A DNA stretch of 64,000 bases. It comes from Verrucomicrobiaceae bacterium. GTDB lineage: Bacteria; Verrucomicrobiota; Verrucomicrobiia; Verrucomicrobiales; Akkermansiaceae. Shown in pieces: positions 1 to 64,000 of this stretch. The stretch spans positions 1 to 64,000 of the forward strand of contig JAIXQH010000028.1 of NCBI GenBank assembly GCA_027484055.1. The letters run 5' to 3'. How positions within the stretch are numbered: the stretch's first letter is position 1; each line of letters begins with the position of its first letter. Below the pieces are notes generated by a model. It saw only the letters and a list, made by a program, of their open reading frames with translations. It was not told where the DNA came from and searched no databases. The position numbers were made by a program, and so were the translations under genes.

Positions 1-71
1 CCGGTGCTAATAAGTGCGACGGCTTGGGCTTTGAACTCGGCGGTATAGCGTTGGCGTGGTTTGGGATTCAT
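1..71 (-). CDS. IS3-family transposase OrfA, N-terminal part
   Basis: Reading leftwards from the ATG at 69-71, the first 23 codons give a peptide beginning MNPKPRQRYTAEFKAQAV and then run off the window. The RYTAEFKAQAV segment is the typical start of the helix-turn-helix domain of IS3/IS911 OrfA proteins, which bind the element's ends. Only the start is visible, so the subgroup and intactness are unknown. It is too short to have been listed as an open reading frame. Confidence 0.75.
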   Translation of the reverse strand, partial: MNPKPRQRYTAEFKAQAVALIST

Positions 72-100
72 CCGGGATTATTGTGGAGGTAAGTGGTCCA
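1..100 (-). mobile_element. End of an IS3-family insertion sequence
   Basis: The orfA start codon lies 30 bases from a plausible element end. Read outward to inward on the minus strand the end would start TGGACCACTTACC at position 100; IS3-family ends begin with TG. Immediately outside it a cassette gene resumes in mid-coding sequence. The exact tip is inferred from the TG rule and could be off by a few bases, since the other end and the target duplication are outside the window. Confidence 0.6.
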
Positions 101-269
101 GGATGCTAGCTCACCTCAATCCAAATCCAACAAGGTGAGCGGAGAGGCCAAGGGCGGCATCATTACCGTCATATCTGGTGGAGTGGATGCTGCGATTGAG
201 CACGCTCATCAGCACGTCACCCGCATCCGGTTCTCGGTGCCGATTGTCTTCAACGATCCTAACACCTAA
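101..269 (+). pseudogene. Cassette 1 gene remnant, trypco2-like C-terminus
   Basis: The frame ending at TAA 267-269 is open back into the insertion-sequence end and has no start codon in a sensible place. The peptide contains EAKGGIITVISGGVDAAIEH followed by VTRIRFSVPIVF. This glycine-rich beta hairpin followed by a THRI-type strand is what I recall for the C-terminus of trypsin-co-occurring domain 2 (trypco2) proteins, small partners of trypsin-like proteases in conflict systems. The N-terminal half has been removed by the IS, so the gene is dead. The family call is from memory of the pattern. Confidence 0.55.
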
Positions 270-281
270 GAAAATGAAGAT

Positions 282-371
282 GGAGAACAAGGCGTGCGAG
301 GCAACGCGGGATAACGTCCTTCTTTGAATTCGAGCCTTCATTTCCCGCGTGCCTCCACATCGACGTTGGGC
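282..371 (+). repeat. attC site of cassette 1
   Basis: R'' GGAGAAC at 282-288 and R' GTTGGGC at 365-371. Inner arms GTGCGAGGCAACGCGGGA (about 294-311) and TCCCGCGTGCCTCCAC (about 343-358) pair to make the stem that an integron integrase recognises in single-stranded form. Confidence 0.85.
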
Positions 372-379
372 CAATATTC

Positions 380-688
380 ATGCGAAACAAACTGCAACTT
401 AGACCGTATAGCGCGAGGGCAGCACTAAATACCCTAGCCAACTTCCTCGTGTGGGGTTTCGTGCTGATCGGTATGGTGGCAACCTACAATTACACTACGT
501 CACATTTCCCGACAACAACGGCGTGGATCGGAACGGTATATCGGGTTGACCTTTTTTGCGTAGCGTTCTGGCTCCTGATAGTTCGACCATTCCGTGAGGG
601 ATTCTTCACTGCGAAGGGTATAGGACGGACGAGCGAGAATACAAAGCAAGCCAATGCCCAACAAGACGCTCCATTCAACGGCGGGTAA
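380..688 (+). CDS. Cassette 2: small membrane protein, unknown function
   Basis: A 102-residue protein beginning MRNKLQLRPY. Two hydrophobic stretches (about residues 17-35 and 50-66) should span the membrane, and the tail from about 75 is polar. The last residues (DAPFNGG) and the stop are encoded inside the attC, which is common for cassette genes. The ATG lies 14 bases into the cassette. I recognise no family. Opposite-strand frames over this stretch are shadows. Confidence 0.7.
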   Translation: MRNKLQLRPYSARAALNTLANFLVWGFVLIGMVATYNYTTSHFPTTTAWIGTVYRVDLFCVAFWLLIVRPFREGFFTAKGIGRTSENTKQANAQQDAPFNGG

Positions 689-744
689 CGCTCCAGTTTG
701 AATTCGGGCTTTTATCCCCGCCGTGAATGAGCTAGACGTTCGCA
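656..744 (+). repeat. attC site of cassette 2
   Basis: R'' GCCCAAC at 656-662 is the exact complement of the cassette's own first box GTTGGGC (365-371). R' GTTCGCA is at 738-744. Inner arms CCATTCAACGGCGGG and CCCCGCCGTGAATGA pair. Confidence 0.88.
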
Positions 745-749
745 AAAAA

Positions 750-1229
750 ATGGAAGAAGTCATCGTTAAGCTCTTTTTGCTAGCTCTCGTGGCCATTCCC
801 TTCGCCGCGCTACTGAGTGACGCGCTGGGCCGAACCGATGGCCTAATGTCACGAGCCGTAATTGGAGTGACGATCACCTTGATACTCGGAATGATATTCG
901 GCGGGTTTCAGGAGCGACCGCATTTTGCGAACTTGGTGTTTGTCGCGTTTTGCGCGTGGCCGATTCTTCTCCTCATCGCCAAGGCAATGAGGCCATCCAT
1001 TTCTTGGTATTCGATTTGGGTCTCGGTTCCGATTATGAGCTGGTTCCTAGTGAATCTCATGATCGGGTTGTCTGACGGCGCACCCTTCAGTGGCGCACTT
1101 GGCATTCTTTTAGGGTGGATCTACATGGTCATACCCTTTGGGGTTTTCAGTGCGATTTTCGTTGGAATCCAACGCTTCCTGAAGAGAAACCGAAGATGCG
1201 AACAAGACGTGCATGGCAACACCCACTAG
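750..1229 (+). CDS. Cassette 3: multi-pass membrane protein, unknown function
   Basis: A 159-residue protein starting at ATG 750 (MEEVIVKLFLLALVAIPF). An ATG at 723 is in frame but lies inside the previous attC, before the recombination point at 738, so it does not belong to the cassette. Four or five hydrophobic helices cover roughly residues 5-25, 35-50, 60-77, 83-103 and 117-140. The stop falls in the attC (tail DVHGNTH). No family recognised. Confidence 0.7.
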   Translation: MEEVIVKLFLLALVAIPFAALLSDALGRTDGLMSRAVIGVTITLILGMIFGGFQERPHFANLVFVAFCAWPILLLIAKAMRPSISWYSIWVSVPIMSWFLVNLMIGLSDGAPFSGALGILLGWIYMVIPFGVFSAIFVGIQRFLKRNRRCEQDVHGNTH

Positions 1230-1325
1230 CCCCTCTGTTTTCAATGTTTTCACCTGATTTCAACCCTAACCCCGCGATCAACGTTGGCTCCCGCTAGTGG
1301 GTGCGCCATCACTTTGACGTTCTGC
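1197..1325 (+). repeat. attC site of cassette 3 (long type)
   Basis: R'' TGCGAAC (1197-1203) complements the cassette start box GTTCGCA (738-744) exactly; R' GTTCTGC is at 1319-1325. At 129 bp it belongs to a long class with a shared central segment also found in the attC sites at 3528 and 6717. Confidence 0.88.
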
Positions 1326-1333
1326 AAGAAATT

Positions 1334-1831
1334 ATGAATATAGCCGCACTCATGTTCTCCGGGCTCCTGTTCTTCCCATTGCTGTCCGCTGCCGATATTC
1401 CGTGGACTTACTCGGTCGAAGAGGGAGAAGATGCCACGAGTAGCCACTACTATTTTTATCAGCTGCGTGGCGAATCGATCGAACGAATACGCTGGGTATG
1501 GAACGGTGGTGCCCAGAATGCTCCGACTGTGACCGAATACATCCTAGGTTCAGGCAGGATCACCGTGCGTCATCTCGTCGGGAAGCGAGAGTTTATTCCG
1601 GAGATGACCTCTGGTAAGGAGGTCGAATTGGCATTGAAGGAGGAGTATTCTATTTCAAGTGTAGATCCATCTGGAATGCTGGTTCTTCCCGCACCAGGTA
1701 AGGAGCCATCCTACTCGCAGCGGATGGATATCGTGAACCTCATCAATCTCCTTGCAACGAACCGCAAGCCCGTGCCGACAAAGGCCGACCAAGCTCCTCC
1801 GTCAGACAGCAGTGAGCCCGTAAGAAAATGA
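1334..1831 (+). CDS. Cassette 4: secreted protein, unknown function
   Basis: A 165-residue protein. ATG 1334 is chosen because it lies just inside the cassette boundary at 1319; the frame is open further upstream but only through attC sequence. Residues 1-19 (MNIAALMFSGLLFFPLLSA) form a signal peptide with a likely cut after LLSA. The mature part is a mixed, polar protein ending in a proline-rich tail. No known family. Confidence 0.68.
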   Translation: MNIAALMFSGLLFFPLLSAADIPWTYSVEEGEDATSSHYYFYQLRGESIERIRWVWNGGAQNAPTVTEYILGSGRITVRHLVGKREFIPEMTSGKEVELALKEEYSISSVDPSGMLVLPAPGKEPSYSQRMDIVNLINLLATNRKPVPTKADQAPPSDSSEPVRK

Positions 1832-1835
1832 AGAG

Positions 1836-1930
1836 GCAGAACAAGGCGTGGCTCCTAACGGGTCATAAGCACCTCAATTTCATCCCGCATTCTTTTCAAT
1901 CGCTCCCGTAGGAGTACTCAATCGTTCGGC
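1836..1930 (+). repeat. attC site of cassette 4
   Basis: R'' GCAGAAC (1836-1842) complements the start box GTTCTGC (1319-1325). R' GTTCGGC is at 1924-1930. Inner arms GGCTCCTAACGGG and CCCGTAGGAGTAC pair. Confidence 0.88.
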
Positions 1931-1944
1931 AGAATATTAAGACC

Positions 1945-2364
1945 ATGGATGCCATTGAAGACTCTCCCATCCCGCCTTCCGTCGTCGCAATATTGTCTGG
2001 TGGTAGCGCGGTGGCGTGGATGCTTTGGTTGCATGGTCTGGGGATGTTCTCGTATTGGTTTTTCTATCCGAGCTTTCTAGTCCTCGGCCTTACCGCGTTA
2101 AGTCTCTTTATCGGGATTAGATCGAGGTTCAGTCGGATCACGTGGACATTTTGCATGTGGTGGAGTGGCCTCTGGAGTCTCTTGTTCATCCTTGCCGTAG
2201 CGGTGCCGCCCTTTTCATCGCTTATCGTCGGCTCGCTTGTTTTGCCCATTTTGAAGGTTGGCAGCATCCATCCGTTTTTTGCAGGGTTTCTCCACGTCTT
2301 GATTTGGGCGTGTGCCAAGGAGGTCTTGAAGCTCACCAAAACTAACATGCCGAACAAGCCGTGA
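1945..2364 (+). CDS. Cassette 5: multi-pass membrane protein, unknown function
   Basis: A 139-residue protein (MDAIEDSPIPPSVVAILSGG). Hydrophobic helices at about residues 14-30, 34-56, 65-90 and 95-125 indicate three or four membrane passes. The C-terminal KTNMPNKP reaches into the attC. No family recognised. Confidence 0.68.
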   Translation: MDAIEDSPIPPSVVAILSGGSAVAWMLWLHGLGMFSYWFFYPSFLVLGLTALSLFIGIRSRFSRITWTFCMWWSGLWSLLFILAVAVPPFSSLIVGSLVLPILKVGSIHPFFAGFLHVLIWACAKEVLKLTKTNMPNKP

Positions 2365-2437
2365 GATGCAACCGGCGATAACGTCCGTTGTTGAATTCGG
2401 GCTCGCCACCGCCGGTGCATCCACTCTAACGTTCTGA
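2349..2437 (+). repeat. attC site of cassette 5
   Basis: R'' GCCGAAC (2349-2355) complements the start box GTTCGGC (1924-1930). R' GTTCTGA is at 2431-2437. Inner arms GATGCAACCGGCG and CGCCGGTGCATCC pair. Confidence 0.88.
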
Positions 2438-2443
2438 AAAAAT

Positions 2444-2896
2444 ATGCAACCTAGATTTATAATTCGATTTGCGCTAATGCTTACTATTCTCGGTTCTCTT
2501 GGTTGTGTGCCTCTCTATCGCGATGTGAGTTGGGGACGCGGCTACAAACAATATGTGGGGACTACGGCTGTATTAAATACTGAGCTAGATCTCTCGTTGA
2601 ACCGTAATAAGTATTCATACACAGACACACATTATTCACAATATACTTTTTCAAAGTGGAGTGGAAGCAACCCACTTGATCCTGATAAGTATTTTGTATG
2701 GCGTGAGCCGATCGCGAAAGGCACTAAGATCAAGATCCTTGCATTCAAAAGGGGCAATGATCAAGATCATGTTATAATGGAGTTATTCAGCCACAAAGAG
2801 AATCGAATGGTCGAAGTTCAAGATACTTTTGGATTGTCTGGAGTAGAGCCTTTTGATGTGAAAAAAGAACTGCAATACCTTACTTTTCCCAATTAA
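2444..2896 (+). CDS. Cassette 6: predicted lipoprotein, unknown function
   Basis: A 150-residue protein. Residues 1-21 form a lipoprotein signal ending in the lipobox LGSLGC, so Cys21 should be lipidated. The mature part is rich in Tyr, Asp and Lys and probably beta-rich. Base composition is clearly more A+T-rich than neighbouring cassettes, consistent with independent origin. No family recognised. Confidence 0.7.
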   Translation: MQPRFIIRFALMLTILGSLGCVPLYRDVSWGRGYKQYVGTTAVLNTELDLSLNRNKYSYTDTHYSQYTFSKWSGSNPLDPDKYFVWREPIAKGTKIKILAFKRGNDQDHVIMELFSHKENRMVEVQDTFGLSGVEPFDVKKELQYLTFPN

Positions 2897-2904
2897 TTAT
2901 ATAA

Positions 2905-2992
2905 TCAGAACAAGTCGTGAGTGGCAACCGGCGATAAGCTTCTTTTTTGAATTCGAGCTTCCATTCGCCGGCGCCACCACTCTACGTTCGCC
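2905..2992 (+). repeat. attC site of cassette 6
   Basis: R'' TCAGAAC (2905-2911) complements the start box GTTCTGA (2431-2437), an unusual box that makes the pairing hard to explain by chance. R' GTTCGCC is at 2986-2992. Confidence 0.9.
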
Positions 2993-2996
2993 TCAA

Positions 2997-3524
2997 ATGA
3001 ATATCCGACTCAAACACGCTATCGTAATTGCAGCTGGTGTCGGGGTCGTAGCCGCTATGTGTGCACTCCTCCTCCCCAAGAGACTCGATGCGGAAGCTTT
3101 TTCAGTTAGCATTGATTCTGCCGCGCCGTCTTACGACGGGTTCGATATCCAAGTTACGCTTACGAACGAATCGAGCAAGACTCGGCATCTCATGGGGAGC
3201 AAGATCATTTTCGAACTGAAATCTGGCTCTAGCGAAGCATATGAGAAGTCGAAGGCGCTTGATCAAGACGTGATTGGACGAAGCACGGTGAGTGATGTAT
3301 TGTATCTAAGGAACTGCCCTATTCCTGATCAGAATGGCGATCACTTCAGGTTGGTCTACATTTTCACCGAGCCTTACGAGCCTCCTCCCCAGATTGTTCA
3401 CAACGCATATTCACTATTTCTCGACCGGGGGCCGCCAACATGGTTCACCGATCTCTATGAGCCGCGAACGCACAGCGCCGCAAGTGAGTGGTTTCCAATT
3501 CCAAAGCCCAAGATTAAAAACTAA
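2997..3524 (+). CDS. Cassette 7: membrane-anchored or secreted protein, unknown function
   Basis: A 175-residue protein (MNIRLKHAIVIAAGVGVVAA). Residues 7-27 form an uncleaved anchor or signal. The rest looks beta-rich (IQVTLTNESSKTRHLMGSK resembles an extracellular beta-sandwich strand pair). The ATG is 4 bases after the R' box. No family recognised. Confidence 0.68.
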   Translation: MNIRLKHAIVIAAGVGVVAAMCALLLPKRLDAEAFSVSIDSAAPSYDGFDIQVTLTNESSKTRHLMGSKIIFELKSGSSEAYEKSKALDQDVIGRSTVSDVLYLRNCPIPDQNGDHFRLVYIFTEPYEPPPQIVHNAYSLFLDRGPPTWFTDLYEPRTHSAASEWFPIPKPKIKN

Positions 3525-3527
3525 GAA

Positions 3528-3655
3528 GGCGAACAAGCCGCGTCGTGACAACCCCTACCAGCCGCCCTGTTTCAATGATTCCCCGTAACTACAACCCTCA
3601 CCCCGTGATCGACGTGCGCCGCCGCTGGTAGGGGTGCACGCGCTTTACGTTCGGC
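3528..3655 (+). repeat. attC site of cassette 7 (long type)
   Basis: R'' GGCGAAC (3528-3534) complements the start box GTTCGCC (2986-2992). R' GTTCGGC is at 3649-3655. The outer arms ACAACCCCTACCAGC and GCTGGTAGGGGTGC pair. Confidence 0.88.
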
Positions 3656-3662
3656 AAGAATC

Positions 3663-4133
3663 ATGAAATACCTAATTTCACTCATAGCATTCATGGCCGC
3701 GTCAACTTTGGTAGTGGCCGACGGAATCGGCACTCTTGTCGATAGATTGGCGAAGTCGCACACTTGGATCAATGGAGGTTATCCGAAGCTTGATACCCCA
3801 AAGGACGCATCTGCGAAGGATGTGATCGCCGCCTACTGCAAGATGAGCAGCTTTCAGGATGGCAGCCGGATACGTGAATTCACCGTCCTAGAGGAACGGA
3901 CTGTGAAGATATCCGGCCCTTTACCGGATGCGTATAATGCCGCCAGATGTAAGACGGATCACGGACCAATGATCTTTCTCCTTCAATACAAAGAGAAGCC
4001 CGGCCAATGGTGGGTCAAGCAGTATGACGCACCAGCCGAACAAGCCGGCGCTGGGCAACCCGCTACCCGCCCCGTGGTTGAGCCGGAGGGTGGCGACAAA
4101 CCTCAACCTGAAGCGGAGGGGCACTCCCGGTAG
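3663..4133 (+). CDS. Cassette 8: secreted protein, unknown function
   Basis: A 156-residue protein with a signal peptide (residues 1-19, cut likely after LVVA) and a mature domain of about 100 residues. From about residue 125 the reading frame continues through the whole attC and codes for the tail EQAGAGQPATRPVVEPEG and beyond; this part is probably not a folded domain. No family recognised. Confidence 0.68.
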   Translation: MKYLISLIAFMAASTLVVADGIGTLVDRLAKSHTWINGGYPKLDTPKDASAKDVIAAYCKMSSFQDGSRIREFTVLEERTVKISGPLPDAYNAARCKTDHGPMIFLLQYKEKPGQWWVKQYDAPAEQAGAGQPATRPVVEPEGGDKPQPEAEGHSR

Positions 4134-4159
4134 CGGGTTGCCAGGCCTAGACGTTCGCC
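4035..4159 (+). repeat. attC site of cassette 8 (long type)
   Basis: R'' GCCGAAC (4035-4041) complements the start box GTTCGGC (3649-3655). R' GTTCGCC is at 4153-4159. Arms GGGCAACCCGCTACC and GGTAGCGGGTTGCC are an almost perfect palindrome; the centre differs from other long attC sites. Confidence 0.88.
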
Positions 4160-4172
4160 AAGAATTTATCCC

Positions 4173-4877
4173 ATGCGCTCACTTCTTCTAGTCGCCATCA
4201 TGATTGCCCTTAGTTCAGGGCGTCTTGTGGCTGCGCTTTCCTTTGGCAGCACACCTGAGTGGTTGGCGCATCAAGCGTCATTGAGCTTTGTTGGGGTGCC
4301 GCAGCGGGTCGTCGTCTCGTATCTAATTGGTGATCGTTGGCTGACCACGGTGCAGTTCCGCATCGATAGGCGCATCAAAGGCCCGCTGTCGGCTGGTGAT
4401 CTCGTCACGGTGACATCAATCGATGACAAGGGGAGGACCGACCAGATGGATCTCAATGGTGCGGTGGAGAAAAAGCGGAATGTGCTGGTGCTGGCAACTA
4501 TAGCAGAACATTCGTTTCCAGAGACTGATGGACTATACATTTTCCTCCCACATTTTTGGAACTGCCCTGTGTTCTACTCAGACGAGCCGGTGAAGTGGGT
4601 TTACACCGAAGCAGGGGTGGCCATCCGAGATTACTCTGAGGTTCTGAAGCGTATTGTGGCCCAATCAGTCAAGGAATCGGAGTTAGTTCGTCGATACTGG
4701 CCCGGCAAAATTGTCCAGCAGCAGATCAGCGCTAAGGACGAATCTGACGCCGAGAAGGAGCTATATGCAGGGAGTGCTGTGCTAATCCAGAGCCTTGAAT
4801 ACAGGGAGCCTGAGAAGAGCGATTCCCCATCAAAGAAACAAGAAGGCGAACAAGTCGTGACTCCTAACGGGCCATAA
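4173..4877 (+). CDS. Cassette 9: secreted protein, unknown function
   Basis: A 234-residue protein with a signal peptide (residues 1-21, cut near LVAA). The mature part starts STPEWLAHQASLSFVGVPQR and has a beta-rich segment around residues 45-110 (LTTVQFRIDRRIKGPLSAGD then VTVTS), reminiscent of small OB/SH3-like secreted domains, but I cannot name a family. The tail EGEQVVTPNGP is encoded by the attC. Confidence 0.68.
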   Translation: MRSLLLVAIMIALSSGRLVAALSFGSTPEWLAHQASLSFVGVPQRVVVSYLIGDRWLTTVQFRIDRRIKGPLSAGDLVTVTSIDDKGRTDQMDLNGAVEKKRNVLVLATIAEHSFPETDGLYIFLPHFWNCPVFYSDEPVKWVYTEAGVAIRDYSEVLKRIVAQSVKESELVRRYWPGKIVQQQISAKDESDAEKELYAGSAVLIQSLEYREPEKSDSPSKKQEGEQVVTPNGP

Positions 4878-4939
4878 GCACCCCAATCTCAATCCAATTT
4901 CCTTTCAATCGCTCCCGTAGGAGCACTCAAACGTTGGGC
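4845..4939 (+). repeat. attC site of cassette 9
   Basis: R'' GGCGAAC (4845-4851) complements the start box GTTCGCC (4153-4159). R' GTTGGGC is at 4933-4939. Closely similar to the attC at 1836-1930. Confidence 0.88.
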
Positions 4940-4940
4940 C

Positions 4941-5366
4941 ATGAAAAAGAGATCAATCCTACTTGCATTCGTTGGCGCTTGCATCGGATGCGCTATCCTC
5001 GCTACGTTTATGATTGGGTTGACCAGCTCAGATTCATATCAAAGAGGACTTCGCGCAGCTTTCGTGGAGCGATTGGCGCTCGTTTGTGATTTTTTCGGAG
5101 CGGATTCCAATGCTAACGATTTGAGATACGAAGCCCATAAAATCGCCTACGATCTTATCCAAGTTGAGATTCCCTACGTTGGTGAAGAAGAAGGCAATAA
5201 GCTAAGAGATGATATCCCGCAGGCTGAACCCAGGGTTCTTAGGTGGGGCCGAGATTTTGAGTGCCAATGGTCAGGCGGAGTAGAATCTGGAGTCTACAAG
5301 TTTAATGTTCCCAGGGACGAAGAAGTTGACTTTAGAGGTAAGCTTCGCAGCATGAATCTCAAGTAA
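4941..5366 (+). CDS. Cassette 10: membrane-anchored protein, unknown function
   Basis: A 141-residue protein. The ATG begins one base after the R' box. Residues 6-27 (ILLAFVGACIGCAILATFMI) form a membrane anchor or a signal peptide; a Cys at position 17 lies in GCA but is not a good lipobox. The remainder is a soluble alpha/beta domain. No family recognised. Confidence 0.66.
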   Translation: MKKRSILLAFVGACIGCAILATFMIGLTSSDSYQRGLRAAFVERLALVCDFFGADSNANDLRYEAHKIAYDLIQVEIPYVGEEEGNKLRDDIPQAEPRVLRWGRDFECQWSGGVESGVYKFNVPRDEEVDFRGKLRSMNLK

Positions 5367-5379
5367 GAAACCAAAGACC

Positions 5380-5476
5380 GCCCAACAAATCGTGACGCGC
5401 CGACCGGCCATAAGCTTTTCAATTTCATTTCAACATCCCTTCAACCGCGCCGGTGGGCGCACATCAAACGTTCTGC
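5380..5476 (+). repeat. attC site of cassette 10
   Basis: R'' GCCCAAC (5380-5386) complements the start box GTTGGGC (4933-4939). R' GTTCTGC is at 5470-5476. Inner arms GACGCGCCGACCGG and CCGGTGGGCGCAC pair. Confidence 0.88.
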
Positions 5477-5482
5477 GATACA

Positions 5483-6223
5483 ATGCTCCGAGCACTATAC
5501 CTCGTCCCATTTGCGACCCTTCTCCCCGTTGCCCTATGGGCTGATTCGTGGATGCCGCCCGCGCCGAAGGCCTACCTTTCTGGCAATTCGGAGGTCGTCG
5601 TGCGTGTAGATCCGGGTTCCAAGAATACGGACGGCAGCACGGCGAAGACCGCACATTGCAGATTTTTTCGATATTCAGAAGAGAAGAAGACTTTCGAATT
5701 TTCGCGCGAGCACGACCTCGTTAACGACACGCTTCCATGTGATGTAATCGTCCCGAATGATGGCTCATTTCTCGTGACTTTTGATGATTACTTTGGCATA
5801 GGCACTAGCGAGAACACGGTGGTCATTTACGACACTTCGGGCCGGATGCTCAAGAAATGGGCTCTCCACGATATTCTCTCTGACGCTGAAATACAGGAAC
5901 TGCCCTCTTCGGTCAGTTCCATTCACTGGCGAGGCGATGTAGGAGTCATGATAAGCAGTCAGCACGAAGTCTATATTTCCCCTCCAGAGACTCCTTCCAA
6001 ATTTTACAAGGATAGGCATTTCAAAGGCTTTATGCTTGATACGAAAGCTCTCACGATTCGTGAACGATCACATGAGAATAAAGAAGCAGCTGGTGCTTTG
6101 GATTCCGACTCGAGGACGTTTCGAATTTGGAGGTCTATTGCGCTCATCGAAGCGGTGACCATCATTGCTGGAGGCGCGGGCTGGGCACTGAATTCAAGAC
6201 GCAGAACAAGACGTCACTCCTAA
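5483..6223 (+). CDS. Cassette 11: secreted, C-terminally anchored protein, unknown function
   Basis: A 246-residue protein from ATG 5483, the first ATG inside the cassette; an in-frame ATG at 5453 lies in the previous attC. A signal peptide (residues 1-20) is followed by DSWMPPAPKAYLSGNSEVVV, a segment I associate with unannotated PVC-group cell-surface proteins, then a beta-rich domain and a C-terminal helix (about residues 216-234) before a basic tail RRRTRRHS. This predicts an extracytoplasmic domain anchored by its C-terminus. Confidence 0.68.
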   Translation: MLRALYLVPFATLLPVALWADSWMPPAPKAYLSGNSEVVVRVDPGSKNTDGSTAKTAHCRFFRYSEEKKTFEFSREHDLVNDTLPCDVIVPNDGSFLVTFDDYFGIGTSENTVVIYDTSGRMLKKWALHDILSDAEIQELPSSVSSIHWRGDVGVMISSQHEVYISPPETPSKFYKDRHFKGFMLDTKALTIRERSHENKEAAGALDSDSRTFRIWRSIALIEAVTIIAGGAGWALNSRRRTRRHS

Positions 6224-6324
6224 CGCCTGACCCGCCTCCAGTTCAAGCCGTCATGATCGCTACAACCTCAACACTGTGTTCCATCCTCGCCCCCGGTCAG
6301 GCGTAGGAGGACTCGACGTTCGTG
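6201..6324 (+). repeat. attC site of cassette 11 (long type)
   Basis: R'' GCAGAAC (6201-6207) complements the start box GTTCTGC (5470-5476). R' GTTCGTG is at 6318-6324. Arms CTCCTAACGCCTGAC and GTCAGGCGTAGGAG pair with one extra base, as usual for attC. Confidence 0.88.
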
Positions 6325-6347
6325 GGGAATAAGATAAAGACAACGCT

Positions 6348-6749
6348 ATGCATTACTTTGGCAGCATCGATTTTAGGCTCGGGGTGATTCTGATGTTCCT
6401 AATTCCTCAAACATTTTGTGCGATTTTCGGGACCCCCGAGGCAATCTTCAAGGTGTCGCCAACCGACATCGAAGGTATGGAGCGATCCAAGTTATTTTAT
6501 AGGTCTTGGCGCATTCTGGCGTTCCCTTTGATAGCCTGGATTGGAGCAGTGATTGGAAGTTGGGCTGTCAATTGGTTTCGGAAGTCTGACCCAATTGGCA
6601 ACTTATGGGCTTATTCCATGCTATACATAGTGATACTTGGATTTGGTGCCTATCTGGGCTGGAGAACCGAAAAGCGGTTAAAACAAGGTTTTATGCGCCG
6701 CTACATAGATAATGCAAGCGAACAAGACACGCATGGCAACCACCACTAG
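6348..6749 (+). CDS. Cassette 12: membrane protein, unknown function
   Basis: A 133-residue protein with hydrophobic segments at about 9-27, 52-73 and 85-103, predicting three membrane passes. The C-terminal EQDTHGNHH and stop lie in the attC. The start is 30 bases into the cassette. No family recognised. Confidence 0.66.
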   Translation: MHYFGSIDFRLGVILMFLIPQTFCAIFGTPEAIFKVSPTDIEGMERSKLFYRSWRILAFPLIAWIGAVIGSWAVNWFRKSDPIGNLWAYSMLYIVILGFGAYLGWRTEKRLKQGFMRRYIDNASEQDTHGNHH

Positions 6750-6844
6750 CCCCTTTGTTTTCCATGTTTTCCCGTAAGTACAACCTCAACCCCGCGTTCA
6801 GCGTTGGCCCCCGCTTGTAGGGGTGCCTGCGCTCTACGTTGTGC
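6717..6844 (+). repeat. attC site of cassette 12 (long type, imperfect R'')
   Basis: R'' AGCGAAC (6717-6723) matches the complement of the start box GTTCGTG in only 5 of 7 bases, the one intact cassette without an exact match. R' GTTGTGC is at 6838-6844. The centre is nearly the same as the attC at 1197-1325. Confidence 0.85.
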
Positions 6845-6849
6845 ATAAA

Positions 6850-7293
6850 ATGAAATCGCAAATCTATTCACTGGCATTTATCGCCATTAGCGCGGTCTGT
6901 TCAGCCGCGAATGAGAGGGAGAGTGACTATCCTTTGATTGCGGGACAATACGAGGTGATCGGAAGAAAGTGCGAATCGGGATTACTATTTGCAGGGACTC
7001 TCACCATTGTTGAAACCAACCCAAATGTGTTTGTCGTGACGCGGATTATCGATGGGAAGAAAATCATTGGTAGTGGCAAGGTTGAGTTCGCCACTCTGGA
7101 CAAGATCCCTGTTTTCCGTATTCGATTTGTCGAGAATGGCAATGAGTTCGAGGGGACGTTTCTTTGGCGCGGCGATTTGGATAACGACGGTAGAATCAGC
7201 GGTTACGTTTACACCAAAGGTTACGAAGGTAAGAAGCCTGGGCTTGAAGCGCTTTTTTCTAAGAAAGAAGCACAATCGGGTGCCCGGGAGTGA
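6850..7293 (+). CDS. Cassette 13: secreted protein, C-terminus altered by insertion
   Basis: A 147-residue protein from ATG 6850 (MKSQIYSLAFIAISAVCSAA), five bases into the cassette. Signal peptide residues 1-19; the mature part looks like a small beta-barrel (GTLTIVETNPNVFVVTRI, then FRIRFVENGNEFEGTFLW). The last seven residues (SGAREstop region) come from the element inserted at 7275; without it the frame would continue through the attC as in other cassettes. No family recognised. Confidence 0.66.
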   Translation: MKSQIYSLAFIAISAVCSAANERESDYPLIAGQYEVIGRKCESGLLFAGTLTIVETNPNVFVVTRIIDGKKIIGSGKVEFATLDKIPVFRIRFVENGNEFEGTFLWRGDLDNDGRISGYVYTKGYEGKKPGLEALFSKKEAQSGARE

Positions 7294-7535
7294 TTCGCTC
7301 CCGGATCTCACAGCACGCTACGTGGGGCTTTGACTCCGTTCCTCCGTCCATGCGGGATGGCTTCCCAAACTTCAGACTGCCGCTATCGCGCCCCATCAGA
7401 TATTCCCATAACCTTCCTTCACGCGGTCGGTCGCCCTTCCGCACTTGGCCTCGGGTGGTGGTTTCTTCATTTGATGGTTTGTTGTTTCCACAGGGAACTT
7501 GAACCCCATTTACAACGTGCCCATGCTGGGCTCAC
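7275..7535 (-). mobile_element. attC-targeting ORF-less element, copy A
   Basis: Removing 7275-7535 joins GCACA (7270-7274) to AC (7536-7537) and restores GCACAAC, the exact complement of the cassette start box GTTGTGC, followed by the usual AAG. So this is a clean insertion into R''. On the minus strand the junction reads TTGT|GTGAGCCCAGC and the far end ..CACCCGAT|TGTGC. The 5' end GTGAGCCCAGCATGGGCACG and the hairpin GGGGTTCAAG..CCC resemble the 5' end of class C group II introns (Oceanobacillus intron, from memory: GTGTGCCCGGCATGGGTG), which insert in attC bottom strands after TTGT. There is no ORF and no recognisable domain V, so it is a derivative or a different structured RNA such as an orphan HEARO/omega RNA. 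Confidence 0.72.
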
Positions 7536-7619
7536 ACAAGCCGTGAGTGGCAACCGGCGACAGCATCTCTAGCTGAATCGGAACTTGATCTCGTCGGTGC
7601 CACCACTCTAACGTTGTGC
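7536..7619 (+). repeat. attC site of cassette 13, split by copy A
   Basis: The rest of the site follows the insertion: AC of R'' at 7536-7537, arms GTGAGTGGCAACCGGCGA and TCGTCGGTGCCACCAC, and R' GTTGTGC at 7613-7619. The left part of R'' (GCACA) is at 7270-7274. Confidence 0.85.
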
Positions 7620-7644
7620 AAAACAATTAACTCTCCCAGCTCCC

Positions 7645-8529
7645 ATGAATGAAGATTCAATGACGATTTCCACCTCTAAACCGCTCAGTCTTGTGCGTCG
7701 CATTGTCCGGTCGCCGCTGGTGTGCATCGGGGTACTTGGATTTCTCCTGCTGATGATGATGGGGCTGAACACCGATGTGATGACCAGCTACGCGGGCGAA
7801 CCGTTCAAGTCTGTGCAACACATCGTGGCATTGGCCATCGCCGGTTTCGCGGTATATTGCGCATATGCATCTTTCATCGAGCAGCGGTCCGTCTCCGAAC
7901 TGGCCTTGCCAGGAATGGGACGTGAGCTCGGGATTGGTCTCCTGATCGGCGCAGGTCTCTACGCGGCCTGCGAGCTGATCCTGATGGCTCTGGGCATCTA
8001 CCGCATCACAGGTTTAAACTCTTTGAGCTTCATGGTCCCAGCGATTGCCATGGCGCTCAGTGCGGGAGTCTTCGAAGAGTTGTTGTTCCGTGGGGTTCTT
8101 TTCCGGTCGGTTGAGACGTGGTTCGGTAGTTGGGCGGCCCTTGTGGTTTCGTCGCTCGCGTTCGGCCTGACCCACCTGATCAACCCGGAGGCCACCTTAG
8201 AGGGCGCAATATTCATCGCCGTCGAGGCCGGGATTCTGCTGGCAGCGGCCTACATGTTAACGCGTCGGCTTTGGTTGAGCATGGGCTTTCATGTTGCGTG
8301 GAACTACACGCAGTCCGCCGTCTTTTCGAGCATCGTCTCCGGCAACGAAGCGGCGCAAGGCCTCATCCGATCCACGGTCAAAGGCCCCGACTTTCTGACG
8401 GGCGGCAACTTTGGGGTGGAGTCGTCCGTGCTATCTCTGCTGCTGTGCACCTCTACGGGAATCGCGATGGTGGTGATGGCGGTCAAGCGGGGCAAGATCG
8501 TTCCACCAATCTGGAAGCGCTCCGCCTGA
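7645..8529 (+). CDS. Cassette 14: CPBP-family intramembrane metalloprotease
   Basis: A 294-residue, eight-helix-type membrane protein. It has the three CPBP (CAAX/Abi) motifs: EExxxR in GVFEELLFRGVLF (about residues 140-152), FGLTHL (about 171-176) and the histidine/asparagine motif GFHVAWNYTQ (about 213-222). These Glu and His residues form the glutamate-intramembrane protease site. Bacterial members are linked to bacteriocin immunity and to processing of membrane substrates; the substrate here is unknown. It is the only array gene that I can assign to an enzyme family. ATG 7645 is 26 bases into the cassette. Confidence 0.88.
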   Translation: MNEDSMTISTSKPLSLVRRIVRSPLVCIGVLGFLLLMMMGLNTDVMTSYAGEPFKSVQHIVALAIAGFAVYCAYASFIEQRSVSELALPGMGRELGIGLLIGAGLYAACELILMALGIYRITGLNSLSFMVPAIAMALSAGVFEELLFRGVLFRSVETWFGSWAALVVSSLAFGLTHLINPEATLEGAIFIAVEAGILLAAAYMLTRRLWLSMGFHVAWNYTQSAVFSSIVSGNEAAQGLIRSTVKGPDFLTGGNFGVESSVLSLLLCTSTGIAMVVMAVKRGKIVPPIWKRSA

Positions 8530-8551
8530 TTCCCCCATAAACCGATGCACA

Positions 8552-8808
8552 ATCGACCCCCCGTGAGGGATTCTCTCTCGGGTCCAACGGCACCCTGCGT
8601 ACGGCTTTGACTGCGTGCCTCCGTTCATACGGGATGGCTTCGCACACTTCAGACTGCCGCTGTAGCCGCCGTTCGGGCAATCCCATAACCCTCCTTCACG
8701 CGATCGCCCTTCCGCGCTTGGCCTCGGGTGGTGGTTTCTTCATTTGATGGTTTGAAATCTCCAAAGGGGACTTGAACCCCATTTACAACGTGCTCATGCT
8801 GGGCACAC
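8552..8808 (-). mobile_element. attC-targeting ORF-less element, copy B
   Basis: Same arrangement as copy A. Removing 8552-8808 joins GCACA (8547-8551) to AC (8809-8810), restoring GCACAAC, the complement of this cassette's start box GTTGTGC. On the minus strand it starts GTGTGCCCAGCATGAGCACG after TTTTGT and ends with a hairpin (CCCGAGAGAGAATCCCTCACGGG) before TCGAT. It is about 80% identical to copy A by eye, with the 5' 60 bases and the segment GCCATCCCGTATGAACGGAGG best kept. Confidence 0.72.
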
Positions 8809-8892
8809 ACAAAACGCTCCACCCAACGGCGGGCAACGTTCCTGTTTGAATTCGGGCTTCCCTCCCCGCCGTGGATGAACTAGACGTTAGTT
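8809..8892 (+). repeat. attC site of cassette 14, split by copy B
   Basis: AC of R'' at 8809-8810, arms CCACCCAACGGCGGG and CCCCGCCGTGGATGA, R' GTTAGTT at 8886-8892. The left part of R'' (GCACA) is at 8547-8551, 257 bases away. Confidence 0.85.
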
Positions 8893-8901
8893 TTAAGAAA
8901 A

Positions 8902-9789
8902 ATGAAGTCATTCATCGCAGCAATAGTAGTATTGTCCTCGGTATTGCTGTTGGATGGTGCCGAGAATAGTAAGCTGGATATTTGGAGCAAAGAAGGTCTT
9001 ACCCAAAAGGAGCGAACTGCACTTGTAGAAGAGTCAAAGAAGAGATCATTTGCTGAGATCGCTCCTGCCCTCCTGAAAGCACTTGTCGACTACCATCCAT
9101 TCTACGGCATCAACCCAATCGGAGACACTCCATGGAACGATGAAGGACTTACCGGACGTGACAGGGTCTACCTGATGGCAAGCGCAGTTTGGCATCACCA
9201 TTTAGCTTCCAGTGACGATTTGAGTAAAGCAAAGGCTTTACTTGCGCTCCTTAAAGATTCATCCCACATGGGAGAGCGAGCTATTCTCATATCCGCTTTA
9301 CTGAACTACCAGTGGTGCCCTGAGGCTGAGAATGTGTTGCTTGAGATAGCCAAAAACACAAAAGAGGATAATAGTATTCGAAGGCTATCCGTTGAAACCT
9401 TACTGAGTCGATGCGATCTCAATACCTACATGCCTCTTGCTGTTGAAATAATACTCGCACATAAAACAGGCTTAGATCGTTGTCAGGCGTTTAATTTCAC
9501 AACAAACCAAGGGAATCGCCTGTTTTCTCTCTCGGAACAAAATAAGCGAAGATTTCTGGCAGAAGGATTCGGCATTATTAACGAATTGCCAGAAAAAGAT
9601 CTCCAGACCGCATATTTTGTGGCTCGACGCTTGGGCTTTGTATTGAGGATTGAGAGCGAATTTGCACCAGACCAGAAGGGCGAAAAATTTCAGGGTAAGC
9701 ATGGTCTGACAGATGAGTTTTTCATCGATACAGTGAAGAACGCGGTCACCTGGTATTCCAAACACGAAAAGGAAGTTAAACTCAACTAA
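8902..9789 (+). CDS. Cassette 15: secreted helical protein, unknown function
   Basis: A 295-residue protein with a signal peptide (residues 1-18, MKSFIAAIVVLSSVLLLD). The mature protein is mostly alpha-helical with short helix pairs (KALLALLKDSSHMGERAILI, then NVLLEIAKNTKED) that look like HEAT-type repeats, but the repeats are too weak to assign. The stop codon TAA overlaps the R'' half-site AACTA and the first base of element copy C. It is the last gene of the array. Confidence 0.7.
   Translation: MKSFIAAIVVLSSVLLLDGAENSKLDIWSKEGLTQKERTALVEESKKRSFAEIAPALLKALVDYHPFYGINPIGDTPWNDEGLTGRDRVYLMASAVWHHHLASSDDLSKAKALLALLKDSSHMGERAILISALLNYQWCPEAENVLLEIAKNTKEDNSIRRLSVETLLSRCDLNTYMPLAVEIILAHKTGLDRCQAFNFTTNQGNRLFSLSEQNKRRFLAEGFGIINELPEKDLQTAYFVARRLGFVLRIESEFAPDQKGEKFQGKHGLTDEFFIDTVKNAVTWYSKHEKEVKLN
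9784..9788 (+). repeat. R'' half-site of cassette 15, end of array
   Basis: AACTA is the first five bases of AACTAAC, the complement of this cassette's start box GTTAGTT (8886-8892). The remaining AC and the rest of the attC are missing because element copy C and the sequence beyond it have replaced them. Confidence 0.75.
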
Positions 9790-9914
9790 TCGGGTCCCCG
9801 GGAGTGATTAGCTCCCGGGTCCCACACCACCCTGCTATGGCTTTGACTCCGTTCCTCCGTCCATGCGGGATGGCTTCGCGGTTTTCTGAGCCGCTACAGC
9901 AGCCGTGGCATTGT
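9789..9914 (-). mobile_element. attC-targeting ORF-less element, truncated copy C
   Basis: The sequence starts at the same R'' position as copies A and B (AACTA|ATCGGG) and carries the same terminal hairpin (CCCGGGAGTGATTAGCTCCCGGG), then TTTGACTCCGTTCCTCCGTC and CATGCGGGATGGCTTCGC. Similarity weakens from about 9885 and is lost by about 9914, so the half corresponding to the GTGAG end is absent, together with the right part of the attC. Confidence 0.65.
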
Positions 9915-10111
9915 AAAAGGCGGTTCCAATCAGACTCGGGCCTTCGACCCGTCGCGAAGCACGATCCAGATGGCTCGCAGATCGGGAACTCCTTGCTCCT
10001 CTAACCAGCGGCTGTGGAGCGCAGATCTCACCAGCCACCTTCTGGTATGAACATTTCGACAAATCTTCATGCATGGCAGTTACCGTCCACCCACGCCCCC
10101 CCCCTGCCGCG
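9915..10111. other. Non-coding junction between array and core genome
   Basis: About 200 bases with no convincing reading frame, no attC box and no tRNA. A run of nine C is at about 10095-10105. This is where the array stops and the leftward core operon begins (its last stop codon is at 10112). Confidence 0.5.
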
Positions 10112-10915
10112 CTACTGAGTTGCGACCTTGACTAGTAGTCCTGCTTTCCGCACATGGCGGAGATTTACTGCGAAGAATAGGCCGGCGATCGTGCCCCAGA
10201 TGAGATTGAGGATGAACGCGTGCTGAATGCTTCCCCAGGGCACCGGCTGTCCAGCGAGCACCGTGCGCATTCCTTCGAAAACTGGCGTGCAGGGCAGCGC
10301 CATCGCGATGGGTTGCAACCACTCGGGCAGCACTGAGACCGGATAGAACACCGAGGCAAGTGGCTGGATGAAAAATGGCACCGCCCATGCCAGACTCTCC
10401 GCTGCTTGGCCGAGTCGCATGATGAGAGCCGTGGAGATCATGCCGAGAAACCAGCCGAAGAGAATCAAGTTTCCAAGAAATGGCAGTAGCCCGAAGCCGA
10501 GGTCGGTGAGGTGAAATTGGTAAGCTAGGGAGGCCACGAGCACGAGCACCAGCAGTGTCACGCCCACCCGTAGCACCCCGACGACGCAGGTGGCGGCCAC
10601 GTATTCGACCGTCCGCACCGGGGCGACGAAGATGTTGAGCAGATTCCGCGTCCAGACGTCTTCGAGAAATGAGATTGAGACGCCTTGTTGGGACCGGAAA
10701 AGCACGTCCCATAGAATCATCCCACCGATGAGATAGGTGATGGCGGTGGGAAACTCCCCCACTCCCTGTTTTTTCAAATAAACCGTGAGAAAGCCCCACA
10801 TGAGTAGATCGACGAGCGGCCAGAAGATCAGCTCGACGAAGCGAACCGGATTCCGCGTATAGAGATAGATGTAGCGCAGCACGAGGGCACTGACGGTGTT
10901 GAAGGAAAAGGGCAT
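10112..10915 (-). CDS. ABC-2 type transporter permease
   Basis: A 267-residue membrane protein starting MPFSFNTVSALVLRYIYLYT. About six hydrophobic helices follow a short cytoplasmic start; YLYTRNPVRFVELIFWPLVD is typical of ABC-2 exporters of the drug/polysaccharide type. It lies 5 bases after the ATPase gene and is surely translated from the same message. Together they form an exporter; the substrate cannot be read from the sequence. Confidence 0.88.
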   Translation of the reverse strand: MPFSFNTVSALVLRYIYLYTRNPVRFVELIFWPLVDLLMWGFLTVYLKKQGVGEFPTAITYLIGGMILWDVLFRSQQGVSISFLEDVWTRNLLNIFVAPVRTVEYVAATCVVGVLRVGVTLLVLVLVASLAYQFHLTDLGFGLLPFLGNLILFGWFLGMISTALIMRLGQAAESLAWAVPFFIQPLASVFYPVSVLPEWLQPIAMALPCTPVFEGMRTVLAGQPVPWGSIQHAFILNLIWGTIAGLFFAVNLRHVRKAGLLVKVATQ

Positions 10916-10920
10916 GGATT

Positions 10921-11682
10921 TCAGAGAGGTTTGAGGCCGATGGCATCGATTTCGCCACGGGCGACTCCGATGAAGAGATCCTCAAGCGAGGAACGGTGAA
11001 AACGCTCGTGCACCTCGCCGGGTGTGCCTTCGGCGAGGACTTTCCCGCCATGGAGGAAGATGAGTCGGTCGCAGACTTCTTCGATGTCGCGCATGTTGTG
11101 GGACGTGTAGAGGATCGAAAGCCCGCGTTCCGCTTGGAGCTTCCGCAGTAATTTCCGGACCCGGTCGGCGATGTCTGGGTCGAGGGAGGCCGTCGGCTCA
11201 TCCAGCAAGAGCAAGCGCGGCTCATTGAGCAGAGCCTTGGCGAGATTCACCCGGGTGGACTCACCCGCGGAGAGTGTGCCCGTGACGGATTTCCGCAGAT
11301 GCGTGATGTCGAGCAGTTCAAGCAGCTCTTCGATGCGTTGTTTCGGCTTGGCCACGCCGTAAAGTCGGGCGAAGACGGTGAGATTTTGCCAGACGAGTAG
11401 GTTCGAGGGTAAGCTGGTGTAGGCGGACGAAAAATTGACCTGTTTGAGGATCTCGATGCGGTGCTTCCACAAGTCCTTGCCGAACATCCGGATCGTGCCG
11501 GAAGTCGGGGTGGTGAGGCCGAGCAGAAGGTTCATGGCAGTGGTTTTCCCCGCGCCATTGACGCCGAGTAAGCCGAGGGATTCCCCTTTCGTCACTTGGA
11601 AGGATAGGCCGTCGAGGGCGGTAGAATCGCCGAAGGTTTTGACGAGTTTGTCGGCCTCTAGGATGACGGTGGAATGATTCAC
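10921..11682 (-). CDS. ABC transporter ATP-binding protein (ABC-2 exporter)
   Basis: A 253-residue ATPase with Walker A GVNGAGKT (residues 40-47), signature LSAGE, Walker B LLLLDEPTAS and the H-loop histidine in YTSHNMRDIEE. It hydrolyses ATP to drive the adjacent permease. The family includes CcmA/NodI-like exporters of drugs, haem and lipopolysaccharides. It is divergent from the adenosine deaminase gene. Confidence 0.92.
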   Translation of the reverse strand: MNHSTVILEADKLVKTFGDSTALDGLSFQVTKGESLGLLGVNGAGKTTAMNLLLGLTTPTSGTIRMFGKDLWKHRIEILKQVNFSSAYTSLPSNLLVWQNLTVFARLYGVAKPKQRIEELLELLDITHLRKSVTGTLSAGESTRVNLAKALLNEPRLLLLDEPTASLDPDIADRVRKLLRKLQAERGLSILYTSHNMRDIEEVCDRLIFLHGGKVLAEGTPGEVHERFHRSSLEDLFIGVARGEIDAIGLKPL

Positions 11683-11814
11683 AGTGTTCGGGTGCTCCTT
11701 GATGTGTGGACTCTGGCCCTCGAGCCGAGCGGTGGCAACCCTTTGCAGACGATTCTGAAGCGCCCTTCGATTTCAGACTCCGTTCTGGGCGCGGAAGCTG
11801 CTATGGTGAGTGCC

Positions 11815-12936
11815 ATGAATGATTTATCCAAGTCACCCGCCTTGAAAGGAAAGGCTTTGACCGCCCATCTCGACATCCGAGCCTTGCCGAAAGTTTTGCT
11901 CCACGAACACCTCGACGGTGGGCTGCGGCCTCGCACCGTGATCGAGCTAGCCCATGAGCAGGGCTACCATGGCTTACCCACGACGGATGCGGGAGAACTC
12001 TCGAAATGGTTCCACCGCGGGGCGCAGCGGGGAAATTTACCGGAATATTTAGAAGGATTTCTTCATACCACTTCGGTGATGCAAACCCCAGAGGCCCTGG
12101 AGCGGGTGGCCTTCGAGTTCATCGAGGATATGCATCAAGACGGCGTGGTTTACGCAGAAATCCGCTTTGCGCCCGTTTTCCACACCGAGCGCGGCTTGAC
12201 CCAGGATGAAGTGGTCGCGGCGGTGGTGGCAGGGCTCAAGCGCGGTGAGGCGACCTACCAAGTCGAATGGGGCCTCATCATTTGCGCGATGCGCCACATG
12301 TCGCCAGATCAATCACTCGAAGCCGCAGAGCTGGCGATCCGCTGCCGGGACATGGGTGTGGTCGGCTTCGACCTTGCTGGGGGAGAAGATGGCTTTCCAC
12401 CGAAGAAACACGTGGCCGCATTCCAGGCGATCGAAAGGGCGAATTTCAACATCACCATCCATGCTGGAGAAGCCTACGGGCCAGAATCGATTTGGCAGGC
12501 CTTGCAGTATTGTGGGGCACACCGCCTGGGCCACGCCACTCGGTTGCGGGATGACATCGAGTTTCTCCCAGACGGCACGATGCGGCTTGGGCGCTTGGCT
12601 CAATACATTCTAGACCGCCGCGTGCCGCTGGAAATGTGCCTGCTGAGCAATCTCCACACCGGGGCATGCGCCAGTTTGCAGGAGCATCCGTTCGGCCAAT
12701 TTTTCCGGAGAGGATTCCGCGTTTGTTTAAATACCGATGACCGCTTGATGAGCGATACGACGATGACCGGGGAAACCACGCTGGCGACGGAGTTGTTTGA
12801 TCTGACATTGAACGATCTTGAGAAGCTCTCGCTCAATGCCATGAAGAGCGCCTTCGCCCCCTTCGACAAGCGCCTCAAGATCATCTTTGAAACGATCAAG
12901 CCCGGCTTCGCCGCAGCGGGTGCGACACTTCCTTAG
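11815..12936 (+). CDS. add: Adenosine deaminase
   Basis: A 373-residue enzyme that converts adenosine to inosine in purine salvage. Metal-binding and catalytic motifs are in order: HEHLDGG near the N-terminus, FDLAGGE, HAGE, HRLGHA, and LNTDDRLMSDT near the C-terminus (the usual NTDDP-type aspartates). The frame is open upstream to 11674, overlapping the divergent ABC gene; ATG 11815 is chosen because homology should start near HLDIRALPKVLLHEHLDGG and GGTGAG precedes it. ATG 11803 is the other candidate. Confidence 0.9.
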   Translation: MNDLSKSPALKGKALTAHLDIRALPKVLLHEHLDGGLRPRTVIELAHEQGYHGLPTTDAGELSKWFHRGAQRGNLPEYLEGFLHTTSVMQTPEALERVAFEFIEDMHQDGVVYAEIRFAPVFHTERGLTQDEVVAAVVAGLKRGEATYQVEWGLIICAMRHMSPDQSLEAAELAIRCRDMGVVGFDLAGGEDGFPPKKHVAAFQAIERANFNITIHAGEAYGPESIWQALQYCGAHRLGHATRLRDDIEFLPDGTMRLGRLAQYILDRRVPLEMCLLSNLHTGACASLQEHPFGQFFRRGFRVCLNTDDRLMSDTTMTGETTLATELFDLTLNDLEKLSLNAMKSAFAPFDKRLKIIFETIKPGFAAAGATLP

Positions 12937-13769
12937 GCTTCTAGCACTTGGAGCGGATAGAGTTGTCCATCTGCGGATTTGAAGACGAACTCAGTCGCGC
13001 CTCTTTTCGCATAGCCGAGCACGTCACGAACGGCACCACGAACTACAGGAGAAATACTCGTCAGCTCACCCGCACCATTTTCCAGGGGGCCGCAGAGGAG
13101 TGGAACTTGTGAATCGCAGACGAAACGAGTGAGGCGCTTGTTGACCTTTCCTGCGGATTTAATCCGTGAAATCACCTCTTGGCCGATGTAACAGCCCTTG
13201 TTGTAAGAACAATCTGTCACATCCAGTGAGGCTTCCGGAGGGAGTAATCCGGCATTCAACTCACGACCCCAAGCGGGAACTCCAGCGCGAATTCGGAGGG
13301 CTTCGAGTGCGTCCCGATCGTATTCCGGGATTTCCAGCAAAGCATCAGTCTGTCCGTTAGGAATCCACCAGTCCATGCCCTTCACACCGTAGCGCTCAGA
13401 CTCACGAGAGATCACACCTGCGGGTGGCTCCAGGATCGGTCCGATCAAATGCGCGAGTCGATAGGTCGAGGTTAGATCCGTGACGGTCACGTCGTCGGCG
13501 ATGAGATAGCGGGTCAAACGGGCTTCTAATACCTCTACCCATTCTGCCAAACCAGACACCCAGAAAACACCTTCAGCCGCTTCCGTTAGGGTGACTCGAA
13601 ATTGAAGTTTCCCTTTCACATCGGTGACACAAGACGGGAGGGCCAAGGTCTGCCCTAACACCCGGCGCACATCTTGTGTCAGTTGACCATTGAGAAACCG
13701 CAAGGCATCCGGCCCACTAAACTCAAGGAGCACGGGTGACCCTAGATCAATACGCTGGGTGTCACTCAT
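12933..13769 (-). CDS. ygfZ: YgfZ/GcvT-like folate-binding protein
   Basis: A 278-residue protein of the YgfZ/COG0354 family, tetrahydrofolate-binding factors that help repair or assemble certain iron-sulfur enzymes. The signature KGCYIGQEVISRI, with the conserved cysteine, is at about residues 190-202. ATG 13769 (MSDTQRIDLGS) is chosen; a longer frame to 13877 lies within the upstream gene. It overlaps the upstream dehydrogenase gene by 8 bases, indicating translational coupling. Its 3' end overlaps the add stop codon region by 4 bases (convergent). Confidence 0.87.
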   Translation of the reverse strand: MSDTQRIDLGSPVLLEFSGPDALRFLNGQLTQDVRRVLGQTLALPSCVTDVKGKLQFRVTLTEAAEGVFWVSGLAEWVEVLEARLTRYLIADDVTVTDLTSTYRLAHLIGPILEPPAGVISRESERYGVKGMDWWIPNGQTDALLEIPEYDRDALEALRIRAGVPAWGRELNAGLLPPEASLDVTDCSYNKGCYIGQEVISRIKSAGKVNKRLTRFVCDSQVPLLCGPLENGAGELTSISPVVRGAVRDVLGYAKRGATEFVFKSADGQLYPLQVLEA

Positions 13770-14613
13770 GGTGTTGAAAGTAAGGTTTAGCGACGACTGA
13801 GTAATCGAACTCACCCAGTCCATCATGCGTGAGCTGTTCCATGCGCTTGGAAACGGCGGTGAGTGCTGGGGTTTCAATCCCCTCAGTCAAGGCAAGCATG
13901 TAACGGGTATCTTTCGCCATGTTGGCGAGCGAGAAATGAGGTTCATAGACCCCTTCCACCATTGCTGGAAATTTCATGGCCGTCAGCGGCGAGGCGCAGG
14001 CATTTTCTCCCACGGCTTGCATCAAGCATTCAGCCGATACGCCATGATGGGTGGCGATTGCGAGCGATTCTGCCATCGCTTGCACCGTGCATGCTGAGAT
14101 TAAATTCGTGGTTAATTTCACCACCGTCGCCGTGCCGATATCACCACAATGAAGGTAACCCCGACTCGTCACTGCTAGATAGTTTCTTACCCGGGTGATC
14201 GACTCAGGATCCCCACCGAGGTAGTAGTATAACTGTCCGTTTTGCGCGGCCAGTTTACTGCCTGTGAATGGGGCATCGAGAAATCCGCACCCGAGCGCTG
14301 CACAACGATCCGCCAGCCAGAGAGTCGTTTCTAAATCTAAAGTTGCATGGTTGAGCAGGAGCTGACCCGGGCGGAGGAACGGCTCGATCCGTTCCATCAA
14401 GTCCTTCACCGCAGGAGCATCCTTCAGATAGATTGAGAGGATCGCAGCACCTGTTACGGCCTCACCAGCAGAGTTCACCTCGCCCAGCAAGCTGCGCCGG
14501 GTGCGACTCCAGCACGCCACTTGCCAACCTGCTTCAGACAGCCTGAGACAGGCACGTGAGCCAATGATCCCAAGACCGAAAATGGCGACTCTGTTGTCGA
14601 TCAAGGCGCTCAT
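13762..14613 (-). CDS. NAD(P)-binding dehydrogenase, 3-hydroxyisobutyrate dehydrogenase family
   Basis: A 283-residue protein. Residues 8-15 contain the Rossmann glycine motif (FGLGIIGSRA), residues 110-140 include FLDAPFTGSKLAAQNGQLYY, close to the conserved DAPVSGG region of beta-hydroxyacid dehydrogenases, and KLTTNL at about 172 holds the catalytic lysine position. It probably reduces or oxidises a small hydroxyacid or a semialdehyde such as glyoxylate/succinic semialdehyde; the substrate is not deducible. Middle gene of a three-gene operon. Confidence 0.85.
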   Translation of the reverse strand: MSALIDNRVAIFGLGIIGSRACLRLSEAGWQVACWSRTRRSLLGEVNSAGEAVTGAAILSIYLKDAPAVKDLMERIEPFLRPGQLLLNHATLDLETTLWLADRCAALGCGFLDAPFTGSKLAAQNGQLYYYLGGDPESITRVRNYLAVTSRGYLHCGDIGTATVVKLTTNLISACTVQAMAESLAIATHHGVSAECLMQAVGENACASPLTAMKFPAMVEGVYEPHFSLANMAKDTRYMLALTEGIETPALTAVSKRMEQLTHDGLGEFDYSVVAKPYFQHHE

Positions 14614-15452
14614 TGTTGGCGTTGCAGGGCGAGTTCCACCAGTTTCGCAGCCTGCTTGCGGATTTCCAACATTTTCTCCGGAGTCGGCTCTTGGCCATCT
14701 TCCAGCGTCATTTCCGTGCGCAGTCCGGCGAGAATATCACGCAGTGCGACATAGTTGGGACGTTCAGAAATCCGAGGCTCCAGTCCTGCAACCGATTCGG
14801 TGTAGTAGTCGGCGATGTCTTCACGCATGACTTTCCTTGCCCGTTCGGTGGAGAATTGTTTATCAACCGCCACCGTGGAAACTTCGAGCGCACGGATCCA
14901 GCCGCCGAGGGAGATTAAATGCGCTAAGTCCGCGTCTTTCAAGCTCACTAACTCTGCCTCAACATCGCGTTGGGTCGAAGAAAGCTCTTTTTTCAACTGC
15001 TCCACATCTTTCTTTTTCGCGCTATCCAGCAAACTCGCCGCGTGGCGATTCACCCGATCTCCCGCGCCGAGAGCCTTGCCGTAGCGCGTGAGGTCTTTGG
15101 CCAACTCTTCCACTTGATCGAGCTGTTCTGCCTGCACCACAAGGAATCCGTCGGCGATGAGAAAGCCCAGCTCGATGGCTAGGTCGGCCCGGTCTTGAGA
15201 CATCCGCGGTGGCATTTTCCGCGCCACTTCTGCGATGGGTAAGGGCATGAGAAACTGCAAGGTATCGAACATTTTGGAAATCGAAGGTGCTGTGAACTCA
15301 TTCACTCCCAGCTCCTCCAGCATGTGAGCGTTGGCGTCCTCCACCAAGTCTTTGGGAATTTCCCCTTTGTCCTCAGCGATCGGTTCCTCTGCCATCAAGG
15401 GCATGCAAATCCAAAACAAAGCCCCCAAGAAGTTTGCGCACATCCATTTCAT
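14610..15452 (-). CDS. Secreted helical protein, unknown function
   Basis: A 280-residue protein with a signal peptide (residues 1-21, cut after LMA). The mature part is highly charged and alpha-helical with coiled-coil-like stretches around residues 100-160 (VVQAEQLDQVEELAKDLTRY). It overlaps the dehydrogenase gene by 4 bases (ATGA) and is first in its operon. I recognise no family; its position suggests co-expression rather than shared function. Confidence 0.75.
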   Translation of the reverse strand: MKWMCANFLGALFWICMPLMAEEPIAEDKGEIPKDLVEDANAHMLEELGVNEFTAPSISKMFDTLQFLMPLPIAEVARKMPPRMSQDRADLAIELGFLIADGFLVVQAEQLDQVEELAKDLTRYGKALGAGDRVNRHAASLLDSAKKKDVEQLKKELSSTQRDVEAELVSLKDADLAHLISLGGWIRALEVSTVAVDKQFSTERARKVMREDIADYYTESVAGLEPRISERPNYVALRDILAGLRTEMTLEDGQEPTPEKMLEIRKQAAKLVELALQRQQ

Positions 15453-15892
15453 GGCGTAATGCTGACATTACCACCCCCGTTCGGCAACCGACAATATCGC
15501 TCGCGATGATCCGGTGAATGTTTGAAAATTTGAATTGCCAAGGGTCCGTGAATGGCACAGCGTTTGGCCGTTGGAACGATTTATCGGTGCTTGGCGATAG
15601 ATCTTATGATCCACCCTCCTCTGTCCTACCGGATTTAACGTGTGCTTTGTGCCACATCAAGTCGGTCAGCCCTCAGGATTGTGAATCCTTACATTGTTTA
15701 CGGCGTGTAATCCACCGACCGTCGCTTTCAATGGTACATTTCAAACCCCGATTTCACCAATTTATGACCGATCACCTCAAGTGATTTCAGGTCAACCCTC
15801 TCAAAGCGGCAGCCAATGCCACCGAAGAATAGTCCTAGAGCTGCATACCTCCTCGGGACAGCTAAGACGCCTACCTTTTCAATCGATCCCGG
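15453..15892. other. Long leader region upstream of rho
   Basis: A 440-base gap between divergent genes with no coding potential on either strand. It should hold the promoters of both sides and a long 5' untranslated region for rho. rho is autoregulated by attenuation in several bacteria, so a long leader is expected, but I see no specific motif that I can support. Confidence 0.4.
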
Positions 15893-17794
15893 ATGAGTAA
15901 AATTACCGAAGCGGACAACACCCCGCCAACTCCTGACAGCACACCTGCGAAGGCCCCCGCGCGGAAACGAGTCGCTAAATCACTGGTGAGCACCGACGCT
16001 TCCGAGCTGCCGAAGAAGACAGCTGCCAAGAAAACAAGCGCCAAGAAAGCAGCTCTCCCCAAGGAGATTACCCAGAAAACTCCGGCCAAAAAAGTTGCCA
16101 CCAAGCGGGTCGCCAAAAACGCAGCGGCCGCTGATTCCGCGCCAGAGCTCCCTTTCACCAACCTCTCGGCGGATAAGCCCCTGCCTGCCGCAGATGTTCC
16201 ATCGCCTGCGGTAAAAGCGCCAAGGGTGAAAAAAGCCACGGCGGAACCCGCGCCCACAGTTTCGCCCACTCCCGCACCTGAATCTGCGCCCGCGCCTGCT
16301 GAAGCGCGAGTCCAGCCGGAGCGCCGCATCGGTCGCGTGCCGGGTGGTGGCCCACGCGTTCCCCGCGATGAGGCCCCTGCATCCACCGCATCCACTCCCT
16401 TTCCGCCGCCACCGCAGCCGCCCAATCGGGATCTTGATGGACCGCAGGAGCGCCAAGCCCGGCCACCTCAAGACGGCCCACCCCGCGAGAGTCGGAGCAA
16501 GCGTCGCCGCGACAAACGGAAACGCCGCAATAGCGAGCGCCAAGAAAATCAGCCTAACGCACCTCGCCACCAAGGCGGGCAGGGCCACCCGCAGAAAGGC
16601 CAAAACCGCCCGCGGCACGAGGGTCGCCAGCCGCAGGGGAATTACCAGGAAGTCGAAGACCGCCGCCCTGTCCAGCTCACTGGACCCATGATCGAGACCA
16701 ATGGCATGCTCGAACTCGCACCCAAGGGCTTCGGATTTCTCCGCATTCCTGGGAAAAATTTCGAGCAGGCCCGCGACGACGTCTTCGTCACCCCAGAAAC
16801 CATCCGGACCTACAACCTCCGCCTCGGCCAATGGATTCACGGAACCTATCAGGAAGGCCCACGCGGCCCTCAACTGGTAGAAATTTCCAAAGTCAACGAC
16901 CTCACCCCGGAAGAAGCCTCCAAGCTCCCTCATTTCGACGAGCTAAAAGCCATCAATCCCAGCAAACGGATCAGCTTTGAGACCACGCCCTCGCGTTTCA
17001 CCACGCGGGTCGTCGATATCATGGCGCCCGTCGGTCGCGGCCAGCGCGGACTCATCGTGTCCCCTCCCCGTTCTGGGAAAACCACGCTTCTCCTCCATAT
17101 GGCGGAGGCCATTCGCGAGAAGTACGAAGAGCAGATCCATCTTATGGTCGTGTTGGTGGATGAGCGCCCAGAAGAAGTCACCGAATTTCGCCGTGCGCTT
17201 CCCGGCGCAGAAATTTATGCCAGTTCAAATGACGAGCAGGCACGCAGCCACACCCGCATCGCCGAGCTCGCCATCGAGCGGGCGAAGCGCCTCGTAGAAG
17301 CCGGAAAAGATGTCTTCCTCATCATGGATTCCATCACCCGCCTCGCCCGGGCCTACAATGGGAACATGAATAACCGCGGTCGTGGCACGGGCTCCGGCGG
17401 ACTCACCATAGGCTCGCTCGAAGTGCCGCGCCGCCTCTTCGCCGCAGCACGGAACACCCGTGGCGGAGGCTCGCTCACCATCATGGCCACCGCCCTGATC
17501 CAGACAAATTCCCGCGCGGACGAGGCGATTTACATGGAGTTCAAGGGCACCGGAAACATGGAACTCGTGCTCGACCGTAAAATCGCTGAAAACTACATCT
17601 ACCCAGCGGTGGATATTTTTAAATCCGGCACCCGTCGCGAGGAAATCCTGCTCGCCGACCACATGCTTCACAAGATCCACCTCATCCGCCGTGGACTTTC
17701 CGGTCACCGCCCGGCTGAAGCCATGGAACGCTTGCTATTTTTCCTCAAGAAATTCCCAAACAACCCACAAATGTTGCTGGAAATTAAAGGGTAA
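15893..17794 (+). CDS. rho: Transcription termination factor Rho with long disordered N-terminus
   Basis: A 633-residue Rho, over 200 residues longer than the E. coli protein. Residues 1-110 are rich in Lys, Ala and Pro (KKTAAKKTSAKKAALPK), 110-190 in Pro/Ala, and 190-255 in Arg, Gln and Gly. The RNA-binding cold-shock domain follows (about 265-335, MLELAPKGFGFLR), then the hexameric ATPase with Walker A PPRSGKTT (391-398), LMVVLVDERPEEV, LIMDSITRLARAYN (Walker B) and the Q/R-loop region GTGSGGLTIGS. It ends transcripts by RNA translocation. The extension resembles histone H1-type tails. Confidence 0.96.
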   Translation: MSKITEADNTPPTPDSTPAKAPARKRVAKSLVSTDASELPKKTAAKKTSAKKAALPKEITQKTPAKKVATKRVAKNAAAADSAPELPFTNLSADKPLPAADVPSPAVKAPRVKKATAEPAPTVSPTPAPESAPAPAEARVQPERRIGRVPGGGPRVPRDEAPASTASTPFPPPPQPPNRDLDGPQERQARPPQDGPPRESRSKRRRDKRKRRNSERQENQPNAPRHQGGQGHPQKGQNRPRHEGRQPQGNYQEVEDRRPVQLTGPMIETNGMLELAPKGFGFLRIPGKNFEQARDDVFVTPETIRTYNLRLGQWIHGTYQEGPRGPQLVEISKVNDLTPEEASKLPHFDELKAINPSKRISFETTPSRFTTRVVDIMAPVGRGQRGLIVSPPRSGKTTLLLHMAEAIREKYEEQIHLMVVLVDERPEEVTEFRRALPGAEIYASSNDEQARSHTRIAELAIERAKRLVEAGKDVFLIMDSITRLARAYNGNMNNRGRGTGSGGLTIGSLEVPRRLFAAARNTRGGGSLTIMATALIQTNSRADEAIYMEFKGTGNMELVLDRKIAENYIYPAVDIFKSGTRREEILLADHMLHKIHLIRRGLSGHRPAEAMERLLFFLKKFPNNPQMLLEIKG

Positions 17795-17882
17795 TCCCGC
17801 GTCAGTCGGCGGCACGCATAATGCTGTTGCGCTCGGGATAGCAGCTTTCTAGCCTTGCGAACTCGCGCCAAGCCACTTTCCC

Positions 17883-19025
17883 ATGAAATCCTTTCACCAT
17901 TTCCTCGCCACAGCCGCTTCTTTTCTCTGTGTCTTGAGTCTGCCAAGTTGCAAATCTGGCGCTGGAGATACCATCAAAGTCGGTGAATTCGCCTCACTCA
18001 CCGGGAAAGAAGCCACTTTCGGCACCTCCTCCCATGAGGGGACCCTCCTCGCCGTCGAGCAGCTCAACGCAGCCGGTGGAGTCATCGGAAAAAAACTCGA
18101 ACTGATCACCGAGGATGACCAAACGAAAGCTGGCGAACCCGCAAACGCCGTGGGCAAGCTCATTTCCAAAGACGGCGTCGTCGCCATCCTCGGCGAAGTC
18201 GCCTCCAGCCGCTCGCTCGAAGCGGCACCGATCTGTCAGGAAAACAAAATCCCGATGATCTCCCCCGCTTCCACCAACCCGACGGTGACCCAGAAGGGTG
18301 ACTACATCTTCCGCGTCTGTTTCAACGACATCTTCCAAGGCGGCGCACTCGCCAACTTCGCCAGTGGCACGCTCAAGGCAAAAAAAGTGGCCGTCCTCAC
18401 CGATGTCAAAAGTGACTACAGCAAGGGCCTCGCGAAGAATTTCAAAGAAAAATTTACCGCCAGCGGCGGCCAAGTCGGCGTGGAGCTAGACTTCAACGGG
18501 GGCGATAAAGATTTCAAAGGCCAGCTCACCGCCATCAAGTCCGACGCGCCTGACGCGATCTTCCTCCCCGGTTACTACAACGACGTCGCCCTCATCTGCA
18601 TCCAAGCCAAGCAGCTCGGCTTAAATATCCCGATCTTCGGCGGTGACGGCTGGGAAAGTGAAAGCCTGCTCACCATCGGTAAGGATGCCGTGGAAGGTCA
18701 TTATTTCTCCACCCACTGCGCCCCGGATCAAGGCACACCCGAGATGAAAAACTTCATCGAGGCCTATAAAAAACGCTTCAACGGCAAAACCCCAGACGCC
18801 ATGGCCGTGCTCGGCTATGATTCGGCGATGGTGCTGGCCGACGCGATCAAGCGGGCGAACACCACCGAATCCGCCGCCCTGCGTAGCGCGATCGCCGCCA
18901 CCAAAGACTTCGCGGGTGCCAGTGGCACCATCACCCTCAATGCTGACCGAGATGCAGTGAAAGCACTCGTTTTCATCCAAATCAAAGACGGCAAGTTCAC
19001 CTACAGCACCACGGTGAATCCATAA
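17883..19025 (+). CDS. Branched-chain amino acid ABC transporter, substrate-binding lipoprotein
   Basis: A 380-residue periplasmic binding protein of the LivK/LivJ type. The signal ends in LSLPSC, a lipobox, so it is probably a lipoprotein at Cys23. The first domain starts IKVGEFASLTGKEATFG, followed by AAGGVIGKKLELITEDDQ, typical of this family. It delivers a branched-chain amino acid or related amide to the permease encoded just downstream. First gene of a five-gene transporter cluster. Confidence 0.93.
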   Translation: MKSFHHFLATAASFLCVLSLPSCKSGAGDTIKVGEFASLTGKEATFGTSSHEGTLLAVEQLNAAGGVIGKKLELITEDDQTKAGEPANAVGKLISKDGVVAILGEVASSRSLEAAPICQENKIPMISPASTNPTVTQKGDYIFRVCFNDIFQGGALANFASGTLKAKKVAVLTDVKSDYSKGLAKNFKEKFTASGGQVGVELDFNGGDKDFKGQLTAIKSDAPDAIFLPGYYNDVALICIQAKQLGLNIPIFGGDGWESESLLTIGKDAVEGHYFSTHCAPDQGTPEMKNFIEAYKKRFNGKTPDAMAVLGYDSAMVLADAIKRANTTESAALRSAIAATKDFAGASGTITLNADRDAVKALVFIQIKDGKFTYSTTVNP

Positions 19026-19089
19026 CTCGCGGGCTGAATCCAAGCGCTAGCCACTTCCCTAACTCTTCAATCTCACCCCTCTTCCCCAC

Positions 19090-20001
19090 TTGGATTGGTA
19101 TCTCCAGCAGATCATTAACGGGCTCGGGCTGGGAGCGATTTACGCATTGATCGCGCTGGGATACACGATGGTTTACGGCGTGCTGCGCTTCATCAACTTC
19201 GCCCATAGCGACGTGCTCATGTTAGGAGCGTTTACCGCTTTTTACATCGCCCCGAAGATTGAAAAACTCATGGGCCACCAGTCCGTGCTCGGCTGCATCC
19301 TGCTTTTCATCGTCGCCGCCGCGGTCTGCGCCTGCATCGGGATGCTCATTGAGCGGCTCGCCTACCGACCACTGAGAAATCGTCCCAAGCTAACGGTGCT
19401 GATCACCGCCATTGGAGTTTCGCTGTTGATCGAATACACCGCACAAAATGAAAAAGTGCTCGGCTCAGCACCCCAGCCATTTCCGCAACTGCTGCAAGAA
19501 CATAGCATCCATCTCGGAAATCTCATCATTTCTAGCAATGACGTGCTGACCTTGGGTGTCACCATCGTCCTACTCGCAGCGATGTGGTTCGTCGTCCAGA
19601 AGACTCGTATTGGCACGGCGATGCGCGCCGTTTCCTACAATCAGCAAGCGGCCTTGCTCATGGGGGTGCCGGTGAACCGGATCATTTCCTTCACCTTCGG
19701 GCTCGGCTCCGCGCTGGCTGCCATCGCCGGGATTCTCTACGCGATCAAGGCCCCCAGCATCGAGCCACTGATGGGCGTGCAGCCTGGCTTACGAGCCTTC
19801 GTCGCTGCGGTATTAGGTGGTATTGGGAATCTTCCCGGGGCCGTGCTCGGCGGGGTGTTGCTCGGCTTGCTAGAAACTTTCGCGGGCGGCATCCCCGGCT
19901 TGTCGAATTACCGAGATGCCATCGCCTTCGGCATCCTGATTCTGATCCTTTTAGTGAAACCCGCCGGCCTGCTAGGTCGCTCAGCCGTAGAGAAAGTCTA
20001 A
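19090..20001 (+). CDS. livH: Branched-chain amino acid ABC transporter permease LivH
   Basis: A 303-residue inner-membrane protein with about eight helices. GLGLGAIYALIALGYTMVYG and INFAHSDVLMLGAF are hallmark LivH segments. The frame begins with TTG at 19090; no ATG lies nearby and the family's usual start aligns here. It pairs with LivM as the transmembrane channel. Confidence 0.92.
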   Translation: MDWYLQQIINGLGLGAIYALIALGYTMVYGVLRFINFAHSDVLMLGAFTAFYIAPKIEKLMGHQSVLGCILLFIVAAAVCACIGMLIERLAYRPLRNRPKLTVLITAIGVSLLIEYTAQNEKVLGSAPQPFPQLLQEHSIHLGNLIISSNDVLTLGVTIVLLAAMWFVVQKTRIGTAMRAVSYNQQAALLMGVPVNRIISFTFGLGSALAAIAGILYAIKAPSIEPLMGVQPGLRAFVAAVLGGIGNLPGAVLGGVLLGLLETFAGGIPGLSNYRDAIAFGILILILLVKPAGLLGRSAVEKV

Positions 20002-20924
20002 TGCCATTTCTCGGAGCAAAACGCTGGCTACTACTAGGCATCGCACTCGCGATTCTCGCTTCCTATTTCACCCCGTCGTTCAACCGCTACTACCTCGGCG
20101 TCGTCATCGACATCGGCATCGCGATCATCCTCGCCACCAGCCTGAATCTCATCAACGGCCACACTGGCCAGTTCAGCCTCGGCCATGCCGGATTCATGGC
20201 GGTGGGAGGATTCTTCTCCGCGTGGCTGTCACTCCACGTCGGAGAAACAGTGAATGCCTTTTGGTTTTTCCCACTCGCTCTCCTCGCAGGCGGTCTGGTC
20301 GCGGCCGTCGTCGGGCTAGTGGTAGGAGTGCCTTCGCTGCGCCTCCGTGGCGACTACTTGGCCATCGTAACCTTGGGCTTCGGTGAAATCATCCGAGTCG
20401 TCGCCCAGAACACCCAAGCCATCGGCGCAGCAAGCGGTCTGGCAGGCATCCCGAAATTGACGACACTCGGGTGGACCTTCGGCTTCGCGGCCATCACCAT
20501 CTACGCCATCACTGCCTTGGTGAACTCGACTTACGGGCGAGGCTTCATCGCCGTGCACGATGATGAAATCGCGGCCGAGTCCAACGGCATCGACACCACT
20601 CGCACCAAGGTCACCGCATTCGTCACCGGCGCCTTTTTCGCGGGCATCGCGGGTGGACTCTATGCTCACCACAAGCAGTTTCTGTCGCCGACTGGGTTCG
20701 ACTGGGTGAAATCCATCGACATCGTCGTGATGGTGATTCTCGGCGGTATGGGCCGGACGGGCGGAGTCATCGCGGCAGCCGTTTTACTCACGCTCATGCC
20801 CGAGTTCCTGCGCGATTTTTCAGAATACCGGATGATCGTTTACTCGTTGCTCATCATTTTACTCATGCTTCTGCGGCCAGCAGGGCTGTTCTCCTTCAGC
20901 CGTAAACGCCGGATTCCCTCATGA
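20001..20924 (+). CDS. livM: Branched-chain amino acid ABC transporter permease LivM
   Basis: A 307-residue permease. The ATG at 20001 shares its A with the livH stop codon (TAATG). LNLINGHTGQFSLGHAGFMA is the conserved LivM segment. A longer open frame upstream is a shadow of livH. Forms the channel with LivH. Confidence 0.92.
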   Translation: MPFLGAKRWLLLGIALAILASYFTPSFNRYYLGVVIDIGIAIILATSLNLINGHTGQFSLGHAGFMAVGGFFSAWLSLHVGETVNAFWFFPLALLAGGLVAAVVGLVVGVPSLRLRGDYLAIVTLGFGEIIRVVAQNTQAIGAASGLAGIPKLTTLGWTFGFAAITIYAITALVNSTYGRGFIAVHDDEIAAESNGIDTTRTKVTAFVTGAFFAGIAGGLYAHHKQFLSPTGFDWVKSIDIVVMVILGGMGRTGGVIAAAVLLTLMPEFLRDFSEYRMIVYSLLIILLMLLRPAGLFSFSRKRRIPS

Positions 20925-21697
20925 GCGCTCCCCTGCTAGAACTGGACCATGCGACGATTCGCTTCGGAGGGCTCACCGCCGTCTCGGAGCTGGACCTCAC
21001 CATCGGTGAAGGAGAGCTGGTCGGCCTCATCGGCCCAAATGGCGCGGGTAAGACCACCGCCTTCAACATGATCACCGGTGTCTATCAGCCGACGTCTGGT
21101 GACATCCGATTTGCGGGAAAAAGCACCCATGGCATCAAGCCAAACAGACTCGCCGGCTTTGGCATCGCCCGCACGTTCCAGAACATCCGCCTCTTCGCCA
21201 GCCTCAGCGTGCTGGACAACATCCGCGTCGGCGCGCGTCTCCACAATGACCAGGGCTATTTCAGCGCACTCTGGCGGGGGAAATCCTGGAAAAACGCGGA
21301 AGCAAGCACCGAGAAAAACGCACTCGAACTCCTCGAAATCTTCGAACTCGCCCACCTCCGCGACGAGCTTGCCGTCTCGCTACCTTACGGGGACCAGCGC
21401 CGTTTAGAAATCGTCCGCGCGCTCGCCACCCGCCCGAAGTTGCTGCTGCTCGATGAGCCAGCCGCTGGCATGAACCCCTCGGAAAAAGACGCGCTCATGC
21501 GCCTCATTCGCTTTGTGAAAGACCGCTACTCGCTCTCCGTCCTACTCGTCGAGCATGACATGAAAGTGGTCATGGGCATTTGCGAACGCATCGCCGTTTT
21601 AGAATACGGTGTCAAAATCGCCGAGGGCACGCCCAAGGAAGTGCAGCGCCATCCGAAAGTGATCGAAGCGTATCTCGGAGCCGCCGCGATCGAATGA
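20921..21697 (+). CDS. livG: Branched-chain amino acid ABC transporter ATPase LivG
   Basis: A 258-residue ATPase; start overlaps the livM stop (ATGA). Walker A GPNGAGKT (about 38-45), Walker B LLLLDEPAAGMNPSE, H-loop LLVEHDMK. NMITGVYQPTSGDI and IARTFQNIRLF are characteristic of LivG. Powers the LivHM permease with LivF. Confidence 0.94.
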   Translation: MSAPLLELDHATIRFGGLTAVSELDLTIGEGELVGLIGPNGAGKTTAFNMITGVYQPTSGDIRFAGKSTHGIKPNRLAGFGIARTFQNIRLFASLSVLDNIRVGARLHNDQGYFSALWRGKSWKNAEASTEKNALELLEIFELAHLRDELAVSLPYGDQRRLEIVRALATRPKLLLLDEPAAGMNPSEKDALMRLIRFVKDRYSLSVLLVEHDMKVVMGICERIAVLEYGVKIAEGTPKEVQRHPKVIEAYLGAAAIE

Positions 21698-21724
21698 TAG
21701 AACCCTCACCTACCCACCCATTCC

Positions 21725-22432
21725 TTGCTAACCCTCGAAAATCTCCACGTCTCATACGGCTCCATCAAAGCCCTGCACGGGGTGAGCCTCACGGTGCCTC
21801 AAGGGAGCATCGTCACGCTCATCGGCGCGAATGGCGCGGGGAAATCGACCACCTTGCGCGCGTTGTCCGGCTTGGTGAAGACGAGTTCTGGGTCGATCAT
21901 TTACGATGGCCAGCCGATTTCCAAACTCGCGCCTAACCAGATCGTCGCAAAAGGTCTCTGCCACGTCCCCGAAGGGCGCATGGTTTTCGCAAACCTCACC
22001 GTTCACGAGAATCTACGCATGGGCGCTTACCTCCAGCGAGACCGGAAGTGGATCTCCGACCAGATGGACTACGTTTACAGCCTATTTCCACGTCTCCAGG
22101 AGCGGGAAACCCAAGCATCCGGCACCTTGTCCGGCGGTGAGCAGCAGATGTTAGCCATCGGCCGTGCCTTACTGAGTCGGCCGAAGTTTCTGATGTTAGA
22201 CGAGCCATCTCTGGGGATTGCGCCGCTGTTGGTGAAGACCATTTTCGAGCGCATCGTCGAGATCAACCGCGAACAAGGGCTCACCATTTTACTCGTCGAG
22301 CAAAACGCGAATCTCGCGCTCGACGTCTCCAGTTACGCCTACGTGCTAGAAACCGGGAAAATTTTGCTCGAAGGCCCGTCCCCGCAGGTCAAGGCCGACC
22401 CACAAGTCCAAGCCGCCTACTTGGGAGCTTAG
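21725..22432 (+). CDS. livF: Branched-chain amino acid ABC transporter ATPase LivF
   Basis: A 235-residue ATPase, second of the pair. Walker A GANGAGKST (about 35-43), signature LSGGEQQMLAIGRAL, Walker B FLMLDEPSLGI, H-loop LLVEQNANLAL. The first codon is TTG at 21725; LTLENLHVSYGSIKALHGVS is where LivF proteins start. The gap to livG is 27 bases. Confidence 0.94.
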   Translation: MLTLENLHVSYGSIKALHGVSLTVPQGSIVTLIGANGAGKSTTLRALSGLVKTSSGSIIYDGQPISKLAPNQIVAKGLCHVPEGRMVFANLTVHENLRMGAYLQRDRKWISDQMDYVYSLFPRLQERETQASGTLSGGEQQMLAIGRALLSRPKFLMLDEPSLGIAPLLVKTIFERIVEINREQGLTILLVEQNANLALDVSSYAYVLETGKILLEGPSPQVKADPQVQAAYLGA

Positions 22433-23334
22433 TGACGACCGCATCCCTAACTCGTTACATGGAAGCTCAGATCGACTCATTCATCCGCTTTCTTGCAACG
22501 GAGCGCGGATTGTCAGACGCCTACCAAGCCTCGGTGCGGCAGACCTTGGATGCACTAGCCAAGTGGATGACGCAGCCGCTCACCGACATTGGCACCGAGG
22601 AACTGGTGGCGTTTCTAAGTTTGCGAAAAAAGCAGAGTTTGAACGCGGCATCACTGCGGATTACGACGGTGCATTTGAAGATATTTTTCCGTTGGCTGGT
22701 GCTGCGTGGAGTCTTGGAAATGGATCCAGCAGAGCCCTTGTTAGCCCCGCGACCAAGCCGGATCCTGCCGGAGACGTTGCATACGGCGGAGTTGACGAAA
22801 TTATTGGCATCGATCGACCCAGTGCAGCCTTTGGGCCGCCGAGACTTGGCGATGCTTGAGTTATTCTACGCCTCGGGTTTGAGGTTGTCCGAGTTGTGCA
22901 GGGCGCGCTTGGAGATGATGGATTTCGAGGAAGGATTTCTCCGCATCACCGGAAAAGGGAATAAGACACGGATCGTGCGGGTCGGACGCACGGCACTGGC
23001 AGCGATTGCAGATTACCTCGCCAATGAACGCCCGAGCTTGGTTTCAAACAAGACTTCATCGCACCTGTTTCTCAGCGTCCGTGGTGGGCCACTCTCTTCG
23101 GATCGAGTGCGACAAATCGTTAAGGAGCGGGCCAAAGGCGCGGGGATCGATCAGAACTGCTACCCCCATTTACTCCGACACTCGTTTGCAACCCATCTCC
23201 TAGAAGGCGGCGCAGACTTGCGGGTGATCCAAGAGCTGCTCGGGCATGCGGACCTTTCTACGACACAAATTTACACGCACGTGGACCGTCAACGGCTCAA
23301 GGCGGTGCACAAGAAATTCCACCCACGCGGGTAA
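22432..23334 (+). CDS. Tyrosine recombinase of the XerC/XerD family
   Basis: A 300-residue recombinase with an N-terminal core-binding domain (about 12-100) and a catalytic domain carrying the full set: Arg in ASGLRLSELC, Lys in TGKGNKTR, HLLRH (His and Arg), LGHADLSTTQIYTH (His and the nucleophile Tyr). Xer proteins resolve chromosome dimers at dif. The frame opens with GTG at 22432, one base into the livF stop; ATG 22459 is an alternative. It lacks the extra helix insert that marks integron integrases, so it is not the source of the cassette array. Confidence 0.9.
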   Translation: MTTASLTRYMEAQIDSFIRFLATERGLSDAYQASVRQTLDALAKWMTQPLTDIGTEELVAFLSLRKKQSLNAASLRITTVHLKIFFRWLVLRGVLEMDPAEPLLAPRPSRILPETLHTAELTKLLASIDPVQPLGRRDLAMLELFYASGLRLSELCRARLEMMDFEEGFLRITGKGNKTRIVRVGRTALAAIADYLANERPSLVSNKTSSHLFLSVRGGPLSSDRVRQIVKERAKGAGIDQNCYPHLLRHSFATHLLEGGADLRVIQELLGHADLSTTQIYTHVDRQRLKAVHKKFHPRG

Positions 23335-23340
23335 GTGGAC

Positions 23341-24054
23341 TCAGCGGTAGGGCTTGATTTCCAAGACCGGCGCAGTCCCACCCTCGCTAGGAGGTGTCGG
23401 CGTGGTGGGTAGGACTGGAGCTGGCGTTTTAACTTCAGTCGGTGGATTCGGTGCTGCGACGACAGGCTCGTTCGCCGCAGGCTCATCGGCGACAGCTTGT
23501 GCCACCGGTGGCACTTCGACGCGGATGGCTTGGAAAAGATGATTGAAATTGTGGCGAATGACGGCGGGGAATGAAACCCGACCCGCCTCCACGATGTTTT
23601 CCCGCAGAAGCTTCGCGGAAAGATTCGCCACTAGGTCTGCGCCCACTTGCACGGCGAAGTCGGGGTTGACGATGGTCTTCGTCGCATCTGCCGCTCCTAA
23701 GATCACGTCGCTTTTGATCGAGCGTCCTTGGATGGCGATGTTCGACTGCGCGGAGACGACGGCCCCTTTCGGGTTCACCGTGATTTCAAGGGTGGCATGG
23801 TCATTCGTCGCCAGCCAGCCACGGACATTGTCGATGCGGACTGAGACGAAAATCCCGCCTTCGGGCGTGGGGCTGAACTCAGGTTTGTAAGTCCGATAAT
23901 CAGCACCGGAGAGCGAGTATTCGGCGATGGATTTGTCATTCTTTTTCCAACCACCGAGGCTTTTGCCGAAGGCTTGCTCGTCGATGGTGACCTCTGCCAG
24001 TGAGGGCATGATGCATCCTGCAAACGCAGCGAAGATGAGAAGCGTGAATTTCAT
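23341..24054 (-). CDS. Secreted protein with proline-rich tail, unknown function
   Basis: A 237-residue protein with a signal peptide (residues 1-20, cut after PSLA). The central domain (about 21-175) is compact and mixed alpha/beta, with GGIFVSVRIDNVRGWLATND. From about 180 the chain is Pro/Ala/Thr-rich and low in complexity. No family recognised; it lies in the same direction as the YkvA-type gene upstream. Confidence 0.72.
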   Translation of the reverse strand: MKFTLLIFAAFAGCIMPSLAEVTIDEQAFGKSLGGWKKNDKSIAEYSLSGADYRTYKPEFSPTPEGGIFVSVRIDNVRGWLATNDHATLEITVNPKGAVVSAQSNIAIQGRSIKSDVILGAADATKTIVNPDFAVQVGADLVANLSAKLLRENIVEAGRVSFPAVIRHNFNHLFQAIRVEVPPVAQAVADEPAANEPVVAAPNPPTEVKTPAPVLPTTPTPPSEGGTAPVLEIKPYR

Positions 24055-24102
24055 GATGGAGGGCTAAGAAAGCTGGCGAGTGATACGATTTCGGAGGCGT
24101 TT

Positions 24103-24420
24103 TTATTCGGAAAATTCGCTGGGAGGCTTCGGATTGACCGAGCCGAACAGGCGTTCCACTTGGATACTGGCTTTGTCTTTATGCTCGTCCTTGATGTAGG
24201 CAGCCACCGTGCCAAGTGCCGCGACCAGCGCTCCCCAGTCGTCGCCATAGCCCACACCGGGGATCATGTCCGGCACGAGGTCCGTGGGTAAAACGAGGTA
24301 GCCGAGTGCGCCGATGATCACCCCCTTCGCCCATGTCGGAGTGTCACGATCCTGCAAGCAGTAGAAGAGCGTGAGGGCAGTGAGTAGCGTTTTCCGCCCG
24401 GCGCTGAGAGTCGCCTTCAT
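24103..24420 (-). CDS. YkvA/DUF1232 membrane protein
   Basis: A 105-residue protein from ATG 24420; the frame extends to 24498 but the added residues are Pro/Arg-rich and not typical. The family core [20 protein letters not shown] followed by [19 protein letters not shown] matches DUF1232, a short membrane-associated domain of unknown biochemical role. Divergent from the helicase gene. Confidence 0.85.
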
Positions 24421-24679
24421 GAGAGTCCGCCACAGCCGAGGCGCGGAATACCAGCGCGGAGCGGAAAGTCGGGGAGGAAGCGATGGCGGAAAAGACATAC
24501 AAGTGGCGACGCGAGAAAATGGCTCATTTCTCAGCGCAGGGCAAGGACAAGCCTGCCGGACACCGCCTTCAACTCATGAAAATCACATCCGTGCTTGTTT
24601 TATCTCAAAAATCAGACATAGCCTCACCGCCCGACGCGACAGAAGGACTGACGAGGCGGATTATAGACTTACATTTCTC

Positions 24680-26401
<1,722 letters not shown>

Positions 26402-26424
26402 TTCACTATTGCGAGAACTGATGC

Positions 26425-27720
26425 ATGATGAGCGCCTCCGATCTTTCAGGAAATCCGAGACGCTACGTCCTCTTCACCGTCTTCTACAGTGCCCGGGCTT
26501 ACTACCCGGTGCTGGCGATTCTGTTTCTGGATCTCGGGCTGAGCTTGGACCAATTTGTCCTGCTCAATCTGCTGTGGGCTGCGATTATCGTCCTGTTTGA
26601 AGTGCCATCCGGTGCTCTCGCAGACACCATCGGCCGCCGGAAATTACTCATCACCGCCTCCGTTCTCATGATGGTGGAAATGCTCTGCCTGCTGCTCGCC
26701 CCGCGTGGCGGCGGTGCGATTTTAATGACGCTGTGCGTGATCAATCGAATTTGCTCTGGCCTCTCCGAAGCCTGCGCCAGCGGTGCGGATGAAGCACTCG
26801 CCTACGACTCTCTCCCCGAAAATGAACGGGACCACGCCTGGGATCAATTATTAGCCAAGACCATGCGCTGGCGCTCGGCGGGCTACGTCATCGCCATGAT
26901 TCTAGGCGGAGTCCTCTACGACCCTTCAGCGATCAATCGCTTGCTGCCGGGAGCTTTCCAACTCAGCAGTGACCTCGTCCACCGCTTACCTGTGGCTTTG
27001 GTTTTCCTCCAAGCCCTCGTCTGTTTATCGGTGACGCTACGGATGGTCGAGCCACCGCACGCTGCGGGCTCGACTTGTCAATCGGCGTTCAAACTCACCC
27101 TCGAAACGGCTCGCTGGGTGTTTACCAATCCTCGCACGCTGATCGTCGTTCTCATTGGATTGTCGATCGACTCCATCGTCAGAAACTTCGCCACGATCAC
27201 GAGCAGCTACTATCGCCTCATTGATTTGCCCGAGTGGAGTTATGGCATCATCGGCGCAGGGTTGGGGCTGCTAGGCTGGTTTGTTCCAACTTTAGCGAAA
27301 CGGCTCAACGAACGATTTAGCACCTTGGCCAACTTGGCATTTGCTGCCGGAGCCTCCTTGCTCGGACTCGCAACGCTGGTTCCGGCGTGGCCCATCTTCG
27401 GCCTCATTCCGGCGATTTTATTGATGACGATGATGGGTTTCCTCGGCTTCACCATCAGCCGCGCTCTTCATAAAGAGGCAGACTCCTCACGGCGGGCGAC
27501 GGTGCTTTCGGTCAAAGGGTTATCCTTCAATCTCGGCTATGGATTATTCAGTCTGGGGTTTTCCCGCCTGCTTGCTAGTTTCCCGGACGAGCCTTCGGGA
27601 TCGGCATTTCGCAGTGCGCTGCTGTGGCAGATCCCAGGTTTCGCCATCGTCACGTTAGGTCTCTTCATTTGGGCGGCGCGGTGGCAGAAATCACCATCAA
27701 GCAGCCTCGGCGATCGCTAA
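26425..27720 (+). CDS. MFS transporter
   Basis: A 431-residue, roughly 12-helix major facilitator protein. The loop 2-3 motif appears as GALADTIGRRKLL. The sequence FEVPSGALADTIGRR is typical of MFS drug/unknown exporters. Two ATGs occur in tandem (26425, 26428). Its 3' end overlaps the convergent recQ gene by 24 bases. Substrate unknown. Confidence 0.88.
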   Translation: MMSASDLSGNPRRYVLFTVFYSARAYYPVLAILFLDLGLSLDQFVLLNLLWAAIIVLFEVPSGALADTIGRRKLLITASVLMMVEMLCLLLAPRGGGAILMTLCVINRICSGLSEACASGADEALAYDSLPENERDHAWDQLLAKTMRWRSAGYVIAMILGGVLYDPSAINRLLPGAFQLSSDLVHRLPVALVFLQALVCLSVTLRMVEPPHAAGSTCQSAFKLTLETARWVFTNPRTLIVVLIGLSIDSIVRNFATITSSYYRLIDLPEWSYGIIGAGLGLLGWFVPTLAKRLNERFSTLANLAFAAGASLLGLATLVPAWPIFGLIPAILLMTMMGFLGFTISRALHKEADSSRRATVLSVKGLSFNLGYGLFSLGFSRLLASFPDEPSGSAFRSALLWQIPGFAIVTLGLFIWAARWQKSPSSSLGDR

Positions 27721-29604
27721 AACGTCGGCGAAAGTGAGATCCGCGAGCAGGGCGAATGCCGAGTGACGAGTGAGACGGGCGCGGGTGGCGGCGGGACTGG
27801 CCATGCCGCAGAGGAAACGGGCGAGTTGGCGCGGTGTGTTGAGCGCGGCGTGTTTTTCATCGCGGAGGCTGCGGACGGCGGCGATTTCCACATCACTGGC
27901 GCGGCGGGATTTGGGGCGCTTGAGGATCTTCGCAGGTAGGCCACGGCAGCGGTCGCAGTGGCCGCAGGGCTGGGCGAGGACTTCGCCAAAGTGCTTGGTG
28001 AGGTAGGCGGTGAGGCAGCCACGCTGGGAGGATAGTCCGGTGACTTGTTTGAGCCGGGCGAGATCGGCCAGCTCACGGGAGTGAAATTTTTCCACCAGCG
28101 CGGCACTCAGCGCGTGCAGATCACCCGGGGATTTCTTGATTTGGTAAGCGCGGCGGACTCCCCAGACGCTAAGAATGCAGACACCGGCGGTGTGGAGGGC
28201 ATTGAGAGTGCTGACGATTTTCTCACGAGAGCACTGGAGTGTCTCGACGAGGGCACTGGGGTAAAAGTAGAGCCACCAACGCTTCATTTCCCCGGCGGCA
28301 AGCAGTTTTTGGATGAATTTCCGCTCGGCCGGACCGAAGCCCGCGAGGATTTTCTCCTGCGGCCGGAGCAGCTTAATCCGGTAGGTGGCGTAAAAGGTGG
28401 TGCGGGACTCGATGATGCCGTCGATCTCTAAATAGGTCAGCACCGTGGCAACGACTCCGGGGCGGATGTCGCAGAGGGTGGAGAGTTCGTAGGGGGAAAC
28501 GTCGAAACTCGGCCCCAACCGGAGCACGCGGTCGATGAGATTTCCCAGTGCCCGTGGCGAGGGGGCGTCGGCATGGACGAAGTTTTCCAGGACGGTGAGG
28601 TCGTCCGCACAGGCGAGCATTTCGCAGCGCGAGTGGTGACCATCCCGACCGGCGCGGCCGATTTCTTGGGTGTAGTTTTCGAGGCTTTTCGGGAGATTGT
28701 AGTGGAAGACGGCGCGGATGTTCGCCTTGTCGATGCCCATGCCAAAGGCGATCGTCGCGACGATGATGCGGGTGGCATCGGTCATGAAAGCCGTCTGGCA
28801 CTCCGCGCGGAACTCGGCAGGCAGCCCGGCATGGTAAGCGCGGGCGGGGAGGCCGTTTTTTGCCAAGAAAGTAGCGACTTCCTCGGCGGTCTCTTGGCGA
28901 GTGACGTAAACCACGGCGGGTCCAGCGACGGCACGGAGTTTTTCAAGCAAGAGTCCTTTGCGCTCAACAGCCGAGCAGGGCGTGATGCAGAGGTCGAGAT
29001 TGGCGCGGTGGAAGCTTAGTTGCACCTGGTCCGCAGCGGCGATGCGGAAGGACTTGCGGATGTCACGCGCCACCTTCGGCGTGGCGGTGGCGGTGAGGCA
29101 GAGGACGCGGGGGATTTTTAAGCGGCGGCAGAGTTTCGCGAGCTTCAGGTAATCCGGGCGAAAATTATGGCCCCACTCGGAGATGCAGTGGGCCTCGTCG
29201 ATGGCGGCGAGCTGGATGGGAAGGCGTTTGAGCCGTTGGCGGAAGGCTTCGTTAGCGAAGCGCTCGGGGGCGATGTAGAGCAGCTTGACGGTGCCGGAGT
29301 CGAGCTGTTGATAAACTTCCCGGAGCTGCTCCGCATCGAGCGTGGAATCCAACCGCACGGCGGAAATCCCCTTGGCGGTGAGCGCGTCCACTTGGTCGCG
29401 CATCAGGGCGATGAGTGGAGACACCACCAGGGTGAGGCCGTCCAGTAGCAGCGCCGGGAGCTGGTAACAGAGAGATTTACCCCCACCTGTCGGGAAAACG
29501 GCAAGGGCAGAGCGCCCCTCAAGCAAGGCGCGGACGATGGGTTCCTGCCCACCGCGAAAGGCTGTGTGGCCGAAGTGGCGCTGGAGGGTGGCTTGGATTT
29601 CCAT
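27697..29604 (-). CDS. recQ: ATP-dependent DNA helicase RecQ
   Basis: A 635-residue helicase. Walker A FPTGGGKSLCYQ, motif II DEAH (AIDEAHCISEWG), motif VI QEIGRAGRDG. A zinc-binding region with four cysteines follows (CEML and later CGHCDRC), then a winged-helix region. The family unwinds forked DNA in recombination repair. C-terminal HRDC domain is not obvious. Convergent with the MFS gene. Confidence 0.94.
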   Translation of the reverse strand: MEIQATLQRHFGHTAFRGGQEPIVRALLEGRSALAVFPTGGGKSLCYQLPALLLDGLTLVVSPLIALMRDQVDALTAKGISAVRLDSTLDAEQLREVYQQLDSGTVKLLYIAPERFANEAFRQRLKRLPIQLAAIDEAHCISEWGHNFRPDYLKLAKLCRRLKIPRVLCLTATATPKVARDIRKSFRIAAADQVQLSFHRANLDLCITPCSAVERKGLLLEKLRAVAGPAVVYVTRQETAEEVATFLAKNGLPARAYHAGLPAEFRAECQTAFMTDATRIIVATIAFGMGIDKANIRAVFHYNLPKSLENYTQEIGRAGRDGHHSRCEMLACADDLTVLENFVHADAPSPRALGNLIDRVLRLGPSFDVSPYELSTLCDIRPGVVATVLTYLEIDGIIESRTTFYATYRIKLLRPQEKILAGFGPAERKFIQKLLAAGEMKRWWLYFYPSALVETLQCSREKIVSTLNALHTAGVCILSVWGVRRAYQIKKSPGDLHALSAALVEKFHSRELADLARLKQVTGLSSQRGCLTAYLTKHFGEVLAQPCGHCDRCRGLPAKILKRPKSRRASDVEIAAVRSLRDEKHAALNTPRQLARFLCGMASPAATRARLTRHSAFALLADLTFADVLAIAEAA

Positions 29605-29724
29605 GATTGATGCAGCGTAAAAAGCTTAGAAACGCTCTGCCCGCTATCGCGAGGATGAAAAAAACCAAAAATGCCCGATGTCTTGGCGGCTTGCATTTCC
29701 CGCTCCGAAAACTAGGGATAGTCC

Positions 29725-30357
29725 ATGTTTTCCCGTCAACTCAATGACCGCATCAGCATCCATCTGCCGCACTCCCACCAAGCGACTGAACTTTTTGCAC
29801 TGACGGATCAGAATCGGTTGTTTCTACGGAAGTGGTTACCTTGGCTGGACCGGGTGGTGACGGTGGAAGACAGCCGGAGTTTTTTGACTCATAGCCTTCA
29901 GCGTTTCGTGGCCGGAGACTGCTTGCCAGTGATGATTTATGGCCAAAACCAGCTCGCTGGGGTCGCGGGCTACAACTTGATCGATTCCACCCATGGGATT
30001 GGCTACATCGGGTATTGGCTGGGTGAGTCTTTCAACGGCCACGGGATCATGACAAGAGTGGTGCAGGACTTGATTGAAATCGGCCGGGACTACTACGCAC
30101 TGCAGAAAGTCGAGATCCGCTGTGCGACGAAAAATGGTCGCAGCCGCGCGATTCCGGTGCGGCTGGGATTTTCCCATGAGGGGACTCTACGCCGCGCCGA
30201 ACGGGTGTATGAGCAGTGGCTCGACCACGAAGTTTACGGATTGCTTCTTGCCAACAGCACTTGCACAACGCCGCCGCATCCCCTAGACCCTGACCCCGAT
30301 GAAACGACGCCTCGCCCTGATTTCCCTACTCTTTCTTCCCCTACTGGCATGCAGTAA
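29725..30357 (+). CDS. GNAT acetyltransferase, RimJ/RimL type
   Basis: A 210-residue N-acetyltransferase. The acetyl-CoA site lies around [20 protein letters not shown], and residues [20 protein letters not shown] match the C-terminal motif of ribosomal-protein-serine acetyltransferases (RimL-like). It probably acetylates a protein N-terminus or small amine. The last 20 residues ([18 protein letters not shown]) overlap the start of the cyclophilin gene by 59 bases and look non-native. Confidence 0.87.
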
Positions 30358-30898
30358 GCCTGCAAAAGAAGCCGCCAAGTCCACCCCTGCGCCCGCTAGC
30401 GCTGCTAGCACGGCTGCCAAGAAGGTTCGCTTAAAGACTAGCAAGGGCGACATCGTCCTCCTGCTCAACTCGGAAAAAGCCCCGATCACGGTGGCGAACT
30501 TCCTCACCTATGTGACGAACAAGCACTATGACGGCACCGTCTTTCACCGGGTAATCGACGGCTTCATGATTCAAGGCGGTGGCTTCAAAATCAAGGACTC
30601 CAGCTTAGTGGAACAAGAAACGGGCAAAGGAATCATCAACGAGAGCACGAATGGCCTGAAAAATGACCGCGGCACCATCGCCATGGCACGGACGAGTGAC
30701 CCGAATAGCGCAACGGCACAATTTTTCATCAACGTGGTGAGTAACGACATGCTGAATTACCCCAGCAACGGTGGCTACGCCGTGTTCGGCAACGTCGTCG
30801 AAGGCATGGATGTGGTGGACCAAATCAAAGGCGTGCAAACGCGCGGCAGCGATGTCCCGGTCGAGCCGATCACGATCCAATCCGCAAGCGTTGAGTGA
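30299..30898 (+). CDS. Peptidyl-prolyl cis-trans isomerase, cyclophilin lipoprotein
   Basis: A 199-residue cyclophilin with a lipoprotein signal (LLPLLAC, Cys18) and an Ala/Pro linker (about 20-42). The core has [20 protein letters not shown] and [19 protein letters not shown], including the catalytic Arg and the Phe/Gln active-site residues. It catalyses proline isomerisation in the periplasm. Its start lies within the GNAT gene's 3' end, so one of the two termini may be misplaced. Confidence 0.92.
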
Positions 30899-31602
30899 TG
30901 CAACTTTGGCTCTGCCCACTTTTTGCCTTCTTACTCGGATCGATTCCCTTCGGGCTCATCATCGCCAAGCTGAAGGGCATCAACATCCGTGATCACGGGT
31001 CGGGTAACATCGGCGCGACGAATGTGCTGCGAGTGGTCGGGAAAAAGTATGGCATCACCTGCTTGATTCTGGATGCATTGAAAGGATTCATCCCCGTGGT
31101 GGTGGCCATCTCTGTGATCCGTTTCATTGGGATTCATAACCCGATGACGCTCACCGGCCTATCCGACTGGGCGGCGGATTTCCCGATGCTCACCGCTCAG
31201 GGCGCGCAAGTCATCACCGGCTTATGCGCGGTCCTAGGGCATAACTACTCACCGTGGGTCGGCTTCAAAGGAGGTAAAGGCATCGCCACCTCAGCAGGAG
31301 TGCTCATCGCCCTGATGCCAGCTGCCGTCCTCATTCTCCTACTGATCTTTCTGATGACTTTTTTAGTCAGTCGCTACGTGTCATTGGCCAGCATCGTCGC
31401 CGCTGGCGCCTTACCCTTCGTCACACTCGCCGGGTCGTGGTTCCATGGAAAAATCCAGAATGGCACGTGGAATAAGCCACTTTTCGCCTTCACTGTCATC
31501 ATCGCGATCTTAGCGATCTGGAAGCACCGCAGCAACATCGCACGTCTCCGCGCCGGGACCGAGCACCGCTTCACCCGGAGGGCCAAGACGAACGATGTCT
31601 GA
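30898..31602 (+). CDS. plsY: Acyl-phosphate glycerol-3-phosphate acyltransferase PlsY
   Basis: A 234-residue membrane enzyme that acylates glycerol-3-phosphate in phospholipid synthesis. Conserved stretches are LLGSIPFGLI, GSGNIGATNVLRVVG, GHNYSPWVGFKGGKGIATS. The ATG overlaps the cyclophilin stop (TGATG); a GTG three bases upstream is also possible. It sits just before gpsA, which makes its substrate. Confidence 0.95.
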   Translation: MQLWLCPLFAFLLGSIPFGLIIAKLKGINIRDHGSGNIGATNVLRVVGKKYGITCLILDALKGFIPVVVAISVIRFIGIHNPMTLTGLSDWAADFPMLTAQGAQVITGLCAVLGHNYSPWVGFKGGKGIATSAGVLIALMPAAVLILLLIFLMTFLVSRYVSLASIVAAGALPFVTLAGSWFHGKIQNGTWNKPLFAFTVIIAILAIWKHRSNIARLRAGTEHRFTRRAKTNDV

Positions 31603-32605
31603 GCGCCCACTGACCTCAGCCACCATTCTCGGGTGTGGCTCATTTGGCATCGCGGTGGCGAAACTTCTGACGCCCAAGCTGGAGTCGATCTTGTTCGTCG
31701 CACGAGACTCCGCGACCGTCGAGGCGATCAATACCACTCGCCGGAATCCGCACTACCTCAGTGCCATTCAGCTCGATGAAAAAGTCTCTGCCACCACTGA
31801 TCCTGCGGCAGCGTTGGATGCACCATTGATCATTTTCGCCGTCCCGACCTCTGCCACCCGAGACATCGCTCATGCCCTAGCCGCAGCAGGGCTGCCAGAA
31901 AGTGCCATCCTGCTATCCTGTGCGAAAGGAATCGAACGACACACCGGCGACCGGATGAGCCAGATCCTGCGCGAAGTTTTCCCCAAGAACCCGATCGCCG
32001 CCCTCTCAGGGCCTAACCATGCAGAAGAAATCGCCACCGGCATGGCGACTTGTGCCGTCATCGGCTCCGAGGATCATGGACTTGCCGTGCGCTTGCAGGA
32101 ACTCTTCACCCTGCCTCATTTCCGCTCCTACACGAGTGATGATTTAGCAGGAATCGAGTTCGGCGGAGCGGTGAAAAATGTGTATGCCATCGCCGCCGGA
32201 ATGGCCCACGGACTCGGCCTTGGTGACAATGCGGTGGCAGCGCTCGTCACTCGCGCCTTAGCAGAGATGAGCCGCCTCGGCACCGCTCTTGGCGGACGCC
32301 AAGAGACATTCGCCGGGCTTTCTGGAGTCGGCGACCTCATCGTGACCTGCTTCTCCGAACACTCGCGGAATCACCGTGTCGGCTTGGCGCTGGGTAGCGG
32401 AAAAACACTGGAAGAAGCCGTCGCCGCTCTCGGCATGGTGGCGGAAGGTGTACCAAATACCTATTCGATCTACGAAGCGGCCCGCCGGATCGACGTGCGC
32501 ACACCGATCATCGACGCCGTTTACGCGATCCTCTACGAAGGAAAATCTGCACCACTCGCGATGTGCGAATTGCTCACCCGAGATCCTCGCCCCGAACATA
32601 GTTAA
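31595..32605 (+). CDS. gpsA: Glycerol-3-phosphate dehydrogenase [NAD(P)+]
   Basis: A 336-residue enzyme reducing dihydroxyacetone phosphate to glycerol-3-phosphate. Rossmann motif GCGSFGIA (about 13-20), the LSGPNHAEEIATG segment, KNVYAIAAGMAHGLGLGDNA with the catalytic lysine, and GLSGVGDLIVTC. Overlaps plsY by 8 bases, so the two are coupled steps of phospholipid synthesis. Confidence 0.95.
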   Translation: MSERPLTSATILGCGSFGIAVAKLLTPKLESILFVARDSATVEAINTTRRNPHYLSAIQLDEKVSATTDPAAALDAPLIIFAVPTSATRDIAHALAAAGLPESAILLSCAKGIERHTGDRMSQILREVFPKNPIAALSGPNHAEEIATGMATCAVIGSEDHGLAVRLQELFTLPHFRSYTSDDLAGIEFGGAVKNVYAIAAGMAHGLGLGDNAVAALVTRALAEMSRLGTALGGRQETFAGLSGVGDLIVTCFSEHSRNHRVGLALGSGKTLEEAVAALGMVAEGVPNTYSIYEAARRIDVRTPIIDAVYAILYEGKSAPLAMCELLTRDPRPEHS

Positions 32606-32610
32606 TTATC

Positions 32611-33255
32611 ATGAAAGAAATCATCGACCTCTTCCTGCACCTGCCACTCCACCTACAGGGCTTTATTAGCCAACACGGCACCTTGGTCTATGGCTTGTTG
32701 TTCCTGATTATTTTTTGTGAAACCGGTTTAGTGGTCACCCCATTTTTACCCGGAGACTCACTCTTGTTTGCCATCGGAGCCATCGCCGCCGACCCAGCCT
32801 CCAACTTAAACATCTGGATCGCAGCGGTGGTCTTACTCATGGCGGCGATTTTAGGGGATACGGTCAACTACTGGATCGGGCGTAAGTTAGGTGGCTGGAT
32901 GATGCGAACCTTCCCACGCATCGTGAAGCCAAGTCACATCGAGAAGACCAACGAGTTCTTCACCCGCTATGGTGGGAAAACGATCATCATCGCCCGCTTT
33001 GTCCCGATTGTACGCACCTTTGCCCCCTTCGTCGCCGGCAGCGCAGGAATGAACTACCAGCGCTTCATGTTTTTTAACGTCATCGGTGCCGTGTTGTGGG
33101 TCGGCTTGATACTTCCCTGCGGCTGGTTCTTTGGAAACATCCCGGTCATTAAGGCGAACTTCGAGCTCGTCGTGTTAGGGATCATCGGGATTTCCATCTT
33201 ACCCATGGCCGTCGAGATTCTTCGCGCCAAGATGAAGCCGAAGGTGATCGGTTAA
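32611..33255 (+). CDS. DedA-family membrane protein
   Basis: A 214-residue membrane protein. ETGLVVTPFLPGDSLLFAIG and the basic motif RFVPIVRTFAPFVAGSAGMN are the classic DedA segments. Members act as undecaprenyl phosphate or phospholipid flippases and affect membrane potential. Five bases after gpsA, thus in the phospholipid operon. Confidence 0.92.
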   Translation: MKEIIDLFLHLPLHLQGFISQHGTLVYGLLFLIIFCETGLVVTPFLPGDSLLFAIGAIAADPASNLNIWIAAVVLLMAAILGDTVNYWIGRKLGGWMMRTFPRIVKPSHIEKTNEFFTRYGGKTIIIARFVPIVRTFAPFVAGSAGMNYQRFMFFNVIGAVLWVGLILPCGWFFGNIPVIKANFELVVLGIIGISILPMAVEILRAKMKPKVIG

Positions 33256-33261
33256 GCAGTA

Positions 33262-34770
33262 TCAAATCGACTCCACGTCTGCCTGCGACATGGATCGGAT
33301 CACCGCCCGGCTCAAGTAGAGCAATGGCAGGCCACAAACCGCTGCCCGCCACCCAAGATCGAAGAAGTTACTCCGTGCAGACGCCGGTAGCCAATAGGCG
33401 ATTGCGCCGAGCAGCACGCTAAACAAGGCGAGCGGCAGTGCCGTTTTCCGGAGGTGAAACACTAAGAAGCCGAACAGGGGCAGCTTCAAGCGGCGGACCG
33501 TCACGGGAATCACCCAAAACCAACCGATGAGTACCGTCGGGATCATCGTGCCGATTGCCACGCCCAGCACTCCCATGGTCCTAGCGAGAATGATGCTGAG
33601 GATCAAGTTTGCCACCGCCTCGACCACGGAAACGTGGAGCAGACGTTTCTCTTCACCACACATCATCAGCACGCGCTTGGAACAACTATTCGTGAGTTGG
33701 GAACTGTAAATCGCGAGTAGGAGAACTTGGCCAATCCACCACGTTTCTGTCGGAACCTCATCCCCCGTTAACAGTCGGATCAAGGGCGCGAGATACACCA
33801 CTGACAACAAATAACAAGGAGTGACCAGCAGGAAGGTCAGGCGGGAACTCCGCAGCAAGAGGCTACGCAGACCTGATTCATCACCACGGGCATGCAGCGA
33901 AGCCGCCGCAGGCGAGATGACTTGTTGAAGCTGGATACTGAAAATACCGAGCATTTCTCCCATTTTATAGCCCGCCTGATAGATCGCGACTGATGCCACG
34001 CCGAGCGATAGCGAGATCACCAGTTGGTCGCTTTTCGCCAGGAGCATGTTGCTGAACGTGATCAAGTAGGCAGTGATCGAGAATCCCATCTGAGCACGGA
34101 CCGAACGCCACTCAAACCACTTTGGCGCGAAGGACACCTTTGGCAGTCGCTGCACCGCGAGCACGGCGGCGATGAAATTGGGTAAAATACTGGTCACCAC
34201 GCTCACTCCCATCAAGATCGCCATGTCCCAGTGCGCAGTGAGCCCCCAGTAGAGCAGTGCGAAGTTAAATACTGTCGTTAGCGTGCCCACCCAGTTGGCG
34301 AGATCCATGCGCTGCAAGCCACGTAAAATCTCAGGAAATACGCCAAGCGGGAACATCACTGCCAGACCTACGAAGAACACCGTATAAGCTCGCCCGAACT
34401 CGGCACGATCCGCTACCGCCACGCCCATCCGCACCATGAAGGGTTCGCGAATCGCTAAGAAAACCACGAGCAAGATGCTCGCCATGCCGATGAACGTCCA
34501 CAGAATGGTCGCCAGAAGTCGGCTCAAGCCCTCCATATCACCCGTCGCCGTTTTCTCCGCGACTGCCTTTTGTGCGGTGAATCCAAACCCGAAATCCAAG
34601 AGAATCCCGTAACCAAACAGAGACCATAATAAAGCCCAAAATCCAAACTGCTCGTGAGTGAACTCCTGGAACATGGTTCTGAAAAGGACCAAGCCAAGGA
34701 GCAAACGAATCACCACTCCTATGTAGGCACTTGCGGTGGTGTGCCAAAATCTACGTTGCCATTCTTCCAT
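33262..34770 (-). CDS. Polysaccharide flippase (Wzx/MATE-like)
   Basis: A 502-residue protein with 12-14 predicted helices, of the polysaccharide transporter/MOP superfamily. The N-terminus AYIGVVIRLLLGLVLFRTMF and the repeated two-bundle arrangement fit Wzx-type lipid-linked oligosaccharide flippases. It lies last in the leftward arm of the polysaccharide locus, after three glycosyltransferases. Confidence 0.85.
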   Translation of the reverse strand: MEEWQRRFWHTTASAYIGVVIRLLLGLVLFRTMFQEFTHEQFGFWALLWSLFGYGILLDFGFGFTAQKAVAEKTATGDMEGLSRLLATILWTFIGMASILLVVFLAIREPFMVRMGVAVADRAEFGRAYTVFFVGLAVMFPLGVFPEILRGLQRMDLANWVGTLTTVFNFALLYWGLTAHWDMAILMGVSVVTSILPNFIAAVLAVQRLPKVSFAPKWFEWRSVRAQMGFSITAYLITFSNMLLAKSDQLVISLSLGVASVAIYQAGYKMGEMLGIFSIQLQQVISPAAASLHARGDESGLRSLLLRSSRLTFLLVTPCYLLSVVYLAPLIRLLTGDEVPTETWWIGQVLLLAIYSSQLTNSCSKRVLMMCGEEKRLLHVSVVEAVANLILSIILARTMGVLGVAIGTMIPTVLIGWFWVIPVTVRRLKLPLFGFLVFHLRKTALPLALFSVLLGAIAYWLPASARSNFFDLGWRAAVCGLPLLYLSRAVIRSMSQADVESI

Positions 34771-34784
34771 TTTACGTGTTTCTA

Positions 34785-35933
34785 CTATTTGGCCGATTCG
34801 GCGAGTGTTTGTTGATAGATCGCCGTGGCCTCGCGGGCATGGTTAGACCAAGTGAAGCCCCCAGCCCAGCGAATGCCAGTGGCCTCTCGCTGGTTCTTTT
34901 CAATGGGATTCATGGTGGAGAGTTGAGTCATCGCCTCGGCGATTGAATCTTCGATCAAGCCATTGAAAAGGATACCAGAAGGCCCGGCGACTTCAGGTAA
35001 ACTGGTCGAGTTGGAACAGGCGATTCTCGTGCCGCATGCTTGAGCTTCTAGCAAGGGCAGGCCGAATCCTTCCATGAGAGACGGGAAAACCAATGCTTCC
35101 GCAGAAGCATACCAAAGTGGTAAATCATCATTCTCGACAAAGCCCTCCAAGCGGATGCGATCTTTGAACGGACTGGTCGCAACCGCATTTTCGATCACTT
35201 CCGAGCCATGCCACGGGGCACCGGGTAGGACAAGCAGGCCCGAGAACGCACCGGAAGCGGCGAGCTTCTCGAAAGCGCGAATCAAGCGCAGGTGATTCTT
35301 CGCCGGGTGTTCTAACCTCGCGACATAGAGGAAAAACGGCGCATCAAGTTGTTTGCGAAGTTTGAAATCTGCAAGCGCTGCGGATGATGGCGGACGGAAC
35401 ATCACATGGTCGATCCCATTGTAAATCACGCTCACCTTCTCACGCGGCACTTTCATGAAATGCACCACATCTTTTCCCGTGGTGTCACTCACCGCGATGA
35501 CTCGTTTGACGCGCCGAGCGATGAATGGCACAACGATGCGACCGAAAAATCCGCGGGCGAAATCATACTTCCCGCGCAGGATAAATGGCGCACAATCATG
35601 GATCGTCGCTACCTGTGGCACGATGGAATGGATCAACATGCGACGGTAGCTAGGAATATGTAATAGGTCGATTCCCAGTCGGTGGAGGAGTCCGTTTAGT
35701 TTCACTTGGTGCCAGAAAAGATTGGCAACTCCGCCAGCCATCGTCTCCGGAATGCTGACCCAGCGCTCGTCTCTCAACCAAGGAAACAGCGCGCGGTCAC
35801 TATCAAGTCCAGCGACAAATAGATCGATCTTCGAAGCTTGCTCCCGCACCAGAGCCTCGCTGAGCGAGATGACATAGCGGGCGACTCCTGAGCGACCGCC
35901 TTGAATCATGCCAGCGGAGAGAAGGACTTTCAC
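34785..35933 (-). CDS. Glycosyltransferase, GT4 family
   Basis: A 382-residue GT-B fold enzyme. The N-terminal glycine loop is QGGRSGVARYV, and the C-terminal donor site is SLMEGFGLPLLEAQACGTRI with the paired glutamates of retaining GT4 enzymes. The start is GTG at 35933, whose GTGA overlaps the stop of the upstream gene; a longer frame to 35954 lies within that gene. Adds one sugar to the repeat unit; the donor is unknown. Confidence 0.88.
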   Translation of the reverse strand: MKVLLSAGMIQGGRSGVARYVISLSEALVREQASKIDLFVAGLDSDRALFPWLRDERWVSIPETMAGGVANLFWHQVKLNGLLHRLGIDLLHIPSYRRMLIHSIVPQVATIHDCAPFILRGKYDFARGFFGRIVVPFIARRVKRVIAVSDTTGKDVVHFMKVPREKVSVIYNGIDHVMFRPPSSAALADFKLRKQLDAPFFLYVARLEHPAKNHLRLIRAFEKLAASGAFSGLLVLPGAPWHGSEVIENAVATSPFKDRIRLEGFVENDDLPLWYASAEALVFPSLMEGFGLPLLEAQACGTRIACSNSTSLPEVAGPSGILFNGLIEDSIAEAMTQLSTMNPIEKNQREATGIRWAGGFTWSNHAREATAIYQQTLAESAK

Positions 35934-37390
35934 GCTGGGACCTCCCCTTTCCATTCGGGTAAAATTTTATCCAGCCGCAACAAGCTGATGATCTCACGGA
36001 CTGAGGGGTTGGCGTCGGCTAGGAACATTTCGCCTCCTTTGGCCGCGACTATTTTCCAAGTTCGAATGAGACCACCGACCGCACGACTGTCGATGAAGCT
36101 GACATTTTTCAAGTCCACGACAAGCACCGAGATCTGGGGTTTATGCGAAATAGCCGTTTCTAACGTTAGCATCATTTCGTCGTGATAGAGAGCATCAAGC
36201 GCACGGCTGAATGACACCCAGACCATGCCGTCATCGAGGACTTTTTCATCACTGCCACTAGCATGATATTCTTCGATGAGCTGCAAGGCAGCAGCCTCGG
36301 TCTCCACGGTTTGATAGAGCGACTCCATCCGGACGGCGCGGATGGCGGTTTTAAATGAAAGTGATGGATTCACTACGACTAACAATTGGCCCGCAGTGCG
36401 GCAGCTACGCACCAAGGTCGCGAAGTGTCCCAATCCTGAGCTATCGATGAATGAAATTGCTGAAGCATCTAGGATCACGGGTGATAGAATGGAGTCCGGT
36501 AGCGGAGCGCCCGACATGTCTTTCAACTGTAGGTCGCCGACCCAGTGCAGACGAATCATCGGAATGCTTGGAACTTCCTCAAAACTTGGCAATTGCTTGG
36601 CCGACTGAGAAATCGAAATGCGATTCCGATAAGATTGATGTTGCTGCCATGAAGCCACACCGAGGAAAACCAAGTCTTTCCCGTAGCGCTTCACCAAGCG
36701 TGTGGGGCTGCTAGCCATCCTCCAAAACCACTCCATACCGGTTTTCTGCATCCACTTCGGGGCGCGTTTTTGTTTACCAGTGATGAAATCGAGACTGGCA
36801 CCTACACCGATACTGAGAGGGATGCCGCATTCTTTATGATGGGCGAAAATCCAACGCTCCTGCTTGGGACAGCCCAGGCAGACCAGCAATAACTTCGCGC
36901 CACTGGCCCGCATTTTCGCGCAGAGCGCATCGTTATCCCACTCGATCACTGCGCCGAAGGGCGGCGAGTCGACCCCGACCACTTTCAGTCCGGGGTAGCG
37001 TTGTTCTACGATGACTTTCGCCTCTTCTAGAGTCGCTAGATCACTTCCGAAAAAATAGACGGGATGTTGTTCTTTCCCGCAGATTTCGAGGAGTTTCGGA
37101 ACCATGTCTGATCCAGCAACCCGCTCACGAAGTGGGTAGCCAAACCATTTTGAAAGCCAGACCAGCGGCATCCCATCACAGACGACGCGATCTGCGAAAA
37201 AGACGATTTTTTTAAGATCCGGGTCTTCATATGCTTGGGTGGTGAAGTCCACATTCGCTGTCACGAGGTAGCGCGGGTCCGTTCTCTCCATCACGGAGGC
37301 GCAGTAAGTCAATGTTTCCTCAAGAGTGACATCGTGAAATGGCAGTCCTAGTAGGACGATCATAGGGGGTTCTGGTGGGATCGCATTCAT
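35930..37390 (-). CDS. WecG/TagA/CpsF glycosyltransferase fused to two STAS domains
   Basis: A 486-residue fusion. Residues about 10-250 are a GT26 enzyme (TANVDFTTQAYEDPDLKKI, CDGMPLVWLSKW, LGCPKQERWI), which adds an N-acetylmannosamine(-uronic) type sugar to a lipid-linked acceptor. Residues about 275-370 form a STAS domain with the phosphorylation motif FIDSSGLG (Ser317/318). Residues about 385-480 form a second STAS domain with FIDSRAVG (Ser435). STAS domains are anti-sigma-antagonist switches phosphorylated by RsbW-like kinases; one such kinase is encoded at 42128. Their attachment to a glycosyltransferase suggests direct control of the enzyme. Confidence 0.9.
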   Translation of the reverse strand: MNAIPPEPPMIVLLGLPFHDVTLEETLTYCASVMERTDPRYLVTANVDFTTQAYEDPDLKKIVFFADRVVCDGMPLVWLSKWFGYPLRERVAGSDMVPKLLEICGKEQHPVYFFGSDLATLEEAKVIVEQRYPGLKVVGVDSPPFGAVIEWDNDALCAKMRASGAKLLLVCLGCPKQERWIFAHHKECGIPLSIGVGASLDFITGKQKRAPKWMQKTGMEWFWRMASSPTRLVKRYGKDLVFLGVASWQQHQSYRNRISISQSAKQLPSFEEVPSIPMIRLHWVGDLQLKDMSGAPLPDSILSPVILDASAISFIDSSGLGHFATLVRSCRTAGQLLVVVNPSLSFKTAIRAVRMESLYQTVETEAAALQLIEEYHASGSDEKVLDDGMVWVSFSRALDALYHDEMMLTLETAISHKPQISVLVVDLKNVSFIDSRAVGGLIRTWKIVAAKGGEMFLADANPSVREIISLLRLDKILPEWKGEVPA

Positions 37391-38613
37391 TGGTTAGAGG
37401 AGGTGAGTGCATTCAATCGTTGGGCGAGCTGCTGGCCTAGAGCTTCCCAGGTGTAAATTTTTAAAATCTGAGAACGACCTGCCAGGCCTTGTCGTTTGCG
37501 AAGCGGAGAATCATTCACGTAGCGAAGGATAGCTGCCGCAAATTCGGCAGGTGCGTCAGCGAGAAGTAGATGCACATCGTGTTCCAGTTCCAGTCCTTGT
37601 GCGCCGAGGGTGGTGGATACGACAGGATTGCTCATGGCCAATCCTTCGGCGATTTTGAGGCGAGTCCCCCCGCCGATTCGCAGCGGGACCATTTGCATCC
37701 ATGCTTGTTGGTAGTAGGGACGAACATCCGGCACTTCACCGACGAAGTCCACCCCTGGAAGATTCGCGTAACCTTGGACGGTCGGCGTCGGATTTTTCCC
37801 AATAAGGATGAGTTTAAAGTCAGGGCACTGTTCGAGGACCAGAGGGTGGATCGTTTCAAAATACCATGCGAGTCCATCCGTATTCGGCACGTAGTCGAGA
37901 GCGCCACAGAACAGTGCGGTAGGAGTGGCTGTAGGGGTCGGCGGCCAAGCCTCGGCATCGAAGAAACCGACGTTCGCGCCGTTAGGTAGGACGAACACTC
38001 GGTCGCTTGTGCCCATTTTAGACGTGAGGAAGGTCTCATCATCCGGCCCGCAGACAACGGTTAGAGCGAGCTCGCGCCGCACTTCACGTTCGAGTCTTAC
38101 GATTTTAAAGAGGTTCTCATAGGCCATGAGCTTACCGAGTCGGCTTTGCTGCTTGGTGTTGAGGACTTCGGTTTGGAACAACCAGTCCACGCGGCTGCGA
38201 TCCATCACGCGGGCGGGATGGTCGGGAAAGATTTCTTTGATGTACGGCCAGAGCACGAGGTCACAGAAATTTATCACATCATATTCCTGGCCCGCGGTGA
38301 ACTGATACAAGGATGTTAGCACCTGCTCAGACCACCAATGCCTCACCGATACGGGTTGCAAGTGCCAGAGGCGATCTGTGAGAAAGGGCGGCCAAGGTGC
38401 GTGTTGAAATGGCTCGAAGTGGACGCGTTTACAAAACGCTTCGAAACGATGCAGGTGAGCGGCATCTTCTGGCTCGGACGACAAGCAGAAGAGATCCACT
38501 TCGAAGTGACGCCCAAGGGCTTCTGCCAGATGATAGACACGCTGATAGGTGCCTCTCATCAAGGGATATGGGACGTAAGGTAGAAAGATTAACAGACGTT
38601 TCATTCGGGTCAT
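37387..38613 (-). CDS. Glycosyltransferase, GT4-like
   Basis: A 408-residue GT-B enzyme. The N-terminus MKRLLIFLPYVPYPLMRGT and QRVYHLAEALGRHFEVDL, the donor-site segment PLRIGGGTRLKIAEGLAMSN and VSTTLGAQGLEL match the family often seen next to exosortase/EPS genes. ATG 38613 overlaps the upstream stop (ATGA). It overlaps the GT26-STAS gene start by 4 bases. Confidence 0.87.
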   Translation of the reverse strand: MTRMKRLLIFLPYVPYPLMRGTYQRVYHLAEALGRHFEVDLFCLSSEPEDAAHLHRFEAFCKRVHFEPFQHAPWPPFLTDRLWHLQPVSVRHWWSEQVLTSLYQFTAGQEYDVINFCDLVLWPYIKEIFPDHPARVMDRSRVDWLFQTEVLNTKQQSRLGKLMAYENLFKIVRLEREVRRELALTVVCGPDDETFLTSKMGTSDRVFVLPNGANVGFFDAEAWPPTPTATPTALFCGALDYVPNTDGLAWYFETIHPLVLEQCPDFKLILIGKNPTPTVQGYANLPGVDFVGEVPDVRPYYQQAWMQMVPLRIGGGTRLKIAEGLAMSNPVVSTTLGAQGLELEHDVHLLLADAPAEFAAAILRYVNDSPLRKRQGLAGRSQILKIYTWEALGQQLAQRLNALTSSNQ

Positions 38614-39710
38614 GCGTAGTAAGCCCACCACTTGGAATACACGGTCTCCCAAGGCCCTGGTTGGGTGGAGTCACCCGGCGGCGAAGGTAAGAAAGTCGCT
38701 GCCTCTGCCAGTCCGCCGGGTGTCAGCCCGAGCAAACAGGGTAGAGCACGCATCAGACCCGCACGGGGATAATCTCCTAGGGGACGAATATAGGCACCGC
38801 GTTTCAGTCGATCTCTCAGAGCAAGCACGAGATTTTTCACATACGAGCCTTGCCGTAGTAGCCGAGGGATCTTGTGGTAGGTGGCGAAGTTCGGGATGGG
38901 TCGGTTAAGCCGCTTTTCTTCTGCTGCGCGATAGAGGATGCCCCAGGCTTGGATCAGTGCTTGAGATTCCGCTTCGAGTTCCTGCCAAGTGGGACCAGTT
39001 GCGTAGGGATGGAATTTGAAGTTCACACCTTCAGCGTGCCATTGCCGGAGAAGTGGGATTCCAGATGGAAGATCACAGGTTAGAAGACGTTCAGCACGCT
39101 CACGGCACTTGGAGGAATAAAGACCATTGAGGCATAACCAACCGTCTCCGAGGGCGAGCTTGACCTTGGCGTGATTGCGAATGACGAATTTCAGGCCATC
39201 CGCCTGGCCCATCCGACAACGCGAGAAAAATAGGCCACTTCCGCGATTCCAGAGCAGTCGGGTCGCTTCTTCTGGCTCGATTTTCGAAAAATCCAAGTCA
39301 CCACGGAGCTGTTGTAAAAAGGATGCATCCCCCGCCACGACGACATGACCTGCGACGAGGTCTGCGAACATCATGGAACGACTTGGATCTCCGATGGATT
39401 CAGCGCGAAGGGATTTAATCTCGACGTCGATTCCCAATTCGATCGATTCCAAGCGCTCAATTTCACGGCACCAAGCCACTAAACTTGGGTCATCTGGGGA
39501 GTCGTCAAATAAGAAGTAGTCCAGGTCGTTAGAAAACTCTGGGCCGTGACTCCCCGCCATAACCCCACCCTCACCGCGACCATAGCCGCCGCCAAGAACG
39601 AGTGCTCCTCTGCAACCTTGCGCTTCAAATGAGGTCTTTACCTTAGAAAAATGACGCTCCAAGCGAGACTCAAGCTCGGGGTGACTGCCTTCGAAGTAAC
39701 GTCCTGTCAT
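38610..39710 (-). CDS. Nucleotidyltransferase-fold protein
   Basis: A 366-residue protein. Near residue 40 it reads LGGGYGRGEGG, followed by NDLDYFLF (about 61-68) and GIDVEIKSL (about 93-101). A glycine-rich turn, a D-x-D on the next strand, and a third Asp fit the polymerase-beta nucleotidyltransferase fold (MNT/Cid/DUF4111-like). The rest is helical. It may transfer a nucleotide to a sugar, lipid or protein in the polysaccharide pathway; the family assignment is by motif only. Confidence 0.62.
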   Translation of the reverse strand: MTGRYFEGSHPELESRLERHFSKVKTSFEAQGCRGALVLGGGYGRGEGGVMAGSHGPEFSNDLDYFLFDDSPDDPSLVAWCREIERLESIELGIDVEIKSLRAESIGDPSRSMMFADLVAGHVVVAGDASFLQQLRGDLDFSKIEPEEATRLLWNRGSGLFFSRCRMGQADGLKFVIRNHAKVKLALGDGWLCLNGLYSSKCRERAERLLTCDLPSGIPLLRQWHAEGVNFKFHPYATGPTWQELEAESQALIQAWGILYRAAEEKRLNRPIPNFATYHKIPRLLRQGSYVKNLVLALRDRLKRGAYIRPLGDYPRAGLMRALPCLLGLTPGGLAEAATFLPSPPGDSTQPGPWETVYSKWWAYYA

Positions 39711-39721
39711 CTGCTCCGGGG

Positions 39722-40042
39722 TTAGGCTTTTCTGGGTTCCAACTCGAAGATCCGATGAACCTGCATCAATTCAAGAATCGTCAGTACCTTGGTGCCTACA
39801 TTGGTGAGGCGGACCGGGCGTCGCTGTTCTGGCAATGAGTTATGGACATGCAAAAATGCACCAAGCCCTGAGCTGTCGAGAAATTCTAAACTCTCACAGT
39901 TCACTGCGACCGGGCCAGAGGATGAGGAGATGGCCAGCCCGGCTTCTTGCCGAAATTCCGGGGCATTGACTCGGTCTAAACTATCCACCAGCACGGTTAG
40001 TACTACGGTTCCGGTGCTTTCCATGGTTGATCGAACAATCAT
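39722..40042 (-). CDS. STAS-domain anti-sigma factor antagonist-like protein
   Basis: A 106-residue single STAS domain, the size of SpoIIAA/RsbV/SypA. The phosphorylation motif EFLDSSGLGAFL puts the target serine at Ser57 (D56-S57-S58-G59). It probably binds an RsbW-like kinase when unphosphorylated. It is first in the leftward arm of the polysaccharide locus; the matching kinase/phosphatase gene starts about 2.1 kb away in the rightward arm. Confidence 0.9.
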   Translation of the reverse strand: MIVRSTMESTGTVVLTVLVDSLDRVNAPEFRQEAGLAISSSSGPVAVNCESLEFLDSSGLGAFLHVHNSLPEQRRPVRLTNVGTKVLTILELMQVHRIFELEPRKA

Positions 40043-40257
40043 CGTGTCTTTCTGGTTTTAGGGTTCTTGAACTTTCAGATTTAACAGGTATGAGACTCTT
40101 AAATGAATGACATACTGCGTTTTTTAGCTCCCTCGCGGCTGCAAGAACAGCGTGAAATCAATGGTTTTTCGCTAGGTTGATACGAACCTTCACTCATTTT
40201 CAAAAAACTGCTTTGTTTGCTTTGCTAAGACAACTAAATAGTTCATAAATCCTACAG
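40043..40257. promoter_or_regulatory. Divergent promoter region of the polysaccharide locus
   Basis: A 215-base A+T-rich gap separates the two arms, which are transcribed away from each other. Promoters for both arms should lie here. I see several T-rich stretches (for example CGTTTTTTAGC at about 40113) but cannot assign -35/-10 boxes with confidence. Confidence 0.4.
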
Positions 40258-40974
40258 ATGAACGTTGACCCAGCAGAATACTGGAGCCAGATCGATAAAG
40301 ACGGAGAAATCGAACGCTGGAGCCGCAACGCACGACGCAAGATGGCGATCTGGCGACTGACGATTTACGCAGCTCGCGCCTTGAAGCGTGGGCTCGACCT
40401 GGTGGGTTCACTGGGCGCACTCTGTGCCTTTTCGCCTTTTTTTATTATCACCAGCCTACTGATCAAGCTGGAGGATCGTGGCCCGATCTTCTTTTGTCAG
40501 AACCGAGTCGGTGCTGCTGGCAGGCTGTTTCCGATGTGGAAGTTCCGCTCCATGGTGATCAATGCGGACCAGATCAAGGATCAACTGCTAGAGGCAAATC
40601 AGCATGGCGAGGCCGGAGTGACCTTTAAAATGAAGGATGACCCGCGGATCACGAAGGTCGGGAAATGGATCCGCAAGCTGTCGATCGATGAGCTACCGCA
40701 GTTTTACAACGTCCTGCGTGGCGAGATGTCGCTCGTTGGGCCCCGTCCCCCGCTGCCCAGGGAGGTGGCGACTTACAAGGCATCGCATCTCCGCCGCCTG
40801 CGGGTGAAGCCGGGGATCACTTGCCTTTGGCAAATTGGTGGACGGTCAGAGATTGATTTTGAGGGGCAAGTCCGGCTGGACTTGGAATATATCCGCTCAT
40901 CTAGTGCGTTTTTTGATTGTTCGATTCTGCTTAAAACTCTGCCAGCAGTGCTTTTTGGTAAAGGTGCCTATTAA
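40258..40974 (+). CDS. Undecaprenyl-phosphate sugar phosphotransferase (priming transferase)
   Basis: A 238-residue protein of the bacterial sugar transferase family (WbaP C-terminal/PglC type). One membrane helix (about 55-75) follows KRGLDLVGSLGAL; catalytic segments are PIFFCQNRVG, MWKFRSM, KLSIDELPQFYNVLRGEMSL, VGPRPPLP and KPGITCLWQI. It attaches the first sugar-phosphate to undecaprenyl phosphate and so starts each repeat unit. Confidence 0.93.
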   Translation: MNVDPAEYWSQIDKDGEIERWSRNARRKMAIWRLTIYAARALKRGLDLVGSLGALCAFSPFFIITSLLIKLEDRGPIFFCQNRVGAAGRLFPMWKFRSMVINADQIKDQLLEANQHGEAGVTFKMKDDPRITKVGKWIRKLSIDELPQFYNVLRGEMSLVGPRPPLPREVATYKASHLRRLRVKPGITCLWQIGGRSEIDFEGQVRLDLEYIRSSSAFFDCSILLKTLPAVLFGKGAY

Positions 40975-40994
40975 AACCCATTTTCACATTCATC

Positions 40995-42131
40995 ATGCCT
41001 GCAGGAGTCCTTGAACTCGTATTACCCGATTGGTCTGCTTTAGATACGGTGCGCTCATCGTCCGTGCCATTTGCGCTCTGGACGATTGGCGACCAGTGCC
41101 TGCTGCATCACTGGCTGGATTACGCGGTGAATCAAGGTAGCACTGGCGTGATATTCTACGTAACAGACCGCCCGGACGCCGTTAAAAAAGTGCTAACTGA
41201 GTCGTCTCTCTGGCCGCTAACGATGGAAATGATCGTTCTGACAGCAGGCCAAGAAGCCCCTCCACAAGCGATTTCAGTGGAATGGCTGCATGGTGAAGAG
41301 GCCCCCGCCCCGCCGACGAATGGCTGGGAGCTGCTCGCACGGGCAGCCGATATCGAGAAGGTGTGGCTGGACCGTCTAGCAAATGATCCAGATTTCATGC
41401 TCATGAATGTCGGCTTTTCATGCCGAATCCATCCTGAAGCGGTGTTGAGCCCGCCCTATTTCATTGGCGATCATGTATTCATCGGCCCAGGTTGTGAAAT
41501 CGGCCCTTATGCGGTGGTGGGCCAGGGATCTGTCGTCTCAGGGGCGAATCGGGTGACCCATTCTCACCTCTCCGCGAATACTTTCCTCGGGCCAGTGACC
41601 GCCTTGGATCAGTGTCGGCTGGAAAGTGGTATTTTAATCAATTTAAAACACCGTGCGCGGCTCGACGAACTTGAGCCTCACCTACTCTCTAACCTTGAAA
41701 GCAGCTCGCTGGACGTGCCGATCAAAGATCGGCTCTATGCCTTGCTGCTCTACATCCAGCAGAGAAAGTCTGAGCATAGCCACGAGACCTTCAAGACCTT
41801 CGACGGGCGCATCCTCCCGGGCCGGGCAGATGCCGGCCTCTCCAATCGGACCGCCTGGCTCCCTCTGGTCTGGAGGGGAAAAATGCCACTTTACGGCATC
41901 CTGCCTAGATCCACCGCCCAGTTTGAGCGGCTAAGCGCAGAGTCACAGCGTGTGATCCGCCACGCGCCCATCGGCGTCTTTTCCTATGCCGATAGCCAAG
42001 GGTGCCATAGCCCCGAGCAACCTGAGGAGGCCGCCCATGCGGTCTATCAAGCCTCACTCCCTCCAGAGACTTTGCTAGGTGCGATTGCCCATTTCATCCG
42101 TCATTTCAACTCTGCTGATCTCCATCCATGA
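40995..42131 (+). CDS. Nucleotidyltransferase-like protein with left-handed beta-helix
   Basis: A 378-residue protein. The first 130 residues look like a degenerate sugar-nucleotide transferase domain. Residues about 140-200 contain hexapeptide repeats (IHPEAV, YFIGDHVFIGPGCEIGPYA) forming a left-handed beta helix as in GlmU. The C-terminal part has TFDGRILPGRADAGLSNRT, resembling GlmU-like enzymes that lack the acyltransferase site. Probably related to sugar nucleotide synthesis in the same locus; exact reaction unknown. Confidence 0.6.
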   Translation: MPAGVLELVLPDWSALDTVRSSSVPFALWTIGDQCLLHHWLDYAVNQGSTGVIFYVTDRPDAVKKVLTESSLWPLTMEMIVLTAGQEAPPQAISVEWLHGEEAPAPPTNGWELLARAADIEKVWLDRLANDPDFMLMNVGFSCRIHPEAVLSPPYFIGDHVFIGPGCEIGPYAVVGQGSVVSGANRVTHSHLSANTFLGPVTALDQCRLESGILINLKHRARLDELEPHLLSNLESSSLDVPIKDRLYALLLYIQQRKSEHSHETFKTFDGRILPGRADAGLSNRTAWLPLVWRGKMPLYGILPRSTAQFERLSAESQRVIRHAPIGVFSYADSQGCHSPEQPEEAAHAVYQASLPPETLLGAIAHFIRHFNSADLHP

Positions 42132-43204
42132 GCTACCATGAAACACTAACGCCACCGATAGGGGTGGTCCGGTACACCATTCCCGCGGATACATCCTTGG
42201 TAAGCACCTTGCGAAAGCGCTTCATCGACAGCATTTCCAACGGCGAACTCAATGACTCGGATCTCGCTCAGTGGACCTTAGTTTTCAGCGAGCTGGTGTT
42301 TAATGCCATCTTCCATGGGGCCAAGAACAACCCGGATCATTCGATCAATGTCGAGTGGAGCATCACGCAGAACTCTATCATCCTAGGTGCCTTGGATCCT
42401 GGCCAAGGCCCAGCGGATGAGGCTCTAAAATCCCCTTCCCTTCCCTCAGACCCGACTGCGGAGTCAGGCCGGGGGCTCTTTATTCTCCACGATTTTGCGG
42501 ACGAGTTGCGCCACTCACGCGGGACGCATGGGTTCTTTCTAGAGGTCGTGAAATACTACCCAAGTCAAGGACTCCCGCTGCCGGGAAATCCTGAAATCGA
42601 CAGCGTGATCGATGAACTTTCCTCCTGCTACGAAAGTCTATCGGTATTCCACCGGCTGACAGAGAATCTAATTGAAAGCGGAAATCTCCGCGACTTCATC
42701 GGCAGTTCGCTTGATGAATTCCTCTCACTGCATCCGCTCGACACCATCTTTTTCCTCGGCTCCAGTACCTTGCCCGAGAGGGTCCGTGAGGCGCTCAACA
42801 AGGCGAACTGGTTCCTCGACCAAGAAGATGCCGATCCCACGCTGAGAACTCTTGGCACACTGACGCGAGAGACGGTGTGGGAAAACTTCGAGGATTTGAC
42901 CCGCCAAAACATCACTTTCAAATCCCTCAGCTCCGTCGGCGCTGGTTGCGTCTTCCCGATCGTGGCCGGTGGCATTCACTTCGGTGCGCTGATCGCCCTG
43001 AGAAAACACAGCATCTCAAGCGTCCAGCGGCGCTCACTCGGCACCCTGCGGACGCTCGCCGATCTATGCGGTATCGCCTGCGCGAACACTCACCTCTCCA
43101 ACATCCGGGACGAATCCCAAAAAGACCTCCGCGAACTCGAAATCGCAGTGGATATCCAAAAGGCTCTCTTGCCCATTATCCCACCTCCCAAGTCGGATCG
43201 CTAG
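42128..43204 (+). CDS. RsbW-like kinase + GAF protein, N-terminal part of an interrupted gene
   Basis: A 358-residue product ending at TAG 43202-43204. Residues 1-145 are an anti-sigma-type GHKL kinase: N-box FSELVFNAIFHGAKNN, G1 LDPGQGPADEA, G2 ESGRGLFIL. Residues about 155-330 fit a GAF domain. It ends in LRELEIAVDIQKALLPIIPP, the normal linker leading into a RsbU/SpoIIE phosphatase, whose remainder continues in the same frame after the stop. Start overlaps the previous gene by 4 bases. Confidence 0.85.
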   Translation: MSYHETLTPPIGVVRYTIPADTSLVSTLRKRFIDSISNGELNDSDLAQWTLVFSELVFNAIFHGAKNNPDHSINVEWSITQNSIILGALDPGQGPADEALKSPSLPSDPTAESGRGLFILHDFADELRHSRGTHGFFLEVVKYYPSQGLPLPGNPEIDSVIDELSSCYESLSVFHRLTENLIESGNLRDFIGSSLDEFLSLHPLDTIFFLGSSTLPERVREALNKANWFLDQEDADPTLRTLGTLTRETVWENFEDLTRQNITFKSLSSVGAGCVFPIVAGGIHFGALIALRKHSISSVQRRSLGTLRTLADLCGIACANTHLSNIRDESQKDLRELEIAVDIQKALLPIIPPPKSDR

Positions 43205-43846
43205 CTAGTCGCGATTTACCAAGAAAGCTCGCTGACGATCGCAGGAGACTACGCCATCGCCCGCAAGGACTCAGATGGAAATCTCGTGGTGGCCATGATC
43301 GATGTGATGGGCAAGGGCGTCTCTGCAGCCTTACTCGCAAGCATCTTTCGCACGGCCTTTGAAATGTCGCTGAACATCCCGACGTCTTGCCAAATTCTAG
43401 ACACGATCAACAAGACACTCTGCAGCCAACTGGGGGATTTGAGCATGTTCATCACCTGCGCCATTGCCCGCATATCAGCTGACGGGAAATCCATCGATCA
43501 CTCCAGCGCGGGCCATTGCCCGACGTTTTTCTATCAAACGGATGGCACACGCCTTTTTCTCCATCCATCCGGCCCGCCGTTAGGCATTCTGCCACAAGCC
43601 AGCTACTCGGGGGATCAAGCAGTGCTCAGCGGCGGTGAACGCCTACTCTTCATCACCGATGGCTGCTACGAGTGGGACCGTAGTGACGAAGACTTCGGCT
43701 GGCATCGTTTCGTTGAACTCATGGATGAAAATCGCACCTCGACGCCAGAGCAGCTCTGGGCGCAAGTGCGTGAGCGCATCCGCAGCGAATATGGTAATAC
43801 GCTCGAAGACGACTGCACCCTCATCACCCTCGATATCCTTTCATGA
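43205..43846 (+). pseudogene. PP2C (SpoIIE/RsbU) phosphatase domain, after an in-frame TAG
   Basis: The frame continues directly from 43205 with LVAIYQESSLTIAGDYAIAR, then the metal-binding GDY and MIDVMGKGVSAALLAS, AGHCPTFFY and the final EDDCTLITLDIL, a complete SpoIIE-type phosphatase domain. Joined to the part before it, the protein would be 572 codons long with one amber codon. It could be a point mutation, a sequence error, stop readthrough, or separate translation from ATG 43286 (which would lack the first metal ligand). The surrounding CTAGCTAG is palindromic. Confidence 0.75.
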
Positions 43847-44217
43847 AACGTATCCTTGTCGCCGAAGATGATTTCGTCATCTCCAAGCTTTATCAAATCC
43901 ACTTCCAGCGGAACAATCTGCATGGCAGCTTCTTCACAACGGGAGCAGGGGTCATCGAAAGCGCGAAACATGCTCGCCCCGACCTCGTCATCCTCGACTT
44001 CGAACTACCAGATTTGAATGGTCCGGACGTCATGCGAGCACTTCACCAGATCCCAGGCTGTGAGGACTTGCCAGTGATTTTCGTGACTGGCCGAGCCACG
44101 CCGGAGGTGGTCGAAAATCTGCGGAAAGAAGGAGCCCGCGAAGTCTTCGGCAAGCCGTTTTCCCCGCTCCAACTCATCCACCTGATTGGCAAACTCACCG
44201 AGTCGCCTGCACCATGA
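43843..44217 (+). CDS. Single-domain response regulator
   Basis: A 124-residue receiver domain with acidic pocket E8, D9, D10, phospho-acceptor D52 (LVILDFELPDLNG), T82 and K104 (FGKPFSP). There is no output domain. Start overlaps the phosphatase stop (ATGA). Next to the kinase/phosphatase it probably modulates the partner switch; in Vibrio fischeri SypE the same three modules are in one chain. Confidence 0.9.
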   Translation: MKRILVAEDDFVISKLYQIHFQRNNLHGSFFTTGAGVIESAKHARPDLVILDFELPDLNGPDVMRALHQIPGCEDLPVIFVTGRATPEVVENLRKEGAREVFGKPFSPLQLIHLIGKLTESPAP

Positions 44218-45359
44218 AGCCCCGCATTGATATTTTCATTTTCGCCGATGCACTCGGCTGGGCCATCGCCTCCCGGCGGCAGTTCGCTGAGAATCTACTA
44301 CCGATCCGCAACCGTTGTGAAACGCTGCTAGGCTACTCCTCGACCTGCGATCCCACGATCCTAACGGGGACACTCCCCAGCGAGCATCAGCACTTTTCCT
44401 TCTTCATCAAAGCCGCAGCAGGAGCGTCTCCTTTCGCCAATTTACGCCCGCTCGGCATCCTCCCGGAGATCCTCGCCGGGCATCACCGCGTGCGGAACAA
44501 GGTTTCCAAATTCATCGCTAGGCGTCAAAAATACACCGGCTATTTCCAGCTCTACAGTGTGCCATTTTCCAAGCTGCCTTATCTAGATTATTCTGAAAAA
44601 AGGGACATCTACGAACCCGGCGGCATCAACGGTGGTCAGCGGACGATTTTCCAACATTGGCAAGAATCCGGCAAGCCATGGGTGCGCTCAGACTGGCGCC
44701 TATCTGATCCAGAAAACATCGCTCACGCGCGGCGGGAAATTGAAAAAGGCCAAGTCGAACTCGTCTATCTTTTCACCGCGCGACTGGACGCCGTGATGCA
44801 TCGCTACGGCGTGGATCACCCGGAAGTGGACGCCGCGTTTGAGCAATTTGCCGCCAATTTGCAATCCTTAGCCGACCTTGCAGCGCGGCATTATCGCGAC
44901 GTGCGAATCCATCTTTTCAGCGACCATGGGATGGCCGACGTTAACATTTGCTCGGATCTGTTACTGCGTTGGAACAAGCTGGGTCTGAAATTCGGCCGCG
45001 ACTACATCGCCGTCTGGGACTCGACCATGGCGAGATTTTGGTTCACGGATGAGGCAAGTCGCCGCACCGCGACCGAGTGGCTTGCCGCCCAGCCGGATGG
45101 CGAAATCCTAAGCGACGAACGCCTCGCGGGCTATGGGTGCCTATTTCCCGACCGGAAATACGGCGAGCTTTTTTACCTACTGCCCTCCGGCTCGCTCTTT
45201 GTTCCCTCGTTTCTCAATCAACGAAAGGTCACCGCCATGCACGGCTACGCGCCAGAGCACCGCGACAGCGCTGCGGCATGGATGACCAACGCCGAGACTC
45301 TACCCGTCGCCGGATTACCCGGAATTTTCCCTGTCATGAAAGCTGCCGCCTTGGCCTGA
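44214..45359 (+). CDS. Alkaline phosphatase-superfamily phosphodiesterase
   Basis: A 381-residue protein of the type I phosphodiesterase/nucleotide pyrophosphatase group. FIFADALGW near the start holds a metal-binding Asp, SSTCDPTILTG the nucleophile Thr region, FTARLDAVMHRYGVDH the second metal site and HLFSDHGMADV the third. It has no signal peptide. Within a polysaccharide locus it may cleave or transfer a phospho-substituent; substrate unknown. Overlaps the previous stop by 4 bases. Confidence 0.82.
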   Translation: MKPRIDIFIFADALGWAIASRRQFAENLLPIRNRCETLLGYSSTCDPTILTGTLPSEHQHFSFFIKAAAGASPFANLRPLGILPEILAGHHRVRNKVSKFIARRQKYTGYFQLYSVPFSKLPYLDYSEKRDIYEPGGINGGQRTIFQHWQESGKPWVRSDWRLSDPENIAHARREIEKGQVELVYLFTARLDAVMHRYGVDHPEVDAAFEQFAANLQSLADLAARHYRDVRIHLFSDHGMADVNICSDLLLRWNKLGLKFGRDYIAVWDSTMARFWFTDEASRRTATEWLAAQPDGEILSDERLAGYGCLFPDRKYGELFYLLPSGSLFVPSFLNQRKVTAMHGYAPEHRDSAAAWMTNAETLPVAGLPGIFPVMKAAALA

Positions 45360-45369
45360 TATACCGCAC

Positions 45370-46614
45370 ATGTCACGCATCCTGCACATTCCACGCCGCT
45401 TCGCCATCGACGAATGGGGAGGCACCGAAAGCGTTATTTTCAATCTTTGCAAACAGCAGCAAAGCCTCGGCTTCCAGCCAGAGATCCACACCTCACGCGC
45501 CCTCGCGCCGCTCGCCAAAGAGGTCTGGCGCGACATCCCGATTCGGCGTTATCGCTATTGCTATCCCTTTTTCGGACTCTCCCCTCAAGACATCCATGCG
45601 CTCGATAAGAAGGGCGGAAATCTACTCTCGCTCGATCTCTTTTTCCACCTGCTCACCGCGCCAAACGTCCGCCTTTACCACGCCCACGTCCTCAAGCGCA
45701 TGGGCGGCGCGGTTCTCACGGCCGCGCGTCTTCGTAAGAAACCCTTTGTCGCGACACTTCATGGCAACATCTTCGACGTGCCCGCTGCTGAAGCCGCCTC
45801 GGTCGTCGAAGCCCAGCAAGGTCATTTCGAGTGGGGCAAACCCTTCGGAGCCATATTCCGCTCGCGGCATTTACTCGAAGATGCGGACGCCGTGCTTTGT
45901 GTCGGTCACTCGGAGTATGAAAAAGCCAAGGCCAAGCTTCATCACGATCGTGTCTATCATTTGCCGAATGGCGTCACGCCGGAAGCCTTCGCCAATGGTG
46001 ATCGAGCTGCCGGACGTCAGCTTCTCGGCTGGCCAGAAGATGCCATCGCCTTCGGTTGCCTGAGTCGGATCGACCCGCAGAAGAACCAATTGCTACTCGT
46101 GGAATCCTTCGCCGCACTTGTCGCCGCGCATCCGGAAAAACCGCTCCGCCTCCTGCTTGGCGGTCCCATCACCACTCCGGCCTACCATCAGGAAATCCTC
46201 ACGCTCATCGAGACCCACCAGCTCAGCGGGCTTGTCACCCTGCACCCTGCCGTCATCGCAGAATCCCCACTCCATCGCGATTTACTCGCTGCGCTCGATT
46301 GCTTCGTACTGCCTTCTCGGCACGAGCCGTTTGGCATCGTCGTCCTCGAGGCATGGGCCTCTGGACTGCCCGTCATCGCCTCGCACGTCGGAGGTTTACA
46401 AAAGCTCGTGGACCACGAACGCGACGGCCTGCATTTCCCCTCAGGAGACGCAGCAGCACTAACCGCAGCGCTGGCTCGCATCGCCACCGAACCCGACTTC
46501 CGCCGTGCGCTTGCCACCGCCGGTTACGGAAAAATGACAGCCCACTACACTTGGCAGGCCGTCAATGCCCGCCTTGAGGAAATTTACCAACTCGCAGAAG
46601 CCCGCCACGCATGA
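45370..46614 (+). CDS. Glycosyltransferase, GT4 family
   Basis: A 414-residue GT-B enzyme. N-terminal loop DEWGGTESVIFNLCK binds the acceptor/donor phosphate; LPSRHEPFGIVVLEAWASGLPV is the EX7E donor site. LSRIDPQKNQLLLVESF starts the C-terminal domain. Extends the repeat unit. Confidence 0.9.
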   Translation: MSRILHIPRRFAIDEWGGTESVIFNLCKQQQSLGFQPEIHTSRALAPLAKEVWRDIPIRRYRYCYPFFGLSPQDIHALDKKGGNLLSLDLFFHLLTAPNVRLYHAHVLKRMGGAVLTAARLRKKPFVATLHGNIFDVPAAEAASVVEAQQGHFEWGKPFGAIFRSRHLLEDADAVLCVGHSEYEKAKAKLHHDRVYHLPNGVTPEAFANGDRAAGRQLLGWPEDAIAFGCLSRIDPQKNQLLLVESFAALVAAHPEKPLRLLLGGPITTPAYHQEILTLIETHQLSGLVTLHPAVIAESPLHRDLLAALDCFVLPSRHEPFGIVVLEAWASGLPVIASHVGGLQKLVDHERDGLHFPSGDAAALTAALARIATEPDFRRALATAGYGKMTAHYTWQAVNARLEEIYQLAEARHA

Positions 46615-47471
46615 ACCTCCCACCCGCCGTCTCCATCGTGATGCGCAGCTTCAATGAAGCGTGGGCCATCGGCGACACGATCCGCCAAGTCTTCGCCCAG
46701 GATTTCCCCGGAGAAATCGAACTCATCGTCATCGATTCAGGCTCGTCGGATGGCTCGCTAGAAATCATCCAGAACTCCCCAGCCCAACTCATCCAGATCC
46801 CGCTCGGCACCTATGTCCCGGGCGTCGTGCTCAATCAAGGGGCCGCCGCCGCCCGCCACGACTGGCTGATTTACCTCAATGCCGACGCCACTCCAGTCGG
46901 GAAAAATTGGCTCAGCGCACTGCTGACTCCTTGTGTGGGAAATCCAAATTTCGGCGCAGGCTTCTCCCGCCAAGTCCCGCGCCCGGATTGCCAAGCCGTC
47001 TTCGCTGCCGACTACGACCGCTGCTTCGGCCCCCAACGTGAGTCAGTGAAATGGGAGCATTTTTTCAGCATGGTCAGCTCCATCACCCATCGCTCAGTCC
47101 TCGCGAAGCACCCCATCCGCGAAGACCTCCAATACGCCGAGGACGACGAATGGACCCGCCGCCTCAGCGCCGCCGGCCTTGATATCCCCTACGCCATCGA
47201 CTCGGTCGTGATGCATTCTCACAACTACACCCCCCGCCAATCCTACAAACGCGCTTTCGGTGATGCCATGGCCATGGCCGCCACGCAAAGCAGCCCACCC
47301 ACCACCGGCGTCCTGCTCGGCACCCTCGCCGACACCGTCCGCGATGCGAAGTGGTGCCTCAAAAATCACCAACTCAGCGGACTCCCACGTGCCGCCATCA
47401 CACGGCTCTATCAGCGACTTGGCCGTCATGCCGGATACAGCGCCGGACGCGCCCACCACTCACGACCATGA
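46611..47471 (+). CDS. Glycosyltransferase, GT2 family
   Basis: A 286-residue GT-A enzyme: VSIVMRSFNEAWAIGDTIRQ, LIVIDSGSSDGSLEII and the D-x-D in LIYLNADATPVG. Cytosolic inverting transferase of the rhamnosyl/galactosyl type. Overlaps the upstream stop by 4 bases and the next start by 4 bases. Confidence 0.9.
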   Translation: MNLPPAVSIVMRSFNEAWAIGDTIRQVFAQDFPGEIELIVIDSGSSDGSLEIIQNSPAQLIQIPLGTYVPGVVLNQGAAAARHDWLIYLNADATPVGKNWLSALLTPCVGNPNFGAGFSRQVPRPDCQAVFAADYDRCFGPQRESVKWEHFFSMVSSITHRSVLAKHPIREDLQYAEDDEWTRRLSAAGLDIPYAIDSVVMHSHNYTPRQSYKRAFGDAMAMAATQSSPPTTGVLLGTLADTVRDAKWCLKNHQLSGLPRAAITRLYQRLGRHAGYSAGRAHHSRP

Positions 47472-48409
47472 AATCGAACGTCACCATCGTCACCGCCTGC
47501 GATAAAAATTACCTCTGGGGAGCCTTTCTCCTCGCTGCCAGCGCCGCTCGGAACATTCCTAACGTGCCAGTGAACGTTGTGCAAATCGGCTTCACGGAAG
47601 AGGACAAAACCTATTTCACCCAGTTTCCATACGGCTCAGTCCTCTCCCTCTCTGCCGACGATCCACGCAATGTCGCCAACCGCAAAGCCGAGGCGCTCGC
47701 CACCGGTGAATCCGAATACATCGCATGGCTGGATGCCGACTGCATGGTAATCGGCGACATCGAGTCCATGCTCACCCCAGAAAATGGCGAGTTCCAAATC
47801 CGCCTCCGCGGCGAGGCTGAAAACGCCCAAGTCTGGTGCAATCACTACGCCCCCGGTGAAACCCCGCGCGGCGTCCCCCAAGCCGTGCTCACCCAGTGGC
47901 AAGCCGATGTCGGGCAATTGGAAACTCCGACGCACAACACCGCTTGCGTCACCAACGCCTTCGTCCTCCACCGCCGCCACCTCGGCTTCATCCACCAGTG
48001 GCGCACCCAGATCGCCAAGGTCATCGCCCCAGCGAACACCGGCGTCGTGGATCGCAGCTCGCGTCCTTATTTCATGATCGACGAGTCAGTCCTCAGCTCC
48101 CTACTCGCCTTTTCCAACATCGCTCCACCTGTCGCCCCCTTCTTACTCGACCGCGACCCGAAGGCCCACGTCGCCCACTTCGGCGTCAATCCCAAGCCGT
48201 GGATTCGTTGGCGCAAGCAGTTCTGGCCTTATCATAAAGACGTCATGGAACTCATCGACTGGCTGGAGGAAAAGGGTCACGCCATCCCGCCGATTCCTTG
48301 GTCCTTCCGCCGCTCCTCCACCCCAGCCGCATGGGCGCTGGCACAGGCAGACGCCATCTACTCCACCGCCCGCACCTTTGTCGGTCACCTCATCCGTCGT
48401 TTTTCATGA
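47468..48409 (+). CDS. GT-A fold glycosyltransferase-like protein
   Basis: A 313-residue protein from ATG 47468, which overlaps the previous stop (ATGA); a longer frame back to 47351 is shadow. TIVTACDKNYLWGAFLLAAS at the start and YIAWLDADCMVIGDIESML with D-x-D fit GT8-like or related transferases that use a nucleotide sugar. C-terminal WFHG-type motif is not obvious. Specificity unknown. Confidence 0.72.
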   Translation: MKSNVTIVTACDKNYLWGAFLLAASAARNIPNVPVNVVQIGFTEEDKTYFTQFPYGSVLSLSADDPRNVANRKAEALATGESEYIAWLDADCMVIGDIESMLTPENGEFQIRLRGEAENAQVWCNHYAPGETPRGVPQAVLTQWQADVGQLETPTHNTACVTNAFVLHRRHLGFIHQWRTQIAKVIAPANTGVVDRSSRPYFMIDESVLSSLLAFSNIAPPVAPFLLDRDPKAHVAHFGVNPKPWIRWRKQFWPYHKDVMELIDWLEEKGHAIPPIPWSFRRSSTPAAWALAQADAIYSTARTFVGHLIRRFS

Positions 48410-49638
48410 AACTCCTCGTCATCTCTAACCTCTATCCACCGCACGAAATCGGTGGCTATGAAATCCGCTGCCGCGACATCTGCGAACGACTCCGCGAACT
48501 CGGTCACGACATCCATGTGCTCACCTCGGATCACCACATCCCAGGTCGTCCCGAGATATCGGAACCCCAGGTCACCCGGGCTCTTAAAATCCACGGCATG
48601 TATGGCCACCCTTGGTTACCCATTCACAAACTCTATGCGTTAGAAAAACACAACGTCGCCGCCGTCCGCCAGGCGATCACTGATTTCAAGCCCGACCTCG
48701 TCCACGTCTGGAACCTCGGCGGCATTTCTAAAACCATCCTCCACCCCTTGGAAAATGGTAGTATCCCACTGGTTTACGACATCTCAGACCACTGGGTCGT
48801 CCGCAGCATTCGTTTCGACGTCTGGCTCGCTTGGTGGAATTCCCCCGGCTCCAGCGCCCGCCAACTCGCCCGCACCTTGCTCGGTCTTTCTGGGATCCGC
48901 CGCCTGATTGACAAGTCTGCACCCACTTTTTCGCCGAAGCGGTTTGAATTTAAAAACATCTACTTCTGCAGCGCCTTCATGCGGGATTTCTCCGCCTCGG
49001 AAAATTGGCCCGTCGCCCACGCCTCCATCATCCACTGCGGCATCGACACCGCAGCCTTCTCGGTAAAACAAAGCCAGACACGCTTCAAAAAACTCCTCTG
49101 GGTCGGTCGCCTCTCTGCCGATAAGGACCCCCTCACCGCCATCCGAGCCCTCGCTGCGGCCCACCGCCTCGGCCTCACCCAACTCACCCTCGACCTCTAC
49201 GGCCACGGCGAGCCGGATTACGTCGCCCTCGTCGATGCTGAAATCGCCAAGCTCGGGCTCACCCAGCACGTCCAGCGCAAGCTCGCCCCCTCTGCGGAAA
49301 TGCGCCAACTTTACGCCTACTACGACGCCCTCCTTTTCACCTCGAACTGGGGCGAACCCTTTGCACTCACCCCACTCGAAGCCATGGCCTCTGGTCTCCC
49401 GGTCATCACCTCGCTCGATGGCGGCCAGCCCGAACTCGCCAACCACGGTGTGAACTGCCTCATCGCCGCCGCTGCCGATCCCGAACTCTACGCCACTCGC
49501 CTCGTCGAGCTGGAAGCCGCGCCCAAGCTCCGCGAAAAAATCGCCAAGGCCGGCCTCACCCAAGTCCGCGCCCAGTTCGACCTCGCGCCCATCACCCGTC
49601 AGATCGAAGCCTTCCTCCTCGCCGCCCTCCGCAAATGA
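48406..49638 (+). CDS. Glycosyltransferase, GT4 family
   Basis: A 410-residue GT-B enzyme starting MKLLVISNLYPPHEIGGYEI. Donor site TSNWGEPFALTPLEAMASGL. LLWVGRLSADKDPLTAIRAL begins the C-terminal domain. ATG 48406 overlaps the upstream stop; the longer frame is shadow. Confidence 0.9.
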   Translation: MKLLVISNLYPPHEIGGYEIRCRDICERLRELGHDIHVLTSDHHIPGRPEISEPQVTRALKIHGMYGHPWLPIHKLYALEKHNVAAVRQAITDFKPDLVHVWNLGGISKTILHPLENGSIPLVYDISDHWVVRSIRFDVWLAWWNSPGSSARQLARTLLGLSGIRRLIDKSAPTFSPKRFEFKNIYFCSAFMRDFSASENWPVAHASIIHCGIDTAAFSVKQSQTRFKKLLWVGRLSADKDPLTAIRALAAAHRLGLTQLTLDLYGHGEPDYVALVDAEIAKLGLTQHVQRKLAPSAEMRQLYAYYDALLFTSNWGEPFALTPLEAMASGLPVITSLDGGQPELANHGVNCLIAAAADPELYATRLVELEAAPKLREKIAKAGLTQVRAQFDLAPITRQIEAFLLAALRK

Positions 49639-50792
49639 GTCTGCTTTTTTACGACGACAGCCCCGTCTTCGGCGGCCATGAAGTGATGGCCCTCCTCGGC
49701 CTCGAAGCCGTGCTCGCCGACTACTCAGAGCCGGTTCATTTCCTCGCTTCTGCCGCTAATGAAAAACTCTGCCAGAAAGTCACAGCCCTCGCCACGCAGC
49801 ACCCGCACTTGATCCTCGAAAAACTGCCCTATCAGTCGTCCAAATTCGAAGCTCTCCGCAACCAGCTCAAGCCCGCACGCATCCACACCCTCGCCAAGCG
49901 TTTCCGCCAGCTCGCGCCCCAGCTCGTCATCGCCATCCAAGGAAATTGCGAGCACTCATCGCTCTCACTCCTCGCCGCACGCCACGCCGGTATCCCGAAT
50001 ACCAGCTACATCCCTGTCCCCCACTCCAATGCGGAAATGGGCGCACGCCTCGGCGCTTTTCGCGATTTATTCGCCCAGCGCCTCTTCCGCCTTGCCGACT
50101 CCTTCATCACCATCACCGATGAAATGGCCCGCATGCTCCAGCTCCGGGGAGCCACTGCACCCATCTACATCGTTTACAATGGTGTTGATGTTTCCCGTTT
50201 CCATCCCGGCTCTGAAGATGCCGTGCTCCAGTTAGGGCTGCCGACGAATCGAAAACTCATCGGCATGATTGGTCGCATCGAGTTCCGCCAGAAACAGCAA
50301 CACCTTCTCGTCGAAGCCCTCGCCTCAGACCCCACACTCGCCGCCACCTGCCATCTCGTCTTCGCCGGGGACGGCCCAGACGCCGCCGCCCTGACCGCCC
50401 TCACCCAGCAGCACCGACTTTCCGCCACCGTCCTCCCGTGGACCGATCCCGCCCAGCTTTACCGCGCCCTCCACGCCCTCGTCATCCCATCCCGCTACGA
50501 AGGCCTTCCCCTTGTCATGCTAGAAGCCCTCGCCACCGGCACCACCGTGCTCGCCAGCGACCGCGACGGCATGAAAGACCTCCTCCCCGCCGATTGCCGC
50601 TTCCTGCCAAACAGCGCCGCCGCCCTCGCTGCCACCTTAAATCGCTTCGTCACCACCGGCTGCCCCGCCCCCAGTGAAACCCTGGTCTCCCGAGTCCGAG
50701 AAACCATGTCCCTAGAGCATTTCAAGGCCTCCTTTTCCAGCACCGTCCTCGCACTCGTCCCAAGAGCGGTTTCTGAAAAATCAGTGGTATAG
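49635..50792 (+). CDS. Glycosyltransferase, GT4 family
   Basis: A 385-residue GT-B enzyme. The acceptor loop is SPVFGGHEVMALLGLEA; the donor site is IPSRYEGLPLVMLEALATGT. Last gene of the rightward arm and coupled to the previous gene by a 4-base overlap. No Wzy-type polymerase or Wza/Wzc export genes are visible in the locus. Confidence 0.9.
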   Translation: MSLLFYDDSPVFGGHEVMALLGLEAVLADYSEPVHFLASAANEKLCQKVTALATQHPHLILEKLPYQSSKFEALRNQLKPARIHTLAKRFRQLAPQLVIAIQGNCEHSSLSLLAARHAGIPNTSYIPVPHSNAEMGARLGAFRDLFAQRLFRLADSFITITDEMARMLQLRGATAPIYIVYNGVDVSRFHPGSEDAVLQLGLPTNRKLIGMIGRIEFRQKQQHLLVEALASDPTLAATCHLVFAGDGPDAAALTALTQQHRLSATVLPWTDPAQLYRALHALVIPSRYEGLPLVMLEALATGTTVLASDRDGMKDLLPADCRFLPNSAAALAATLNRFVTTGCPAPSETLVSRVRETMSLEHFKASFSSTVLALVPRAVSEKSVV

Positions 50793-50802
50793 AAGGATTT
50801 GA

Positions 50803-50824
50803 ACCGCCAAGGGGCGCAAAGTTT
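50803..50824 (+). repeat. Short dispersed repeat, left copy
   Basis: TTTGAACCGCCAAG followed by GGGCGCAAAG. The same two blocks occur in inverted orientation at about 54609-54639, where they are separated by eight extra bases. The pair brackets the toxin-antitoxin island. Confidence 0.5.
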
Positions 50825-50918
50825 TCGGAGTGGAGAGAAACAAAGTTGCCAGAAGAGTTCGATGAGATAGGTGGAAAAGTCGCTCGCATCTGCGACGGAA
50901 ACGCGTAACATTTCCGTC

Positions 50919-51212
50919 ATGAGCATGCTGACCCTTACGCCAACTGCCGCCCGTGGCAATCTTTCCGAGTTACTGCGCCGGGCGCTCAAGGGTGACGACA
51001 TCGGGATTGTGGTTGACGGCAAAATCGTCGCTCTCCGTCCGGTCGCGGTGGAATCCATGGACTACGCGACGCGCGAATACGGAGCGACAGCGATGGAATT
51101 GAATCAATTCGAACAACGAACTCATGGCCAAATCGAAAAAGCCCGCAAAGAAGGCAAGCTCCACGACTTCACCGGAGACATCGAAGCCCTCCTTGAAGGC
51201 AAGGGTCACTGA
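50919..51212 (+). CDS. Phd/YefM-like antitoxin
   Basis: A 97-residue protein from ATG 50919 (MSMLTLTPTAARGNLSELLR). The N-terminal 50 residues have the Phd/YefM pattern: small-residue-rich strand, helix, then DIGIVVDGKIVALRPV. This part binds DNA; the acidic C-terminus should neutralise the toxin. Overlaps the toxin gene by 89 bases. Confidence 0.75.
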   Translation: MSMLTLTPTAARGNLSELLRRALKGDDIGIVVDGKIVALRPVAVESMDYATREYGATAMELNQFEQRTHGQIEKARKEGKLHDFTGDIEALLEGKGH

Positions 51213-51477
51213 GGAATTGCTGGAACAAATCCGCTCCAAGCCTAAGTCCGAGCGGCAGGAAATCGGCGCTGCGATCAATCAGGTTCTTGAAAGCTGGGGG
51301 CGTCCGCATGGGCATTCAGGCATCGGAATCCGCCGTCTTACCAAGACCATTTTCGAGTGTCGTGTCGGCCTGGATGATAGGCTGGCCTTCGTTTTCATCG
51401 CGTCACCGGCAGAACTGGTTTTCTTCTTCATCGGCAACCACGATGAGATTCAGAAATTGATTCGAACCAACCGATGA
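51124..51477 (+). CDS. RelE/ParE-family toxin
   Basis: A 117-residue protein. The first 30 residues are Lys/Ser-rich and overlap the antitoxin gene. The core EELLEQIRSKPKSERQEIG, GIGIRRLTKTIFECRVGLDD and LVFFFIGNHDEIQKLIR fits RelE/HigB-type mRNA interferases. Start may be internal. It overlaps the following XRE gene by 4 bases. Confidence 0.75.
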   Translation: MAKSKKPAKKASSTTSPETSKPSLKARVTEELLEQIRSKPKSERQEIGAAINQVLESWGRPHGHSGIGIRRLTKTIFECRVGLDDRLAFVFIASPAELVFFFIGNHDEIQKLIRTNR

Positions 51478-51785
51478 AATCTAAACCATCTCAAAACGCT
51501 CATCGAGGCAGTGACTTCCGCGATTTCTCCGCCGGGGAAGGTATCCTTCCCGAGGTGGAAGTGCTCGCCCTCAAGCGCATAGTTTCCCTCCAACTCCAGC
51601 AGATCGTCGAGCAGATACACGTCACCAAGACCGAACTGGCCACCCCTATGAAAACCAGCCGGGCCTCGCTGGATCGTATGCTCAATCCCTCAAACCCCTC
51701 GCTCACCGCGGCCAGCCTCGGAAAAGCCGCCCTCTCGGTCGGAAGATGGAGCTGCGCTTCGTGTCTGCTTGATGTTGATCCGTGA
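51474..51785 (+). CDS. XRE-type antitoxin, frameshifted near its end
   Basis: A 103-residue product with a helix-turn-helix: QIHVTKTELATPMKTSRASL then DRMLNPSNPSLTAASLGKAA. After LSVGR the frame reads WSCASCLLDVDP, which is not like the family. One frame over, from 51746, the sequence reads MELRFVSA and stops at 51772, as expected for HigA-like antitoxins (..GR-ELRFVSA). A one-base deletion near 51745 explains this. Confidence 0.7.
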   Translation: MKSKPSQNAHRGSDFRDFSAGEGILPEVEVLALKRIVSLQLQQIVEQIHVTKTELATPMKTSRASLDRMLNPSNPSLTAASLGKAALSVGRWSCASCLLDVDP

Positions 51786-51876
51786 GCTACGACCCCATTC
51801 ACTCAGAATCCGCTGGCCAAATCGTTCGATTTCCAGAAGGCTTGCCGGGATCAAATTAAACTGTCCTACCGGATAC

Positions 51877-52398
51877 ATGGCCATCACTGTCTATCGAGAA
51901 AACTTTAAGCTATCTAAGAGGCAGGCTCTACAGAGGCTACTTGAAATCATAGTTAGCGCAGTTGTCATATGGGTAGCCTACGGCCTGTCGTCGCTCCACG
52001 CTGGTGAATATGGATTGGGCCTTGTAGTTTTACAATCGGTAGCCTGTCAGGCCGTTGGCATAGTTGCGTTTCATTTGTATGACTTTATTGGCGACTTTCG
52101 GGTTCGAGATGTTTCTGACCCAAAAAAGCCTCACGACGTCCGGCGGATTCAACAACTTGCAGCACCACCTCAAAAGGATTTCCTTATTCTTCTTCCGGTC
52201 GCCGGGTCATTTGCTGCATTCATTGGAGCAATGCTCCCTTTTATCGAAGGAGGAGCTCAAGACATCCAATGGAGTAATTGGATCAGTTCTGCAATTACAC
52301 TTGGAATTGCCCTGCTTTGGATTTTCCTGTGTCGACGTCGGTACTGCGAGATTCACCCAAAAGAAAAAAGAGCGCCTGTGGACAGCGTGGACAGTTAG
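51877..52398 (+). CDS. Membrane protein, unknown function
   Basis: A 173-residue protein from ATG 51877 (MAITVYRENFKLSKRQALQR). Four hydrophobic segments (about 22-42, 46-68, 103-122, 138-155) separated by a charged loop. The frame is open further upstream but overlaps the XRE gene. No family recognised; base composition is lower in G+C than the flanking polysaccharide genes. Confidence 0.62.
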   Translation: MAITVYRENFKLSKRQALQRLLEIIVSAVVIWVAYGLSSLHAGEYGLGLVVLQSVACQAVGIVAFHLYDFIGDFRVRDVSDPKKPHDVRRIQQLAAPPQKDFLILLPVAGSFAAFIGAMLPFIEGGAQDIQWSNWISSAITLGIALLWIFLCRRRYCEIHPKEKRAPVDSVDS

Positions 52399-52471
52399 GT
52401 TGCTTGCCGGTCGGAGTCAACGTAAGCTTGGTGATCGTAACGCCGTCGGGCCTCATTCATATCTGAGAGGG

Positions 52472-53362
52472 TTAAGCTGGATCGAACTGAATTCTTGTGT
52501 TACCCAATTTGGCTTGAATCACCTTTACCCAAGGATATCGTGCGCGAGCTAATTTAGCCACTTCGTTTCGGTCGGCAGCTTCCATTTCTGCCCCTAAATA
52601 GATCGCTGAAAAGTGAAACGGGTGAAAATGCATGTCGCTGTGTTGCTCTCCGTTGTCGCTGTTCTTGTAGGTAATTACGCGATATTCTTCCTCGCTAGCC
52701 CATGACCGCGACTTTTTCAGGATGTAATCGTCAAACATTCTTGAAATAGCCTTGTTGGTGTCGTGAAGAATTACATCAGCCCAACCTTCGGCCGTAGTCA
52801 GCGCTCTCGGTTCGTCGGTGTAGATAACCTCTCTTGCCGCAAGCCAGACGCTATCAAAAATTGGCAAGCAGCTTACTTCAATGACCATACCAGCGTGATT
52901 CTCCGCGTAGTGCAACCACATCGAATCCAAGTTAGGGCTAACGCTCAGACATAAAATCCGTAGATCTCGCCGGAGCTTTTTCCAAAGTATGTTGACCTCG
53001 GCTATCGGCTGGGCGCTATCCGCCCCGTGGTCCAAGTTTGGGATTTGTGCCAAGAATTCGGGAACCAGAGCAGTCGGGATTCGGCGGCGAAGCTCAATCA
53101 ATAGCTTTGTCGGGTCGTTGAAATGTGATACGTCCTCCGGGAGTGGCTCGGACAAAAGCTCGGTAATTCGCTTCACCCTTGCCTTCTCAAGGTCCGATGA
53201 AGAAATCCCCTCTGCAATGACGCGGGGCACGTCAAACTTGTCGTTATATTTGTTGAACAAATCTGGGTTGCTCCAGCGAAAAGAGCTGTTCTCCAAAATC
53301 GCCATCCCCGTGCTGGCCGTAATATATTTGAAAAACGAGAGGTGTCCGTGCGGTACTATCAT
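52472..53362 (-). CDS. DUF2971-family protein
   Basis: A 296-residue protein. FKYITASTGMAILENSSFRW and SNPDLFNKYNDKFD at the start, SMWLHYAENHAGMVIEV in the middle and KSRSWASEEEYRVITYK match DUF2971, which is common in phage-defence and accessory islands but of unknown activity. Sits alone on the minus strand between two toxin-antitoxin modules. Confidence 0.82.
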   Translation of the reverse strand: MIVPHGHLSFFKYITASTGMAILENSSFRWSNPDLFNKYNDKFDVPRVIAEGISSSDLEKARVKRITELLSEPLPEDVSHFNDPTKLLIELRRRIPTALVPEFLAQIPNLDHGADSAQPIAEVNILWKKLRRDLRILCLSVSPNLDSMWLHYAENHAGMVIEVSCLPIFDSVWLAAREVIYTDEPRALTTAEGWADVILHDTNKAISRMFDDYILKKSRSWASEEEYRVITYKNSDNGEQHSDMHFHPFHFSAIYLGAEMEAADRNEVAKLARARYPWVKVIQAKLGNTRIQFDPA

Positions 53363-53697
53363 TGGCGTAATCGAATGGGGTAGTCCCGACTAATAGGCAT
53401 TGGATAGAGTCGTGAATAGGATCAGGTCAAGCATTTCAACATTTCCGGTATTTCACTCGACGCAGGGATGCACTTCCTCGCGGATGGTATCGCCTTTTTC
53501 GCGGTCGGCGCGCATGAATTCGGAGTCGAGTTGGAGGTTCATTCAAATGCCGGGGGTGATGCGGAAGAAGGCGCTCAAGCATAGATCGTATTGACTCGGG
53601 CACGCATCCCTCGCCCTCGCTCCTTCGATGCACTTTACGCTCGCTCCTATCCAAACGGCTACAAGCCTACGCCGTGGGCTGAGTTACGGCTTCTTTT
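53363..53697. other. Intergenic region with a possible gene fragment
   Basis: About 335 bases with no convincing gene. A 29-codon minus-strand frame (53453-53542) gives MNLQLDSEFMRADREKGDTI then REEVHPCVE; it reads like protein but is too short to assign and could be the tail of a lost gene. Confidence 0.35.
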
Positions 53698-54111
53698 TCA
53701 TGGCGGTAGCGCTTGGGCTTCCCAATCTTCGAGCCGCAAGCCAATCACGCGTTTGAATTCACGGGTGTTGTGGGTAACGAGCGTTAGATCAAGCGAGAGA
53801 GCTTGGCCACTGAGTTGCAGGTCGTAGGGACCGATCTTAGTATCGGCTTTCTCAAGCTGGAAGCGGATTTCCGCCGTCTTCAAGGCCGCGTGCCAATCGA
53901 AGGGCAAGAGGTGGAACGGTTCCAGAAAAGTGGAGACTTTCTGCCCCTCGCTTTCCGGGTGATTGCAACGGAAGACTCCGGCGAACAATTCGAAGACGCT
54001 CACCATCGACACCGCACAATCCTCGGGACTGCGGGCGGCAAGTCCCTGCATGACCTTGGGATTGCCACGCATGGCGGCGATGCAAACGTTGGTATCCAGG
54101 AGATAGGTCAT
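53698..54111 (-). CDS. vapC: VapC-type PIN-domain ribonuclease toxin
   Basis: A 137-residue PIN domain. Acidic residues of the active site are in LLDTNVCI (D6), VSVFELFAG (E), [12 protein letters not shown] (D) and VTHNTREF. VapC toxins cleave tRNA or rRNA. The start overlaps the antitoxin stop by 4 bases. Confidence 0.9.
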
Positions 54112-54341
54112 CGGATGAATTCCACGATGGGTGGGGTTTCGCCTTGATCGGGCCGGGTGAAATTGGCGTCATCAATGCGGATGCGCTCGAAGAATCCATC
54201 CGGCCAAGTGGAGGCCTTGACTGGAGCCAACAGCAAGCCATCGCCAAGACGGCGAATCGTGACTTCCCGGCCCTCGAACCTCAGTTCTTTGGGGATTCTT
54301 ACCGCCTGCGAGCGACCATTTGTGAATAATGTTGTTGTCAT
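54108..54341 (-). CDS. vapB: VapB-type AbrB-fold antitoxin
   Basis: A 77-residue protein with the swapped-hairpin AbrB start [17 protein letters not shown] and a C-terminal peptide ([11 protein letters not shown]) that should plug the toxin's active site. First gene of the VapBC pair and its likely autoregulator. Confidence 0.9.
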
Positions 54342-54751
54342 AGCTGGTCTATACCCGATCGGCGTCTAAGGGTCAACGAGCTATTCCAGACTCACTGCGC
54401 CGGATGGTGTGAATTTGCTGGTGATGATTGTCGTGGCCACAGGGGCGGTTTGATCCTTGAGGCGAGTGCTCAAAGAGCCTCACGGCAACTTCCTATACCA
54501 GAGATTTCATTCGCTCCTCCTTGGTGCAGAAGTTGGGAAAAAAGGATCTAGAGAGCAACGCGAGGGAGGGATCTTTCATCCCCTATTTCCTATCCCCTAT
54601 CCTCTTCCTTTGCGCCCGTGGCGGCTTGGCGGTTCAAATTCTTCCCATGCTCTAGAATTCACAAACACCACGTTGCTCCCTCGTCCCCTAAGATGGACCC
54701 TTGCACAAGCCCCCGCTTCGTGCCAGTAAACGCCCAGCATTTCCACCGCCC
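54342..54751. other. Intergenic region upstream of ffh
   Basis: About 410 bases without a gene. It contains the inverted partner (54609-54639, rc of GAACCGCCAAG..GGCGCAAAG) of the repeat at 50803, and must hold the ffh promoter. The stretch GGTTCAAATTC looks like a tRNA T-loop but has no matching acceptor stem. No SRP RNA domain IV motif was found. Confidence 0.4.
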
Positions 54752-56137
<1,386 letters not shown>

Positions 56138-56138
56138 T

Positions 56139-56165
56139 AAGGAGTGGGGACACTCCTGTCCCCAC
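56139..56165 (+). repeat. REP hairpin, copy 1
   Basis: AAGGAGTGGGGACACTCC then TGTCCCCAC. GGAG is followed by a palindrome GTGGGGACA/TGTCCCCAC, the structure of REP sequences recognised by REP-associated transposases. It starts one base after the ffh stop. Confidence 0.75.
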
Positions 56166-56179
56166 AACCCCAGCAACCC

Positions 56180-56779
56180 ATGCCCGAGTTCTACAATCCC
56201 ACCGGCGAAACTCAAAAGCACGGCGTCAAACTCCCTCACTGGCAACAAGACGAAGTCCACCAGTTCGTCACCTTCCGCCTTGGCGACTCCATGCCTTCCT
56301 CAAAACTCCGCCTGTGGAAACAAGAACGAGAAGTATGGATATCACACCATCCCGAGCCATGGTCCCTCGAGGCCGAACAGGAATATCACCGTTTGTTCAC
56401 CTGGAAACTAGAGAACTGGTTGGATGAAGGATATGGCTCCTGCATTTTCACCGATCCGACGAAACGTGAAGTCCTAACTACCACCCTAATGCACGACCAT
56501 GGAACCAAGGCGAAATTTCATGCTTGGGTCATCATGCCAAACCACGTTCACCTCCTCTTTACACCTCTCGCCCCATTGGAAAAACTCATGCAAAGCTGGA
56601 AAGGCATTTCATCTCGCCGCATAGGTCTCGGGCGTATCTGGCAGAAAAACTACCGCGACACCCTGATCCGAGACACCAGCCATTTTGCAAATGCCGTGCG
56701 CTACATCCGCCGGAACCCAGCAAAATTACCCAACGGAACCTTCACCCTATGGCAGAGCGAGAGGACAAAAGCAATTTAA
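56180..56779 (+). CDS. REP-associated tyrosine transposase (Y1, IS200-like)
   Basis: A 199-residue HUH transposase. The metal-binding HUH motif is in VIMPNHVHLLF (about residues 117-127) and the nucleophile Tyr in IWQKNYRDTLIRD (about 155). YIRRNPAKLPNG closes the domain as in other RAYTs. ATG 56180 (MPEFYNPTGETQKHGVKLPH) is chosen over an in-frame ATG at 56144 that lies in the REP. RAYTs are domesticated single-copy relatives of IS200 that act on REP hairpins; three matching REP units are in this window. Confidence 0.88.
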   Translation: MPEFYNPTGETQKHGVKLPHWQQDEVHQFVTFRLGDSMPSSKLRLWKQEREVWISHHPEPWSLEAEQEYHRLFTWKLENWLDEGYGSCIFTDPTKREVLTTTLMHDHGTKAKFHAWVIMPNHVHLLFTPLAPLEKLMQSWKGISSRRIGLGRIWQKNYRDTLIRDTSHFANAVRYIRRNPAKLPNGTFTLWQSERTKAI

Positions 56780-57678
56780 GGAGTTGGGACACTCCCGTCC
56801 CGACAACCCCGGCCAGTGACGACAAGAGTGTCGGCACTCCTTATTACATCTGCGGCCCCACCGCCTCCGGCAAATCCGCGCTTGCCCTCGAAATGGCCCG
56901 CCAGCTCGACGGCGAAATTGTCAACGCCGACGCCTTCCAACTCTACCGTGGCCTCGAAATCGTCAGTGCCGCACCCTCTGCCGAAGAACTCGCCCAAGTC
57001 CCCCACCACCTCTACGGCGTCCTCCCACCCACCGAGCTGGCCGATGCCCAACGCTACGTAACCCTCGCTCGCCCCATCATCTCAGACATCCTCGCTCGGG
57101 GAAAAACCCCGATCATCACCGGCGGCTCCGGCCTCTACTTGAAATTTCTCACTCACGGTGCCGCTCCCTTGCCCACCGCAGACGCCGCCCTGCGTGCCGA
57201 AATGGACGCCCGCCCGCTCGCCGATCTCGTCGTCCAGCTCGAATCGCTCGACCCCGTCGAAGCCTCGCGCACCGCACTCCAGAACCGCCGCTTTGTCTCC
57301 CGCGCCCTTGAAATCTGCCTCCTCAGTGGCCAGCGCGCCTCCACCCTGCGCGACCAGTGGGAATCTAGAACCGCCGAGATTTCCGCCCAGCTTCGTGGCC
57401 TCGTCATCCAGCGCAGCCGCCCCGATCTTCACGCCCGCATCGCCCAGCGCACCCGCGCCATGCTCGACGGCGGTGCCATCGAAGAAGTCGCCGCCCTCAG
57501 CGCCATTTCCCGCAACTGCGAAAAAGCCATCGGCTTCCGCGAGGTCCGCGCCCTCATCCAAGGTGAAATCGACCGCTCCACCTGCGAAGAACTCATCAAC
57601 GCCGCCACCCGCCAATACGCCAAGCGCCAAGAAACTTGGTTCCGCCGTGAGAAATGGCTCAGGCCGCATCTGGCCTAA
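56749..57678 (+). CDS. miaA: tRNA dimethylallyltransferase MiaA, REP-altered N-terminus
   Basis: A 309-residue protein whose core begins YYICGPTASGKSALALEMAR (P-loop GPTASGKS), followed by NADAFQLYRGLEI and GGSGLYLKFL. MiaA prenylates A37 of tRNAs reading U-starting codons. The usual start would be within a few residues of the P-loop, but no ATG, GTG or TTG occurs in frame between 56752 and the P-loop. The only start is ATG 56749, inside the transposase gene, so the first 30 or so residues (RSWDTPVPTTPASDDKSVGT) are translated REP sequence. Confidence 0.9.
   Translation: MAEREDKSNLRSWDTPVPTTPASDDKSVGTPYYICGPTASGKSALALEMARQLDGEIVNADAFQLYRGLEIVSAAPSAEELAQVPHHLYGVLPPTELADAQRYVTLARPIISDILARGKTPIITGGSGLYLKFLTHGAAPLPTADAALRAEMDARPLADLVVQLESLDPVEASRTALQNRRFVSRALEICLLSGQRASTLRDQWESRTAEISAQLRGLVIQRSRPDLHARIAQRTRAMLDGGAIEEVAALSAISRNCEKAIGFREVRALIQGEIDRSTCEELINAATRQYAKRQETWFRREKWLRPHLA
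56778..56843. repeat. REP doublet, copy 2 (two inverted units)
   Basis: Unit 56778-56804, AAGGAGTTGGGACACTCCCG then TCCCGAC, and an inverted unit 56818-56843, GACGACAAGAGTGTCGGCAC then TCCTTA. Together they form a BIME-like pair that follows the transposase gene and lies inside the translated start of miaA. Confidence 0.75.
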
Positions 57679-57964
57679 CGATCACGGCATCGACCTAGCG
57701 GATGAGGAGTCAGCTCTGGCCGCGCCAGCACAAATTGTGCAGGGATACAGAGGGATTTTTTGTTATAAGAGAGCGATGAACACAAGCCCGGCGTGATTCT
57801 GGACTATGACGCGGCAGGGATTGTCGTGGGACTTGAAATCCTCAACGCCAGTCAGCGCGTGGACAACCCGCGTGCGCTCGACTATGCGGTGACGGCATCG
57901 GGATGGAAAAATCGAAGTGATCCATGAGTTCAACTTTGAGGATTTCCGCGACCAACTTTCCTAA
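57679..57964 (+). pseudogene. DUF2283-like gene remnant
   Basis: The region has no intact gene, but 57779-57926 encodes HKPGVILDYDAAGIVVGLEI then LNASQRV, the C-terminal signature of DUF2283 proteins (PGVxxDYDxxGxVVGIEIL). The N-terminal half is gone. One frame over, just before 57964, DGKIEVIHEFNFEDFRDQLS and a stop look like the tail of a second small protein. It appears to be decayed leftovers of a small gene pair. Confidence 0.6.
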
Positions 57965-58768
57965 CTATTTCTCCGCAAGCGCGCGACTGAGATCATTGGC
58001 ATGCCGATAGCCGAGGTGATAGGCGACGGCCTTCACCTGCCAACCTTCTTCGCGGATGAGCCGCCGCGCCTCCTCGGTTTTTGCTTGGCGGAAATACGCG
58101 CCTGGCGACAGTCCGGTCCGAGCCCGGAAGAAACGGTGCAACGTGCTGGCAGACATCCGGAGGTAGTCGCAAAGCGCCGGCACTGGCGCGTGGATCGCCA
58201 GATTTCCCGCCATCCACGTGCGGGCGAGTTTCCAGCGCATCTCGTCCTCGGCGGTCGCGGGGTGGTTTCCCCGCAGGATTTCGACTTCCAGTAACTCCCG
58301 CAACGCCGCCAAGGTGCGGGGCAATTGAGCGTCGGCGAGTGCCACCTCATTCCGGCAGCGGACGTGAAATTCTGTCAAAGCCGCCACCGAACTTGCCCGC
58401 AGATTCATGACTTGGAAGCCACCCACCACGGGCCGCAGCTCCGGCAAAACCGGCTCACCCTCCCAGATCCAAACGAGAATCTCCACCACCGCCGACTTGG
58501 ACTGGCCGATGCCGAACGCGCAGGCCGGATCAAACAATAATGCGACCGGCCCGCGCACGATATGCTCGGAAAATCCCGTATTCACGATGATTTCCCCGCT
58601 CAGGATAATGTAGTAGTTGGTCCCCAGATCGTGATGGATCGCCAGCGGTTCCTTAGCGAAATCGCGCTGCCCCCAGCCAAGGTAGAGCAGAGGCAAATCC
58701 TCTCCCCCACCCCAACTCGGTCGGCCCGGCGGCGGGATGATCGTGCCTTTGGGGATCGGACTGGTCAT
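57965..58768 (-). CDS. AraC-family transcriptional regulator
   Basis: A 267-residue protein. The N-terminal cupin-like sensor (about 20-130, LGTNYYIILSGEIIVNTGFS) should bind a sugar-derived ligand. The C-terminal domain has two helix-turn-helices: ALCDYLRMSASTLHRFFRAR and then EEGWQVKAVAYHLGYRHAND. It is transcribed away from the sugar-oxidation operon and most likely controls it. Confidence 0.9.
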   Translation of the reverse strand: MTSPIPKGTIIPPPGRPSWGGGEDLPLLYLGWGQRDFAKEPLAIHHDLGTNYYIILSGEIIVNTGFSEHIVRGPVALLFDPACAFGIGQSKSAVVEILVWIWEGEPVLPELRPVVGGFQVMNLRASSVAALTEFHVRCRNEVALADAQLPRTLAALRELLEVEILRGNHPATAEDEMRWKLARTWMAGNLAIHAPVPALCDYLRMSASTLHRFFRARTGLSPGAYFRQAKTEEARRLIREEGWQVKAVAYHLGYRHANDLSRALAEK

Positions 58769-58863
58769 AGTAGCAGTTTAAGTCATGGCTTCAGGATGAG
58801 CTAGTTTTTTTCGATGTTCACCGCAGAATCCGCGCTCTAGTTTGCGAGTCGCTGAAACCCTCG
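58769..58863. promoter_or_regulatory. Divergent control region for AraC regulator and sugar operon
   Basis: A 95-base gap between divergent starts at 58768 and 58864. Both promoters and the regulator's binding site should lie here. TTTTTTTCGATG at about 58805 is the most A+T-rich part; no exact operator repeat was identified. Confidence 0.4.
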
Positions 58864-59649
58864 ATGAAAACCGCCATCACTCTTTCGCAAGTCCCGGAGG
58901 CCCTTGCCGGCCCTTTCGTGCTGCGCAGTCCTCTGCCGGAGGCATTCGCGACCGCCGCCGCCATCGGCTTCGATGCGGTGGAGCTCTTTCTGCCGGGACC
59001 AGACTTCGTTTCGGTGGACGAGGTGAAATCTCTGGCAGCCGCGCACGGACTCGCGATCGCTGCGGTTGGAACGGGTGCCGGGATGCTTCGCCACGGACTC
59101 TCCATCACAGACGCGGACGAGAATCAACGCGAAGCGGCTTTGAACTTCGTGTTTTCGATGATCGACTTCGGCGGCCAACTCGGAGCGCCGGCGATCCTCG
59201 GCTCGATGCAGGGACGGGGCTCGTTTGAGCTGCTAGTCTCAGGACTCCGCCGCTGCAGCGAGCGTGCTGAACAACACAGCGTGCCATTCATTTATGAGCC
59301 GCTGAACCGCTACGAAACCAACCTCTTCAACCGCCTCGGCGATGCAGCGAGATTCCTCGAACTCCACGACCTGAAGAACATCGTCCTGCTCGCCGACCTC
59401 TTCCACATGAACATCGAGGAGCGCGACCTCGCCGCAGCCATCCGCGAGGCGGGCCGGCACATTGGTCACGTGCATTTCGCCGACTCAAACCGGCAGGCGA
59501 TGGGCTACGGCCACACCGACCCCATTCGGGTGATTGCGGCGCTACGTGAAATCCAGTATTCAGGCTACCTCTCCGCCGAGATTTTCCCGCTGCCGAACCC
59601 CGAAACCGCCGCCCGCCAGACGATTTCCTCAATCCGCTCACTGCTCTGA
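58864..59649 (+). CDS. TIM-barrel sugar (phosphate) isomerase/epimerase
   Basis: A 261-residue xylose-isomerase-like barrel. The metal ligands fit the family pattern: Glu in VPFIYEPLNRYE, Asp in LLADLFHMNIEE with its His, His in HIGHVHFADSN and Glu in GYLSAEIFPLP. It should isomerise or epimerise a keto/aldo sugar. First gene of the operon. Confidence 0.85.
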   Translation: MKTAITLSQVPEALAGPFVLRSPLPEAFATAAAIGFDAVELFLPGPDFVSVDEVKSLAAAHGLAIAAVGTGAGMLRHGLSITDADENQREAALNFVFSMIDFGGQLGAPAILGSMQGRGSFELLVSGLRRCSERAEQHSVPFIYEPLNRYETNLFNRLGDAARFLELHDLKNIVLLADLFHMNIEERDLAAAIREAGRHIGHVHFADSNRQAMGYGHTDPIRVIAALREIQYSGYLSAEIFPLPNPETAARQTISSIRSLL

Positions 59650-59650
59650 A

Positions 59651-60589
59651 ATGAAAACACGTCCACTCGGTAAAACCGGCATCGACCTGCCCATCCTCTC
59701 ATTCGGCGCCTCCTCGCTCGGCGCGGAATTCCGCTCGATCACGCTCGAGGAAGCAATGCTCTCGACGAAGACCGCCATCGATCTCGGTATGAATTTCATC
59801 GACACCTCGCCCTACTACGGCCGCGGCATGTCGGAGATTATGCTGGGTCTCGGGTTGAAAGGAATCCCGCGCGAAAAATACCTGCTAGGCTCCAAACTTG
59901 GCCGCTACTCGAACACGCATTTCGATTTCTCCGCCAAGCGCGTAGAGGAATCCGTGCACGTCTCGATGCACCGCATGGGCACCGATTACCTCGACGTGAT
60001 TCTGCTGCACGACGTCGAGTTCGTGCCACTCCCGCAGATCTGGGAGGAAACCATTCCCGCCGTTTTAAAACTCAAGGAACAGGGAAAAGTCCGTGCAGTT
60101 GGATTTTCTTGCTACCCGCTCAAAACTTTCAACACTGTGCTCGACCATGTGGAGGACGTCATCGACTGCGTGCTTTCCTACAACCGCTACACGCTGCAAA
60201 ATACTTCCTACGTCGATGATCTATTGCCGCGTCTCGCCGCGAAAAACATCGGAGCGATGAACGCTGGACCGTTTTCCGCTAGGCTGCTGACCAACGCGCC
60301 GCTGCCCGAATGGCTGAAGGAGCCCGAGGACGTCAAAGCGGCCGCCCGCGCCGCCGCCAAGCTCTGTGAGGACCGCGGCGTGGACATCGCTCAACTCGCA
60401 TTGCAGTTTTCCTGCGAGCACCCCGGCCTCGCCACCACCGTCGCCGGCTCCGCGAATCCCACTAACATCCGCAAGTGGGCGGAATGGCTGGAGCAACCGA
60501 TTGACCACGAACTGCTCACCGACGTGCTCGCCATTTTCGCCCCGGTCAAAAACCTCGGCCACCTCGAAGGCCTTCCCGAAAACAACTGA
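59651..60589 (+). CDS. Aldo/keto reductase (L-fucose/L-galactose dehydrogenase-like)
   Basis: A 312-residue NAD(P)-dependent AKR. The catalytic Tyr is in NFIDTSPYYGRGMSEIMLG (D-Y pair), Lys in LLGSKLGRY, His in DYLDVILLHDVEF. It is closest in pattern to L-galactose/D-threo-aldose 1-dehydrogenases, which turn the sugar into a lactone. ATG 59651 is two bases after the previous stop. Confidence 0.85.
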   Translation: MKTRPLGKTGIDLPILSFGASSLGAEFRSITLEEAMLSTKTAIDLGMNFIDTSPYYGRGMSEIMLGLGLKGIPREKYLLGSKLGRYSNTHFDFSAKRVEESVHVSMHRMGTDYLDVILLHDVEFVPLPQIWEETIPAVLKLKEQGKVRAVGFSCYPLKTFNTVLDHVEDVIDCVLSYNRYTLQNTSYVDDLLPRLAAKNIGAMNAGPFSARLLTNAPLPEWLKEPEDVKAAARAAAKLCEDRGVDIAQLALQFSCEHPGLATTVAGSANPTNIRKWAEWLEQPIDHELLTDVLAIFAPVKNLGHLEGLPENN

Positions 60590-61620
60590 TGCAAGCAATC
60601 CAATTCACAGCGCCCAAGGAGATCGCGATCATCGATCTGCCAGAACCCACCGCACCCGCCCCGGGCGAGGCATTGGTGCGCACCCATCGCATGGGCATTT
60701 GTGGCACGGATCTTTCCTGTTATCTCGGGAAATTCCCATTCTTCGCCTACCCGCGCACGCCAGGCCACGAGTTGGGATTGGAAGTCGTCGCGGTCGCCGA
60801 TGACGTGACGAACGTGAAGCCCGGCGACAAATGCTCGTTAGAGCCCTACGTCAACGATCCCGCTTCTCCCACTTCACAAAAAGGCGCGCAGAACTGCTGC
60901 CCCGGCGTGCAGGTCATCGGCGTTCATAACAACGGCGGGCTGCGTAAGGGCGTCTTCGCCGTGCCCGCCCGCAAGCTGCATCCAGGCAACGATCTTTCCT
61001 ACGACCAGCTCGCGCTCGTCGAGACGCTCGCCATCGGTTACCACGCCGTGCAACGAGGAAACCCACAACCCGGCGAGACCGTACTCGTCATCGGCGCGGG
61101 TCCCATCGGCCTTGCCTGTTTAGAATTCCTCAAGCTGATGGAGGTGAAAACGATCGTCATGGACATGGTCCAGAGCCGTCTCGATTTCTGCCAGAAAAAC
61201 CTCGGCATCCAGCACACGATCCAGTTCCAGCCGGATGATTCGCACCTCGCCGAGTTGGAAAAAATGACTAACGGTCAACTCGCCGATGTCGTCATCGACG
61301 CCACCGGCAACCCCAAGTCGATGTCTACCTGTTTCAACTACGCCGCCTTCACTGGCCGTGTCGTTTACGTTGGAATCACCACCTCCGACCTCACCTTCCC
61401 GCATGCCGCGGTCTTTCACCGCCGCGAAATCACGTTGCTAGCATCGCGCAATGCGATGCCGGAGGATTTCGACAATATCATCCAGTTGATCCGCGAGGGG
61501 AAAATCAACACCGACCTGTGGATCACCCACCGCATCGTATTCTCCGAAGTTCCATCTGAGTTTGAAAAGTTCACCGATCCCGCGCTCGGCGCGATCAAAG
61601 CCATCATTGAAGTCAACTAA
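60589..61620 (+). CDS. Zinc-type alcohol dehydrogenase
   Basis: A 343-residue MDR enzyme. Catalytic zinc site: Cys in MGICGTDLSCY, His in RTPGHELGLEV, Glu in VETLAIGYHA. NAD-binding GAGPIGLACLEF at about 165-176. The structural zinc loop is reduced to NCC. Probably oxidises a sugar alcohol or sugar acid (fuconate/gulonate type). ATG overlaps the AKR stop. Confidence 0.87.
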   Translation: MQAIQFTAPKEIAIIDLPEPTAPAPGEALVRTHRMGICGTDLSCYLGKFPFFAYPRTPGHELGLEVVAVADDVTNVKPGDKCSLEPYVNDPASPTSQKGAQNCCPGVQVIGVHNNGGLRKGVFAVPARKLHPGNDLSYDQLALVETLAIGYHAVQRGNPQPGETVLVIGAGPIGLACLEFLKLMEVKTIVMDMVQSRLDFCQKNLGIQHTIQFQPDDSHLAELEKMTNGQLADVVIDATGNPKSMSTCFNYAAFTGRVVYVGITTSDLTFPHAAVFHRREITLLASRNAMPEDFDNIIQLIREGKINTDLWITHRIVFSEVPSEFEKFTDPALGAIKAIIEVN

Positions 61621-61629
61621 TCCATCACC

Positions 61630-62880
61630 ATGAAAACATGCCCTAAATACACATTCGGCGTCGGCGATCGTTTCGCCAACGGAGCCCATGCCCAACTCAC
61701 CGCCTTCATCGAGGCCAAGAAACTTGGTATCGACATCACCCCGGTTTGGAACAAGTCCAACCGCGAGCACAACATCATCGGCTCCGAGCCAAGCCAGACC
61801 CGGGAAGCCGCCGATAAGGCGGTGGCCGATCTCGGGTGGACCGGCGAATATCTGTTGGACGCCGACCACATCAACCTCTCCACCGTGGACCGCTTCGTCG
61901 CGCCCTGCGATTTCTTCACACTCGACGTCGCCGACGACATCGGTGAAGCCGCCGATCCGTCCGATGTCGCAGCATTCATCGCGAAACATCCCGAGCTGAT
62001 CGGCACGGTCTCCATCGAAGGCATTTCCGAGCCCTTCGAAATCACCCGCGCGGACGTCGAGAAGACGGCGAACCAATTTCTCAAGGCCACCCAGAAAGCC
62101 GCCGCCATCTATCAACACATCGTCGCGGCCAAGGGCGGCGTGGATAACTTCGTCACCGAGGTTTCTATGGACGAAACCGACAGCCCGCAGACGCCACCGG
62201 AGCTGCTCGTCATCCTCGCCGCCATCGCCGATCAGGGCATCCCGATCCAGACGATCGCGCCGAAGTTCACCGGCCGTTTTAACAAGGGCGTCGATTATGT
62301 TGGCGATCCGCTGCAGTTTGAAAAGGAGTTCAACGACGACCTCGCCGTCATCGCGCATGCCATTAAAACCTACGGCCTGCCTCCCGCGTTGAAACTTTCG
62401 GTCCACTCCGGCTCCGACAAATTTTCGATCTATCCGTATATCAAGAAGGCCATCCAACGCACCGGTGCCGGTCTCCATATCAAGACCGCCGGCACGAACT
62501 GGCTCGAAGAAATCGTCGGCCTAGCAGAATCCGGCGGCGAAGGACTCGCCCTCGCCAAGAAAATCTACGCGAAGGCGCTGGAGAAAAAGGCAGCACTCTG
62601 CGAGCCCTACGCCACCGTCATCGACATCAAGGACTCCAACCTTCCCTCTGCCGAGGAGGTCAACGGCTGGACCAGCACGCAATACACCGATGCGCTGCGC
62701 CACATCCCGACGAACCCGGGTTACAACGCGGACCTCCGCCAGCTCCTTCACGTCGGATTCAAGATCGCCGCGCAGCTCGAAGATACCTACATCCAAGCGC
62801 TCAAGGATAACTCGGAAGTCGTCGCCAAGAACGTCACCGGCAACCTACTGGACCGTCACATGAAGCCGCTGTTCTTATAA
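61630..62880 (+). CDS. uxaE: UxaE-like tagaturonate/fructuronate epimerase family protein
   Basis: A 416-residue protein. YTFGVGDRFANGAHAQLTAF, TPVWNKSNREHNIIGSEP and LLDADHINLSTVDRF match the UxaE (tagaturonate 3-epimerase) family, metal-dependent C3 epimerases of keto-uronates and related keto-acids. It suggests that the pathway passes through a keto-acid of hexuronate type. Confidence 0.85.
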   Translation: MKTCPKYTFGVGDRFANGAHAQLTAFIEAKKLGIDITPVWNKSNREHNIIGSEPSQTREAADKAVADLGWTGEYLLDADHINLSTVDRFVAPCDFFTLDVADDIGEAADPSDVAAFIAKHPELIGTVSIEGISEPFEITRADVEKTANQFLKATQKAAAIYQHIVAAKGGVDNFVTEVSMDETDSPQTPPELLVILAAIADQGIPIQTIAPKFTGRFNKGVDYVGDPLQFEKEFNDDLAVIAHAIKTYGLPPALKLSVHSGSDKFSIYPYIKKAIQRTGAGLHIKTAGTNWLEEIVGLAESGGEGLALAKKIYAKALEKKAALCEPYATVIDIKDSNLPSAEEVNGWTSTQYTDALRHIPTNPGYNADLRQLLHVGFKIAAQLEDTYIQALKDNSEVVAKNVTGNLLDRHMKPLFL

Positions 62881-62993
62881 GGAGGGTGGACACTCCTGTC
62901 CGCCCGGCCAATGAGAGGTGAAAGACTGGTGCCTTTGGCGCATTTTCTTTCACCTCCTATTGGCCTACGACAAGAGTGTCGTAGCTCCTTACC
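62879..62993. repeat. REP doublet, copy 3, with a long internal palindrome
   Basis: Unit 62879-62905 (AAGGAGGGTGGACACTCC then TGTCCGCCC) and an inverted unit 62967-62993 (ACGACAAGAGTGTCGTAGC then TCCTTACC) match the REPs at 56139 and 56778. Between them, GGCCAATGAGAGGTGAAAGA and TCTTTCACCTCCTATTGGCC are inverted repeats, so the whole block can fold into one long cruciform or RNA stem. It lies between two operon genes and may act as a terminator or mRNA stabiliser. Confidence 0.75.
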
Positions 62994-62998
62994 ACCTC

Positions 62999-63826
62999 AT
63001 GATCGACTCCCACCACCACCTCTGGAACTACTCCGCCGCAGAATACGACTGGATTCCGCCCGGATCCCCGCTGGCCCAGGACCAACTCCTCGACCAGCTG
63101 AACGCCGCTACCGCCTCTGCTGGAGTGGCTGGCACGGTCGTGGTACAGGCGCGCCAGACTCTGGCGGAATCCGACTGGCTGCTTTCCCTTGCAGATCAAT
63201 CCGAAATCATCGCCGGGGTCGTCGGCTGGGTGCCATTGATCGATCCCGAAGTGGGAAATGATCTCGGCCGCCTCGCCGCGCATCCGAAGTTCAAAGGTGT
63301 CCGCCACGTCCTCCAAGGCGAGCCGGACAGCTATTTCCTGCGCGACGACTTCCACCGCGGGCTGGCTTTGCTTCCCGACCTAGACCTCCGCTACGATCTG
63401 TTACTTTTCCAACGGCAACTCCCAGTCGCCCTCCAGCTCGTCGACCGCCAACCGGACCTCGGCATCATCGTCGATCACCTCGCCAAGCCGGAAATCCGCA
63501 ACGGGAAAATCGATCCCGCATGGAAAGCCGGCATGGCCGAGCTAGCGAGACGCGACAACATGCTCGGCGTGAAAATCTCCGGCATGGCCACCGAGGTGCT
63601 GGACCCGGAAATCGACGAGCCGACGCTGCGTGCCTATTTCGAGGAAACCCTAGCCCTCTTCGGCCCGGACCGCTTGCTGTTCGGAACCGACTGGCCGGTG
63701 TGCCTGTTGCGGATCAATTCCTATCAAGCCTTGGCCGACATGGTCCGAAGTTTTGTCAGCGACCTTTCCGCCGACGAGCAGGATGCGATCCTGAATGACA
63801 ACGCGGTGCGGATTTACAACCTCTAG
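62999..63826 (+). CDS. Amidohydrolase, L-fuconolactonase-like
   Basis: A 275-residue metal-dependent hydrolase from ATG 62999 (MIDSHHHLWNYSAAEYDWIP); the frame upstream runs through the REP. The first metal site is DSHHHLW, KFKGVRHVLQGEPD follows, VDHLAKPEI gives a His, and LLFGTDWPVCLL the last Asp. COG3618 members hydrolyse L-fucono-, L-rhamnono- and galactarolactones. It would open the lactone formed by the AKR. Confidence 0.9.
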   Translation: MIDSHHHLWNYSAAEYDWIPPGSPLAQDQLLDQLNAATASAGVAGTVVVQARQTLAESDWLLSLADQSEIIAGVVGWVPLIDPEVGNDLGRLAAHPKFKGVRHVLQGEPDSYFLRDDFHRGLALLPDLDLRYDLLLFQRQLPVALQLVDRQPDLGIIVDHLAKPEIRNGKIDPAWKAGMAELARRDNMLGVKISGMATEVLDPEIDEPTLRAYFEETLALFGPDRLLFGTDWPVCLLRINSYQALADMVRSFVSDLSADEQDAILNDNAVRIYNL

Positions 63827-63947
63827 CAGAATCCACGACCCAGCCCCGCGAAGATGAACGTATACGCTTACGCCGACCGCTGATTTTTTCCGGTGGGCAC
63901 GGCATTTTCTTTGTCATTCGCCGGAAATTCCTCACTCTTGCCGCCCC
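63827..63947. other. Short intergenic region before the aldolase gene
   Basis: About 120 bases. TTTCCGGTGGGCACGGC and CGCCGGAAA around 63887-63927 could form a hairpin, but I cannot say whether it is a terminator. Confidence 0.35.
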
Positions 63948-64000
63948 ATGATTGACCGCATCCTCGCCAAACGCATTGTCCCCGTCGTCGTCCTTGACCG
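63948..64000 (+). CDS. KDPG/KHG-type aldolase, first 17 residues
   Basis: ATG 63948 starts MIDRILAKRIVPVVVLD before the window ends. ILAKRIVPVVVLD is the typical start of Eda-like 2-keto-3-deoxy-6-phosphogluconate (or 2-keto-3-deoxy sugar acid) aldolases, which cleave the keto-deoxy acid to pyruvate and an aldehyde. It fits as the last step of the operon. Confidence 0.75.
   Translation, partial: MIDRILAKRIVPVVVLD

Follow-up and report, generated by a model that had tools for sequence, protein, structure and literature searches.

Gene content of the locus

We analysed a 64,000-nucleotide stretch of verrucomicrobial DNA (the whole of which is called the window here), in which a glycosyltransferase gene carrying two STAS domains lies within a polysaccharide locus that also encodes the parts of a putative phosphorylation switch. 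The genes considered are as follows:

33,262–34,770, minus strand: Wzx-like flippase (Polysacc_synt_3; NCBIfam matches below cut-off)
34,785–35,954, minus strand: GT4 glycosyltransferase, the next same-strand gene after the fusion
35,930–37,390, minus strand: GT26-STAS-STAS fusion, 486 aa, ATG start (Pfam, AlphaFold, VIA-align, alignments)
37,387–38,652, minus strand: GT4 glycosyltransferase, with a 4-base overlap with the start of the fusion gene
38,610–39,710, minus strand: conserved protein of 366 aa, matched by no Pfam or NCBIfam family
39,722–40,042, minus strand: stand-alone STAS protein of 106 aa; motif FLDSSGLG, S57 in the phosphosite position
40,258–40,974, plus strand: priming polyprenyl glycosylphosphotransferase (Bac_transf)
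40,995–42,131, plus strand: hexapeptide-repeat protein
42,128–43,204, plus strand: RsbW/SpoIIAB-type kinase domain (HATPase_c_2; Pfam) and GAF-like middle region, with an in-frame TAG at the end
43,205–43,846, plus strand: SpoIIE/RsbU-type phosphatase (Pfam), in a frame shared with the kinase
43,843–44,217, plus strand: single-domain response regulator (REC), 124 aa (Pfam)
44,214–45,359, plus strand: type I phosphodiesterase-like protein (Pfam), recurring in the cassette

The gene for the stand-alone STAS protein, which the initial annotation had overlooked, lies just upstream of 38,610–39,710 and, like the fusion, on the minus strand. Its DSSG motif is invariant in an alignment of seven free STAS sequences, and we consider the protein an equally good candidate substrate of the kinase as the fused STAS domains. 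The Rubritalea marina relative of the hexapeptide-repeat protein is itself fused to a STAS domain.

A GT26 enzyme with two C-terminal STAS domains

The fusion protein consists of a GT26 domain (residues ~10–236), a long helix (229–255), a weak linker (256–278), and two STAS domains, STAS1 (~279–377, containing S317) and STAS2 (~378–486, containing S435). Pfam searches placed Glyco_tran_WecG (PF03808) at residues 66–236 (E 1.1e-58; 198 bits against a cut-off of 27.4), STAS in two stretches (E 1.7e-22 over the entire protein), and STAS_2 at E 1.3e-14. Since orthologues of 56–67% identity retain both domain types, the fusion is a real gene, and their full architecture rules out chance or a frame artefact as its origin. 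The Pfam matches and these orthologues bear out the initial reading of one ORF with a GT26 enzyme and two STAS domains, and the residue numbers given for the two serines were right, with FIDSSGLG supplying D316/S317 and FIDSRAVG D434/S435. The named organisms among the relatives are Akkermansiaceae-type Verrucomicrobia. That the fusion might be unique is likewise ruled out, 56 non-identical dual-STAS and 21 single-STAS versions having been seen.

Fusion residues 9–205 matched the TagA fold (5wfg) with a Z of 28.9 in VIA-align, and T44, D72, R90, R224, and R231, which align with T37, D65, R83, R214, and R221 of TagA, are invariant in all 56 dual fusions. With PF03808 above its curated cut-off, a TagA fold, and the catalytic Thr/Asp/Arg, the fusion is, judged by its sequence, a GT26 (WecG/TagA/CpsF) enzyme, for which sugar transfer to a lipid-linked acceptor is predicted.

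To compare the phosphosites we used an alignment of every non-identical dual fusion with a closed ORF (56 rows, 27–67% identity to the window's fusion), minus L027/L041 and L030/L046; these have both serines and are represented by their close relatives L026 and L031. Results showed that D316 and S317 are the sole invariant residues of the STAS region (56/56) and its top two positions. At the second site, D434 is present in 54/56 and S435 in 51/56, two of the exceptions being Thr. For comparison, 20 STAS stretches were hand-chosen from 52 matches in related genomes, of which 19 could be aligned; the set comprised long frames and three short proteins and left out other small STAS proteins, likely antagonists. 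Ser occupied the phosphosite in none of the 16 long frames (536–688 aa; presumed SulP-type by length) and in all three of the short proteins. Since the long frames lack it, a serine at this position is not demanded by the STAS fold. Among single-STAS fusions, 7/21 are without the phosphosite Ser, including all three from Acidobacteriota.

The AlphaFold model of the fusion (pLDDT 91.5) showed a TagA-like enzyme and two STAS domains, in which helices 317–332 and 435–450 begin at S317 and S435, a placement that we take to be that of the SpoIIAA phosphosite. In both domains, a Ser that follows an Asp thus opens a helix of the STAS fold, as in SpoIIAA/RsbV-type proteins. STAS2 matched SpoIIAA from its complex with SpoIIAB (1thn) and RsbV from its complex with RsbW (6m36), each at Z 16.4, and its best SulP STAS match (Z 14.7) was somewhat below the SpoIIAA/RsbV matches (Z 16–17). 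A fold search for viral relatives found none at E 0.001 or better.

A kinase/phosphatase frame divided by a TAG codon

The initial annotation placed an RsbW-type kinase and an RsbU-type phosphatase at this locus. Pfam matches agree with both assignments. The two ORFs form one reading frame divided by a single TAG at 43,202–43,204, a codon that the initial annotation had overlooked. The position is TGG in all six relatives compared, the gene is unbroken in the six relatives read and likewise in L029, and the phosphatase ORF as listed (43,286–43,846) begins at a GTG (43,286) downstream of the GDY motif. Kinase residues E55, N59, D90, and G114-R115-G116 and phosphatase residues D374, D392, D511, and D561-D562 are invariant in 12 aligned relatives. 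HATPase_c_2 gave one strong match in the window genome (59 bits; runner-up 34 bits). The window's kinase has ELVFNAIFHGA, DPGQG, and GRG, the N, G1, and G2 boxes of a HATPase_c_2 domain. Its best NCBIfam match was SpoIIAB (TIGR01925; cut-off 135 bits), which scored 36 bits, the RsbW models being weaker; since these equivalog scores fall under the cut-off, we class the kinase as RsbW-like, rather than as an RsbW/SpoIIAB orthologue. In the middle region, GAF was matched weakly in L084. The structure model of the kinase/phosphatase reached a pTM of 0.47, and because of this value no domain arrangement was drawn from it.

Association of the fusion with switch genes

Among 288 genomes of the phylum, the fusion occurred in 22, the kinase/phosphatase in 16, and both in seven, which belong to five genera; a Fisher test, uncorrected for relatedness, gives p 4e-5. 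In all seven, the two lie on one contig within ~31 kb. A fusion was counted where a match reached at least query residue 345 (22 of 36 matched genomes), a criterion that may omit short or divergent fusions, and at most four kinase candidates were scored per genome. A deeper repeat of the kinase search on 55 genomes (E 1e-60) found no kinase/phosphatase of the window's type in the remaining 15 fusion genomes, nor in 40 genomes without a listed fusion, a threshold at which two-gene versions such as that of L093 would be missed. Dual fusions that do not belong to the orthologue group of the window's gene were followed up in 45 genomes, chosen as the closest by sequence and not at random (G351, G358, and G372 gave profile rows). 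Of these genomes, 30 had a complete and six a partial kinase-phosphatase; in 13 of those 36 it lies on the fusion's contig (in G378, on that of a second long GT26 frame), always within 23 kb.

We also surveyed the neighbourhood of individual loci. After removal of seven loci that duplicate named records (L024, L026, L027, L030, L031, L033, and L037), 88 loci were left, 80 of them with at least one STAS domain. The locus search had supplied the best 80 of 571 confirmed loci, so that prevalence was not inferred from those. Any switch part was found near the gene in 27/80 fusion loci vs. 0/20 loci of STAS-less GT26 genes from the same order (p 8e-4), the RsbW and phosphatase profiles applied to these 20 controls having been trained on fusion loci; HATPase_c_2 was also absent from the eight control stretches in genomes covered by the Pfam search. 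The RsbW domain alone, within 10 kb and outside the window's orthologue group, was found in 7/67 loci vs. 0/20, which is not significant (p 0.15). We asked whether dual fusions that lost Ser435 come from genomes that lost the kinase, and found no such link: of the five without Ser435, the genomes of L056, L068, and L094 hold a complete kinase/phosphatase and those of L107 and L113 none, and L057 and L083 keep both serines with no kinase/phosphatase match.

A proposed partner switch on the enzyme

Sigma factors are the best-known targets of partner switching. Since the kinase, the phosphatase, and a free switch protein are encoded beside the fusion, the locus suggests that an established signalling circuit has an enzyme as its direct target, instead of gene expression. 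We lean, by a little, towards reading it as a post-translational partner switch on polysaccharide assembly, with the kinase/phosphatase setting STAS phosphorylation. The kinase/phosphatase protein, made up of an RsbW-like HATPase, a GAF-like region, and a SpoIIE phosphatase and probably under the control of the neighbouring receiver, would set the phosphorylation of the free STAS protein at S57 and, we infer, of the fused domains at S317 and S435. Unphosphorylated STAS domains would dock on the HATPase domain of the kinase, and phosphorylation would free them; docking or phosphorylation would in turn alter the ability of the enzyme to add sugar to its lipid-linked acceptor, in a direction that we can only presume. 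Such an effect could be expected since the STAS pair directly follows the C-terminal segment that, in TagA, folds at the membrane and completes the active site, although action of the STAS state by way of this TagA-type appendage is a tentative and rather doubtful suggestion.

The initial annotation had proposed that phosphorylation controls the enzyme. The near-invariant phosphosite serines and the kinase/phosphatase association speak for this, and the absence of that association in some lineages speaks against it. The comparisons demonstrate the anatomy of the fusion, the conservation of its phosphosite and catalytic residues, and, in some of the lineages, an association with the kinase/phosphatase. 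We predict that the enzyme is likely to be phosphorylated.

It is unlikely that only the free STAS protein is phosphorylated, with the fused domains being an unphosphorylated dock that brings either the kinase/phosphatase or the free STAS to the enzyme. In keeping with such a dock, 11 of the 13 loci in the window's orthologue group have a free STAS gene near the fusion, L032 and L055 (the latter also with a partial kinase) keep this gene beside an enzyme whose tail has no recognisable STAS, and SypA is a free STAS (PMC4517449). However, for a passive dock the retention of S317 (56/56) and Ser435 (51/56) would be unexpected, because the long-frame control STAS lack this Ser (0/16). A stressosome-like scaffold of GT26-STAS and free STAS, in which the enzyme domain would report substrate or flux to the kinase and not be controlled by it, is quite improbable. 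RsbR has an N-terminal sensor and a C-terminal STAS domain, the domain order of GT26-STAS; free STAS, STAS-fused protein, kinase, and phosphatase are all present, and stressosome STAS structures are among the fold matches (7b0u, Z 13.0; RsbS 6jhk, Z 13.5). Nevertheless, the SpoIIAA/RsbV matches are stronger, the catalytic residues of the enzyme are invariant, and the kinase, which shares its frame with the phosphatase, best matches SpoIIAB (under cut-off).

More improbable still is an ordinary anti-sigma role for the kinase, with the fused STAS domains as antagonists linking polysaccharide synthesis to transcription. HATPase_c_2 and STAS are indeed the classical anti-sigma and antagonist families, and the window genome has six weaker sigma-70-type matches, but a SigB/F/G-type sigma factor above the TIGR02980 cut-off was found in 0/5 genomes and no sigma factor occurs among the cluster genes with a family match, and the case for a classical sigma-factor circuit is weakened. 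We give very little credence to the view that the STAS domains are appendages with a structural or ligand-binding role, like those of SulP or MlaB, without phospho-signalling and with the kinase cassette as a passenger of the polysaccharide locus. The near-invariant Ser of the dual fusions, the lack of switch parts at all 20 STAS-less GT26 loci, and the co-occurrence across genomes (p 4e-5 without correction for relatedness) argue against it, even though 15 fusion genomes are without this kinase type, Ser is lost in 7/21 single-STAS fusions, Ser435 state and kinase presence do not match, and STAS1 resembles the SulP STAS 4dgf (Z 12.4).

Some Verrucomicrobia have a capsule-building enzyme with two built-in phospho-switch domains, whose function as a switch is predicted. 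Returning to the partner switch, we judge it an evenly balanced question whether its output is the enzyme itself, with Ser phosphorylation of the GT26 enzyme's two built-in STAS domains toggling an early lipid-linked step of polysaccharide synthesis. If so, this would suggest that a SypA-like free STAS binds a glycosyltransferase of its own locus, and several pathway enzymes may be wired to one kinase, since the cassette's hexapeptide-repeat protein is also STAS-fused in R. marina. A phosphosite STAS naturally fused to a polysaccharide enzyme and encoded, in this lineage, beside a matching kinase and phosphatase indicates a class of target, and could be tested with purified parts.

Comparison with known systems

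The enzyme half resembles TagA/TarA and WecG in fold (Z 28.9) and in its invariant equivalents of catalytic T37/D65 and appendage R214/R221, but the solved TagA (244 aa) ends near the appendage, whereas the window's enzyme continues into two STAS domains. Similarly, the locus shares with SpoIIAA/SpoIIAB and RsbV/RsbW the STAS fold, a DSxG-like phosphosite, and a HATPase_c_2 kinase with N and G boxes; those systems target a sigma factor, while the target proposed here is an enzyme, and, unlike in SpoIIAB/RsbW, kinase and phosphatase share one frame at the compared loci with both, except for L093 and the window (TAG). RsbR-type stressosome proteins, like the fusion, have another domain followed by a C-terminal STAS, although we know of none with an N-terminal enzyme and, to our knowledge, their kinase type differs.

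The initial annotation was aware of no described mechanism of this kind. Indeed, the open-access literature searched yielded no paper on any WecG/TagA/CpsF-STAS (GT26-STAS) fusion, but all4160 and SypA/SypE qualify that statement. The protein all4160 of Anabaena PCC 7120 is described as a glycosyltransferase with an N-terminal STAS domain (PMC8256260) that is needed for heterocyst envelope polysaccharide (PMC8256260, PMC4390870); this description sets it apart from the window's fusion, in which STAS is C-terminal. The closest known system is SypA/SypE. In Vibrio fischeri, according to PMC4517449 and PMC10120452, STAS phosphorylation in SypA/SypE controls the symbiosis polysaccharide below transcription, and SypA and HmpV are described as STAS proteins with non-canonical outputs and an unknown downstream target (PMC10120452). 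The system shares with the window's locus a conserved phosphoserine STAS, a response-regulator input, and a polysaccharide locus, and SypE, like the relatives' kinase/phosphatase, has both activities on one polypeptide, a chain cut by TAG in the window (PMC4517449, PMC10120452). Apart from that cut, the free STAS, one-chain kinase and phosphatase, and polysaccharide locus of a SypA/SypE-type system are all found here. The differences are that SypA is a free STAS only, while the window's locus also has STAS fused to a glycosyltransferase, and that SypE carries REC between kinase and phosphatase, while in the window REC has its own gene (124 aa) and a GAF-like region takes the middle place.

The fusion protein and its phosphosites

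The minus-strand ORF at 35930-37390 encodes a 486-residue product in which Pfam bore out the GT26 enzyme and two STAS domains of the initial annotation: Glyco_tran_WecG matched residues 66-236 (E 1.1e-58), followed by two C-terminal STAS stretches (E 1.7e-22). Its numbering of the phosphosites was likewise right by motif position, i.e., FIDSSGLG (D316, S317) and FIDSRAVG (D434, S435). An AlphaFold model (56 sequences; mean pLDDT 91.5, pTM 0.89, minimum at about residues 261-270) was used for structure comparison, where residues 9-205 showed the TagA/TarA fold (5wfg, Z 28.9), residues 265-379 resembled a SulP STAS domain (4dgf, Z 12.4), and residues 379-486 resembled TM1442 (Z 17.1) and the kinase-complexed SpoIIAA (1thn) and RsbV (6m36; Z 16.4 each).

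We aligned the window's dual-STAS fusion with 55 others, all 56 being non-identical and the 55 sharing 27-67% identity with it. Within the STAS region, D316 and S317 alone were invariant, followed by D434 (54/56) and S435 (51/56; two Thr, two Cys and one Asn in the others). Among the 19 control STAS domains that could be aligned, no Ser followed the Asp in any of the 16 encoded by long frames (536-688 aa; taken to be SulP transporters) while all three short proteins, which are of one kind, carried it; since the long-frame controls lack Ser, the motif is dispensable for the STAS fold. Single-STAS fusions kept the Ser in 14 of 21 cases; the seven exceptions comprised all three Acidobacteriota, one from Anaerolineae and three more. 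Across the five dual fusions without Ser435, its loss did not correlate with kinase presence: the genomes of two (L107, L113) had no kinase/phosphatase profile match, yet those of three (L056, L068, L094) had a complete one. Both Ser were kept in two further loci (L057, L083) whose genomes gave no such match. At L032 (9345-10917) and L055, the GT26 tail has no recognisable STAS and a free STAS gene lies immediately upstream, the fused domains having apparently been lost or degenerated.

By profile alignment, TagA residues T37, D65, R83, R214, and R221 correspond to T44, D72, R90, R224, and R231, which are unchanged in all 56 dual-STAS fusions. The TagA study proposes D65 as the base and describes a C-terminal appendage, bearing R214 and R221, that folds over the active site at membrane contact as the inactive dimer becomes an active monomer (PMC6493773). 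In the model, the STAS pair comes directly behind the equivalent segment, connected through a long helix (residues 229-255) plus a short, weak linker, a place where a regulator could gate catalysis.

Organization of the locus

The surrounding genes form a Wzx-type polysaccharide cluster, coding for a flippase-like protein and a priming glycosylphosphotransferase besides several GT4 and GT2 enzymes and a hexapeptide protein. In transcription order, the minus arm reads free STAS, 366-aa protein, GT4, fusion, GT4, flippase; the plus arm runs from the priming transferase and hexapeptide protein through kinase/phosphatase, REC and phosphodiesterase-like protein to further glycosyltransferases.

Features of the window
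35930-37390, minus: GT26-STAS-STAS fusion
38610-39710, minus: 366-aa protein, between free STAS and glycosyltransferases
39722-40042, minus: free STAS, 106 aa, between the two arms
42128-43204, plus: RsbW-type kinase
43205-43846, plus: SpoIIE/RsbU-type phosphatase
56144-56779, plus: transposase-like ORF

The free STAS gene had been overlooked in the earlier inventory; its DSSG is unchanged in seven aligned copies. The 366-aa protein had no Pfam or NCBIfam match, and relatives occurred in 41 of 95 sources scanned, some sources being one record repeated. The orthologue group has seven further loci whose contigs extend to the kinase (L028, L029, L039, L041, L042, L043, L045), and the core of each arm recurs in all of them: free STAS, 366-aa protein and fusion on one, priming transferase through phosphodiesterase on the other. 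The group's named relatives are metagenome genomes of Akkermansiaceae and Verrucomicrobiaceae. Flanking GT4 genes were present in the eight loci checked, the copy in locus L026 being in two pieces. The transposase-like ORF (Y1_Tnp, IS200-like, E 2.5e-6) overlaps the beginning of the IPP-transferase-like ORF that follows it. In Rubritalea marina DSM 17716 (L095:7495-9105, minus), the cassette's hexapeptide-repeat protein and a STAS domain (439-534, E 4.6e-14) form one in-frame fusion, a second pathway protein with STAS.

The kinase and phosphatase of the initial annotation are both present, but share one reading frame that a single TAG (43202-43204) cuts, which it had missed; the genome search likewise showed this TAG. 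The codon was TGG in 6/6 relatives compared, and the gene was uninterrupted in the six relatives read. Missing from the ORF that restarts with GTG at 43286 is the GDY motif, whose G-D (G373-D374 of the L028 relative) is unchanged in 12 aligned relatives; the window phosphatase may therefore be inactive. The TAG itself could be a nonsense mutation, strain variation or, alternatively, an error of sequencing.

Linkage of kinase and fusion

The window genome encodes a single strong HATPase_c_2 protein (59 bits; runner-up 34) and five STAS domains, three within the fusion locus. Away from that locus, three genomes of the genus encode a distinct protein of 187-211 aa that shares a GMDSTFMG STAS motif (G000:C25:31792-32070, i.e., L151; L152; L153). 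We compared 80 fusion loci, largely from the best 80 of 571 confirmed loci, to 20 STAS-less GT26 loci (mostly ~10 kb per side) of the window's and related genomes, none of which had an RsbW domain, SpoIIE phosphatase or STAS nearby. At least one switch part occurred in 27/80 vs 0/20 (p 8e-4) and an RsbW domain in 15/80 vs 0/20 (p 0.026). Outside the orthologue group, the first association held (16/67 vs 0/20, p 0.009), and that for RsbW was not significant (7/67 vs 0/20, p 0.15). Within the group of 13 loci, the kinase is visible in eight; the other five contigs stop short of its expected position.

Among 288 phylum genomes, the fusion query matched as far as the STAS region in 22, the kinase/phosphatase occurred in 16, and both were present in seven (p 4e-5, inflated by relatedness since the seven represent five genera of one class). 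All seven carry both on one contig, at most ~31 kb apart. At E 1e-60, a deeper search gave no kinase of this type in the remaining 15 fusion genomes or in 40 more; therefore, those 15 either use other kinase architectures, or have lost the switch or never had it. Outside the group, we also examined the 45 closest genomes carrying a dual fusion, of which 30 had a complete and six a partial kinase-phosphatase. Thirteen of these 36 share a contig, within 23 kb, with a fusion (12) or a second GT26 gene (genome G378; a 505-aa frame); the rest lie on different contigs of draft genomes. In a Chloroflexota locus (L093:1409-7920), GT26-STAS-STAS, free STAS, phosphatase, a separate kinase gene and REC fall within ~6.5 kb.

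Comparison with known systems

In Vibrio fischeri, SypE (kinase, REC, phosphatase) is described as phosphorylating SypA at S56 (PMC4517449, PMC10120452). If the analogy holds, polysaccharide at the window locus would be favoured by unphosphorylated STAS; the opposite sign would be equally possible, with kinase binding holding the enzyme off. The initial annotation knew of no such described mechanism. We found no description of a GT26-STAS fusion in the open-access library searched and, as far as those searches show, a GT26 enzyme wired to phosphosite STAS domains is undescribed, although its component parts were already known. The claim needs narrowing in two respects: STAS phosphorylation in SypA/SypE already governs a polysaccharide, and a review mentions an Anabaena glycosyltransferase with STAS (PMC8256260). 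There the STAS domain is N-terminal, whereas in the window fusion the STAS domains stand behind GT26, at the C-terminus.
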